Below are positions 1 through 64,000 of a stretch of 64,000 bases of DNA, piece after piece. This stretch comes from Escallonia rubra (lineage: Eukaryota > Streptophyta > Magnoliopsida > Escalloniales > Escalloniaceae), in contig JAVXUO010002337.1 in assembly GCA_033065855.1 (NCBI GenBank), positions 1 to 64,000 of the forward strand, written 5' to 3'. The notes beneath the pieces were generated by a model that was not told the origin of the DNA, searched no databases, and saw only the letters and a list, made by a program, of their open reading frames with translations. The position numbers and the translations under genes were made by a program. Every line of letters begins with the position of its first letter. Position 1 is the first letter of the stretch.

Positions 1-573
1 CAAACAAGGCACATGGGTTTAAGCACAGTAGATTTTTACACGTGATTTTCAGTTGAAAAACCTCCTAAAACTTGCATTGTCCATTGTTTTTAATATTATC
101 ATCTTACATACCCATCTGTCGGCAGGTATAATCAAACTTAAATTTGGTTACATAAAAAAGTTGACAGAGCGGAAAAAAAATGCGATAGAAATTAGAATCC
201 AAATATGACAATGGGTTTAAATGCAATAGCATTTTACCCATGATCGTCAATTAAAAAACCTCCTAACACTTGTTTATTTTCCACAAGAATATCACCTTAA
301 AAATCCGTAAGTTCTCGGGCATTATTGTGATTGAACTGGGTTATGTAGCGAGAAACTTCAATTGGAAAAAGGTTACAATTCAAATATCACGTGAGTTTAA
401 GCTAATCAACCAGTAGATTACTGTCACAAGATAATACATAAAAATGTTTGCACATCCCAAAAAGTTAAAACTGGAGCTATTACAATTCAAACACGGAATT
501 GGGTTTAAGCTAATCAACATGTAGAATTATATCCCTAAGAGTGATTGTCAATTGAAAACATCCTAAAACTGGC
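1..573. repeat. Degenerate tandem repeat, about four units
   Basis: Four diverged copies of a segment begin near 1, 200, 380 and 488. They share a core like GGGTTTAAGC, then a CAGTAGATT-like stretch, then in three copies TCAATTGAAAA and CCTCCTAAAACTTG. Spacing is irregular (about 110-200 bp). No coding potential is seen. It may be the edge of a larger repeat outside the window. Confidence 0.45.
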
Positions 574-1048
574 TTCCAGTTTCTTCTTTTTTTTCATTTT
601 TTGAGCTTTAAGTAAAACAACTGCGAAAAAACGCAAGTGGGGAATTCAGAACTGACCTAGGACTGAGCTTTTTTCACTTTTCCCACCGATATCTCTATGA
701 GCGGGTCGAAGATAAAAAACCTGGCGTTGCTTCAGTTTGCCAACTAGGGTTTAAGGGTTTAGTATTTGTATTTGTATTTACCAAAAGGAAACGAGTTTGA
801 AGGGACAGCTCATGTACTTTATAAGCGGTGAGTCGGCAGCTCAACTCGGCGCATTAGGTCGAACAAGTAATACTAATACTAATACTAATACTAATAATAA
901 TAATAATTAATTAATTAACGTAAAATGCTCCCAGCCTGTTAAATTGTATCCCACATGTCAGTTGGGAATAAGAAGTCGGTCTGCTTCTTGATGGGCTTAT
1001 TATGAGCCAGAATTTGGGGTTGGCCCGGGGCTTTAGCACGGTATCATG
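574..1048. other. No gene seen; telo-box-like motif and short microsatellite
   Basis: No convincing reading frame. A telo-box-like CTAGGGTTTAAGGGTTTAG lies near 745-765; such motifs are common in plant promoters and 5' leaders, but no adjoining gene was found. A (TACTAA)n then (TAA)n microsatellite lies at about 867-918. Confidence 0.4.
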
Positions 1049-1056
1049 GTCGGACC

Positions 1057-2066
1057 CAGTGTTATTAAAGGCGCAGGCGCAAAAGGTTCCTGGAGCCTAG
1101 GCGCAAGGCGCAGGCTCGCGCCTTTTCAAAGTAAGGCGCAAAATTAATATAAATATAAATAAATAAATAATAGTGCATTAAAACAATAAAATTATGTAAA
1201 AAAAATTTAGAAATGACAATTAACAAACTTTCAAACACTAGGAAAAGTTTCAAATTCCATAACATCATATTTAACAAGCTTCCAACATTAGAAACGTCTT
1301 AAATCAACTGAAAAATAAAAAATCACTAAGTGAACATAACACCACCATATGTCATGCGACTCATGCACTCATGCAAAACACTGTAAAATGTATTCCGCAG
1401 CAGCTTATGGCGTGATTGTGGAATTGCAAGAACAATATTAGAGGAAAAAATATAAAACGGCGCAGCATTTAAAGTTAATGTACATCAAAAATTGGAGTTT
1501 ACGGGCGGGGTGGACTGTCACAGTCAAGGGTGGGAAAATCATCAAATTAGACACACACACAGAGGTGGACGGTGGACCGTGGAGTGAAGCAGCTTCAATT
1601 CGAACAGTCAAGCAGCAATAGCAGATAGGAGCAGCAGCGAAGGTGCGAGGGCGCGACGGTGACGGCGAATGGAGAAATAGGCGGCCGGCGTCGAGAGAGG
1701 CGATGGTGGCGGCCGGCGGCGAGAGGGGTGATGGTGTCCGGAGCAAGGGAAGAGATCAGGCGAGGGTTGAGAGTCGTGACTTGTGAGAGTGAGTTAGGAT
1801 TCAGGTGCTGGGGTTTTGATTTAGGGGTTTTGGACATAAAACCACACATGCAGATCCAACGGTTTACATAAAACCACAGAGGCAGATCCAACGGCCAGAC
1901 TTCGTGCGCCTTAGTGAGAGCCTCCACCGCCACTCCGTGCCTTACACCTCGGTGCCTGGGCGCACGAGGCGCGCGCCTTATTGAGCGCGCTGCACCTAGG
2001 CCTAGGCGAGGCACAATTTGTGAGCCCAGGTGCACCTTGCGCCTAGGCGTGCTTTTAATAATACTG
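1057..2066. mobile_element. Non-autonomous hAT element, copy 1
   Basis: The ends are CAGTGTTATTAAAGGCGC on the left and the complement of CAGTATTATTAAAAGCAC on the right, flanked by the exact 8-bp duplication GTCGGACC (1049-1056 and 2067-2074). CAG-type ends with an 8-bp duplication are the hAT signature. Subterminal sequence is rich in GCGCCTAGG motifs. The interior (about 1600-1760) is GC-rich with no transposase. A second copy of the same family, inverted, lies at 26660-27751. Because the base outside each end is complementary, the duplication can also be read as 10 bp, which would fit Mutator; the CAGTG ends favour hAT. Confidence 0.85.
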
Positions 2067-2074
2067 GTCGGACC

Positions 2075-4810
2075 CAATCATTATGACCTAGTATTTTCGT
2101 GTCATAAGTTGGTCTTCTCGTAATTTGGGTCAAGGCTCACTCTTCTACGCAGCATGTCGAAATTCGATATTTTTGTTACTCAAATCGAGATTCTCTGTTC
2201 TCTCGCCTCATTCTGTAATTCGATCTCTTTGTAACTCAAATTGAGATTCTTCCTTCTCCACCTCATGCACTAATCCAATCATCCTATAACTCGGATTGAA
2301 AATTTTAGTTCTCACTATCATCACCAAATCATTGAAATCAGCAGGCCCCCACCGTTCACCTTGTTACCCACTGCAGCTGCCTTAAAATCACCACACTACC
2401 ACTGTCACCAAAAAACCAAACCATCACAAAGTTCATATTTGCATACTCGAACCCAGTACTACCAAGCCACAACCATCTCACCCAGTCTAGTCGTATTTGT
2501 GGCCTCGCCCACATCTTTTGACCATCCTCCGGTCCCACTTTTCATGGTAGATTGGTAAAACTGTCAACTTCAATGATGTTGCCTCGGTCAAACCCGAGCA
2601 TGTCACGTGTGCCACTTGTTTGCAAAAACACTGAAATATATGTTGGGAAAAGAAAAAATGTGGTGCTACTTACCCTTGGAGCTGCTGACCTGGGAGCACC
2701 CTCCTTGGGTAGGCTGCCAGGTGACACTTCTCTTTAGCCGCCAAACATACCCCCCTTACAAAGTCGCTCACCCGGGGCCACAAGGCCCTTAGGTTGGTGG
2801 GGGTCTTCCTTACCCTTTTGGTCCACCAGACTCCCATGTCCCTTTGAGGCACATGCCTCTTAAGCCAACTATCCAAGGGTAACACCCCCTTGTGTAGTCG
2901 TCTAATGGTGGTCGTGCCCCTTGATAGCCACCGAGTGGGAGGGCAGATCCCTTTGGGTAGCCTCCTACCCACCTGGGCGCCTACCTTACACAAACACCCC
3001 TTTTATCATCTAACCCTTCGCCTTACACCACAGCAACCTTCCAACTACTCAATGTGTACACCCACGCCACTTAGTGACATTCATGTCACCCACCATGACC
3101 CCAAAGCTACACAAATGTGTTCCATATACCTTTGCAACTCACCTCATACTCCATCCATGCACATTTGGGTACTTTCAACACTTAGTCAATTCATGACTCC
3201 TGCGAGCTCCATGCTCCCTAAAAATTGTCGTTGCACCTCCACACTGTGACGTCTACATGCACCTGAGCGCCATCTCCACGATACATGCTCCCAACAGTCA
3301 GTTTGTCGGTCACGTCCATATGTCGCTTTAGTGGCATATGTCCCTGCACAACACTTATCAATCGCGTAGCGTGCCCTGGCACCAAACACATTACTTTATG
3401 CCACTTATATAGGCACACCCCTAGTATTTCATAATACTACCATGCCCCCGGTGTTGTTCCATCTCTTTATCATATGATGAGATGCTCACCTTTGATATTG
3501 AACATGCTTCAAGCCACTCTCCAGAGCACGCTAAAGGGCTTTGTTCATGATTCTTTGGCATGAGGACTCTTCACAGCGAGATACTTTCATTCTTCGAGAT
3601 TTAATATTCGCCTTCGGCTAATTAACATGATTGGCACGCCTGAGTTGTGACCCTCTTACATAAACATTATCGATGGTCATTGGCGCTCCCGCGATCATGA
3701 CTTTTAGGGCATTATGAGATGGTAGTAAGTCTCTGAAAAGCATCGTGCCAAATTTGTCTTGTATCAGGTGTTGGGCCTTTCTCACCATTGTTAGGTTTCT
3801 TCACTCATTTGGCTCCCCAGTAGGACTCACTATGAATATTGGTCATTGGCTAGATTGGGGGTGTTCTCTGGCCATACTGGCGTTGTGTAAGTCAGTCTTC
3901 ATAGACATATAGGTTCAAGCTTTGTTGGGCTTAACAAGTGAGTATGATGTCTTGACTGTCCTACAAAATACTAAAATGTGGCATACCCTAGACATTTTGA
4001 CACCTCCGAGGACGCACCATGTGTCACCAATGACAAGGCAATTTCATTAGCCTACAAAAAATGAAACTTGAAAACTCATTTGGAAGAACACCAGATAATT
4101 ACACTTTTTCATTCTAAAACTTCAGAGCCAGTGTATTCTAACAAGAGAGAAAAAGGACATCTAGCTAAAGAGAAAAAGGACCTGACATTAGACGTTAGTG
4201 TTGGACATTGAACTTACTACCATTTGCCATATACTTATTATGTGCCTATGCCCCTAAAACACTATCACACCTTCAATTTGCATAGGTTGCTTCGATTCGC
4301 CCCTTGCTGCTATCCTTAACACCTCACACATTATCATGCTTTGGCATCTCACTCGAGTTGTACTCTTCATAACACCTCCATGTGTTTTGCGAAATTACTT
4401 CCTTAGCGTCATCTGATAGTCACTTCACCGCCATCTCAGAATATACAACTCAAATTTTTTTTTAAGATCTACCACTGGTCACGACCATGAACCCATTCCT
4501 CGATCTCAGCATTATTCACCCAAACCCATCAATTCTTATGACATCGCATCATTTTATTCCAACCTACTTTTTCCTCTAATTTTCGTGTGATCCACTTCAT
4601 TTTGAACTTGCCCCATCTTCTTTTTAACTATCAGTCCACCTAGCGCAAATTATTTTGTAATTTAGTTCTACATTTTCTTTGTGAGCCCAAGTTTAAACTA
4701 AGGTGAAACTTTTTATATGCCTTTTTTCATCTTTTTTGGTTATTGATCTAAAACATCCAAACCCGGTACCATAATACCTGAACCATTTAACGAAAAGGAA
4801 AAAAAAATAT
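2075..4810. other. About 2.7 kb without a recognisable gene
   Basis: Reading frames here are short, have no recognisable domain and overlap on both strands. The part at 2680-3000 is GC-rich and looks like decayed repeat. No element ends or target duplications were found. It may be old retroelement debris. Confidence 0.4.
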
Positions 4811-6430
4811 CCTTTTGGTCGCTAGTAATCATCGAGATTTTTTTTCTCTTGGGTCGCCGAATGTTTTCTCCTTTTGGGAGATCCTTTACTTGGGTTAGAG
4901 ATTTCAATGGGGTGGGCTTGGGCCGGCCCAGCCCGAGCCCAACGGGCCTCCAAAGAAAACGGGTCGGAGCCGGGCATGATGACTTGAAAATGGGCCGGGT
5001 CGGGCCTAAAATCTGGATATATGGGCCCAGTCCAAGCCCTGGCCCTAGGCCCAATATTTAGGCCCGGGCTTGGGCCAAGCCCAATTTTTATTTATTTATA
5101 TGACGTAGGAAAATAGGTTACAACTGGCCCTGAAATTGTAAACCATGGACATAGATTATACTTAACTACACTAATTCACTGCATAAAAAGTGACATAGGA
5201 AAATAGGTTTCAACTGGCCCTGAAATTGTACAGATCTTTGGGAGCCTATCCTCAGAATTAAGGATCTCCTTCTTACAGTCATTCGGGACTTTTAGTGTCA
5301 CATTTTGGCAGATGTTTGAAACTCTTGATCAAGAAGGGTTTATCGATTGTTAATGGTACATCTTAGTCAAGCTGAGAGTCAGCGACGAGGCCGATTACAA
5401 GCTACGGTGGCAATTGCCATCAGTGGAACTACATTACAAGAATCCCTTCAGAAACATAAGGTAAAAGCATAACAGTTAAGAGATCTTTGCCACCTTGAGT
5501 TCCCTTCTACTATACTCTTTCATAGAGTACAACCCAATTTACAGTCGTATCTCGATGTAATTTAATTGAGCCTAAAGCATACCTAATCACACAACCAAGA
5601 GAAGAAAAAGAAGATAAGAGATCTATCACTTCTTGACGGCAGAAGCCTTCACTGACGTCCGCCGCTGCTCAAAGGACGACACGGCGTCGATGCCGACTGC
5701 CGTCACCACCTCGTGAGCATCGTCGCCGCCGCTGCTTGCTTAATACCCACATCCAGAGATATCGGCCCATTGCCACCGGATTGCAATAGCCGAAATACGC
5801 TGGAAATAACCTCAAGAACTGACTGTGTGGGTATGGTGGCGTTTGGCCATGGGTGCGGTGATGGTTGGCCGGAGCAGTAGTGGCTGGTTGCGGGGATGAT
5901 TATGGAGGGTGGTTGTAGGTGTGATGGTGGCGGGTGAGGTAAAGAAAGGCTGAAGAGGAAAAGAGAGAGAATCCAATGAATAAGAAGAGAAGCAGATCTG
6001 TGAAGAGGGCCAATACAAGGCTAGTTCTAAAAAACGGGCCAGCCCATTTTTAGGGCCTGACCCGGGCTTTTTAGGGTCGGGCCGGGCCTAGATAAAATCT
6101 TGGAATTGTGCGGCTTGGTCCAAGCCCTAATGTGTTGGGCCGTCACTGTTCATGTGGAGGGCCGGGCCAGCCCGCGGGCCGCCCGACCCTTTTGACATCT
6201 CTAACTTGGGTCACCAAACATCTCCTCCCTTTCAGGACATCCTTTCCTTGGTCGCTGGACCTCTCTTCCGGACCTTTATTGCCTTGGTTGTCGGACCTCA
6301 TCTAGGACCTTCATTCATTTGGTCACCGGTCGGACCTCGACCTTGAACCTCAATTTCTCGATCGCCAATCCTCGCAACTAAGACCTTTATTCTTTTAGGT
6401 CCCTGGACCTCTCCTCAGGATCCCTCTGCA
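4811..6430. repeat. Minisatellite of ~37 bp, split by a hAT element
   Basis: Units resembling CCTTTATTCCTTTGGTCGCC followed by GGACCTCTCCTCAGGA recur about every 33-41 bp at 4811-4895 and continue at 6204-6430, roughly nine degenerate units in all. The hAT element at 4896-6203 lies inside the array. When the element and one target duplication are removed by eye, the array rhythm is continuous across the site. Confidence 0.6.
4896..6203. mobile_element. Non-autonomous hAT element with GGCCCGGGCC-rich ends
   Basis: The exact 8-bp duplication ACTTGGGT flanks the element (4888-4895 and 6204-6211). The ends are TAGAGATTTCAA and the complement of TAGAGATGTCAA. Subterminal regions are rich in GGGCCGGGCC and CCAAGCCC motifs, as in the larger element at 26476-31445. 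No transposase is present. An internal direct repeat of about 40 bp occurs at about 5100-5143 and 5189-5230. The stretch at 5640-6000 is GC-rich and possibly a captured fragment, but I do not recognise it. Confidence 0.9.
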
Positions 6431-6496
6431 GTTGTTTCCTTAGGACTATAAGAATCGTTTCCTCTGTCGAACTTATGGAGCGGCCTTAATTGAAAA

Positions 6497-6850
6497 CACT
6501 ATAAGTAAAAGGGTATTTTGCGACGGACTTTTAGTAACAAACACAATTCCATCGCTAAAAGTCTCTTTTAGCGACATAATTTGTTGGTAAAATTACGTTG
6601 CTAAATTTTTTTACTGACGGGTAACCCCATCGGTAAAAACCTTTACCCACAAATTTTTACCAACGGCGTTTTAGCGACGGATAAAATTCCCAAATTTTGA
6701 CCACTTTTTTTAATATATTTTAGAAATTTTTTAGCGACGGAATAAAAACTTTGTCGCTTAAAACTGTTTTAGCGACGGAAAAAGTCTATAAGTTATGACT
6801 TTACTTTTAGCGACGAAATATTACATCGCTAAAAATGCTGTTATAAAAAA
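6497..6850 (+). mobile_element. CACTA (En/Spm) 5' terminal and subterminal region
   Basis: The sequence opens with CACTATAAGTAAAAGGG, close to the usual plant CACTA terminus. It is followed by many direct and inverted copies of TTTTAGCGACGG, at about 6530, 6565, 6672, 6730, 6768 and 6806. Dense short subterminal repeats are where TNPA-type proteins bind in this superfamily. No matching 3' end (TAGTG) was found nearby. A transposase of this superfamily lies far downstream at about 21.96 kb in the same orientation, so this may be its 5' end, separated by later insertions. Confidence 0.7.
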
Positions 6851-7129
6851 ACACACTTTCCCTTCTTTCTCTCTCCCCATTTTATTCTCTGTCTCTCACT
6901 CACCAGCGTTCTTTCCCCCCCTCCGGCGACCCCCACCTTGCGACCCCCCCCCCCCCCACGATGTTGTGCCCCTCCACATTCCCAAGGCCCTCCACTGCCG
7001 CTCTACCACCGCCGCCACACCACCACCTCATGTATGTCCATTTTACCCTAATTTGGTTTAATGTATGTGGTTTAATGCATGTACATTTGAATTTAATATA
7101 ATATTGTTAATTTTGAGTTTGAATTTATG
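6851..7129. other. Leader-like pyrimidine-rich stretch
   Basis: A CT-rich run, then CCACC-rich sequence with a long C homopolymer (about 6946-6958). Its position behind a CACTA terminus would suit a 5' untranslated region. No protein family is recognised in the short 88-codon reading frame here. Confidence 0.3.
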
Positions 7130-8075
7130 CATGTGAGTTTGAGTTTGAAGTTAATTTTACCCTAATTGTGATTAATTGAAGTTAATTTGTTGCAATGTAT
7201 AGTGTAATTTTACCCTAAATGTACATTGTTACATGTTGTAACTTTAATTAACACTAATTAAACTCGAATTAACCCTAATTAATCCTAATTGACTCTAGAT
7301 AACCCTTAATTAAACCATAATTAACACTAATCGACCTTAATTAAACCCCAATTAGGATAATTATTCCTAATCAGCTCTAATTAGGCTCAATTACCCCTAA
7401 GTAGTGAATTAGCCCTAATTAAGCCCTTAATAACACTAATTTAATCTAATTAAACCCATTTAACTGTAATTAACCTTTAATAAATAGCTTGAATAAGCCC
7501 TAAGTAGCCCCTAATTAATCATAATTAACATATCAACCCTAATTAACCTTAATTTAAACTCTAATTAATTCTAATTAAAACCAGTTAACTCTAATTAACC
7601 CTATTTAGCTCGAATTAGCCCTAATCTGACTTAATTGAAACTGATTAACCTTAATTAATTCTTAATTAAACTCTAGTTTACACTAATTAATCTTAGTTAA
7701 ACTCAATTACTGCAATTAACATAATTAGCCGTAACTAACACTGGTTAGTCCTAATTAACATTGATTATTTCTAATTTACAGTTAATTTAAACTCTAATTA
7801 GCCTAATTAGCCCTAATGACCCCTAATTAACCTAGTTAAATCCTAATTGCCCTGATAAATCATAGACAAACCATAATTAAACTATTTAAATCCTAATTAC
7901 TCTAATTAAATCCTAATTAGCCTTGATAAACCCTAACTAAACCTAATGAGCCCTAAATATCTCTGATTAATCCAAAAGAACTCAATTAACCCTAATTAAA
8001 CCCCAATTATCCTAATTAAACCCTAAAGCATTTTTAATTATTCCTAATTATCGTAAATACAACATATCCCTAACT
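7130..8075. repeat. Degenerate CCCTAATTAA-rich array, about 0.95 kb
   Basis: Nearly every 10-13 bp carries a variant of CCCTAATTAA, ACCCTAATTAA or AACTCTAATT, on one strand only. The phase drifts and the copies are diverged. It is not a canonical plant telomere repeat (CCCTAAA), although the CCCTAA core is shared. No reading frame is present. Confidence 0.75.
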
Positions 8076-8173
8076 ATATATGTAAACCCCGGACTCGATG
8101 ACATGTGAGGCAATATCAACTCCGGTGTGCGCTCCCACAATAAGAATATTTGTTGTTTATTTTGTGAAGTCCA

Positions 8174-8205
8174 TTGACAACGAGTTGGTTACAACTCGTT
8201 GTCAA
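8174..8205. repeat. Perfect 14-bp inverted repeat
   Basis: TTGACAACGAGTTG and its exact reverse complement are separated by GTTA. It lies about 30 bp before the solo LTR. No further function can be inferred. Confidence 0.6.
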
Positions 8206-8236
8206 CGAATTTCAAAGTGAATCATTTTAGTTATGG

Positions 8237-10042
8237 TGTAAGACCCCGAATAAAATATAGTTAATTATTTTAATTTTTGGGGCCACTTTTGTAGTTTTAA
8301 TAATATTTTGGAATACTTTTGAATAAATAATAACATATCTTTAGGGGTCTTTTAAGTAATTTACCAAGTTTAGATAAATAAAAAGACCGGTTAGTTTGTA
8401 TTTTCTCGATAAATTGAGTTTGGTCTTTTAGAGAGGAGAAGAAAGAGAAAATTAGGGCTTCGAGGATTCCACCATTTTTCTCACAATTGGTAAGTGGTCC
8501 TAAACCTTAATCAAAATACAATTATGATTTGAAGATTTTAATCTTAGTTGTTGATCTTATTATTTAGGTTTGAAATTTTCGGAAGCTTACGCAATTTTGC
8601 GTATCTTTTAGCGCGAATTAAGGTAAGGGTTTCATACATAACATCTACCTCTATTCATCGATAATTGTGTCAAATTGTATTTAAGGTTTGGTTTGAAATT
8701 TCAATTGTGATTAACACCTAACGGTGCTTGAATTACGTGTAGTGTGTACTATCAGACGTCTAATAGTCTCTCTTTATTTATTTTTCACCGAGGATTCTTG
8801 GCTCTGAATTCGTTGGGCATTAGTTATTACCATGAACTCTTTCTTTCTCTAATTCACAGGCTATCAATGCATCTGTGCATGTAGCACCCTTGGAAGGACA
8901 TGCCATTCTTTGTCCTTTTTGTATATATTTTTTTCAATGTGTCTTGATTCTTGTGCTTAGAAAAGCTCAAAATCCATTTTGCTTCAACTTTTCAGGCATG
9001 TGGAACTGCGTACGTGGCAGCCACATTTCACTTTTTGATTGGGTCTCCATAGGTTTATTTCTTTGGCACTCATTTTCGTTTTCTTTTAATTGCTCATATT
9101 AGTCTCATTCGGATTTAAGCTATTCAACTTCCATTAAACACGTTATCTCGTCCTCTTCGATTTGAATCTAATATCGAGTATTATCTAAAATTGTTAAGTT
9201 ATCCCATTTAAAAAGCAATGCTTTGATGCTTTTACATTTAGTATGTCCATGAGATACCTTGATATCCATTTGACCTATTTGAATTGAACTAATATTTTAG
9301 AACATTCACGTGCTTAGGTTAACGTGATGTCATGACATGATATGACAATTGCTACCGGTATGCAAACTTTGAACTTAGAACATTCACGTGCTTAGGTTAA
9401 CGTGCTTTACAGTCACGTATTACGTGATTGTATCGTATTTGATAATTAGTTCAATTATTCGATTGCGTTCATTTGACTTTGACTTTGATTTGATATTTGA
9501 TGGGTTGGATGTCCCGAAGTGAGATTATTTGTCGTGCTAAGATTTTCAATCGTCTTTACACTTTCGTTTTCATATGCTTTGTTTGGACTCAGCTACACAT
9601 TATTGGATACCAGCGTTGTACCCCGTGGGTGTGTGCGTGTGATCTTTACTGGGCTTTGTGCTCACCCCCCTTTCTCTCCCCATTTCAGGTAGTTAAGCTG
9701 AGACGGCTTAGAGGAGTTAATAGCATTATGCTTAAGCTTGGAGTTGAACTTTAATTGATAACTCTCTTAGTAGCTTTGAAATAAGAACCATGTAATAGTT
9801 TTTGATTTAGTGACTTTTGTTACCCTAATGGTTGGGAAATAATTATTATTATCAAACTTTCGCTGCAATTATTAGACGTTGACGAGGAACTTGAATGAAT
9901 TTTATTTCAGATATGATTTAGAGCTCTGATTACCTCTTTGAGGTCATATTTTTGGTAAGATGCTTTGGGTATTATATTTCTCGTAAGCAGGAATATTTCG
10001 AAATAGTTTGTGTAGGTCCGCCTCCGGGTCGGGGGCGTGACA
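8237..10042 (+). mobile_element. Solo LTR, probably Ty3/Gypsy (Tekay/Del-like)
   Basis: A 1806-bp segment begins TGTAAGACCCC and ends GGGGGCGTGACA, with the exact 5-bp duplication TATGG on both sides (8232-8236 and 10043-10047). No second LTR, primer binding site or coding region is associated, so this is a solo LTR left by recombination. The TGTAAGACCCC start and an internal CTGGGCTTTGTGCTCAC motif are what I would expect of long plant chromoviral LTRs; that lineage call is inference. The intact duplication argues against great age. Confidence 0.8.
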
Positions 10043-10232
10043 TATGGCGTGTTTTTACAAATTAACCTAATGATTCCATCTTTCAAAAATTTTGAAATTT
10101 CGGAAAGATGGTTGCATATGTTACCAATTTTTAAACGCATGCATGCATAAAAACCCTTAGTTCCCATTCCAAGGTACTCATTACAAAGTAATGCTTTGTA
10201 ACGAGTCTTTGGATGTCCAGTTTCAATTTGAA

Positions 10233-10498
10233 AAAACACATGTTTATAAAACAGTGTATCGACTCATGCTCTGTGTTATGTGTCGTGGATATTTGGTACA
10301 CGTTCTCTAATGTTTCTCCGGGTGCAATACAAATCTGGTGTTCTAACATCCGTTAAATCTTGCGAGAGCAAGATTAGACGGATGGTAGAACAACAAATCG
10401 ATGTCATGTACTTGGAGAAATATGAGGAGTTGCTGCCAAATTTTCTGTAGACATAGGACTAAGTATGAGTTGGTAACTGTTTTATAAACATGTGTTTT
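10233..10498. repeat. Long imperfect fold-back (131-nt arms)
   Basis: The arms 10233-10363 and 10368-10498 are centred on the same point around a GAGA loop. The outer 23 bp are perfectly complementary, and the innermost 24 bp pair with about three mismatches. The middle is more diverged; I estimate roughly 70% pairing overall. It ends 17 bp before the Copia LTR. It could be an old fold-back MITE or a hairpin-RNA-like locus; no target duplication is clear. Confidence 0.65.
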
Positions 10499-10859
10499 TG
10501 TGAATGGGATATGATTGTTGACTTTAAAAGTCAAAGTTATATTATTTTGATGATTCCAAGATTATTGTCTCTAAACATTAATCTAACACTGCTATTAAGA
10601 ATAATTTCAGGACTAATCGTAATCAACAAAACATGGAATATTCTTTGGTCAAATATTGGACTTGGACGTGGACCTAAATCTGGGCTTGAGACTTCTTATT
10701 ACTTTCTCCTTGTTGTAATTTTTCTTAGTCTTTCTTAAAGATCTCCCAGAAAATCAAGTAAAGAACAAACCAAGAAGTTGTTTCTCTCAAATGAGTTTTC
10801 ATTCGAAGGAAAATGAGTTTTCATTCGAATTGATCCTTCAGTCTCTTCTAGTCAAGTAT

Positions 10860-11975
10860 TAAAAATAGTTTTCGGTCGAAGCAAAACTTTTCGGTCGAAG
10901 TTTAAGTTTTTAGTCGAAGCAAAACTTTTCGGTCGAAGCTAAAGTTTTCAGTTGAAGCCAAACTCTTCGAGCGAAGCCAGTGGCGGAGCCAAATTTTTTT
11001 TTAAAGTGGGCACAAAAATCTCAATCTAAAATTAACAATCTCACTAGCAGTAATTGTCAAATTCAACCAAATTCTAATTGCATATTGTAAGTTCCAAAAC
11101 TCAATTGTCACATTTTAGATTGATACAAAAAAGGAAGGGTCCTTAGAAGTAGAAAATTTAAGAATCAATCACTGGATCTTTCCTTGCTATCACAAATTGT
11201 CGTGACGATTAATGTCATCGTCAAGAAATTGACCTGCTCCGACTGCCGTCCGTGAGCGTCGTCGCCTGTGAGCCTATGAATCGCCACTAAGGCCATGACT
11301 AAGCACGTGAGGCCGTGACCTTTGGGCTTAGGGTGCCGTGACTCGCAAGCCCGTGACTTGCCGAAGGTGGACTAGCCAGTGGAGGCAGTGGTGTTAGCCG
11401 TTGAGGGCGTGCCGGCGGGAGGTAAGGCCAGTGGGCAGTGAGAGAACTGAGGAGTAGACGATGCTCTCCTGTCCACATATGCGCCTTTAAGGTTTTAAAA
11501 GTAGTGAGGCTTTAGAAACCATAAGAATGAGAGTAAATTTTTTTTTTTGTTGACTTCATGCGTAGATTAAGTTTTTATTTCTATTTTTTTGGTTTATTTG
11601 TTCAAGTTTAACATTTTAAATGACGGAAAGGATATTTTTAACCATCTTTCGAACTTTTAGGTGTATTAACATGTAAAATGACAACAAATATATATTCTTT
11701 AAGCATTGTTTCAAATTTTTAGGTGGGCACTTTCACCATTAAGAATAAAATATACGATCTAAAGAAGAAAAATTCTGGAGAAGCAGGTGAACACCGGCCC
11801 ACCGGTGCCCCCCGCTCCTTCCGCCACTGGTCGAAGCAAAAGTTTTCATCTGAAGTCAAACTTTTCAGTCGAAGCCAAAGTTTTCGGCCAAAGCCAAAGT
11901 TTTCAGTCGAAGCCAAACTTTTCGGTCGAAAGCAAAAGTTTTCATCCGAAGTTAAACTTTTCAGTCGAAGCAAAG
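10860..11975. repeat. GTCGAAGC minisatellite inside the Copia LTR
   Basis: Units like AAACTTTTCGGTCGAAGC repeat every 18-22 bp at 10860-10977 and again at 11830-11975, with ATTCGAATGAAA-type palindromic units beside them (about 10796-10830 and 11970-12135). The array is split by the hAT MITE at 10978-11829. Confidence 0.75.
10978..11829. mobile_element. hAT-type MITE inside the Copia LTR
   Basis: The ends are CAGTGGCGGAGC and the complement of CAGTGGCGGAAGGAGC. The flanks are AGCGAAGC (10970-10977) and GTCGAAGC (11830-11837), which agree at six of eight positions; the original target was probably GTCGAAGC, the repeat unit of the surrounding array. No transposase is encoded. Confidence 0.7.
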
Positions 11976-12775
11976 TTTTCATTCGAATGAAAAATACTTT
12001 TCATTCGACTCAATCCTTCAGTGGCTCTAAAACCTTCTCAGCACTATCTTTTGATTCGAATGAATCCAAGATTCATTCGATCGAAATCTTCAGAGATGTT
12101 TTTCATTCGAATGACATTATTCTTTCATTTGAATGAATCTTTAAGTCATCCAATTTCAACGGTCATATTCTCTCCTAGTATAAAAAGGGACTCCATGAGC
12201 ATTTATTGCTAACCTCTTGAATATCTGAAAAATCTTTCCTACTCTTTTCAAAAAGACTCTCTCATCTTATTTCATACTTTCATATACTTTCAATTGAGTG
12301 AGTTCATATTTTGAGAAATTGAAGAGTAAGCTTATTGGTTTAGTTCTTGAAAGATTTCAGATCTTCCCACCTAAGAAAGCTTAGCTTTGTAATATTTAGT
12401 GTAACATCTACTCGTAAAGGAGTGTGCAATGTATCTCAATTGTAATCTATTTATCACTTGTAATTGTTGGAAACCTTGGAGGGTTTCAGATCTGTAATGC
12501 GATTTGAGCTAGCACCCGAAGCTAGCTGTTTATTGAAAGGTCTCCCTTGTGTGGAGGGCTCGGGGACTGGACGTAGGCTGGTAGGGCCGAACCAGTATAA
12601 ATCTTTGTGTTGATCTATATTTACTGTTTCTGTTATTACATTGTAAGTTAAGTTTTAAATTTCTGTTCAGAGTTGTAAACTTCTATTCACCCCCCCCCCC
12701 CTCTAGGTGTGTTTAGGGATCTACAAGTGGTATACTTTCATTTTGACCTAACAGTCAAGAGCTAAAGATCTTAAC

Positions 12776-15700
12776 ATGGAAGAAGGTTCTTCAACTACTC
12801 GACCACTTTTGTTGAAGAACGACAATTACAACTACTGGAAAAATCAGATGAGGAATTTGTTGAGGCAGAATACTAATGTATGGTATGTTGTAGAAAATGG
12901 CCCGATCATTCCCATGAAGGATGGCCCATATGGAACTAAGGTTCCCAAGGGAATTCTCGAGATGGACACTTATGAGGCACACCTTTTCTCTATGGACGAC
13001 AGAGCGAAGAATATTATCAGTTGTAGCCTCGACATAAATGAGTATAATCGAGTCTCAGCATGTGAAACAACTAGAGAAATGTGGAGACTACTGGAGGTTA
13101 CTCATGAAGGCACTAATCAGGTAAAAGAGACTAAGATTAACATGTTAGTCTAGTAGTATGAGGCCTTCAAGATGAAGGAAAATGAGTCCATAAATGAAAT
13201 GTATTCAAGGTTTACTCTCATTATAAATGGACTCAAGCTCTTGGGAAAAACATACCCAGAAAAAGATATCGTAAGAAAATTCCTTAGATCTCTTCCCAAG
13301 AGATGGGAAGCCAAACTCACAGCCATTCAAGAAGCCAAAGACCTGAATGTGCTGAAGTTGGAAGAGCTGGTGGGATCTCTAATGACTCATAAAATCACGA
13401 TGAAGATTCATGATGAGGAAGAGACCACTTCGAAGAAGAAGAACCTAGCTGTGACACCCTCAACCCAGGTGACATCACCGGGTTGAGTTATCAACCATAA
13501 TCACATTCAAAACCCTGTGCTGAATACATAGCAACTACATCCTCGTACTCATATATCATTAATAGATGCTCCAAATTACGTCCTTACAAACATACATCAT
13601 ACTGCAGCGGAAGACTTTCAAGTCTTTCAACAACATGAAAGTTTACAACCTAATATACGAATGAAGTGGTAGGACTCTTAACAACCTATCTCGCAACTCA
13701 ATCTTTATCCCACAATTCCTAACTGGTCTTACCTCACACAACTGATCCCCTTGCTCAACTTTTCTAACTTGTTTCTTTTTCCTTTCTAGCAGGTTCTCCT
13801 TGATCAACCTTATGGCCTGCACAATACAACATAAGGAATGAGCGCAAATCGCCCAATAAAGACAACACGAGGAGTATTGTGTACAAATGATTCAAGAGAC
13901 TCGGAGGAATAATAATAATCTCAACGATAGAAATGAATCAAGAGTTCCAATAAATTTTCGACATCAACATAATTGTCAAACGATAATTTTTCTTTCAGCG
14001 GCTTTAAGGCTCAACAGAACAACATTACTGCCACCTCCTCATGGACTGGATTGACTGACCGACTATGCAAGTGAACCCAAAATCCAAGGTCATAAAGATA
14101 AACATCATTGAAATACAAATCATTAAAATCATCAATATCAAAAGAAATTCAAATGCAATGCACATGGACACGACGGATAGGACTCGACCAGACACGACAG
14201 ACTCTGCTCGAGCGACATTCATCCTCTTTGGCCAGTGATTATAATTCATAGGCCATCTTCCTCATATTGATGTCCCATTTTATGAGATGTTCATCTCAGT
14301 CTCAAGTAAATAGAAGAGATGATGTCAACAAGCAGGGAACTCATTTAGAGTGCTTTCCCTAACCACGTTACAGTCAAGCAACAAGACTTCATCAACATGG
14401 CGGACTAAGAGAAAATTTATTCCACCTTATGTCCTAAAAAACACAGCTCAACAAGGAATACCGGATCAGAAGATCAATCGGTGTTCAGACCTAACCACAA
14501 GAGTTCAACGTGACATCATTAACATGGCGAACTTGGGTGAAGATTACCTCAAGCCCTCAACAATGTTCTTACATAAGATAAATGTCGGTTATCAATAAGT
14601 GCTAACATTTCACAACAACAACGCAACGATCTCTACAGCATCATCATCAACGATAGGGCGGACTCGGGAGAAGTTGCCACAAGTTCTCTCAATAGTGTTT
14701 TCAAAGAGAAGATATAACGGCTATCAATAATTGTCGGCATCTCACAACCACCACACAATAACCCCTACACAATATCATCATCGACTTCAGGTATGCTAAT
14801 CGAATCGATGAATTAGCATATCAAAACCGCATTGTCCTTACCTGATTGGCTTATAGCCGAAACAACTCGCAATCTCTGATCGCAACGAGCTGCATTACCT
14901 AGTCAAATAATACTCTGCTCGTTAGAAATCATTCCACATATATGCACTCCCAATTCTACCCATTCCCATTTAATCATTTATAGCGTCTTATGCTAGCTTG
15001 TTAATCCGATCCAATAATTGGATCCTTAACCTAGCTTACCAACACATTAGCAATAGCCACTATCTCATTATTTCAACGTATTAACATAATTCCTCACTTC
15101 CCACAATTTCGAACGCTGAATTACACGCGTTCCCTAAAATCTGGCGTCAAAATGACAAATTATGAAAATACCCCATCTAGGCGGCAAATTACCAAAATGC
15201 CCCTAAGAGTTCTCGGCATCAGAAAAATCTCAAAAGTGCTTTAAAACACTATTTTAAGCCTTCTGAATTCATTCTTGTGCTAAAAAATATTTTATAATAT
15301 TTTCGTCCAAAAATCCCGAACCGGTGTCCAGACCGAGCGCTTAAAAGCCCATTCGGCAAAAAATAACTAACGACTTCGGCATGACCCGAAATCTTGGGAA
15401 ATGGAACTTCTCAGCATCATAGAGTCCTCATAAAAATTTTGCACAAAACCGCGATCGTTTGATATTTTAAATTTCACTGTAAACTTCCAAACTTCCCGCA
15501 TCCGTTCACCCCCTTCCTGACTTTGGAAAAATCTGAAAATGTTCCACCATATAGGTCTCCTAAAACTAACTAGGGTCTCTTTTTTGCACTTTGATTAAAT
15601 CTAACCTTAACTATTTTTAAAATTTTGAATTCCAAACTGATTACTTAATTCCTACTTTTAGTGACATAAACAGTCACTATTCACATCAACACACACAATA

Positions 15701-17634
15701 GTTCACCTTCACGCACACACGTCTTCTTTTTCCTCCAATCAGCCTCATATCTGGGCACACTCCTCCCACTCACGCCTGGATTTCCTCATTAATTCACTTT
15801 TAATCTCTTAATTACATTACAATCTACACATTAATACCCTAAACCCACTTAATTTACACCATTACACACAATTAAACACACAAAATCCATAACCCATCTC
15901 AAACCAGAAGAACACATACTGTAAATCCTCCAAACACACACTGAACACACACCGAATGTGAAACCATAACCATTTTCTCTTCTTTCTCCATTCTAAGTTC
16001 TCATATTCATAATTACAACAAGAACTCATATCAATTTTTCTCATCCCCGATTATATATACATATCCATGTCACATATGTTCAACCAAAATTTCATCCCAA
16101 TCTCCACAATTTTGCAATTAGGGTTTAAGATTAAGGGATTACCCTGAAGAATATTGGGGTTCTTGCCTTTTCCTTTTCTTCTCCTCCTTCTTCCTCATTT
16201 TTCTTCCCCTTTTTGCTGTGTTCTTCACGGGTTACTGTTCACGCACTATTCATGTTCATAACTTTCTTGTATTTGCATTTTTCACCCAACACATTCTTTC
16301 ATTTTCTTTTTGTCTCAATTTCATCCACCCCATTCACTCATCTTTAGGTATCATGAGTCATCCGAGACTCTAGCTGGAGGTGGCCACGTTTCAGCTGACT
16401 TCTCTCCAATTTTGACACCTTTTATAACTTTCAACAATTTACACTTTAGTCCCTCAAGTTTCCAAAATTGCATTTTGACCCCTCGACTTTGGAAAATTAC
16501 AATTTGACCCCAAAATCACCCTAACCCTCCATGTAGCCCCCTAACACCTCATTATCATCAAAAGGATGCTACTTAATAAAGTTATACATCCCGTTCATCC
16601 TATTTTCCAAAATTACATTTTTCCCCTTAGCTTTCCAAAATTTCATTTCACCCCCCACGACCATACTAACCCCTTTATTTAGCTCATTAACACTTAATTG
16701 TCACCAACATAATGCTACTTAATAAAAATAGTACCCCTTAATTAATCAAACTCACGGTTAGATTAATTTTCGATATTTCCCGGGGTATCACACTTGCTCT
16801 CAAAGCTGAGGCCTCTCATGAACATGTAGAGAGCAGCAATGACTCTGATCCAGACATGGCATTCATTGCTCGTAAGTTCAAGAAGTTCCTTACAAATCAA
16901 CAAGATTACAAATCAGCGAGATGGAAAGATCAGGAGAAGTCAGACAACCCAATCACATCAAAGAAACAATGGTGATTGGAATGCAAGAGAAAATCCCGAC
17001 GCTTGCTATAAATACGACAGAACTGGACACATAAAAAAGTATTGCCTGCAGCTCAAGAATGAATCAACAAGCAGCAGCGACCGAGACACAAAAGAAAAGA
17101 AATTCAAGGATGGTCACTCAGATGAGGTAACCATTTCTGAAAACTTTGACTATGATAAGCTTGATTTAGCTTTTCTTGAACTTAGTGAAAATCATGAGAA
17201 GTTAAAACTTAAAAACGCTGCCTTGAAAAAGAAAGCCCTTTCTTTGATAAATATTGTTGAAGAGTTGGTTAGTGAAAAGGAGTGGATGAAAAATGGAGTT
17301 TTATATCACCGAAAATGCTTCTTTAAAAATTGATCTAATTGCTTCTAAAAAGGAAAATTCTGATTTGTCTTCTGAAATCCAGTCTCTCATAAATGTAAAA
17401 ATCCCTGTAGAAAACGAGCTTTCAAAATCTCAACTGGAAAGAATTTCTACACAAAAAGGGAGTTTAGAAAAAGAGATCGAAGATCTGAATCTTATGCTTT
17501 TGAAATTTACACAAGGAAGAGAGAATCTGGATATACTTTTGGGAAGACAAAGATGTGTATTTGAAAAAAGTGGGATTGATTATGATCCTTCAAAGAAGCA
17601 AAAGGATTATAAATTTTTTTTAACAAAAATCTAG
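12776..17634 (+). pseudogene. Copia gag region (fossil), split by a solo LTR
   Basis: The region before the inserted LTR (12776-13449) resembles the plant Copia gag domain (UBN2 type), with recognisable pieces such as NYNYWKNQMRNLL and FLRSLPKRWEAKL. After the insertion the gag C-terminal part resumes (16793 on). It has a CCHC zinc knuckle (CYKYDRTGHIKKYC), a lysine/glutamate-rich coiled-coil-like stretch (about 17110-17610), and a second knuckle (CTACNKKGHLVKSC) just downstream at about 17660-17701. Gag would form the particle and bind RNA. It is broken. Confidence 0.8.
13450..16792. mobile_element. Solo-LTR-like insertion in gag, probably Gypsy
   Basis: A 3343-bp segment opens TGTGACACCC and ends GGGGTATCACA, flanked by CTAGC (13445-13449) and CTTGC (16793-16797), four of five bases alike. 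The gag reading frame stops at its left edge and resumes at its right. There is no second LTR or coding region, so I read it as a solo LTR; the length and the ends suit long chromoviral LTRs. An internal diverged duplication of about 170 bp, with CCAAAATTACATTTT-type motifs, lies at about 16440-16740. Confidence 0.7.
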
Positions 17635-17750
17635 CTTCATGCTCACCATTCACACTATGTACAGCGTGTAATAAGAAGGGGCACTTAGTAAAAAGTTGTC
17701 CTCTTAAAGTAGCTAGAAATCAACAATCATTTTCTGTCAATAAAAATAGA

Positions 17751-18104
17751 ATGAAGCAAGTTTGGGTGCCAAAATATTGTTTACCTAATCTTTCAGGACC
17801 CAAGAAAGTGCGGGTACTTAAAGGAACGAAATCAGAATCTGTTGTAGGTATGCTTGAAAGCAAAGGTGGATCCAAAAAATGGATCCTCGACAGCGGATGC
17901 TCAAGGCATATGACAGGTGATCGTTCACTGTTCTCTCGTATCACTCCGAAGGATGGTGGCCTTGTTACCTTTGGAGACAACTCAAACGGGAAGATCATCG
18001 GTAAATGTAAAATTGGTAACGGTTCAATTTCCATTGATAATGTGTCTTTACTTGATGGTTTGAAGTTTAATTTGATTAGCATCAGTCAACTAATTGATAG
18101 TTGA
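17751..18104 (+). pseudogene. Copia protease region (fossil)
   Basis: The stretch carries the retrotransposon aspartic protease signature WILDSGCSRHMTGD, preceded by VWVPK-type sequence usual for plant Copia. It lies directly after the second gag zinc knuckle, as expected in the Pol order. Confidence 0.85.
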
Positions 18105-18227
18105 CACAAAGTTCATTTTGAAGGTGACCACTGCCTCATCCGTCATGCCAGATGGAGCTACTTTGGTCGGTAAGTGGGATGGTAACATTTACACTTTATC
18201 TTTCATGCATTAGATTCTTCTCGAGAA

Positions 18228-19215
18228 GTGCATATTTCTGTTCAACAAAATGATATTTGGTTGTGGCATCGTAGATTAGGTCATGTGCATATAGATCTAA
18301 TCAAAGAAGTACTCTCGAAAGAACTTGTTCGAGGCTTACCAAAGTTGAAGTTTCTCAATGATAAGGTTTGTAATGCCTGTCAATACGGCAAACAATCAAA
18401 AATCTCTTTTCATACCAAAAATGTTATTTCTACTTCTCATCTTCTTCAACTTCTTCAATTATATCTTTTTTGCCCCACAAGAAATGCTAGCCTTGTTGAA
18501 AAATTTAATGCATTCATCATTGTTGACGATTTCTCTAGATACACCTGAGTTCTTTTTCTAACTCATAAGGATGAAGCTTTTGAAAAATTCTTTAACCTTG
18601 TAAAGTTTCTACAAAATGAGAAGGAGTTGAAACTTGTGAAAATCCGGAGTGATCATGGCGGTGAATTTGAAAAACAAATTATACCTTTTTTGTAATGAAA
18701 ATGGCATTGCTCATGAGTTTTCGGCTCCTCAAACTCCCCAACAAAATGGGATTGTAGAGAGAAAGAACCGAACTCTTCAAGAGATGGCAAGAACAATGCT
18801 TCATGAAAACTCTTTGCCAAAATATTTTTGAGCTTAAGCCGTCAGCATTTCTTGTTACGTATTGAATATGGTACTTATCATACCGATTCTTGATAAAACT
18901 ATTTACAAACTTTTTTCAAATCAAAAACTTAAAATTGACTATTTTAAGGTTTTCGGTTGTAAGTGTTTTATTTTGAACAGTCGTGAGAACTTGGGTAAGT
19001 TTGATGCCAGATCTGACGAGAGTATATTTCTTGGTTATTCTTTGAAGAGTAGAGCGTATAGAGTTTATAATCGTAGGACTCTTGCGGTTGAAGAATCCAT
19101 GCATGTTGTATTTGAAGAATCTAATGTTGAAAATCCAAGTAAGCATGCAGGTGATGACAACGAGGAACTCTCCTTCGACGTAAACAACAAGTTAGATATT
19201 TTTTCAAATGAATGA
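18228..19215 (+). pseudogene. Copia integrase region (fossil)
   Basis: The GAG-pre-integrase motif WLWHRRLGH opens the region. The core continues with SDHGGEFEK-like sequence and SAPQTPQQNGIVERKNRTLQ (about 18720-18780). The C-terminal part, with FGCKCFILN and FLGYS-like motifs (about 18950-19040), is the usual end of plant Copia integrase. It is broken. Confidence 0.85.
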
Positions 19216-19305
19216 GAGAGTTCAACATCATCCCACAAAGAAAATTCCGAGACCCAACCGTTTCCTAAAAGCTGGAGATATTCCTCTAGCCACCCGAAGG
19301 AGCAA

Positions 19306-20050
19306 GTGATTGGTAATGTTGAACGTGGAGTAATGACCCGATCTTCAGTAAATCTCTTATGCGCTAAGTTTGCCTTTATTTCTCAAATTGAGCCTAAAAA
19401 TATTCATGAGGCTCTCAAAGATGATGGGTGTATCCTTGCCATGCAAGAAGAACTGAATCAATTTGAAAGAAGCGATGTTTGGTCTCTAGTCCAGCCTCAT
19501 GTTCAACAAAAAGTCATCGGCACTAAATGGGTTTTTCGAAACAAACTTGACGAAGTTGGACATATTGTTCAAAACAAGGCTAGACTAGTAGCTCAAGGAT
19601 ACAATCAAGTTGAAGGGGTTGATTTTAATGAAACCTTTGCCCCTGTTGCTTGACTTGAAGCTATCCGAATGCTCTTGGCATTTTGATGTCACATGAATTT
19701 CAAACCTTTTCAAATGGATGTGAAAGTGCCTTCTTAAATGTGGTAATTTAGGAGGAAGTTTTTGTTAAACAACCTCCCGGTTTTGAAAATGAAAAATACC
19801 CCGATCATGTTTTTAAATTGAAAAAGGCTTTGTATGGTCTTAAACAAGCTCCTCGAGCTTGGTACGGTCGTCTTAGGAGCTTCCTTATTGATCATGGATT
19901 CTCTCGTGGCAAAGTCGATACCACTCTTTTTACCAAATCTCGAAATTCGCATATTATTGTAGTCCAAATCTATGTTGATGATATTATTTTTGGAGCCATT
20001 AACGATGATCTATCCCAAGAGTTTGCTGAGAGTATGCACATGGAATTCTA
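19306..20050 (+). pseudogene. Copia reverse transcriptase region (fossil)
   Basis: Conserved Copia RT pieces include KWVFRNKLDE, NKARLVAQGYNQ, DFNETFAPVA, LYGLKQAPRAWY and the catalytic-type YVDDIIFG. Spacing and order match the family, which confirms plus-strand orientation and Copia rather than Gypsy. It is broken. Confidence 0.9.
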
Positions 20051-20150
20051 GATGAGCATGATGAGGGAACTTACTTTCTTCGTCGGACTTCAAATCAAGC
20101 AATCAAAAGAGGGAATTTTCATCAATTAGTCAAAGTACACACGAGAGCTT

Positions 20151-21950
20151 TTGAAGATGTTTGGTATGGATAATGCTAAACCTAGAGATACCCCTATCTC
20201 TCCTAGTGTTAATTTTCTTAAAGACGAAGCTGGTAAAGATGTTAATCACACGCTTTATCGTGGTATGATTGGTAGCTTACTTTATCTTAACACCTCTAGA
20301 CCTGACATAATGTTTAGTGTATGCATTTGTGCCTGTTTTCAAGCTTGTCCCAAAGAATCCTATCTTACTGCCGTTAAACGTATTTTTAAGGGTCAAATAC
20401 ACGTAGGTACCCTGGAACTACCACAAAGTCTCAATTAAGGGTCCAAAAGTTTAATTTTTACACATAAGGGCCTGTAACTCCAAATTTGCAATAAGTAAGT
20501 ACATCCGTCCACTTTCTTAACGATTGAGGCTTTTTCGTTAGGGGCATTTTTGGGTTTCCATATTTGGGCATTTAATCCCTTTCTTTCTCTCTCTTTCTTT
20601 CCTCCTCTCTTCTTCCCCATATTTTCTTCGTACTGCCCGAACTGTTCTTCCTCTTTCTGTTTTCTTTCTCTATTTTTATTTTCTTTCTTGAAGTTGATTT
20701 TGGAAGCAGGTTATAGAGGCTGGAAGAGGAAGTTGTTCATTTGGACGAAGCCCTTCCTGAGCTGAATGAAACTACTTCCGGCATGATTGCTGCTATGAAC
20801 CAGTAAGCGTGGTGGTGTGGATCTGGTTCCTCACCCGCCGTCGTGGGTCATTTGTGATAGATCGGTGGGTGGCACCAGTCACCACCGATGGTTGCTGTCG
20901 ATCATGGCAGTGGTGTGGCCCTAGTGGAAGTTGATGACAGATCTGCGCCTGAGAGGACCTGAGCCATCGACAACATGCCTCTTATGATCTGAACGAAGAT
21001 CTGTATCGTCCTCGGTGCGTAGGCTATACCTGTATCGTCCTCAGCTCGTAGGCCTCCGACTGAGCCAGCTCGGCCATGGCACCGCTGCCGGCGTCTCTCA
21101 CCTACTCCTAGTCTAGGTTGCGGCTACAGTGCATGTGTCCTCGAAGGAAACAAATCTCATATGGTGTGTGTCTTTGTTACATCTAACGAAGTTGTGGTCA
21201 AGGTGGTGATGGTAGTGCTGTGATGATGCAGCGGGTAAAGCCGTGGTGATTTTGGGTGAATTTAGTGGGGTTGCAGGTTATCGAGACTTGGTCGCTTCAT
21301 CTCTTTTTGTTACTGATTTTCTTTCAACTTTGCCATTCAGTAGCGACGCCACTGGGATCTGCTGTCGACTAGTGTGGTTGTTGCCACTGCCGGTGGTTTC
21401 TTGTCCTCACGGGGTGAGGGGGTGGCTGTTGCTGCCACCGATGGTTTCTTTTTCTTAAGGAAGAAGAAGTGAAAAATTAAAAAAGAAAAGAGGAAAAACA
21501 CCCAAATATGGAAACCCAAAAATGCCCCTGACGGAAAAGCCTCAATCGTTAAAAAAGTGGACGGATGTACTTACTTATTGCAAATTTGGAGTTACAGGCC
21601 CTTATGTGTAAAAATTAAACTTTTGGACCCTTAATTGAGACTTTGTGGTAGTTCCAGGGTACCTACGTGTATTTGACCCTATTTTTAAATACCTGTCTGG
21701 GATGATAAATTTAGGACTTTGGTATCCGCAAAATTCTTCTTTTGATCTAGTTGGATTTTCTGATTCCGATTATGCCGGATGTCTTGTTGATCGTAAAAGC
21801 ACAAGTGTTACTTGCCAATTCCTCGGTGAATCGCTTGTATCCTGGCACAGTAAGAAACATACATCTGTTGCGCTTTCCACAACTGAGGCTGAATATGTTG
21901 CAACTGGCAGTTGTTGTACTCAAGTTCTTTGGATGCGTCAAACCTTACGG
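20151..21950 (+). pseudogene. Copia RNase H region (fossil), split by a Mutator-like element
   Basis: RT-RNase H connection motifs (SLLYLNTSRPDI, about 20275-20310) precede the Mutator-like insertion at 20390-21679. The RNase H part resumes with GFSDSDYAGCLVDRKST, LVSWHSKKHTSVALSTTEAE and ends at LWMRQTLR. Immediately afterwards the sequence becomes CACTA transposase. The element's 3' LTR is missing. Confidence 0.85.
20390..21679. mobile_element. Young Mutator-like element (Pack-MULE candidate)
   Basis: The terminal inverted repeats are about 180 bp (20390-20569 and 21500-21679), starting GGGTCAAATACACGTAGG, and I count only about three differences between them. An exact 9-bp duplication TATTTTTAA flanks the element (20381-20389 and 21680-21688). 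Long TIRs with a 9-bp duplication define Mutator-like elements. No transposase is inside. The interior is GC-rich and holds an exon-like stretch near 20710-20805 translating to EEEVVHLDEALPELNETTSG, which I cannot assign. The near-identical TIRs indicate a recent insertion. Confidence 0.9.
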
Positions 21951-24900
21951 GAAACGCGGAACAAGGGGGCTCATCAGTTTTATGATTTGTTGAGAGACGC
22001 GAAAGAGCGGTTGTGGGATGGAATTCAGAAACACGTTTGGTTGTCTGTGGTTAGTAGGTTATTACAGTTGAAATCGGACCACAGATTGAGTGAGAAATGA
22101 TTTAACGAGTTTGTTACTTTTATCAAAGAAATTTTGCCGGAGAGTGAAAAGCTGCCCTCGTCGTACTATGATGCGAAGAAGATGATGAGGAAACTTGGAT
22201 TGAGCTATGAGCGGATAGATGCATGCAATAATGACTATATATTGTTTTGAAAAGAGAATAAGGACTTGACACGGTATCCAGTATGTGATCATTCGAGTTA
22301 TAAACCGGACAAAGGAAAGAAGAAAAACATTGCATGGAAGGTATTGTGATATTTTTCGGTTACCTCAAGGCTTTAAAGGATGTACTATTCCTCCAATACG
22401 GTTGAACATATGATGGCTCATTGTGAGACTTGTAGCAACAATGACGATGTATTGACACACCCCGCTGATGGAGAGGCGTGGAAGGAGTTTTACCGCAGGC
22501 ATCAAAGCTTTGCTCAAGAAGTTCGGAATGTTAGGCTTGGTTTGACAATCGATGGGCTCAATCCTTTCTGATAGTCTAGCACGCCTTACTCCACATGGCC
22601 TGTTATCATTGATATTCCATTTAACTCTATTCGTTAAACTTCTAGGTTCATGTTCCATCTGAAGAAAAAAGTTCGTAATAAAGCTCGTGTTGAGGGCTCA
22701 ATTGCTGAGGCTTATATAACGGAAGAGCTTGTCAACTTTTATAGCAAATATTTTGGGCCTAATTTTGATACAAGATTAAATCAACTAGACCGAAAGGAGC
22801 CCGGAGCCAGCACAAATTCGGAAGGGCAATTGTCAATATTCAAACAGTCGGGCAATCCGTTCGGACGAACCTATACTCGGTGGCTAATGGATGAAGAGTA
22901 CAGTGCTTCTAAATTGTGATGAAGTTTCAGCATTCGTTAAGTAAGTTACTGTCTTCAAATAATTGTAGACGCTTGAAATTGTGTGATAAGCGAGTAAACT
23001 ATATTAGTTTGCATTGAGTTTGATGCGGAATCTTTAATCATTGATCCCGCTAGACTTGAATCTCATCGAAAATCACATTTTATAGAGTGGTTCAGAAGAT
23101 GTGCAAGTCTTTAACCAAACTATATTGTGTGTTATAGACAGCTATATGGTTTATTAGTATGCTGATTTATCCATAATTTTCACCGTCTTCTATAATAGGT
23201 TCAATCGGTCGATAAACCAGTAGCCTCCTGCTTGATATTACTAGTTCATGGCCGTAGTTAACAAGCATCCTATCATGGAGGCTATATCATCGATGAGTTT
23301 AGGTTTAATGGAAAAGATGATGACCGAACAAAACAAAACCAAAACAGTGGAGTCTTTGTCAACGATGACTGTTATGACGAGAATTGCATGGACTTTTATG
23401 GAGAGCTGGATGAGATTGTTGAGCTAACATATCTAGGTTCCTGAAACCACCTGGTAATGTTCAAGTGTACCTGGTTTGATGTCACATGCAGTAGAGGAAT
23501 CCGTGTTAGCTCGCAAGGAATTGTAGATATCAATGTTAAGTCAAAACTTGCATCAGACGAGCCGTTTGTATATGCTAGTCAAACTGCACATTAGGGTGAG
23601 CAGCAAACCGATAAAACTGATCTGAACCATTAAAATTGATAGAACCGAACCGATCAAGTTCAAACAGTTGATGAGCTTGAACGGTTTGGATTGAGATTTT
23701 CAAACCGAGGCCGGTTCGGTTCACGGTTCAGGATTTCCAGACCGACATTAAATCGAACCGAACCGAGGTTTATATAATTATTAAAAAATATATATACCTT
23801 ACCCTGGTTAACTGAATAACCAGGGTAGAATAAACCTGCTCACGACTCACCCTAAGGCTAATCCCTTCAGATCTGACTTCAGCTGCCTTTCTTTCCTTTC
23901 CAATTTCCATCGGTACTCTTCGATCTCTTCCAATCTTCTTTTTCGGAGACAACAAACGTTACAAACACACAAATGATACAAATTGCAAACCATGGATGAA
24001 CGAACCAAACCAATCGGCACTCAAGATTTAGTCATCCACGATTCCACGCTTTTCTTCTTAGCTCGCGGCCTCGCACCTTCTTTTTCTCTATATGTTGCAT
24101 CCGACTTGGCCAATATTTGGGAAGATTAAGGGTCACTGCCCAGTTCTCACTCTAATTCCCAAATTGTAGTAGAGTTTTCTCGGATTGAAGCGTTGTATTC
24201 GGCTTCTGAACATTGAGCATGTGAGTTTCAATTTTGATTACAATTTTTTAGCTTTTACCCATCCCTAAATCATTGATTTCGATTTTGAAAATTTCAGCAT
24301 CTAGAGGCATAAGATAGATCCTTAAACTAAGCTTCTTATATTCAGTTGGTATTCGCACAAATGGAACAACTTTTCTAATTCCAATATGTTGGGTCTTCCA
24401 ACTATTGCATCACTTACATTATAGCTCATGTAGTGTAAAGTGTAAACATGGAGCCAATAGGCTTATATCCAGTAGTCTGTACTTTGCAGTAGATTCAAGA
24501 ATGATAAGATACAATTCATGTTAGATATTAAGATTTAAGACTGGGGAAATTAGCTTTTGAATTTTGACATGTTCTTATTTTTTTACTGTCTTATTTTTTG
24601 TTATCTAATTTTAGATGGCTGATGATGCAATGCCATCAAGTTTAGCTGAAACTGGAGTTGGTGATACATCTTCTTCACTCCCTCCTAGGCCCAATAAAAA
24701 GATGTCAGCCATGGCGCCAAGTAATAAAAAGTCACCCGTTTGAGAGTATTTTGATCTTTTAAACAAGAAAGGTGATCTCAATTCCAATCCGAATGAACTT
24801 GCACATGCAATATGTAAGTATTGCGTTAAGAAATATTCATATACTGACATAAATGGGACTAGCACATTATGGACTCATTTGAATGTTAGGTGTCAAAAAT

Positions 24901-26659
24901 ATCCTTACAATCGTGTCAATAAAAGACAAAGTACTCTATCTTTTGAGCCTAAGGAGGAAGACAGTACTATGGGCGATTCGAAGGCAATTCGTTTTAGTGT
25001 CGTAGAATGTAGACTAATACTTGCTGAGATGATTATTGTTGATGAGTTGCCTTTGAATCACATGAAAAAATAGGGGTTTAGAAAGTTTTGTCACTATATG
25101 CAACCTAGGTTCATTGTCCCGTCTCGTTTTACGGTTGTTAAGGATGTTACACGTTTGTTTCTTAAACAAAAGGCTAAGTTAATGGAAACTATTTGTAATG
25201 AAAGACTTTGCCTTACCGCTGATATATGCACGTCCATTCAGAATCTAGACTATACGTGTCTAGCGGGGCATTGAATTGATAGTGATTACAAAAAAGAATC
25301 CTGAATTTCTGCCTAATTCCCAATCATATGGGTAAGACAATTGGAAAGGAAATCGAGACATGCTTGTTAGGTTGGAAGATTGATAGTATTCTTACGGTCA
25401 CGGTTGATAACGCTAGTTCTAATGACCCTGCTATTAAGTTCTTGAAAAATAAGACTAAGGATTGGGAAAGCATTCTTCTAGACAATGACAACCTTCACAT
25501 GAGATATGGTGCTCATATTCTTAATCTTATTGTGGGGGAAGGCTTGAAAGATCTTCATGATTCTATTGCTAGTATCTGGAATGTAGTCAGATATGAGAGG
25601 TCTTCACTCTCTAGACTTGAAACTTTCAAAAAATTTGTTGAAAAGGAAAAGATTGATAGCAAAAGTTTTGTATGCTTAGATGTCCCCACCCGATGGAATT
25701 CTACGTACTTAACGTTAGAAAAAGCTAAAAAGTTTCAAAAAGCATTTGAGCGGCTAGATGAGGATGACTTAGACTTCGGAAGGTACTTTCTTTGTAGTGA
25801 TTACGATGATGAGAATGTTGGTGAGAGGAGGAGGCTAAGGCTTGGGCCTCCTTCAGTGGATGATTGGAAAAATGCTAGAACGTTTATCCGGTTTTTGAAA
25901 CTTTTCTATGCTGTAACCTTGCATTCTTCAGCTTCTTTACATGTTACTTCAAATGTCCTTTTTTCATGAGGTGATGGGATTACGGAGAAAAGTGTATCAA
26001 GAGTTCCCCAATACTTTTCAAATGTCCTTTTTCATGAGGTGATGGGATTACAGAGAAAATTGGTTACTTTGTCTAAAAGTGGAGATAATCTTTTGTGTTC
26101 TATGGCAAAGAATATGTTGAAGAACTTTGAAAAGTATGGGGGAATTCTTGATACACTGAATTTGTATTTGTATATTACAGTTGTTTTAGACCCCGTTACA
26201 AGCTAAAGTATTTTAAGTTGTTGTGAAAGAGGTTGTGAAAAAGGTGAAGGAGAACGTGGTTAAGTTGTTTGAGCATTATGAGAAAGGGGATGATGAGTCA
26301 CAAAGATCAGTAAGTCAAGTTTCTAAGGATAATGTGGTTGAACTTGATGAAGCGGAGTCTTTGGCAGCTCAATACAAGAGGATTTTGGAGGAGGAAGATA
26401 GCATAGAGAGCAAGTCATAAGTAGATAGATACCTTGTTAAGAGTTGTAAAGATCCAATGGTAAATGCAAAATTAGTAGAGTTGTCAAAAGGGCCGAGTGG
26501 CCCGCGGGTTGGCCTGACCCGGCCCGTTTTTGACCCGGGCCTGCATGTGAACAGAGATGCCCTGATAATTAAGGGCTTTGGGCCAGGGCTTGGACCAGGC
26601 CGAGGCAATTCCAGAAATTATCTAGGCCCGGCTCGGCCCTAAAGAGCTCGGGTTAGGCC

Positions 26660-27751
26660 CAGTGTTATTAAAAGCGCGCCTAGGCGCAAGGCGCGCCCAG
26701 GCTCAACCTCAGCGCCTCGCCTAGGCCTAGGCTCAGCGCGTTCAAGAAGGCGTGCGCCTAGCGAGCCTAGGCGCAAGGCGCGCAGCGGTGGTGGAGGCGC
26801 AAATCCAGGCGCAAACCCCAAATCAGCTGAGCAGACTCACTCTCAAGTCTCTCTCACTCTCACAGTTTCACACTCTCACCTCGCCGTCGCATAACCCGTC
26901 ACCGCCGGTCACCAACTCGCCGTCATCACATCTCCCAAGTCCCATCTGCGCCGATCGTCTGCTGCTCACCTGCTCCTCTTCGCCAGTTCAGCAGCAATTG
27001 CTGCTTCAGCCGCGAGGGGCGCGAGGCCCGCGATTGCTGCTCCTCTTCTCCAGTTCGCCGATCGTCCGCTGCTGTCCGCTGCTTCAGCCGCGAGGCCCAC
27101 GATTGCTACTCCTCTTCTCGGGTGAGCTTGTTGTTTTAGAACCCAGGAGCCAAAGCTTGAACAAGGACCTCTAATTTCATGGGTTTTGTGGAGTACGATT
27201 GTTCAAATTTGGTTGGTGTGAAGGATGGGCATGGATACCAATTGGGTTCCTCTGATAGTTGTGGTGATCAATTTAAAGATTGTGATGGTAGTTTTGGTTT
27301 GTGATGGTGAAATCGATGGGAATTTGAGAATACAAGAAGAAAACGAGAAAATCAATAAGTAGCAAAAATTGTCGTATATTAGCTGATTGTCTTACATTTT
27401 GTTTTAGCCTATTCTAGCTTGAATCTCCTGGGTAATTGATGAGAAATTAGCTGATTGAATGCTGTTTACATGCATTATGTTTAGATGAGAAATTAGCTGA
27501 TTGTCTTACATTTTGTTTTAGAAAATAAGACTTTGATTGTTTTAGCTGATTGTTGTTTACATGCATTATGTTTAGACTTTGATTGTTTTAGCAAATTATT
27601 TGTTTTAGCAAATAATTTTATTGTTTTAATGCACTATTATTTATTTATTTTAATATTGTGCCTTGCTTCAAAAAGGCGCGCGCCTGCGCGTTGCGCCTAG
27701 GCTCCAGGGACCTTTTGCGCCTTAGGTGCGCCTGCGCCTTTAATAACACTG
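26660..27751. mobile_element. Non-autonomous hAT element, copy 2, inside the inner hAT
   Basis: The exact 8-bp duplication GTTAGGCC (26652-26659 and 27752-27759) flanks ends CAGTGTTATTAAAAGCGC and the complement of CAGTGTTATTAAAGGCGC. Its right part, read in reverse, matches the left part of the element at 1057-2066 (AATGCACTATTATTT and GGCGCGCGCC regions), so the two are family members in opposite orientation. It landed in the GC-rich subterminal region of the surrounding hAT. The interior (about 26880-27130) is GC-rich, with a low-complexity reading frame and no transposase. Confidence 0.9.
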
Positions 27752-28838
27752 GTTAGGCCCTAAAAAACGGGCTGGCCCGAAACCGGCCTATTTTTTAGGC
27801 CTTGACCCGGTTTTTAGGGCTGCCCCGAATTTGGCCTGGTTTTTTGGCCCGAATTTCGGCCCTCTTTTTGCCTAGTTTTCTAGCCCTAAAGTGGGCTGGC
27901 CCCACATATTTTAAACAAATTCCCCCCCTTCCCCCCAACGGCCATATTCCCCATTATTTTCCTAAATTTCACTTTAACCCCCTCTCCCCCAACACCAATA
28001 TAACGGCTAGTTTTAGGGGTATTTTGGTCCAACTTAAATTTTCCAACTCTTTTAAGGGTTTTTACAGTTTTACCCTCCCCAACAATTATAAACAGCCAGT
28101 TTTAAGGGGCATTTTGGTCTTTTGTGGAGTTTCAAAAATCTATAAATTCACACCCTTTCTGTCAATTTTTTCACACCAATCTTCTTATTCTCACTTATCT
28201 AAACATTCTACATTTCTACAAGCTTTGCTACTATTTCTCTCTCCAATTACTACTCTTGATAATTACTACTCTTGTTTACTAATTAGTATTCTTGCTAATT
28301 ACTGCTCTTGTTTACTAATTACTACTCTTACTAAATTCTAATTACTAACTATTCCTCTTATTCATTTGTTATTCTCTAATTCTTTTGTTTATTAATTAGT
28401 AATTACTGAATTCTTATTTATTAATTATTATTGCCAAATTCTTTTTAACTACTAACTCTCTCCAATTTTGAATTACTAATTACTCTGATTCATTTGTTAC
28501 TCTTTAATTCTTTTTAATTGTTATTTTGTAATTACTAATTACTGCTCTAGTTTTATTTTCCAATCTAGTAAAAATGTTTAGCGTCAAATATGGCTGGATT
28601 ACTGAAGAAACTGAAGCGTGGATCATCATCATGAAAAACACCACCACCAGCACAAGCACCACCACCACGGCCATCACAAACACCAATCCAAGCACCACAA
28701 CAACCATTCATTCATGGACGAATGAGTACAGGCTGTATGATAGATGCCCAAGCCAATTGAGAGTTCAATAAAAACATTATAGATATTGAATACACGTCTT
28801 CACAAGATAGCCCGCATTTTAGTCAAGGACGCAGCTCG

Positions 28839-30788
28839 ATGAGCTGTCGTGATGGAGAAGGGCCGGGCAATCATTCCGGTAGTCAGCCAGAAGTCCAAAA
28901 GGCAAAAAAAAGGCCGAGTGTTGGAATCATTTTGATAGAAATATGGTGGACGGCATCCGAAAAGCTCGATGTAAGTACAGTGCTAAATTATTTTCGTCTG
29001 GTAGTGGTAATGGACATCTTAACAGGCATTACCCTCAGTGTGCACCTCGACAAGGCCACGTCGAACCTAGCCAAACACAGTTATCTTTTGACGGTAAGTT
29101 ATTTGTTTATAATCAGCGAGAGCAAAGAGACAGTCTCGCTGAATTTGTTATTCACGATAAACAAGCCTTTAGTTTTGCCGATAATGCTAAGCATTCTAGA
29201 TATGTGAACACCTACGTGCAACCTTTGTACAAAAAGGTTCATAGAAACACAACTAGATCCGATGCACTCCGACAATATAATGCTGCTAAAGTATGTCTGA
29301 TTGATTATTTCGATCATTTTGACGGTAAAGTTAGTCTTACTTATGATATTTGGCAATCTCCGTTTATTTTTGTGTAGTTATGCTTGTGTGATGGCCCATT
29401 GGATTGATGCAGATTGAATTATGAACAAGAGAATCATCGCTTTTGAACCCTTTCCTTTTCCGCATGATGGAGTTAACGTTGCTACTATTATAATTAAAGA
29501 ATAAGATTATGAGTATTAGTTTTGATAATGCTACTAACAATAAATCTGATGTTGCAACTTTAAAGGAGAGCCTCCAACCTGTACTTTGTGGTAAATTATT
29601 TCATGTTCGTTGTGTTTGTTATATAATTAATTTAATTGTTCAAGATGGTTTAGCTCCTGCAGGAGACATTCTTCTCAAAATGAGGGGTATGACAACGTAT
29701 GTTAATAGTTAGGGTCCGAGAACACAACAATTTAAAGCGTTGTGTGTTCAATATAATATACCTCGCAAGAGACCACTTACAGATGTGGTCCATAGGTGGA
29801 ACTCTACATATCATATGCTTTTACATATTCTGGCATACAAAGAAGTCTATACGCATTTTCTACTAACCTCGTTCACAGCCGGCTTGCCAACTCCCACGGA
29901 ATGACAGGTGGCTACACACTTATCTGAATTTTTGGAGGTATTTTACACGTCTACGAATTTATTGTCTGGTACGTACTATCCCACCTCTCCTATCGCTGTA
30001 ATAGAAATTCTTAATATGGCTACAATGTTAACAAAATGGAGATATATATGACTCTTTCAGCAAATAGTAAAAGCGATGGATAAAAAGTTTAATAAATATT
30101 GGAGTAAACTGCCTGTTGTTTTTGTTGTCACTACTTGTTTAGATCCTAGGTTAAAGTTTTATGGAGTGAACGTCTCGATGCAAGAAATATCGAGATTAAT
30201 GTGCTACCCAGATGCGGCACAACCGAACTCACAGGGAAAGTGAGTAAGACATTTGAGGAACTGTTTGACCTATATTGTAATTCAGCTGACGTGCGCAGGC
30301 GAGCTTCATTATCGACTGGTGAGACGTATTATGCGCCATACCTTAAAGGCTTTGAACATCTAGTAGCAAGACAACTACTAGGTGAAGATACTTCTAATTC
30401 GGCAGGTTCGTCTACTTTTTTCTCTTTTAATGAGATTGGTGTATATTCCAATTCTGATCATTATTCTGCTTTATCAATGCAAGAACATGTTACTTTGAAT
30501 TTGTTAAATTTTTGGAAAGAAAATCAAAACATGTATAAAACTTTATCCCAAATTGCACGGGATGTACTGCCGGTGCAAGCCTCCACGGTTGCTTCAGAGT
30601 CGGCATTTTCAGCGAGCGGGAGGATTTTGGATGACAGGAGGAGTGGTCTTAACCCCGAGTCGCTCGAGCTATGTGTATGTTGGAAGGATTATCTTGATGC
30701 GAAATACCACGAGCAAGATAAATCGATTGATGACAGTGGAGGTGAAACAGTGACTCGGACATTGAAGTACTTCCGGATGATTAGGTAA
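28839..30788 (+). pseudogene. hAT transposase of the inner element
   Basis: A BED-finger-like segment (KARCKYSAKLFSS, GNGHLNRHYPQC; about 28965-29040) is followed by a core with SFDNATNNKSD, LFHVRCVCYIINLIV (29515-29635) and VVHRWNSTYHMLL (about 29787). The C-terminal hATC domain (about 30500-30690) contains TLSQIARDVLPV, STVASESAFSASGRILDD and SRSGLNPE-like sequence, and the frame ends at 30788. Several stops and frame changes occur (for instance stops near 29376 and 29710), so it is inactive. The low-complexity ACC/AGC region just upstream (28630-28710) may be its N-terminal tail. Its hATC is in better condition than that of the outer element, in keeping with a later arrival. Confidence 0.85.
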
Positions 30789-32065
30789 TTTCTTTTTATT
30801 TTTCTTTTCTCAAGTTTTTAGAATAATTTTTTTTACAAAATATAGATTTTTTTTCATATATATAATAAGTTTTTACAAGCAAGATAGATATTTTTTCATA
30901 TATATAAAAAAATAGGTAACTTCGCCTATTTGTTTACAAGCAGCCGGTCCCAAGCCTGGATAAAAGAAGGAGGGTCTATGAACAAATTTATCTTCAATTT
31001 AACTCTATCAATTTGAATATTTGAATGCTAGAAATATTTTTGAATACACACATATTACTACATATATATGTGCATGTCTAGGTATTTTTTAGTTGCTTTA
31101 CTTGCTTGCATACACACATATTACTACATGTACAAATCTTATACTCAATTACAGAATCCTAGTCATAGTACTACATTACAATTTGCTTACATAATAACAA
31201 GAAATTACCGCAATTCAAATCTTTACTTTGATTAACAAGAAGTTGGGGGAAAAAAAATGGTCGGGCCCGGCCCAAGCCCGACCCTAAATATTGAGCCTAG
31301 GGCCAGGGCTTGGACTGGTCCTATATATCCCATTTATCTGGCCCGGCCCAGTTTCCACCCCCTCTGGCCTGGCCCCTGCCAGTTTCACGTCAGGCCAGCT
31401 GGGCCCGGGCTGGGCCGGTTCAAGCTCGGCCCATTGACACTTCTGAGAATTAGATATCTTAAGATGGTGGAAGCTTAATAGTCAGAAGTATTATGTCCTC
31501 TCCCAAGTAGCGCAACATGTTTTAGCCGTTCCAATTTCTACAGTTGCATCCTAGTCGGTATTTAGCATGGGATGTCGTGTGCTTGATCCATTTCGTAGTT
31601 CTCTCGCTCCACGGATGGTAGAATCTCTTATTTGTACTCAAAATTGGCTACAGAATCCTTCAAAGACAATTGATCTTCAAGAAGCCATTGACGAGATTGA
31701 AAAACTTGAAGAGTACTTTTCATGTAAAATTAATTGTTTTTGGCTTTTCCTTGAATGAGCTAAAATGTATTCTAAAGGCATTTGATATTTCTCCATTTCT
31801 CTTTTCAGAAAATGCACAAGGGCGTACTTCACATGCATCAATTGTTATTGATAATTGTAAGTCGCTTTTGGACAGCTTATTGGTTTATAAAACCTGTTTT
31901 AGAACATCATTCTAAAAGATGTGTTTATTGGTTTGCGTTTTTTTATACGAAGAATCTAACTTTCCTGGGGTTGAATATGAAATCAGAAGAGGGGATCTTT
32001 TTTATGGGTTCTGAAAATGTGGAGATCTAGTAGCATAACTTAATTTCATTTGACTTTGTAAGTTT

Positions 32066-32575
32066 GAAATTTATTATAGTCGCTTTGCTGATTTGTTTGA
32101 TGATATTAACTATTAAGTGAACTGATTGCTTGTTTCTTTAAGCATTTTTCTTCTTGGCAGTCCTGATTTAGGTTGTTTCTTTGTTTCTGTTGGATTTTGC
32201 TTTGCTACAGTAGCTGGATGTAGTTTCTACTGGTGAAAATCTATTATAGTCGCTTTGCTGATTTGTTTGATTATATTGACCATTAAGCGAACTGATTGCT
32301 TGTTTCTTTAAGCATTTTTCTTCTTGGCAGTCCTGATTTAGGTTGTTCCTTTATTTCTGTTGGATTTTGATTTGCTCTATACAGTAGCTAGATGTAGTTT
32401 CTGCTGGTGGAAATCTATTGTAGTCACTTTGCTAATTTGTTTGATAATATTAAGTGAACTGATTGCTTGTTTCTTTAAGCATTTTGCTTCTTGGCAGTCC
32501 TAATTTATATTGTTTCTTTGGCTCTGTTGGATTTTGTTTTGCTCTATACAGTAGCTTGATGTAGTTTGTGCTGGT
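32066..32575. repeat. Tandem triplication of a ~170-bp unit, outer hAT 3' region
   Basis: Three successive copies begin near 32068, 32237 and 32408. Each contains a TAGTCGCTTTGCTGATTTG-like start, TTAAGCATTTTTCTTCTTGG and a TACAGTAGCT(G/A)GATGTAG-like end. They lie downstream of the outer hAT transposase. The CTTCTTGGCAG stretch resembles a splice acceptor. Confidence 0.7.
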
Positions 32576-33702
32576 GGGCTGATATATTTGCCTTGTCAAG
32601 TACCAATTATTGAAAAGCTCAAATCATTAACAATTTTTTCATTATATTTTTTCTTTAGTATTATAGACATGTTCAGCATGGTGGGGAAGGACTGATCATG
32701 TTGTTCTCTTACAATTTCCAACTGTTTTGCAGATTAACCAGATTGATGAAAATGGGATCTTGGCATAAGTGTTGACATGTTGAAGTTTTTACTGGATTAG
32801 CCATGTTACAAGGACTAATCATGTTGCGCTCTTATAGTTTCTTGATACTTTGTCTTTAGAATTTGTCATGTAACCTAAACTTTTACTTTTTGGACCAGGT
32901 TAATGGGTTTTCTCATAGTGGAATGTAACTTTATTTGATTTTTGCACTTGCTGGTAGTTTAAGCTTTTCATTTATCATGTAATGCAACTATGATGTAACT
33001 TTTTGTTATTGGACTAATGTTTTTTTCTTGAAAACATAAAAATTTTAAATTAGGCTCAAACCGATCCGAATCATTCAATTTGAACCGTTTGAAAAGTTCA
33101 AACCGATGTGTCTTGGTTCGGTTCAGTTTAAGAATTTGTGAACTGAGGTCCATTGGTTCGGTTTGCGGTTCAATCCCCAAACCGTACCGCGCTCACCCCT
33201 AGCTGCACAAGTCTTTTACGCGGAAGATGTTACAAATCCTAAGTCTCATTGGTATACAATTATCCGGCCCAAGAATTTGCATGTGGCATGTGGCATATGA
33301 CAGTGAGGTAGACACTTTTTAAGCCGACTAAGCACCTGTCATGGTACATGTTGAGGTGAACAACGAGGATGACGATCTTCCTCTTCAACCAACACTTGAT
33401 GTAGGAGAAGAGGTCGTAAATGATGACTTAGAAGACGTAGAAAGTGTTGAAGATGACGATGTTGAGTTTACTGACGAAGATGATGAATTGCAAGATGAAG
33501 AAGACGTCGAGTCCCAGAAAGAAGAGGATGACAAGTCTGACGATGAAGATGATGATGATTCCCAAACTGAAGATGATTTACTTGTACTGTTGTAACATGC
33601 ATTGTTTTAATACTCGGTTCATATAGTGTTGTAACTTGTTGTGGAATATACATTGTTTTTAATGTATTAATTTCTTTGGACTTCCTCTATACAAAATCAG
33701 TT

Positions 33703-34628
33703 ATGGATAGATTACGGGTTATTCGTGGTCGCGGTGGATGCCGAGCTATTTCCACCCCGGTGGCTCCCAAGTTGTCATTGCCCGCTAATGACGAGGTACA
33801 TAATGCTTACATCCAGCAGGCGAGGCCCCAGCTATAACCCCAGCCACTGCCGCAGCCCCAGGCCAAGTCCTCCCACGCGCACGCTGGTTCTTATTCTTCT
33901 GTTGGTTTTACCTCAGGTATATTTGATAACGACGCTTAGTCATAATGTTAGACTTATATTTAAATTATAGTTGAACTGTATTAATTTTGGTGTTTTGTAG
34001 GATCTTTACGAGGCCGTGGACTGACACTCGTGGTGCGTATTGACCCCAGCGTAAACAGAGAGTTACTCTCTCCCAGGAGGGCCAGTAAGTAAAAAAATCA
34101 CATAATGTAGTACTTATATTCTTCAATTCTGATAGTTATTACGATCCACTTATTTAATGTATTTATTTATTTCTTTATCAGGGTCCAGGAGTCTCCGGCA
34201 AAGATGAAGATCCGCGTCCTTCTGAAGGGCCGATTCTTTGAGCCACGGCTATACTGGAATGACTGGGATGCCGAGACGAGGGAATCCTTCTGAGAGGAGT
34301 GGCTGGTATGATTTTCTTTTTTGTTAGTCATTATTTGTTTAATTAGTACCTTATATTTAAATTAATCGTATTGATTGTGTAATTGGATGCCTTGCAAGAG
34401 GAGTTCGAGCTTGAGTCGCATGAGCAACAGGCGTTGGGGCGGCAGGCTTTTTTTGCCTATATCGGCAAGAATTACCGGCAATGGCTACACGACGCAGGGG
34501 AGCAGGTGAGGAAGTTGCTACCCGCGGGTGCCCCGATGGAAGAGTGGAAGGGGTATCCCCCTCATTGGATCTCTCTATCTGTATGGGGGCAAACTCAAGC
34601 CGACTCCTTTCTTCAACCTTGGGTTTGA
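33703..34628 (+). pseudogene. Second CACTA ORF, Transposase_24-like
   Basis: A frame opening MDRLRVIRGRGGCRA at 33703 lies about 110 bp after the TNP2 tail. It continues in pieces separated by intron-like AT-rich stretches: KGRFFEPRLYWNDWDAETR (about 34218-34280), then EELELESHEQQ-like sequence and YIGKNYRQWLHDAG, ending with PPHWISLSVWG (34383-34628). The order suits the second, DNA-binding protein of plant CACTA elements (Ptta/En/Spm Transposase_24), but similarity is partial. At least one internal stop (about 33834) is present. Confidence 0.55.
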
Positions 34629-35985
34629 GGAAAAATGTTAACATATTAGTATTCTATATTCTCAGACACGTTGATTTTTTTTTAAAAAAATTCTATATCT
34701 GATTCTTGGAGATACTCTTCTTTCTAGTTTCTTGTAGGAGAGTCTACTAATTTTGCGCAGAGTCCCATTATACGTACTTTTATAAGTGCAATTATACAAT
34801 TGTTGTTCTCCCTTTAAACCAAATACCATTTTAGAGCATCCATCTCAAACCAATTAGTAATGAAGCATGGTGAGTGCGGCCAGAAGATAGTAGTAGCAAA
34901 AGTACCAATCACGGTGTGAAAGAGGACAAACTGGGAATAGAGACGGAGACTTGACCTACATATGCATCTAACTGTAATACTATCTCAGAGCATACATCTC
35001 AATATCAATTTAAAAAAAACAAGCCTTTCAAATCCATATAACACGAAAGGAAGTCAAAGAGTTTTGACGTGGGATAAGTTTCTTAATGCTAGAGGTATAT
35101 CAACTCATTTGAGGTGATTGTAAATGGAGATCCAAATGCTTTATAAATCTAGAGAGACGGACAAATATTAGTAGAGGGTACAAAAATTAGTAGAGGATGC
35201 CATACACTGTCATATTTTTGTTGAGGACAAGCCCATCTTAAAAGCTAAAAAAAAACATATACGTCTGGTTGATACAATATCGTGTCTTTAAAGACTGGGT
35301 GACTGAGATATGAGTCCAGTTAAAACATGTATTACGGTATGGTACATGAGGAATTTCGAAAATAAAACAAAGATGGAAGAACTAATGCAATCAGCGCACA
35401 TGTCTCTCCGTAGGCTAACATACTTTATCAAGAAAAAATTTGGATAGGATGCGGATTTAGTTGTACAGGGAATAAAATTTCAATATGGCACATTTTAACG
35501 GACATGTATAAAGAATTAGTGGAGGCTTCGAGAGGGTACATAGAGGCCTTGGATTTAATATCAAAACCTTGTTGAAAATACTTGCATCTAAATATTTGTT
35601 CTAGTGGTTCACATTGTAATCAAATGGATTTTTGTTTTCTAACCTAGGAATCTTTTGTAGGTTAATGGAGTTGCACGTGTACAAAAAGATGAAATAAGAA
35701 GGATAATGGTCAGAGACAATTGATTTTGGTTGGTAAAATTTGAACATGGAGTAAGTAAGAATTTTCAAGAAAAAAATGTTGATTAAAGAAAGACCAATAT
35801 TATTTATATGAAAATTTGCCTGAAGGCAGTATGAAAGGCTAAAGGCAATGGTCATCAAAGCTTAGGTACAATAGAGGGTTAAACTGAGATCTACAAGCTT
35901 GTTAAAGCACTTAAAATTTCGAGCTTAACGACGATAGTTTCTAACGAGGTACACACCTATATCCTTTAATTCTAATCAAAAGATA
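34629..35985. other. No gene seen (possible CACTA 3' remainder)
   Basis: AT-rich sequence with only short reading frames and no recognisable domains. No CACTA 3' end (TAGTG with subterminal TTTTAGCGACGG-type repeats) could be located. Confidence 0.4.
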
Positions 35986-36256
35986 CTTTCTTTGTCCCAT
36001 TTTGAGTGTCTTGCTTTCTGTGTTCGTATGCCTATATGAATGTTAGTTAAGCAATACATAAGATGTAATACGTATGCGATTTCCTATATTACTCTTGGGA
36101 AAACATACATTTCTGTTAAATATGTCTTCTTTGGGCAGTGTTGGAAAGTACTTTATGTGTTATAAGTTCAAGTGTTATAAGTTATCACTAAATTTGATAT
36201 ATTTTCTTAAACATGGTGCAGAGTCAAAAAAGAGACTGAAAATAGGACAAGAAGAG
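35986..36256. mobile_element. Stowaway-like MITE
   Basis: A 271-bp segment lies between TA dinucleotides (35984-35985 and 36257-36258). Its ends are CTTTCTTTGTCCCATTTTGA and the complement of CTCTTCTTGTCCTATTTTCA, continuing into GTGTCTTGC and GTCTCTTTT-like sequence. TIRs related to CTCCCTCCGTCCCA with a TA duplication mark Stowaway (Tc1/mariner) MITEs. The arms are diverged, so it is old. Confidence 0.6.
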
Positions 36257-36258
36257 TA

Positions 36259-38640
36259 CTAAGTATTGTTTTATAAGTCCGTTGTTCTTAATAGTGTGAT
36301 ACATGTAAAAGAAAATCCATTTTTACTTCTTACTATTTCCGATTCCTCTCTCTGATATGTCTTCGTTATCCTTTATAGCCGGTTTAAAACAATCTTAGTG
36401 AAATCACAATCTTATATAGTTTAGTTTTGCTTATAAGGCCCAAAAGTTGTTAACTAACATTTCCGTGGTGAATAACGCACAAAGCATGAAAGCTCTGTTT
36501 ACATCTAGAGCTTCGTCATAATTTATTGAAAATGCTCGATCAATTCTAGGTTCTACATATTAGATTCTGATTTCGACCTTTTTTCAGTTGTTTCCAAGTT
36601 ACCTTGATCAAGCAGGTTGTAGTAGAACACGTTGGACATCCCTTTATCAAACTAGATTGAACTATGAAAACAAAAACGTTGATTTATTGCATCCAATTTA
36701 GTCCTAAATGTGATCCTCAACGATACCTCACACCAGATGAAGAGCCGATTTGACTTAAGCTTAATATAACAGAGTAGTTCAATTGCAATCTTATGTAGTC
36801 ATTGTTGTTGAAGAGAGCGTGTTGAGTTGTATTAGTTCGACACTAGTAAGTGTGGAATATAAGTTGTCCATACAGAGTTGAATAGAACCATGTCCTCTCG
36901 GCTTAAAGCTTCTACGTTAAGTTGGACTCATTCCATCTATGGGCTTCCTTGGTCGACATTTGAATCCCCGCTACCTCCTTAACACTAGCACTTCACTGAG
37001 TTTTGATTCACGAGTTTGATGAAATAATTCCAACGGCTACCAATTCTCCGACCACCTCACAAATATGAGCTTGTGTTGAGAGCGGGTCTATGCGTGTGGT
37101 TCGAGAGTACACAAGGGTGTTATTATGCATATTGCATAAATATAAGAGTATATATGGAAGATAAAGGGTATTTTTAAAATCTTTGACTTGCGAATATTGA
37201 CTGTAATTGTGAATGGAGCTGGATGGCACATCATTTCCTACGAAGACTCCAACAATGGCTAATTACACTCTTTGCATCGCTTTGCAATCTTATACATTGT
37301 ATAATCTCGAGAGTGCTAATAAGGCTGAAATTTTCTATTAGCAAATATAATTGCTCTTTAAATTATGTAGATAATTATGATCGTGGCATGTCTTAGGTTA
37401 AGTTTGTGGACATCACGTACCAAAATGTAAGTTTAATTACCTCATCGTGTGCATCGTTGTTTGAACTCATTTGCATAAACTGATGTTATGCAATCTAGGT
37501 TTGCTTGATCAAGAATCCAATTTGAAACGAGACAGTTCTCTCCTTGTTAGGAGCTGTTTTTGCTTTTGTACTTTTACTTGTCAAGTGTTTAACCATTTAT
37601 GGCAATGTAGATCACTTTGTTTACAACTCTTAAATATCAATGCAACTAGCTTTTCAACACCACGCAATGCACTGTTAGACTATGCACCTTTTGCCGTTAA
37701 AGATACATGGAGACATTGTATCCGCTAAGGACCAATATGTGTAGATCTAGAGAAACTACATTTTGCGTGAAACCTTGCACATAAAAATGAAGATGTCTAT
37801 TATTAACATCTTCGCAATGATATCAATTCTCGCTATCAAGTGGGGCAGGTCTCGAGAAATGTCATATTCAAATTAAAGAAACTTTATATCTGCAAATCAA
37901 ACATACACGACGTTGCATTAAAACATGCAAATGACACATGAAACCCATATAAATCAATATTCATTAGTTGTAACTTATCACGTAATATAGTACCCATTGT
38001 TATCCATAAAAATCTCCCAGGCGAATGATCAACAATGTTAGGATAGATATAACCTCAAAAGCTAATCAACTGCGAGGACGAAATACGTATAGAGAAACAA
38101 TAGTCACCCTTACGATGATTTCAGGATTCAAGTTACAATGCACTAATGATGAAAAATTATTCTCTTCCTTGTGTTCCACTAATCACCCGTCATCAAATCA
38201 GTTACGACATGGTTAATGATGCAAATCTAAAATTTACTCCCTTTCATCCTTATTCACCAACAACAAATTCATCGTTGTAGATTATCAGCACAATATATAG
38301 AAAAAAGTAAGTTGCTTGTGAATTGTCACTTTGTGGTTATCAGGACACAACTAACATGTAGCAACAAAAGCAACAAACTTTTGTTGCTGAATAAGGGTGT
38401 GAAAGGAAGTTGTGAGCACAAAAATGTATATAGTGGTGGCTGGCAGAGGTTGGGGGTGGTGGCTAGTGGAGGTCGGCAGTGGCTGATGAAAGTTGGAGGC
38501 GATGATTGCTGTGGTGTGGTGGTGCCGATGATTAATTTGGTGGCAGAGCGGTGGTGTTGTTGACCTGGAGGTAATGGCTAATGGCAACTCTACGTGGATC
38601 GCCACATAGGCGACATCTTGCTATTTGATTGAGAGATGAT
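36259..38640. other. About 2.4 kb without a recognisable gene
   Basis: Reading frames are short and scattered over both strands and show no domain. Base composition is ordinary AT-rich intergenic until about 38400, where a GGTGG-rich stretch (38430-38580) begins. No element ends were identified. Confidence 0.4.
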
Positions 38641-38879
38641 ACCACGTCAATGATGACAACATAGTGGTGCCAAGAAAAGTGGGTTCTTACTTACGTGGAG
38701 GTGCCACAAAGGTTGCAGTCCATGTCAACTTCCAAGTATACAAAGTGAGAGACAACAAGGACGGAGTAAGGGCTGAGAGCAAGGCTTCCCAGACGGGCCG
38801 TGAGGAATGGCAGTGCTGCGAAGGCAAAGTTAAGACGAACAGGGCCGACAGTCGGTAGTCCAAGTCAGGGTCCAAGTCG

Positions 38880-39060
38880 AGTTCCAAGTCAGGGTCCGAT
38901 GTTACGATCTTAAGTTATGTCCAATTTTATGTTTCTCTCTCTAGAATCCAAGAGCTCTCCAATTCTAGAGTGAGAAAGTGATTTTTGTGAGAATGAAGAA
39001 GAAGTCCCTTTTTTGAGTTGTAAAGTTCACTATTTATAGGAAACAGTGTGCTTATGTCAT
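38880..39060 (-). promoter_or_regulatory. Minus-strand promoter-like segment, possibly from an LTR
   Basis: Read on the minus strand, CCTATAAATAG (complement of about 39030-39040) is a good TATA box, followed by a purine/pyrimidine-rich leader-like stretch. A direct repeat of TCCAAGTCAGGG-type units lies at about 38858-38900. The GC-rich arrays at 39.4-41.5 kb lie upstream of this TATA box. The layout resembles U3-R of an LTR or a retroelement leader, but no LTR borders were found. Confidence 0.4.
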
Positions 39061-39436
39061 AAAGTGCCACATGTCGTCCCCTGGGAGTGACACGTCACAA
39101 GGGGTCCCAAAATACCGGTTCTCCGTTGGACTGCCGGTTCCCAAATTCGCGTTGCCTGCCTCGCACAGCGTCGCTCTACCTGTCTGAGAAGACTGACCAT
39201 ACCATGACGGCATGATCAGAGTAAACCCGTTGCCCCAGCCACCAATCCAAGCCCTTACTGAATCCCACGAGGTGCGTCAAGAGACGCGCAGAGAACCTGA
39301 CAGTGGTGAGGGTTACCCCTGTAGCCAACTGCCAGGCGGACTAGGCGCGATGCCCTCCGAGGACCTGCTCCCGTCCCGGAGTGACCCGGGGGTCATTGCC
39401 CTGGTGGTGTCGGTGATCAATGGTAACATGAGCGTA

Positions 39437-39838
39437 TATGGCCGAAGCCCCCTGTGACTGTGACGGCGATGGCTATAAGGTTGTGAGCCCATCCCGATAC
39501 GAGGGCCGAAGCCCCCCCTTTGATTGAGACGGTGATGGCTATAAGGTTGTGAGCCCATCCCGGTATGAGGGCCAATGCCCCCCCTTTGATTGAGACGGCG
39601 ATGGCTATAAGGTTGTGAGCCCATCCCAGTACGAGGGCCGAAGCCCCCCCCTCCCCTTTGATTGAGACGGAGATGGCTATAAGGTTGTGAGCCTATCCCG
39701 GTACGAGGGTCGAAGCCCCCCCCTTTGATTGAGACGGCGATGGCTATAAGGTTGTGAGCCCATCCCGGTATGAGGGCCGAAGCCCCCCTGTGATTGAGAC
39801 GACGATGGCTATAAGGCTGTGAGCCCATCTCGTTAGCA
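39437..39838. repeat. Tandem array, ~66-bp unit, six to seven copies
   Basis: Copies of GAGACGGCGATGGCTATAAG then TTGTGAGCCCATCCCGGTA and GAGGGCCGAAGCCCCCC begin near 39460, 39526, 39592, 39664, 39731 and 39797. The period is 65-72 bp, varying mainly in the length of a C run. The long reading frames here exist only because of the repeat. Confidence 0.9.
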
Positions 39839-39841
39839 TGC

Positions 39842-40395
39842 AACATGATTGTGGCGCATGGGCGCGGTGCCTATAGCACGAGACAATACCTGGTGCCGGG
39901 GGTACATGTTACGAAAGTGGCGCGGCGACGATCGTCGCGAAGCAATACTTGGTGCCGGGGCACGTATCATGACGATGGCGCAAGGGCGTGGTGACGAACG
40001 TCGCAGAGTAATATTTTGTGCCGGGGCACGTATCATGAGAATGGCGCAAGGGCGCGGCGACGAACGTCGCGGAGCAATATTTGGTGCGCACATATAATGA
40101 CGATGGCGCACGGGCGCGGCGACGAACGTCGCGGATCAATATTTGGTGCCGAGGCACGTATCATGAGAATGGCGCACGGGCGCGGCGACGAACGTCGTGG
40201 ATTAATACTTGGTGCCGGGGGCACGTATGATGAGAATGGCGCACGGGCGCGGTGACGAACGTCGCAGCACAATATTTGGTGCCGGGGCCCGTATCATGAG
40301 AATGGCGCAAGGGCGCGGCGACGAACGTCGTGGAGCAATATATGGTGCCGGGGCACCTATCATGAGAATGGCGCAAGGGCGCGGGTCGGGTGTCT
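39842..40395. repeat. Tandem array, ~62-bp unit, about nine copies
   Basis: Units contain GGCGCGGCGACGAACGTCGC, GGAGCAATATTTGGTGCCGG and GGCACGTATCATGAGAATGG. Each has the palindromic core GCGACGAACGTCGC. It follows the 66-bp array directly but is unrelated in sequence. Confidence 0.9.
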
Positions 40396-40614
40396 CGAAG
40401 ACAGGATGTGAGTTGAGTGTGCTTGTGATAAGAAAATAATGAATGCAACATGTAGTAATGACAAAGTTGGGAGTGATGGTATGCCGTCGTTGGCGACGGG
40501 TCATTCGACGGTAGCGGTGTGCGGTCACGAACGACAGACGTCACGAGGTTGATGCACGACGGACGTCGCGAGGTTGATGTCCGAACGTCCGTAAACATCG
40601 CGAAGGTGCAAAGA

Positions 40615-41480
40615 CTCGAGAAAACAAGTGCGCGCGGGAGGGAAGGCCATAGGTCAACATTGGGGGGAAGGCCAAGGCCACCACCCCTGGGGAGGCCGAG
40701 GCCGACCCCTTGGGGGTGGCTAAGGCAAAAGGCCAACTCCCATTAAGGGAGGCCAAGGCCACTCCCCCCTTCGGTGAACTTCAGGCGCGCCGACGGTAGG
40801 TGTTTTGATGAGAAAAGGCAAATTCGGAAGTTGCGTTACGACGGGCGTGTCGATGTGAATCGTAACTATATGACGAACGAGGTGCCAAAGTCACGCGCAA
40901 CGCGTACGAAGCAAAAAAAGTGCAAAAAAGGGGTTTGCGCGGAGGGGTGAACCACCGGGGGAAAATGGTCGAGGCCAACCCCTCCTGGAGGCTGAGGCCG
41001 ACCCCCTAGGCCTGGGGAAGGCCGAGGCCGACTCCCTGGGGTTGGCCAATGCCAAATGGCCAACTTCCAGTTTCGGAGCCCAAGGTCATTTCTCCTTTTG
41101 CAAACTTCGGGTTCACCGTCGGTAGGTGTTTTTATAAGCAATGACAAATCCGAAAGTTGTGTTGCGACGAGCGTGCTACCAAGAATTGTACCCACATGAT
41201 GAACAAGGTGCCAGAGTCATGTACGAAACGTACGGAAAGAAAAAAGTGCGAAAAGGACTTTGCGCGAAGAGTGAAGAACGGGGGGGGAGGGGAAAGGCCA
41301 AGGCCAAACCCCATCGGAGGCCGAGACCGACCCCATGGCCTTGGGCGAGGCCGAGGCCGACCCCATGGGGTTGGCCAAGGCCTTTACCCCTTGACCCCGT
41401 TGCTCCGGTTGCGCTGTCGATCGACATTTTTGGTGAAAAGGTGTTCGGGTAGTCTCGACGTGACGATCGCGCTACGTGAG
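40615..41480. repeat. Tandem array, ~326-bp unit, two full copies and a partial one
   Basis: The motif GGTAGGTGTTTT followed by AAATTCGGAAGTTG-like sequence recurs at about 40795 and 41121. Each unit also has a GGCCGAGGCCGACCCC-rich block and a GTGCAAAAAAGG-like end. A third partial copy runs from about 41250. A short duplication of a GACGTCGCGAGGTTGATG-type unit lies just before it, at about 40527-40580. Confidence 0.8.
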
Positions 41481-41530
41481 TGATGTCGAGGCGAAATGAA
41501 ATGTCTAAGTCGTGCATGAATCAAGAAAAA

Positions 41531-42085
41531 CACATGTCTTGGGCGCGCGGGCGCTGACCGGTTCGATGCGTTGGCAAAAAATGACCGTTGACAATGTCGA
41601 CGTGTTCGCGCGAAATGAGACTCCTATTGGGCCTTGGGTACGACCAGAATAGGTTGGGAACACATAGTATGTGAAGTTTTTTTTTCTACTCATGAACCAT
41701 AGATTGACAAGGCAACGCACTTTAGGCATTGATCGTATGTTAAGGGGTCTTTTGAATTTTCTATCAAGTAAGTAAAAATTGTAGGATTGGGCAAAGAGAG
41801 TGAAGGATACTAGAAATAGTGAAAGACCTTTTGAGATCACGCTTACCTACAAAGGAAACGTACGAGAGGGGAGATTTTTTTATATATGGTGATTTTTTTA
41901 TAGATTGACCCAATGAGAGGTTTTGAAATTTCTTAAGGAAAAATAATAAACCGATGGACGCCATGACACGGTTTAAAAACTTGCAATTCGAAGAATTCAC
42001 CGTTTGCAAGGGAAGGCCTCTAGTGCATTCTGAGTGCACCTACATTTGCTTAGAGTCTGTAATACTAGTAATAATTTAGGTATGA
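41531..42085. other. No gene seen
   Basis: Mixed composition passing from the GC-rich arrays into AT-rich sequence. No domain, no clear repeat and no element ends. Confidence 0.4.
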
Positions 42086-43512
42086 ATGTATGAATAAAAT
42101 CTCGGTTATAGTTGACTTTAAAGACTCCTAATTCTTTTACTCCTGAAATCCGAAGCTTTTTAATTTTTTTGTTATAGGTTATAAAATGTTTAAATTTTTC
42201 ATTGTAGTTGACTTCAATTTTTTGGTTATAGCCAACTTTGAAGACTCCTAATTTGGCTATTTACCACTAACACATTTATTTAAGCCTAATTCGACTTTAA
42301 AGCTGACGGTCTAAAAGTGAAAAAAAAAAATTTGAAATTTGTAGGCTTAAATAAAGGTATCTATACTACTTCTAAATGTCTCAATCTTTGTAAATAATTT
42401 TTTAGTCAAAAATACCCTTACATAAACTTTTAATGCCATTATTCTCCTCAGTAGTAAAAACAAATGAGTTGATATTATGGCATATGAAAGAGTCCATCAT
42501 TAAATGCTAATTAATGCATGTTCCCTCCCATAAGTTAACTTGTCAAATGCATGGTCCTCTCTCTAAAAATCGTTCAAATTTTTTGCCAACCCTTCAAATT
42601 CTATGACATTAAAACGTGTGCCTATCTATAAAAACTTGTCATTTTCAAGATGCCACATACCACTCCTTCAAACCCTTTTCTTGTCTCTCTCTCACCTCCT
42701 TATTAACGGATGACTATACATCATCCGAAATCCATCATTGCAACTCTTCATCTTCGATACATCGTGTTACTATACAGTGAGAAGCTTTATCACACAATGA
42801 ATTGTTCTCTCTTTCAGTCCTCTAATCAGAACTTTGGATATCATTCTCTAGAATATAGAATATAACAGATTAAATACTTTGTACTAAACAGAAAAGGAGA
42901 GAAAATTATTTACGATGAAAATATCCTATTTTAACACATTTACGTGTCAAAAGAAGTGGGGTGAAATCGAATAATGTATTTGCATGGAGCTATGGGTTGT
43001 GTTTGAGTTTAGTGAATATGAGAATATAAGTTGAAAATCGTAACCAAATGGAAACCTTTTGAAGACAAAGATCAAAATCATCTTGTTGAATCAATTGCTT
43101 GTACATTCATGACAAGTAGTTATAGAGAAAGCAACAACACATGGCTTCTCAAAATGACAACTCACAAAATATGAAGGATTATTTTATGTAACATCACGCT
43201 CAAATGAGAAAAAGAAAAAACACTTATTAGCACAACATGCATGTTATACGAATAATTCGATACAATTCCGCTCATGCCTATTTATGTGGTTTCATATTAA
43301 CGTTAATATCCACGTGCAACGCACGTGCATTCACCTAGTTAATAGTAAAAAGCCGAATCAAGAGTCTTTAAAGTCAACTAAAACCAAAATTTTAAAGTCA
43401 ATCATAGCCAAAACTTTAAACATTGAATCTAGATACTACAATCGAATATTACGCATAAAATTTCAAAGATCAAAGAATTAGATGTCCCATAGTCAACTAT
43501 AATCGAATTTTT
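42086..43512. mobile_element. Fold-back/TIR element of unknown family carrying a Helitron
   Basis: The left arm (about 42090-42290) and right arm (about 43340-43510) are imperfect inverted repeats of roughly 170-190 bp. Shared pieces include ATAGTTGACTTTAAAGACTC, TTTTGGTTATAG and GGCTATTTACC-like sequence. I did not find clear target duplications. The space between the arms is almost entirely the Helitron at 42360-43338. The right arm ends about 250 bp from the stop codon of the PHD-finger gene. Confidence 0.5.
42360..43338 (+). mobile_element. Non-autonomous Helitron
   Basis: The 5' end is TCTATACTACTTCTAAATG, matching the TC and TCTMTACTA start of plant Helitrons. The 3' end is CACCTAG (CTRR type), preceded by the short hairpin ACGTGCAACGCACGT about 10 bp upstream. 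Insertion is between A (42359) and T (43339), as this class requires, with no target duplication. It is 979 bp long and has no Rep/helicase. Confidence 0.85.
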
Positions 43513-43765
43513 GTTCAATAAAGAGCACTTGAATTGAGTCAGACCGCAATTTCTTTTCATCGAAAATAAAGATTGAGGGTAGATGCAGAATATATACGAG
43601 AGTACAAATTACAGAGATCACATCCCTCCCCCTCCTGAGAACCCGAATTTCATTGAAGGAAACTAGTAAGAACATGTGTTTGGTGTAAAAGTTTGCATTT
43701 CTTCTTTCACCAAGTATACCACCGAGCTACATCATGTACAACACTGCTGTAAAGGCTCAACAAAG

Positions 43766-46700
43766 CTACATTTTCAGACAAGTCCCCTCGAAACCAGGAG
43801 GAATATCAATACACATTTCACTTTTAACAGTCGATAACCGAGGCTGTGGAACTCTAGTACCCGAGATTTCCCTTTGAAACGAATCTTTAGGAGCCACGAT
43901 ATCGACTCTTCCAACGTTTTCGCCGCCAACCATGTCGATATCCATGTCAATTGCCTCACTCCCTTGCCTGTTGCCATTAGCACATGTGTTGTGCGCACCA
44001 TTTTGAGGACAAACTACCGACTGGAGTTGGTCCTTATCCTTGCATTCAGCAACTTTTTTCACACGACGAAATAATCCCCAGAAAAAGTAGTTGCCATTCC
44101 ATTCTGGGAAAAAAAGCACCCAGAAGAGAAAACTAATGTCATTGTCATCTAGGCACCAAGAACATAAGTAATTACTACAGTTGTACCCGATAGCTTGTCG
44201 TTTGGCACAAAACTAGTACAGTATAGTCCTTCACTTGGGCTTGGTTTTCATAGCACAAAACACCAACTACAGAAATTAAATATCATAAGAAGACAATACA
44301 TAACTTACCTTAAAAGGAGCACTCTATTGCAGTTTTTGCATGATAGTTGATTGAATACGGACAAGGAAAGAGAGAAAAATATCCCTAGTCATCTGTTTGC
44401 TTCTATATGTTCGATCATTTATGATTGTACGATCCGAGGTTAATCTGGAGGGAACTTTTCCCCGCAAATCAATAGTGCTAAGAAAGCATCAATTTCACTA
44501 TTCACTCCCACATAACAGAGCCCACACATTTTACTACATAACCCACGGTTCAAGGTAATGTACCCAAATTGAAAATAAAAAGGAAGCCAGATATGTAAGT
44601 TATGCCAAGCACACATCTCCAATAATAGAGCAGAAGGAAAGCTGAAGTCTAGAGGGACTAGAGCTCTTACTTTGAGATTCCACATGCAAGCATCTAGATG
44701 TAAATACGAGCAACTCGACACCATTAATATAGCTCTTCATCACTAGATCTTGCACCCATATGGACTCCAGAAGAACAACATAATCACTAGACCTAAAGAA
44801 AGCTAAACAGACATCACTTGTCATGCAAAATAACTACTAAGGCCCCAAAACAGCGAGGGTGCAGAAACAAACCTCTCACTGTTAGACGGGAAAAAGTAAA
44901 GTCCAATCTCATCTTTATCAGGACAGTCACCCTGGAATATGTCCATCCAAATCTTATCACGAGGGAGCAGCTCAAATTCAAGGACTGCAGGCATTTTCTT
45001 TACGAACTCATAGATCCGAAGGCGAACACTTGTTGGAGGATGTGCCTGGAAACCATCATCGAATCCCCCATGTTGAAAACTATTGTTACGTAGTTTAAAG
45101 CCCCCCCTAAACAAAGCAAACATGAAAGTTAGTAGGCATAACTCCATGGTGATTTCTAAAATTTAAGTGACGAACACTACTTGTAGTAAATTATGTGCCA
45201 CAACAAGCATCACCTTCTGGGCGAGTGGACATATTGCATGTTATAGCTACACAAAGTTCGAGTAATAGCTCTCACTTTACTTGTAGGAGTACATCTTGGA
45301 TCCATCCACTATGCTAGACCAAGTCTTCACATGGCCACCATTAGGTGGATGTTGTTCAGTATATCACCGAAAGAACAGCGTATCTTATAATTGCTACTCT
45401 TTCATGACAAGCTATATTATTTAATTTTCCCAATACGGATATACACTTTACTAAGGAGCAAAGAGAGAAAATTTGCCTACAGACACTACAAAATGTATGA
45501 TGAACCGAGGAAAGTCTAACCACGACACACAAAGTGCCCTTGAATTCTTCAAGGATAGGAATGGATGTATAGTTTAGCAAAAGATAACTATCAGGCAGAG
45601 CATGAACACGCTACTTACTTCCAAAAAGCATGTCGAGCAGGATCACTTAGCAACTTCCGCGCCTCCATGTCAGTACATACATTACCTCCTACAAAAATGA
45701 TAAAATCGATTTTATTAACACAGTTCAATGTTCCCAGTGATGATTCTAATCATTCTATTAATCACAGAGAACTGCATTAGTTTCTTCTTCCAACATGAAC
45801 TTATCTTAAATATTAACAAAAATTTAGAAACAACAAGGACTAAATCTTAAACCATTCGCCAGATGTTTTAGCAGTAGTTTCAGGCAACGAGAACCTGACA
45901 GATCGAACACCAGAATACCCTTGCCTGAAATGATGATAGGGTAGGCAGTGCATTGGAAGTGAAACTAAACCTGAAGCTTACACGCTGTCTCTTCTAAATC
46001 AGCATTGCTACTTTCAATTTCCTTTGCAATAATTATTGTAAAAGTGTCGTGAGAATAACCACTTGCCATAACATATACTCCATATTAAACCAGAGAAGAT
46101 AGGGTACATGCTTAAATAAAGGCACCCGCACCTCGATGGACATGCTAGGGACGAAACATTCAGTTTCACCCAAGTTATTGAGAACTACAACTCTTGACTC
46201 AAAAATTTAATTATCATCTAGCAACGACATCGACTTCATGAAACAATGGAGGCAAAGATACAACAAAAGAATGGGCAACCTGGATGAATTGCCAATTAAC
46301 AGCAGTTAAAAAAGTGCCTGTACCATCAGGGAAAATTTAAATATCATAACTACTACATGATATAAAAGTGCAATGAAGGCTAAAACAGGACAGACTATGA
46401 AGAGAACAGAGACGCCCTTGCCTGGTACAATTAGATGTGGGCAGTTTATCGAAAGCGAATACGAAGGTGCATCTGACTCTTTAATCATCGCCTTCTCTGA
46501 CTTTGTATCCGTGGAATCAAATTCCTCAGCAGCCTTAAGCGCGGTCATAGGCTGTCTCATAACAGCATGATCCTTCACGGGATCTAGAACACCATTGCTT
46601 TCTGAAACAAACATTATTGAACCCATAAGATGTATACCAAATGACAGCGCCAAGCAAGGTTAGACAAATGCTGAACATGGGGGTACATTGTCAGACTAAC

Positions 46701-49700
46701 ATCCCGCTCAGCACCTATACCACCATTTATATTCAAACTACAAATGCTCCCCTCAGAAACTTATTCATTAGAAATTAAATTGAAACTATCTTCCCAAAAA
46801 ACAACTGATGCAACATAGAGACAGGAAATGCAGGATTAAAATACCAAAATATTTCACTCGCAACATGGTAATATAGAGCTTGTCAAGACTATAACTTCTC
46901 TAAGGCTTTTTTATTTTGATGTCCACAAATTTAAGTGTTTTTTGTCCTTAAAAAATTCACAATTGGGACTGTTTTAGAGGGCCAATGAACGAACTTCAAA
47001 AAAGCCCTTTGTGCAACAATTACAAAAAAAGGGGCTTTCTACATGCAACTCGCTGCAGGTTTGATGGTCCAAAGAAAAACTTCAACGCTATAGTCATGCA
47101 CTCTTGGCTACCAAGGATTACTTGCCACCAAGTTCTCTTGATCTCAGAGCTATAGTCCTTACATATGTATAGCACATATATATAGGTCATTAAGGAATAC
47201 GAATAAGAATTCTATTAGTTTCTCTGTCTGTGGTATGTGATACTGAAGAAGGGAGCGGGACTAATAGGCAGCTCACTCCTAATTCCTTCGTCTTCGACCT
47301 TTACTTTCTGCATTCCACACTCAAGATCCATCCTATGTGAATAGAAGACTAAATGGGGACTAATGAAGGGATCAGATAGATGCCCTTGCTTGAAAGTGAA
47401 CATGCATATGACGCTTTACCCCTCGTCTTCTCCAGCATTGCATCCATAGTTTCAATCTCCTCAACAGCCTTACGGGCCTTCAGAGGCTGTCCCGTCAGAG
47501 CATTATCCTTCACAGGAGATAGAACAGCACTGCTTCCTGAAATATTTTTGAAGAGAATAACTTATTCAACCCAAAAGATGATTACGAAATGACAGCACAA
47601 GTATAGATAATGCAGAACATAGGTACACGCTCAATGATCTACTCCTAACGTTAATGGACTAGTTATAAAACCCGATATAGCTTTACCATCCATAATATCT
47701 CAAATAATATTTCTTGTAACCGAAACTTTGAAACTAACATTGGCATTTCTTCCGAGAGAAAGGAAAAAGCCTGAATCAAAAGTACATATTGCTCATTGGC
47801 AAATTGCAACTTACATCTTGTCAAAACTTTTAATCTCTAAGGCAATCTCCTAGTTTAAATGTTCTTAACTTCATGGGGTGCTTCCCAATTCACTGATTTG
47901 GGCAGTAGTGGGCTGCCATGAATGGACTTTGAAATGGGGCTTGCGTCGCAGCAGATTCAAGGGATTTAGTAGGTATAAAGAAGCACTTCTTTAAACCCTT
48001 CGCTACAAAAGGATTAATCGCCTTAATCTCAAAGCTATACTCCTCCTGTGTATAGCATAATTTTAAGCTCATACGGAGTTGTTAAGAAGGATTTTTTTTT
48101 CCAAGTTCTCCGTTTGTGGTGCGTGATAGTGAATGAGGGAGTGAGGCAGCACCTTCTTCATCTTTCCTACTTTCCATTTTGGCATTTTAACACTCGAGAT
48201 CCAATCTGCAAACTATTTCATCTTCAAAGATGTGGTACTTTGTCAAGCTTGTTGCTTCCTTCAACTATGTTTTAGCCCAAAACCAAACGCTGTTTACAAA
48301 TTGTTCTTCCCGGGTACATTTTAAATGGCCGAAATTGCAGCAGGCACCTTCTGTTGCATCAACTTATCAAAGCCCGTGTTGCATCAACTCTAAGCTTAGT
48401 CTGAACCTCTTGACTCCATCTGAAACTAAACCTTTGAGACTCTCAGAATCTTTTGTGCTGGTTTTTCTACAGACGAACTCTAGTGCAAGTGTTGAGACAG
48501 GCATGAACTGTCAGTAATTTCTACTAGAATTCCACAACCAGGCAATGGGACAGCTACTCACATGGTATGCATACAGAACGTGAATATACTGATACAGGTT
48601 GATGTAAAGAGTCAACATATGTAGAAATTGAGTTGAACTAAAATGACTTTCTTGATATGTTCTACATCATTTGTCAAAGTATATGTCAGGTCAGATAATG
48701 TTTTATCACATCCCTTAGTGTGTTCCATATGGGTGTGAAAAAAGTAAAGAATTAATTTTCCTAGTTAAGAAAATCTTAAGAATTTATAAGGTTCCCGTCC
48801 AAATATCTAATCCCTTGTTTATAGTTGGGCTGGAAGCTGGAAGAGAAGCATCTCTGTCATGCTGTTGGCAATAAATCCTGTCCAACACGAATATATTACA
48901 AGATTGTAGCTTCAGAACACGAATGCTGTAAGTTTCTAAAAACTGATGGCAAATTCAAATGTGCACAAAATTTTGAACTAATACCGAAAGTAATTCTCAA
49001 GGAATCATATGCGGTAGACATTACCCGATACCTTACATTAACTTGAAAAAAGAATCAGAAAATCAAAGCAAGTTCTATTTGATAATCAAACTGGACAAAT
49101 GCTAACACATTCATCTTGTTTCTCTAACAGAGTAATGTGTTGACGTTATATACAACAATAAGAAGAGATTTATCACCTTTTAGTTGCCTAAACTTCAATG
49201 TGGTCTGCGTATTGCCAAAGTTGGAAAGATCCAAATAACTTGAAGGCCTTTTTGTAGGATTAGCTTTGACTTTTTCCGTGCAGAAGTTTGGACCAATAGC
49301 TTTGGGCTTAATGGGAGTTCTAGCATATGGAGAAGCTAGTGTTTCTGTTGACCTCGGGCTTAAGTGCAAATTAGTCCTTGAAGGAGACTCAGATTTCTTG
49401 GATCCAGAAGACAGCTTAATGGCTTCTTGAGCAGTAATGTATTTCACTTTCCCCTTTTCACCCTTTTTTTCCGAGAAGCAAACCTGCAATAAATCTTTTC
49501 GAAGGTAACTTCTTTCACATTCTTCACAAAGCAAATCCTTGTCATCCGTTCGAGTGCAATAACTGAAAATGAGAGGAAGAACAGCAAATCTCAGATAAAT
49601 CCTTTTGCAATTGAACTTGATAGAACTTTCTTAAGAATAAGGACAGGATACACATTAACAATGATGAGAGGATTAAACATTTCAATGCATGAGGATCTTG

Positions 49701-52700
49701 TAGAAAATACACAATCACATAACCTTTATGCATCAAACTCGCCACATATAGAGCGGGCATGCATTTTATTCACAAGACATAGAGATTAATATGGTTAAGG
49801 TCCTTAAAGAGAGTTGAAAAATTAAGAGGTCGAACAAATCAAGGAGTTCGTTTGATTCCGTGTGTTGGGGGAGACTTAAAAGTGGGAGGCCAGGTATATA
49901 AGAAAGTAGAAACCATCTTGAACAATCCAAAACCTAATGTGAGTTAACTTGAAACGAAGTGCACTTTTAGTTTTCGATTTTCTCTTTGATAGGCCGTTGC
50001 AGTCTAACAGTGTGTAATATGTGTAGGCACAAGAAACTCAAATCGGGAGGAGTTGTTTACATTTAAAGGCAGAATCTTGGAGGTCCAAAGGCCTTGATTC
50101 AAAAGAGATTCATTGCAAATGCCAATTTCGGTTGATTCTGTTGATTTTTTGCAGTATTGGGTTTTCATTTCAGCTAGCTTAGTTGATACAGACAAATCCC
50201 TCTATTCCACTCTTTAATAGCTTATTATCTGCTGTAGCTTCCCATATAAATTGATGTCTGATGTACTAGCTGTGTTCGAGACAATAGAAAGTAATAGGAA
50301 ATTTTGCAGCTTTATGCAATTTGAGATTGTTGACACCTCATCTTGGGATCGTTTTGCACGTATAATCACTTCATCATCATTGTTATATTTTGGCAATGCT
50401 TAAATCGTGTTCTAGTATGTTGCCACGGGTTCGAGATCATGTCTCAGATTTCTATACTTGATAGTCGTCAATTTTGAGTTCACTCACACCACAGTTTACC
50501 TTTGTTACTCACCGTGAAAGAGTATTTATGTGCTTCACATCTGTTATGAAGGGCTTTAAGTCAGCTTTCCATCAACATTTCATGAGCCTAATCACTCAAG
50601 TATGGATTCAGATTATCAGGATTACCGAACTTGCAGTGAATCTGACTCATCCTTAGTACCTCCCGATTATCTCGAGCTATACTTAATATTCCTTGGTGAT
50701 TCAAAAACGCGTGAAAAAATAGAGTCCCATAGCCGCTTTCCCATGAGATAAAATAGGCCAAAAGGACTTCAAATGAGAGAGAACCAAGCTAGAAAGCACC
50801 GACACCTCATATAGGTCGAGGTATGGTGTCCGATACCTACCGACACCTCCGGACACGTGTCCAACACCTCTCAGCGGTGTCCCAATTTATTGATTTATTT
50901 TTTAATTACTAGACACCGTGTTGGACACCTCTTGAAGAAGTGTCCACACGTATAAGGCCAAAATTTGATATTTCGGGGACTTTTTTAGAAATGAACTCTG
51001 AGGCCCAACTAATCCAATCGACTCGAAGAAAAGGTACCCTTCTTCTTTCTCTCTTATTCTCTCTCTTTTCCTTTGTTTTTTAACGAAAATACCCAAGCTA
51101 ACCAGTTCATAGGAAGATACGTCAGCATAGCCGACCTCATTTACAGACCCATCTAGCTATATATGACATCTTCTTGATCCTTTTGTCACATGTTCTTCTC
51201 TCTTGTTACTGTTGAGACTCTAATCTTGTTATTGTTGAGACATTCGTGCTACTATCTTTCTTTCTCATCCGTTTTGAACGAAATTCAGCTATTCAAATTG
51301 ATCTTTATTCTTATTATGTACATATTTAATGCATAAATAAATGTGTATATATTATATAAATATAAATATATACAGAAATAGAATAAAAATATATTAAAAA
51401 ATTCAGCGGTGTCCTGTAGTGTCCAAAATCTAGTTTTTTGAAAATTGCGGTGTCCCGATCGGTGTCGAACGCGGTGTCCGTGCTACCTAGGAGCCAAGCC
51501 TTCAGAGTTCAATCATCTATAAAGCGCTACAGATGCACTCACGAGGCTTCCGCGAGTCCCAGCCGGTAATGACCAGTATGCCGCTAGTATTGCTTCCCTG
51601 AACACAAAAAAGTCCTAAAACCTAGGGTTTGGAGGTTAAAAGGGTTTTTAGGACTTTTTACACCCAAAGTTGGGTTTCTTAATCCTTAAGCACTTCAAGG
51701 GTATGATCTAAGGTCCTAGACCTCATTCGAAGGGTTAGAACTTCATCAAAAACCACCTTGATACGACGTCAAAATTGTCTGTGACTAAAAGACACTAATC
51801 CACCATGATAAACTCTAATCACCCAACCACCTCCGATCAATTCCACATCCATAGACTTTAAGTTAATCTTGTGGATGATCCATTATTCAAGTAATCAAGA
51901 TCCATATACTTGGTAACAAATATTCATCGCTTAAGGTAGATAACAAGAGCTAGCGTGTTTTATATATTGTTGCTAATTAACTAGGCTAAGTGACATGCTC
52001 TAGCTTTGACCTTTGTCAATGTATCATACAAATTAGATATGACAAAATTAGATGTGATATACTTCTCTCGCCATGACGATTGATTAATTATACGTGTTCA
52101 AATCGCCTTCCTTGTGGTTTTGATACTTGTTCGTGATTTGGTAACTGCATTACGGATTTTCCTAAACTTACTCTTCGAAAAGCCTATTTGATCAGAAGTC
52201 TCTCTTTCACAATTCAGCTCTCTTTGGATGGATCACATCTTATGTTAAAACCCCAAGAATTCCTTGATATCAAGTCCGAGTACAAAACTCAAAGCACCAC
52301 CCATTTGGAGTCTTATCGAACTACATTGGTTCTACTACCGATAATCCATCTTTTATATAAATACAGTATTTATATAAAAGATGGATTATCGGTAGTAGAA
52401 CCAATGTAGTTCGATAAGACTATTAGGCTACTACCACATGTCATATGGACTCGGCACTTTTGAGCCATGAACAAGTGGCAACATGACATGCGACATGTCG
52501 CAGATATTGCTACTAAATCAAAACTTAGTGATGAGCCGTGTCAATGACAATCTTATAGGAGAGCATCTAAAACATTTCACATAATCCTCAAAATCTCAAA
52601 TGCTTAACTTCAAAATAGTCCTAATTCAATAGTTAATAAGCTAGACTAATAGTTCATTTGCAGAGAATCTATAAGCTATTTATTCTCAATTGCAAATGTA

Positions 52701-55700
52701 AAATGCAATCCACACCTTTACTGAAACTCACCCTTCGTGCTAGTATTAGCATGAAAGGTGAAAGAAAAGAAGACCGAAGGGGTAAGCACGTATTGTCTAC
52801 TAAGGAATTTACCCATATATGGAGGGACAAATGTACTAATACACAATACGAGCTATTAACAACAGACATTTAATAGAAAGTCAAACTGAGATGATATGCA
52901 GTCCAAAAGCACAAATTTCTGCACCGACACCATTATTCAAAAGAAATTTTGACCGATAGACAATAGGATCTTGATAAAAACCCAGACTGAATAATTATAG
53001 ACGATTCCCTAAGGAATTCATAATGTCCAAGTTCGTATAAGCCGGATGAAAAAAAAAAAAAATCTAAAGCAAATCGAAGTGGCTAACTTGCAGTGACAGA
53101 AACAGCAATTTCCACTGCACATAGTTTCACACGATGGCAATTTTGAAGAGGAAATAGAAGGAATCTCCGAAAATTCAAAACTAAAAAAGTTTAGGATCAT
53201 TTGCACATAAAACCCTATAGTTTGAGGGTTTGTGCGCATTTCAGCTTGCTCTTTCAATTTTGGCACAATTCACCTCACTATTCATTAATTTGTGTTCAAT
53301 TTACCAATTAAACGGCTGAAATCCAATTTATTGGATGGCCGTCAAATTTTTAAGGGTAAAAAAGTCAATTCAACCCCCAAACCACATTGGCAGCCACATC
53401 AACCTTAATCACCCACTTCAACCTCTTGTCCAACCCGATCCCAACCTTCCTTAGCCCCAAAGGTAGCTTTAGCTTTGCCAATGTCGGCATCGCCTCATCC
53501 GTCCCTTTCTCGCTTTCTTCGCCTTCTTCTCCTTCGACATCTCTCGCCTCAACTAATTATGCCTCCTAATCGCACTACCGCCATTGATGCCCTATTGCCA
53601 CCGTTGAGGCCCCAGAGAAGGCGGTCTTTTTCTGTAATGATATCTCCGAGCTATCCCTCGTCGGCGCGCAGAAGCTCTCGAGTACCTAGAGGACAAGTTG
53701 AACATCACCATCACCGCTAGACCTGGCAAACGGGTAAACCGCCCGGGTACGGATAGAATCGGTTCAGGTAAATTTTAGCCGGTGTTTCTCGGGTAAATAT
53801 TTTTGGAATCCTTACCCTACCCTGACGGGGCGGTTAATACCCGCAGGTAAATAATTAATTTTTTGAATTTTTTTATTAATAAACATTTGGCCTATTTATT
53901 TTAAAGTCTGTTTTTTCCTTCTATTTTATTATTACAACTTTATGATTTCATTCCACTTGATCATTAATCTCAAATCAATTCTCAAATCCAACCCCATCAT
54001 CTCAACTCTCCAAACACAAATATTCAATAGGAACAAGCATATCTAAATTTTTTTTATCTCACAACACAATAAAACACAAGTAAATCTGAAAGAAATCAAC
54101 ACTACAATTTACTTGTATACATACAAAGATTTTTAAAACAAATAAAACTAGCAAATCTGGCGATGGCAACGGAGATGGTGGCCACGGAGCAGTGGTGGAT
54201 CTGATCAACGACATTGAAGGCGAATCTGGTGGCGGAGCGAAAGAGGGACGATGGACGCCGTCGCTTGATGTGCAGTAGTTGGCCGTCGACTTGATGTGGT
54301 GTCGCTACCGTCGATGGATCTGACAGGCGAGAGCTACGTCGCGAGGTAGATCGATCTTAGGAGGGAGGGGGAGGAGGGGGACGACGGCGGAGGCACGGAT
54401 CTGCGGTGGAAGTGGCCGGCGGTAGTACATCTACGGAGGAAATGGCTGATCTGCGGAGGTGCACCGACGGTGGTAGTAGATCTGCGGAGGTGCGATTGTG
54501 GTCTAAGGCGAAAGAGACGGCGGCGGCGGAGGCACGGATCTGCGACGGACGGTGGAGAGAGACGGCGGCGGAGGCGCGAATCTGCGATCTTGTGGATGAT
54601 GACTGGTGATCGTCGTGGGGTGTGGTCTGAGAGAGAGCAAGAGAAAGATGGAAAAAAAGAAGTGGCGGCTGGAGAGAAAAAGAGTGAAGTGAGAATGAAA
54701 CATTGAAACCCTAAATCCATTTATATAACTGAAAATACGGGTAAATCCGGATTACCTGTACCCGATCCGAACCGACCCGAAAATTACGGATCGGTTCGGG
54801 TACGGGTCTAATTTCTACGTGTCTTCTATATATGTACTCGTACCCTGCTTTTTTTAGCAGGTACGGGTAATATTTTGCCAGGTCTAATCACCGCCTTTGG
54901 CGCCGCTACCATTGCTGCTCCAGACATTGCTGTGGAGGTGCCTGCCATCGTCAGGGAGAAGACGGAGTTTGACGTAGTCTTCGAATGTTAGGTTTGGACG
55001 GTGCTAGCGCCGTTGGGGGTTTGGAGAGGGCTGGTGGGGGGAAATGTTGGACGACTCTGTGATGGTGGGGGGTTGGAACGACTCTGTGATGGAGGTGAGT
55101 TAGACGGTGCTGCAGTGGTGGGGTTTGGACATCACTGTAGTGGTTGGGTTTAGACGGTGGTAGCGCCGTTGGAGGTTTGGAGGCACTGCGGTAGGTGGGT
55201 TTGGACTGCACTGGTGGGGCTGACATGTGTCTGTACCATCACCTTGGCCCTTTCTGTAGAGCTTTGGATTTTGCTGGTTAAAGAATTTGTGTTGGGCAGT
55301 GGTGATGTGGTTTGCACAGGTGGATGGTTTTGATTAGGCCAACATTTGGTGAGGTGGACATGTGATTGCCAAGGTGGATTGGATGATTGAAGTCACGAAT
55401 TTGCCCCTCAGAAATTGACGGGTATCCAAAAAATTGGCTTCAACCCGTCAATTGGTAAATTGAGCACAAATTAACAAACAGTGAGGTAAATTGCGCCAAA
55501 ATTGAAATAGTAAGGTGAAATGCGCACAAACCTTCAAACTATAGGGTTTTCGTGCAAATGATCCAAAAAAGTTTAATAACAGTGCTTAAGGTTTTTGAGA
55601 AAGACAAGAACACTAAAAATTGTTTAGTAATAAAGATTCTATAGCAAATCAAAGGGGCTCCCAGAAACAGCAAAGTTTGGGATTTCTATGGGGAATTACA

Positions 55701-58700
55701 TTAAAGTCCTTTTTCAAAATGAAAGAACAAGATCTTAATGGAACTTAGAACTAAGGACTTGAAGCGAACATTACAAGATTTTCAGAAAGTGCAAGAATAC
55801 GTGAAAAGGATGGAGTAATGCAAGAAATATTGACAAAATTAACCCCCCCCACCCCCCCAAAAAAAAGCAAGAATAACATCACACTTTAACAATTTCAATT
55901 GTATGAAAAGTTAATCAACAAATGAGAAACCTTGTTTCATCAACATGTTCAAAGGCAAATTTTAGAAATTTAAGAGTATAGATAAATCCCTCACCTTAAG
56001 GTAACAAATTTAGCGTCAAAGAATGCCCTCATTGACGAGCATAGTTCATACCAAGGGTTATAAATCAAAACCCTAAATAAATAAAGCAAAAATAGTACTC
56101 AAATCAAATCAAAGCTCATTGGGTCATGTATGTGCCAAGGGGGTGCCCAAGCACCCAAGAAGAGGTGTTGAGACACGTTTGGGTCGGGGATGCCAAGAAG
56201 GGCACAACTGTGGCAAAGGAGGTCCAGGGCAAGAAGAGACGGGGAGACTCCCACGTTCATTGGCCTCGAAGGACCCTTACAGGGAAGGCCTGCAGCTAAC
56301 CCACCCTCCCCTTTCTCCCCCCTCACCCCAACACACCATAGCGGGAATCCCCGTGGTTGACCCCCAGAAGAGGAAGACCCGCAGTCGACCCCTAAGGAGA
56401 AGGCATGCTGCCAACACCCCAAGGAGGGAAGGCAAGTGGACGACCCCCGTGGCCTTTTGTACCTTAAGAAATATCTTTTGGTAAATTCGGCAGCAAGTGA
56501 CAAAGTGGGTACAGTAATGAGTTGACTGGATTAGTAGCGTTGAAGTTTGACTGATGAATATATTTGCTGACATGTCTCAAAAAGTGGGACCCAAAAGCAA
56601 TTAAATGCACGTAACCAAGATGGGCTAGCAACAAAGCTAGCTAATATATGCACATTCAACTTCACATTGTGGGAATATAGGGCAAGCACGGACAAGAAAT
56701 AGAGACTTACAGATGCGCACGAATACGGCAACGAGAGCAAGTCTTAATGCATTCCACAACCCCAGTATCGCCACACGTTTCACATAATTTAGCCTGCAAA
56801 GAGTGAAAGAAGACATAATAAAACTCTTAACGAGTTTCATCTTCATTGCGTTTTGCTCCTCTGCTACTTATCACCAAAATATATACTGCTCATTTGCTGA
56901 ATAGAGGTAAATATTTCTTTGTCAAAATCCACCATCAAGCGCACATGTATCCATCTTCACATAGGCACACAAATAGATTTCCCTAGGAGGTAGTTTAAGA
57001 CTCTCTAATCCAATGAACTCAGAGGATGATTGCAAAAAATACGAAGTCAATTCCTCAAGAGAAGTAGGGAACAACATACTGACAAGGAAACTGCATACTC
57101 TAGGAGCTTGAGTCGCAGAAGAAAAAAATATGACAAAATATGCAAAGGTGGCATAATCACAGGAAGTAAAAGTAAAATACTTTCTTTGTGACAGTTCACA
57201 CCAGACAACAGAGGTTCGCTACAATCACAGTACAGAGCATTTGAAGAACCATACAGAGCACTAGTATATTGGTCCATGAAATAGTTATTGAAGCAACTTC
57301 ACTTTAGTGGTTGGTAAACCCACTTATAACTGAACTAATTCAAATATCAGGTTAATTTTCAAGCACAAAGTAAATGAAGCTATGATCAGCACTCAAGGTA
57401 ATGATATGAGAAACACCTAAGATGCAAGATAAGAATGATGACAGCATCACAGTCGGAAGAAAGTCAACCAATTTTTCTACTACATCAATAATTACACCAC
57501 TAAAGAGACATTTATCACAAGGAAACAAATCCAACCAAATAGAATGCAACTATGTCAACTACCCTTGAATTAGAAGGGACTAAGGGAAGATACAGCAAAA
57601 GATAAAAATTGAAGCATCACAAGCTAATCCATTCTCAAGATAGACAAACAATGAAGAAACCACAAAAACGATTTTTCTTCAGATTTATCAATTGCACCAC
57701 CAACATTGTACTCCAGGAAAGCAGAAATGACCCAGTGAAATGCAAACAGATACTACAGAAGAAAAGGCAAAGAATATAAGAAAACGAGGGCTAGTTTGGT
57801 AACATCTCTGCTTTCGACTTATCAGTGTTTATGTTAATAAGTAAACTAAATGCATAACCACAATTATATGCAAATACCATTAACCAGGGTGCTATGTCAT
57901 TTGGGTTCAAAACTTCTAGAAAGAAGAATGTCATACAGGGTTGAGAAAGAAAACGCAATGATGAAGGGAACAGTCTAAATGGAGACAAAAACTTAAATCA
58001 CATTAAAGCTAAACCCACAATACAGAAAAAGCAAGTTTCTTCAACTTGCCCCGTATTTAAGAAAGTGAAATGGTTGATAAGATGTCTGATGGATTGAAGG
58101 GAAAAAAAGGCACTGATGACTTCACAAGAAGATGAACAGCATAAGCCTGCTGTACTTCACCTGAAAAACTTCTAGCTATCGAAATGAAGATGGGCATGGA
58201 GAGGTTAAAAAAATTTAATAAGAAGAACAAAAGCACAGACCGAGGAGTTCAGTTGTACCTCAATTTTCTTTTTTACCTTAAAAAAAGTAATCAACTATAC
58301 AAGCTTGATGTTGGCCCACGAATCTCAAGGAAGTTTTACTAACAAGAAAATAAAGTAAAATCGCTTTAATTTCTACACTTTCTACACTTCACTGGTTTTT
58401 TGGTTAAATATTAGTGAAAGGGCGAATGAAACAAGTCAGGACAACCGAACTCCCTGTCGAACCGAACTCACAAAAATTTGCAACAAAGAATAGTTAATTT
58501 AAAATGTTAATATTTTAAGGACAAATGGGGGTATGAAAAACAAATAATACTAGACATCTAAATTAGCAAATCTAACTTTATCTGCATTGTAATTTTTCGT
58601 CTTCTGCATTTCTGCAAACGAAATGCATATTTTGCCAGCCCTTTCAATAAAAAAAAGGTGACAAGCAGCAAAAAAGCAAACGAAACTGTTGGCAATAGCG

Positions 58701-59207
58701 CTTAAGGTTAGGAGAAAAACAAAAAGGAAAACCATGATGACGAAACCCTATCTAGTGAGACAAAACCCATTTCACATTTTACAGAACACCAGAATTTGCA
58801 AATCTTATGGGTAATCAGTGTTACACTTGCAACATAATTGGTAAACAAACAAAACCCAATTGATAAGTAGTCTACCAGTATCAAACAAAAAGAAAAGAAA
58901 AGGAAAAACAATGAAGCCAAAGCCCCAAGGCAAGAAACAAAACCCATTTCACAAAATTATCTTTTACAGAACTATACATTTACAAATTTTACCCCAACAA
59001 AGCTAACGCAAGATTTAAAAAGCAAGAAAGCAGAAAAGCGTGTAAAACTTGAAGACAAACAGCAGGAGTTTTAAGTTTCAAGGCACATACATTGCCATGG
59101 AAATGGCCAAGTGGGGAGTCAAGTTGGGGTTTGTTTAGGATTTTACCATGTGGGTCTTCGCCGAACTGGGTCTTTGTCGGAGCTTTTCCTCGAAGAAAGT
59201 GTGTCAA
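43766..59207 (-). CDS. PHD-finger protein of the AIPP2/PAIPP2 type, nine exons
   Basis: Minus-strand exons: 59091-59207, 56711-56793, 49177-49562, 47390-47536, 46422-46601, 45619-45688, 44873-45106, 44671-44792 and 43766-44103. All junctions keep phase and sum to 1677 nt (559 codons with stop). Residues 43-82 form a complete C4HC3 PHD finger (C43, C46, C58, C61, H66, C69, C79, C82). A variable middle follows. The C-terminal part (HAFWKGGFKL, FQAHPPTSVRLRIYEF, IGLYFFPSNSER, YINGVELLVFTSR, WNGNYFFWGLFRR) is the domain shared by Arabidopsis AIPP2/PAIPP2-like PHD proteins. In Arabidopsis these act in a BAH-PHD-CPL2 complex linking histone marks to Pol II phosphatase and repression, so a nuclear chromatin role is inferred. 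Exon 1 has no in-frame ATG after its upstream stop, so the start is unresolved. Introns 4 and 5 use GC donors. The 7.1-kb second intron holds several transposons. Confidence 0.8.
45915..48300 (-). repeat. Tandem segmental duplication including an exon of the PHD gene
   Basis: Exon 4 (47390-47536) and exon 5 (46422-46601) are paralogous: SSAVLSPVKDNALTGQPLKA against SNGVLDPVKDHAVMRQPMTA. Intron sequence on both sides is also alike, for example TCTCAAAGCTATACTCC near 48028 and TCTCAGAGCTATAGTCC near 47141. The unit is about 0.95 kb. Both exons end at a GCAAGG donor and have lengths divisible by three. A third, more decayed copy seems to lie at 45915-46150, with another CAGGCAAGGG and an EIESSNADLEET-like reading. 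Confidence 0.75.
50790..51491. mobile_element. Candidate hAT-type MITE in intron 2 of the PHD gene
   Basis: The ends resemble TAGAAAGCACCGACACC and the complement of CCTAGGTAGCACGGACACC. The flanks AACCAAGC (50782-50789) and AGCCAAGC (51492-51499) match at seven of eight positions. The subterminal regions carry many GGTGTCC and GACACC motifs in both orientations. The exact right border is uncertain by two bases. Confidence 0.6.
52309..52421. repeat. Perfect 55-bp inverted repeat with a 3-nt loop
   Basis: The arms 52309-52363 and 52367-52421 are exactly complementary, with CAG between them. The arms contain GGTTCTACTACCGATAATCC and TTTTATATAAATA. It lies inside intron 2 of the PHD gene, so the pre-mRNA would contain a 113-nt hairpin. 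No target duplication or known MITE end is visible. Confidence 0.9.
53387..54990 (+). pseudogene. Captured chloroplast ribosomal protein L12 (bL12c) fragment
   Basis: The translated order matches plant plastid bL12: a serine-rich transit-peptide-like start (AATSTLITHFNLLSNPIPTF), then ATVEAPEKAVFFCNDISELS, GAQKLSEYLEDKLNITITA, and after the hAT element FGAATIAAPDIAVEVPAIV and EKTEFDVVFE. These correspond to the N-terminal dimerisation region, the hinge and the first strand of the C-terminal domain; the rest of that domain is missing. bL12 forms the ribosomal stalk that recruits translation factors. The copy is dead. The first codon is TTG, there are two stops near 53567-53590, and a frameshift lies before EYLEDKLN. 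The hAT then split it. Family assignment rests on the EAPEK, QKL.EYL.DKL and EKTEFDVV motifs read by eye. Confidence 0.8.
53718..54886. mobile_element. hAT element inside the captured RPL12 fragment
   Basis: The ends are TAGACCTGGCAAACGGGTAA and the complement of TAGACCTGGCAAAATATTAC, flanked by the exact 8-bp duplication ATCACCGC (53710-53717 and 54887-54894). Subterminal regions are rich in GGGTACGGGT and CGGTTCGG motifs. No transposase is present; the GC-rich interior (54160-54610) has only compositional reading frames. Confidence 0.9.
58720..59000. repeat. Diverged tandem duplication in intron 1 of the PHD gene
   Basis: Two copies, offset by about 181 bp, share ACAAAACCCATTTCAC, TTTTACAGAAC and a TTTGCAAAT/TTTACAAAT end (about 58755-58815 and 58936-58995). 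They lie just downstream of exon 1 on the minus strand. Confidence 0.5.
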
Positions 59208-59720
59208 AATGTGTATGCGAGTATGTACGGGGGAGTGGAGGTTTTGGGGGTAGATAATGAGTTACAGTGACAAGACGAGAAATGGAGGGCCTACTAATAT
59301 GCATATGCACTTGTGTCATTAATTATGTACGGCCGCAGTAATCTAATGATTGAATGGGTTTGGTAGACGGATTGGCTCATTAGATGCCTTTTATTTAACC
59401 GAGCATTTCTCATTAGCTTTGTTGGCGTATGAATCTTTCGGTGGTGTTTTTTTTTTCTTGTTACCGGTTAGTGACGATCTATAAATTATCTTTCTATGAG
59501 ATCAACTTACATTCGTTAAATTTATAAAAATAAGTTTAAATTAACGTATTTATGATCAACGTCATATTTAAGTGTAGCATATCGAAGGAGATGCTACTCA
59601 ACTCAGCTTGCATGGTGATTGATTTTCTAGAAATGATGCTTGATGAATTAATTAGAGAAATGAAATCAGAGAAGACAAGGTAAGAATAGAACAGAGAGAG
59701 AAAGATAGAAGTATGAAGAA
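59208..59720 (-). promoter_or_regulatory. Upstream region of the PHD gene
   Basis: This is the sequence directly 5' of exon 1 on the minus strand. A stop in frame with exon 1 lies at about 59268-59270. No clear TATA box is visible. Part of this interval may be 5' untranslated exon. Confidence 0.35.
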
Positions 59721-59724
59721 ATTT

Positions 59725-59745
59725 AGTGTGTGTGTGTGTGTGTGT

Positions 59746-59780
<35 letters not shown>
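59725..59780. repeat. Compound microsatellite (TG)n(AG)n
   Basis: About 11 TG units are followed by GAGTG and about 15 AG units. It lies some 520 bp upstream of exon 1 of the PHD gene. The reading frames over it are repeat artefacts. Confidence 0.95.
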
Positions 59781-59782
<2 letters not shown>

Positions 59783-59919
59783 GTTATCAATCTCCTTCTT
59801 CCCCCTTAAAAGGGTGCTAACTAATTTACGAACATAAATTCAAAGTGAAAATTCAAATTGGTTTTGGCTCTAGCGCCAAAACTAAGCAACCTTTGAGCAA
59901 CCACAAAGGTCGCTAAAAA

Positions 59920-60290
59920 CAATTAATTGAAATTTTAAACAAATGTTGAAACGACATCGTCTTGACTTTGCCATTAATACTCCAAACCGCAGCGTCTGGT
60001 CTTGGTGCGTAAATGCGACCATCATCCCTCTTGATCATCTGCAATTCCTTCTTCCCTGTTAGCAATTGAACCATTTATCAGCCATTTGATGTGAATTCTG
60101 ACTGTCCTTCGTTGAATCAAAGCTTCCATGTCTTCCCCTGCAGCTCTATCAACTGCGTCTTCACCATCATATTTCTGGCTCACTAGTTCATGATCTGTGA
60201 TCATACCAACAAGGTTCACAATGCAATGGGGGCAGCACGCTATCTTGTCATCAAAGAAAACAAGAAATATGTTATTGTCGCTTCATCTTT
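59920..60290 (-). CDS. Unidentified coding-like stretch, possibly a gene fragment
   Basis: On the minus strand, one frame (about 60250 down to 60022) reads FDDKIACCPHCIVNLVGM, then ITDHELVSQKYDGEDAVD and RRTVRIHIKWLINGS. After a plausible acceptor (TTGCTAACAG, near 60058) a second frame reads KKELQMIKRDDGRIYAPRPD and AAVWSINGKVKTMSFQHLFK, reaching about 59935. Both have protein-like composition with no internal stops over these lengths. I do not recognise the family. It could be an exon pair of an unrelated gene or a pseudogene. Confidence 0.3.
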
Positions 60291-60599
60291 CATTATTGGA
60301 ACTCCTTAATGGAAACTTTGCATTTGAAAGTCTCAGCTGGAAGAGATTGAGATGCTAATAAAATGCATCTATACACAGTCTGTTACACAAGGCAATGTTG
60401 GATTTTGTGACTAACATCAAGCATAAAAGCATGCGAATCGCGAAAGTATATGTTTTGGTCACTTAGCTGCATATATTGCACTTACGAACTCCCAAAAATT
60501 TGGAGGAATTTTTTGATATGGATAGGCCAAGTTCAAGAAACATAATATCAAGATAAACTGACAGTTGGTTTGTAATTTGTGACTGTTGTGGATGAAATC

Positions 60600-61120
60600 T
60601 GGAACACGCTTCTGACGATTCGTAAGTGAACCTGCGCAGCAAAAAACAACACCGGTTACTTCGCCGGAAGTGTTTCCGGCGGAGACACTCCGATGCTTAA
60701 GTCAGTTAATCTGTCTGAATTTGACTATTACTGTTGAATCTGAGCACTTACCTCTTTCTTTGTCTCCATTTCCTTTATATAGAGCTCCCCATCAGAAGGT
60801 AGTTATGTCTCCTTATTAGGGGGTTACCCGAAATAGAGACTTATTCCAGGATTAATGATCCGTTAATCTCCCTTTAATGGGCTGTTACCAACATTTATGG
60901 AGAAGTGGATTCAATGTATAAGTTATGGTTCTTTCAGATGACGACACGTGTCGTCATCTTGGCTATGATAATTCTTGCCTGTATCATTTGCCCCCCATTC
61001 CATCTTCTCTTTCCTGAAGAGGATTATGGAATGTTGGAATATCTTCCCTTCTGCCTGATTAAAAACTATTCGGCCAATATGAGCTGAAGAGAAATATCGT
61101 AGGGGCCGAACAGATCAGAC
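60600..61120 (+). other. LTR- or leader-like region with hairpin and TATA-like motif
   Basis: A perfect hairpin CGCCGGAAGTGTTTCCGGCG (60662-60681) sits in a GC-rich patch followed by CACTCCGATGCTTAAGTCAG, a type of sequence I associate with plant LTRs. TTTATATAGAGC (about 60775-60786) is TATA-like. No LTR borders were found. Confidence 0.35.
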
Positions 61121-61124
61121 GGGA

Positions 61125-61635
61125 GTCGTCTACTCGGCCTCGCCGAGCAGAGACTTAGGGGCTCGTCTGCTCGGTTTGGCCGAGTAGAAAGAGACGCCTT
61201 TGGAAGTCTACTCAGCTTGGCCGAGCAGAGATGTTTTCAGAAATACATCCAAGTCGTCTACTTGGCTTGGCCGAGCAGAGACGCAGTTGGCGGTCGTCTT
61301 CTCGGCTTCGTCGCGCATAGACGTGTTTCCAACTCGTCTACTCGGCTTGGCCGAGCAGAGACGCGTTCGGAGGTCGTCTACTCGGCTTGGCCGAGCAGAG
61401 ACGTGTTTCCAAGTCGTCTACTCGGCTTGGCCGAGCAGAGACGTGTTTGGAGGTCGTCTACTCGGCTTGGCCGAGCAGAGACGTGTGGTCCAAGTCGTCT
61501 ACTCGGCTTGGCCGAGCAGAGATGTGTTTGGAAGTCGTCTACTCGGCTTGGCCGAGCAGAGACGTGTTTGGAGGTCGTCTACTCGGCTTGGCCGAGCAGA
61601 GACGTGTTTCCAACTCGTCTACTCGGCTTCGTTGC
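61125..61635. repeat. Tandem array, ~40-bp unit, about 13 copies
   Basis: The unit is GTCGTCTACTCGGCTTGGCC then GAGCAGAGACGTGTTTGGA. Each carries the hyphenated palindrome CTCGGCTTGGCCGAG. Copies become more regular rightward and pass directly into the 75-bp array. Confidence 0.9.
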
Positions 61636-62735
61636 GCTCGTCTGCTCGGCAGAGGCTAGGACCAAAGTAGCTCTTCTGCTCGTCAAGAGCAGAGGCGTGT
61701 GGTCCATAGGGCTCGTCTGCTCGGCAGAGGCTAGGACCAAAGTAGCTCTTCTGCTCGTCAAGAGCAGAGGCGTGTGGTCCATAGGGCTCGTCTGCTCGGC
61801 AGAGGCTAGGACCAAAGTAGGTCGTCTACTCGTCACGAGCAGAGACGTGTGGTCCATTGGGCTCGTCTGCTCGGCAGAGGCTAGGACCAAAGTAGCTCGT
61901 CTGCTCGTCAAGAGCAGAGGCGTGCGGTCCATAGGGCTCGTCTGCTCAGCAGAGGCTAGGACCAAGGTAGCTCGTCTACTCGTCAAGAGCAGAGGCATGA
62001 GGTCCATTGGGCTCGTCTGCTCGGCAGAGGCTAGGACCAAGGTAGCTCGTCTACTCGTCAAGAGCAGAGGCGTATGGTCCATTGGGCTCGTCTGCTCGGC
62101 AGAGGCTAGGACCAAGGTAGCTCGTCTACTCGTCAAGAGCAGAGGCGTGTGGTACATTGAGCTCGTCTGCTCGGCAGAGGCTAGGACCAAGTAGCTCGTC
62201 TGCGCGTCAAGCGCAGAGGCGTGCGGTCCATAGGGTTCGTCTGCTCGGCAGAGGCTAGGACCAAAGTAGCTCGTCTGCTCGTCAAGAGCAGAGGCGTGCG
62301 GTCCATAGGGCTCGTCTGCTCGGCAGAGGCTAGGACCAAAGTAGCTCGTCTGCTCGTCAAGAGCAGAGGCGTGTGGTCGGTAGGGCTCGTTTACTCGGCA
62401 GAAGCTAGGACCAAGGTAGCCCGTCTACTCGTCAAGAGCAGAGGCGTGAGGTCCATTGGGCTCGTCTGCTCGGCAGAGGCTAGGTCTAAGGTAGCTCGTC
62501 TACTCGTCAAGAGCAGAGGCGTGTGGTCCATTGCGCTCGTCTGCTCGGCAGAGGCTAGGACCAAAGTAGCTCGTCTACTCGTCAAGAGCAGAGGCGTGTG
62601 GTCCTTTGCGCTCGTCTGCTCGGCAGAGGCTAGGACCAAAGTAGCTCGTCTGCTCGTTAAGAGCAGAGGCGTGTGGTCCATAGGGCTCGTCTGCTCGGCA
62701 GAGGCTAGGACCAAAGTAGCTCGTCTACTCGTCTC
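61636..62735. repeat. Tandem array, 75-bp unit, about 14.6 copies
   Basis: Units start GCTCGTCTGCTCGGCAGAGG at 61636, 61711, 61786 and so on. They continue with CTAGGACCAAAGTAGCTCGT and CTCGTCAAGAGCAGAGGCGT. The copies are very similar. Because 75 is divisible by three, stop-free frames of 200-325 codons run along both strands; these are not genes. Each unit shares a CTCGTCTRCTCGGC-like core with the 40-bp array, so the two are related. Confidence 0.95.
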
Positions 62736-62861
62736 TATTGTAGTTACCGTCATGGGGTAAATAGGTAATTTTGCTCCTGTTAAATTCTTTAGATGTATGC
62801 CACGTGTCAAGTGACTTGATAGGTCATGAGATCTCATCCATTGGATGGGTCTGTTGTTTTC

Positions 62862-62990
62862 TATATAAGGAGTGAAACCTTTTTACCCACTTCACTACTT
62901 GGTTCATTTTCTCAGAGTAAGGAAGAGAGCGTCTTGGGGGCTTTTGAAGATTCTTAGGCTTTGAGTTTGAAGATCTGCTCTTTTTTTCAA
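62862..62990 (+). promoter_or_regulatory. TATA box and leader before the gypsy-type frame
   Basis: TATATAAGG (62862-62870) lies about 175 bp before the ATG at 63042, after the tandem arrays. The leader is T-rich and includes a possible splice donor (CAAGTAAGTTTC, about 62988). This resembles the end of a retroelement LTR, where U3 arrays precede the TATA box, but no LTR end was found. Confidence 0.5.
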
Positions 62991-63041
62991 GTAAGTTTCA
63001 AACTTTTTTTCTTTTGAAATCTTCTGTTTTGATATGAAATT

Positions 63042-64000
63042 ATGTCTAATGAAGGTGAGGAACATGTTTCTGAACCTGATCCTCTAGGTTTTAGGATAGA
63101 GCCTACATTTGATCCCTTATTCTTAGAAATTGGAGTTCCCTTGGTTCCTTTTCAAGAATCTAGGGGTGTGCCTGCTAAGGAAGTTTTAATGGAGAACGCC
63201 CAATCTCCCAAGCCTTTCGATGCGCACACACTAAGAAGTAAACTAAGTAGTTACGATCTAAAGCTCTTACGCGATCGTTGTGAAATTCTGCCGATTGTAA
63301 AATTAAGGCTTCCAGATGAGGATGAAGCGGCAAACATGACTACAATTGACGAAGTAGGTGTTTATTGGGATATGTTTATCAATGGTTTTAGAATTCCCCT
63401 CCACCCTTTCTTTGTTAGGCTTCTAAATACTTACGGGCTTGCACCCGGCCAACTTTCTCCTCATGCGTGGCGTTTTATGAGTTTCTTCATCTACCGATGC
63501 CAAAGCTAGGATTAAGCCCAAGAGTTAGGGTGTTCAGATGGTTCTTTACCATATGTGCAATCACTAAACAAGTAGGTTGGTATTTTTTAAGTCGTCGTCC
63601 AAAGGCCGAAGCCAACTTATTTCCACACCCCCCATCATCCAACCATAATTGGAAGGAGAGGTTTTTGTTTGTTAAATTGCCCAAGTCCCAAAGGGGCGAG
63701 GTCTGTAATGTATGGCTCCCAGAATGTGAGACGAGGGCTCGTAATAGACTGAAAGAAAAGGACTTGTCGGAAACTGACCTTGAGCATATTGCGAAGCTTA
63801 AGGATGCTGAACCTTTAGAATCCAGATATCCCTTGAACAATGCTCAGCTCCGTGAGTGCGGCATCATTCTTCCCCTTGAGCCTCAAGATTTCGATGAGGA
63901 GGAAGAAGAGGGCGAGAATGATCCTGGTAAAGCTCTTATCAAAACTTATATTTATCTAATATTGAATGGTAGTACTTATCTCTGTTTTGTGTGCAGAAAA
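63042..64000 (+). pseudogene. Gypsy-type element protein (Transposase_28-like), runs off the window
   Basis: The frame opens MSNEGEEHVSEPDPLGF at 63042. The middle reads GVYWDMFINGFRIPLHPFFV, then LLNTYGLAPGQLSPHAWRFM and further on FLFVKLPKSQRG. This matches the plant domain called putative gypsy type transposon (Transposase_28). An acidic stretch (EEEEEGEN) lies near 63895-63920. It belongs to LTR-retroelement-related repeats and is treated as a fossil: it looks nearly whole but seems to carry about one break. The last 70 or so bases look like a short GT..AG intron ending at 63996, so the gene may continue to the right. Confidence 0.65.

Follow-up and report, generated by a model that had tools for sequence, protein, structure and literature searches.

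The segment between positions 53194 and 55564 of the window (the whole stretch of 64,000 nucleotides of Escallonia rubra DNA analysed here, which belongs to contig C1646 of an assembly of 566 Mb in 3222 contigs) is very probably a non-autonomous Mutator-like element (MULE), a Pack-MULE, whose cargo is a chimera of two host genes; judging from the sequence, the chimera would have been amplified in the genome, one copy would have inserted into an intron, and this copy would later have been interrupted by a hAT-like element. An earlier note on this DNA had proposed a Pack-MULE with a captured part of the RPL12 gene. The bL12 fragment and an intact donor are indeed found, but a second donor, a gene with a CRM domain, had been missed. 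According to the same note, the capture had been carried into one intron; the intron location holds, but the genome contains 33 copies, so that this picture was incomplete.

MULEs have long terminal inverted repeats (TIRs) of about 100–500 bp and target site duplications of 9–11 bp. Both features are present in the window. The two TIR arms, of roughly 185–206 bp, are 81.6% identical over 207 columns, which bears out the TIRs of about 185 bp that the earlier note had described, and the element is flanked, as the note had also seen, by a perfect, A-rich direct duplication of 11 bp (AAAAAAGTTTA). Since this duplication is A-rich, and since 16 of the 21 other exact duplications of the family measure 9 bp, the 9-bp form may be the real one. 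Without the hAT-like insertion the element is 1194 bp long, which is probably too short for a transposase gene. Its layout is TIR, short spacer, CRM fragment in antisense, bL12 fragment in sense, GC-rich tail and TIR (Table 1). The tail (54987–55380) has 56 match pieces in the genome; its part at 54987–55220 contains imperfect repeats of 23–40 bp, which are present too in sibling elements lacking bL12. A search of the whole window against Rfam at gathering thresholds gave no match.

Table 1. Coordinates of the element, of the sequence inserted in it and of the surrounding host gene (positions in the window)
Feature	Position	Strand	Remarks
Two exonic stretches with SPOC_AIPP2 domain	44666..45108	-	membership of the PHD gene by strand and order only
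Host intron holding the element	49563..56710	-	GTAAGT...CAG, 7148 bp; sequence, PHD motif, weak Pfam match
Left target site duplication	53183..53193	.	11 bp, AAAAAAGTTTA
Left terminal inverted repeat	53194..53399	+	core 53194-53379
CRM-domain (CRS1_YhbY) gene fragment	53412..53580	-	antisense to the bL12 piece; donor C3143:28941-29124
bL12 fragment, part 1	53591..53717	+	begins at about donor residue 52; lacks one base of the donor
hAT target duplication, left copy	53710..53717	.	8 bp, ATCACCGC
hAT-like insertion	53718..54886	.	1169 bp, perfect 13-bp TIRs TAGACCTGGCAAA, multicopy
hAT target duplication, right copy	54887..54894	.	8 bp
bL12 fragment, part 2	54895..54984	+	reaches donor residue about 124 (EKTEFDVV)
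GC-rich repetitive tail	54985..55359	+	at least partly common to sibling elements without bL12
Right terminal inverted repeat	55360..55564	-	core 55381-55564
Right target site duplication	55565..55575	.	11 bp

The bL12 piece is identical to its donor in 172 of 218 columns (79%), with an alignment score of 203 against 30 for the best of 30 shuffled sequences, and the donor is recovered in a search of the whole genome with an E value of 1.4e-25. The similarity to bL12 is thus well above background, and it is confined within the TIRs, the alignment stopping at position 54984. The intact donor that the earlier note had proposed to look for in the same genome lies on contig C2904: it has an open frame of 186 amino acids, with the Pfam domains L12_N and L12 C-domain and an N-terminal extension. 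The L12 C-domain family occurs above cut-off at six places in the genome, and C2904 is the only one that the element DNA matches; the other five were read by eye as mitochondrial-type. In the Protein Data Bank, the best E value of the C2904 protein is 1.1e-20 with bacterial bL12 and 1.5e-9 with mitochondrial bL12, and no chain among the matches listed is named plastid. Its greater proximity to bacterial than to mitochondrial bL12, together with its N-terminal extension, suggests that the donor encodes the plastid bL12.

The captured codons (approximately 52–124) correspond to the N-terminal domain, the hinge and the very start of the C-domain, and the window copy is frameshifted. The presequence and the N-domain had both been thought to be retained; the N-domain codons are there, from about codon 52, and the presequence is missing. 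The 150-bp presequence of the donor scores 17 with the element, when 200 shuffled sequences give a mean of 18.9 and a maximum of 28, which disproves the capture of a transit peptide. Shuffled controls thereby rule out the segment 53412–53580 as a bL12 presequence, and this segment matches instead, in antisense, a CRM-domain gene.

The alignment of 53412–53580 with this second donor has 146 identities in 190 columns and a score of 169 (30 for the best of 30 shuffles). In the whole-genome search, the match falls on the minus strand of C3143:28941–29124, with an E value of 3.4e-32. The C3143 donor has an open frame of 284 amino acids, whose CRS1_YhbY (CRM) domain, PF01985, is on the plus strand at 29068–29274; since the domain and the element match are on opposite strands, the CRM fragment is carried in antisense. 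The upstream cargo being an antisense fragment of a CRM-domain gene, the element has two donors and is a two-gene chimera. Proteins with CRM domains help to assemble ribosomes or to splice introns, in many cases in plastids. An antisense capture of this kind can be misread as a transit peptide when a single gene is expected. As in Pack-MULEs, the cargo consists of host gene fragments, and here the two genes are located in the genome and have open frames and Pfam domains. The donor segments are GC-rich (63% for CRM and 70% for bL12, against 40% for the window). No match to the TIRs was found at either donor locus (L039 and L040, 7 kb each, E value 1e-4).

The element lies within a PHD-finger gene read on the minus strand. 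Two exons, one ending at 56711 and the other starting at 49562, each encode part of the PHD finger, with GTAAGT from 56710 and CAG before 49562. The location in the intron of such a gene, already given in the earlier note, is therefore supported by splice sites and a PHD motif on both sides of the element. Joining the two exons gives a peptide that matches PHD_pln with an E value of 0.00096 and 19.4 bits, which is below the cut-off of 29.8 bits, and also weakly matches the B-box zinc finger (E value 0.035). The SPOC_AIPP2 domain is encoded downstream of the PHD exons, on the same strand (E value 4.7e-21). A three-frame Pfam search of the minus strand between 55601 and 64000, at an E value of 0.1, gave no match, although this interval includes the first PHD half-exon.

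The sequence that interrupts the bL12 fragment has, like hAT elements, a short TIR at each end and a target duplication of 8 bp, which is exact (53710–53717 and 54887–54894), in agreement with the earlier description. It is also multicopy, with at least 93 match pieces (40 of 1258 candidates scored). The hAT elements of grapevine have TIRs of 8–23 bp and target duplications of 8 bp (excerpts of PMC2528002), and the insert resembles hAT elements in its 8-bp duplication, its short TIRs and its copy number. From its length, 1169 bp, we call it a putative non-autonomous hAT-like element. None of the 32 other MULE copies has a match to it at its locus, and 30 of them contain bL12 sequence across the insertion site (the exceptions are L019 and L041). 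This shows that the hAT-like element arrived after the MULE, and the proposal that the bL12 fragment was split only later is thus correct.

The genome contains 35 matches to the interval 53380–53717, which are the two donors and 33 copies of the element, that of the window included. All or part of the chimeric interior is present in each of these 33 copies; their number is a lower bound, since copies under the threshold of the first look are uncounted. L023 (on C1092) and L025 (on C117) are counted separately though they share flanks at 95.6–98.5%, which indicates that they are the same insertion present twice, by segmental duplication or as two haplotypes. Both TIR arms are present in 30 of the 33 copies, L019, L033 and L041 being truncated. 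When end offsets of up to 6 bases are permitted, the target duplication is exact (8–12 bp) in 22 of the 33 copies, has one mismatch in five, and is worse or truncated in six; the exact duplications of L015 and L020 fall in mononucleotide runs. The 11 copies without an exact duplication count against the Pack-MULE reading. The copy of the window is nearest to L009, from which it differs by 3.3%. The similarity between the two is confined to the element and their target duplications differ; each was therefore inserted separately.

A midpoint-rooted tree of 32 copies (L041, too short, was omitted) splits into subfamilies of 22 and 10 copies, whose inner regions are about 25% divergent. In subfamily 2 (L029–L038), a piece of the tail is doubled in 9/10 copies, and a bL12-like piece lies between the two in 7/10; nine copies are 1.40–1.46 kb long and L033 is truncated. 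The tail of another copy, L017 (C2685:788543-790670, 2128 bp), is interrupted by foreign sequence of about 900 bp, probably another nested insertion.

The earlier note had also recommended a search for other elements with the same TIRs, and sibling loci are found in addition to the copies. With up to 3 mismatches, the TIR terminus occurs at 123 forward and 115 reverse places (238), when the reversed control gives 0 and 0. The siblings L049–L052 have the same TIRs and some or all of the tail, and differ in their left half; L053–L055 (on C49, C205 and C2394) have the same TIRs and a third type of interior, of about 0.8 kb. Those with the same tail reflect the state before the capture only indirectly. 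The left interior of L049 (L049:300-700) has 36 matching places, 13 of which match only about bases 161–374 of the query; these bases could be another captured segment or a repeat. Matches of 16–27 nt between the interiors of siblings and the bL12 locus were taken as low-complexity. Contig C841 contains, at 106679-112442, a candidate autonomous element of 5.8 kb with the TIRs of the family.

Small RNAs derived from the copies may silence the bL12 or the CRM donor in trans, which we consider unlikely. Exact runs of at least 21 nt are shared with the donor in the bL12 segment of 21 of the 33 copies (the longest is 35 nt) and in the CRM segment of 29 (longest 34 nt), but such runs are expected from any captured fragment at this divergence; moreover, the longest runs of the window copy are 15 nt with the bL12 segment and 30 nt with CRM. 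A broader speculation, to which we give very little credit, is that the amplified chimera would link the two host genes, small RNAs or an in-frame peptide of the bL12 N-domain modulating the donors. If true, this would account for the conservation of the frame in most copies of subfamily 1.

That this frame is under purifying selection in subfamily 1, a short peptide similar to the bL12 N-domain being made or exonised, also appears quite improbable. It is true that 17 of the 21 copies analysed have neither a stop nor a net frameshift across the bL12 piece, contrary to 0/10 in subfamily 2. These 17 are 14 strict cases plus L013, L014 and L027, where gaps of 5 and 7 amount to one 12-base gap; the count becomes 16/20 when L025, the duplicate of L023, is dropped. 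In addition, dN/dS within subfamily 1 is 0.39 in the true frame, the five remaining frames giving 0.54–1.14, and variation is higher at third positions (permutation p 0.0076; p 0.043 for CpG sites alone). However, the excess at third positions loses significance once CpG sites are set aside (p 0.24), and nearly all CpG sites of the donor occupy codon positions 1 and 3 (33/74, 4/74 and 35/74 at positions 1, 2 and 3, respectively). In subfamily 2, whose frame is broken, an off-frame likewise gives a dN/dS of 0.39, which shows that such values arise without selection. In neutral simulations (300 runs per setting, with substitutions only and no frameshifts), 6–8 of 20 tips on average acquire stops, and 32–38% of the runs have no more than two, the number observed. 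Within subfamily 1, variability is highest in the bL12 piece (0.144) and lower in the CRM piece and both TIRs (from high to low, the values of these three regions are 0.106, 0.100 and 0.075), an upstream methionine codon is present in only 2/21 open frames (L021 and L026), and the window copy is itself frameshifted in this piece. We therefore rejected coding selection on the bL12 frame, the signals being mostly explained by CpG decay and by the neutral simulation. Neutral decay is enough to explain the state of the frame, and a weak constraint is possible.

Another alternative is that the same TIR family captured bL12 several times independently. The divergence between the inner regions of the two subfamilies and the extra internal duplications of subfamily 2 go in this direction, but donors, order, orientations and breakpoints are the same in the six copies that were compared among the 33 (those of the window, L013, L016, L030, L031 and L037, drawn from both subfamilies), where the donor breakpoints agree within 6 bases. 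Shared breakpoints and separate target duplications are most simply read as one capture followed by amplification, and we regard repeated capture as most improbable. Last, a chance similarity, or a degenerate paralogue of bL12 rather than transposon cargo, would fit the modest identity of the window copy to the donor, but both are refuted, almost beyond doubt, by the E value of the donor match in the genome, the far lower scores of the shuffled controls, the TIRs, the target duplications and the presence of copies at different sites.

In the two-donor Pack-MULE scenario that we favor, an ancestor made of TIRs of about 185 bp and a GC-rich tail would have gained DNA from two genes that are now on different contigs, the pieces being joined head to head with the CRM-domain gene in antisense and bL12 codons 52–124, approximately, in sense. 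Repair or gene conversion may have mediated this acquisition. A transposase acting in trans on the TIRs would have multiplied the chimera into two subfamilies and at least 33 copies; one copy would have entered the 7.1-kb intron of the PHD-finger gene, and the bL12 segment of this copy would then have received the hAT-like element. Most probably, the cargo serves no function as a protein and is decaying DNA moved along by the TIRs. The family is a clean example of a transposon that joins parts of unrelated host genes and then propagates the product: the open frames of the two donors persist in the genome, and the hAT-like element marks one copy only.

Pack-MULEs are described as non-autonomous MULEs with long TIRs, target duplications of 9–11 bp and fragments of host genes (excerpts of PMC3310237). 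The family found here shares its long TIRs, target duplications and host gene fragments with the Pack-MULEs of rice and other plants; it is distinguished by its pair of donors, bL12 and an antisense CRM-domain gene, and by the number of copies of a single chimera, 33 or more. In Oryza, 5–10% of the putative genes derived from MULEs have two or more parents, and the parents of MULE captures are GC-rich, as are the donors here (excerpts of PMC4858842). The tomato family PM-ZIBP is an example of a captured host-gene fragment amplified, in that case to 14 copies; it has tandem TIRs in 13/14 copies and one parental gene, according to excerpts of PMC3310237, whereas the present family has single TIRs and two donors. 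The KAONASHI (KI-)MULE of Arabidopsis is a high-copy MULE with a protein segment of host type; as presented in excerpts of PMC2528002, it is a non-TIR element that contains mudrA and encodes a ULP protease domain, unlike the element described here, which has long TIRs, broken cargo and probably no room for a transposase. In the open-licence literature, we found no Pack-MULE with ribosomal protein L12 or a CRM domain as cargo. Pack-MULEs, chimeric captures and amplified families are already known, and the present family is a new member whose anatomy is here corrected.

Elsewhere in the window, two regions are repetitive and have open frames on both strands: 61200–62760, with units such as GLVCSAEARTKVARLLVKSRGVWSI, and 39830–40440, with units like GDERRGAIFGAGARIMRMAQGR.
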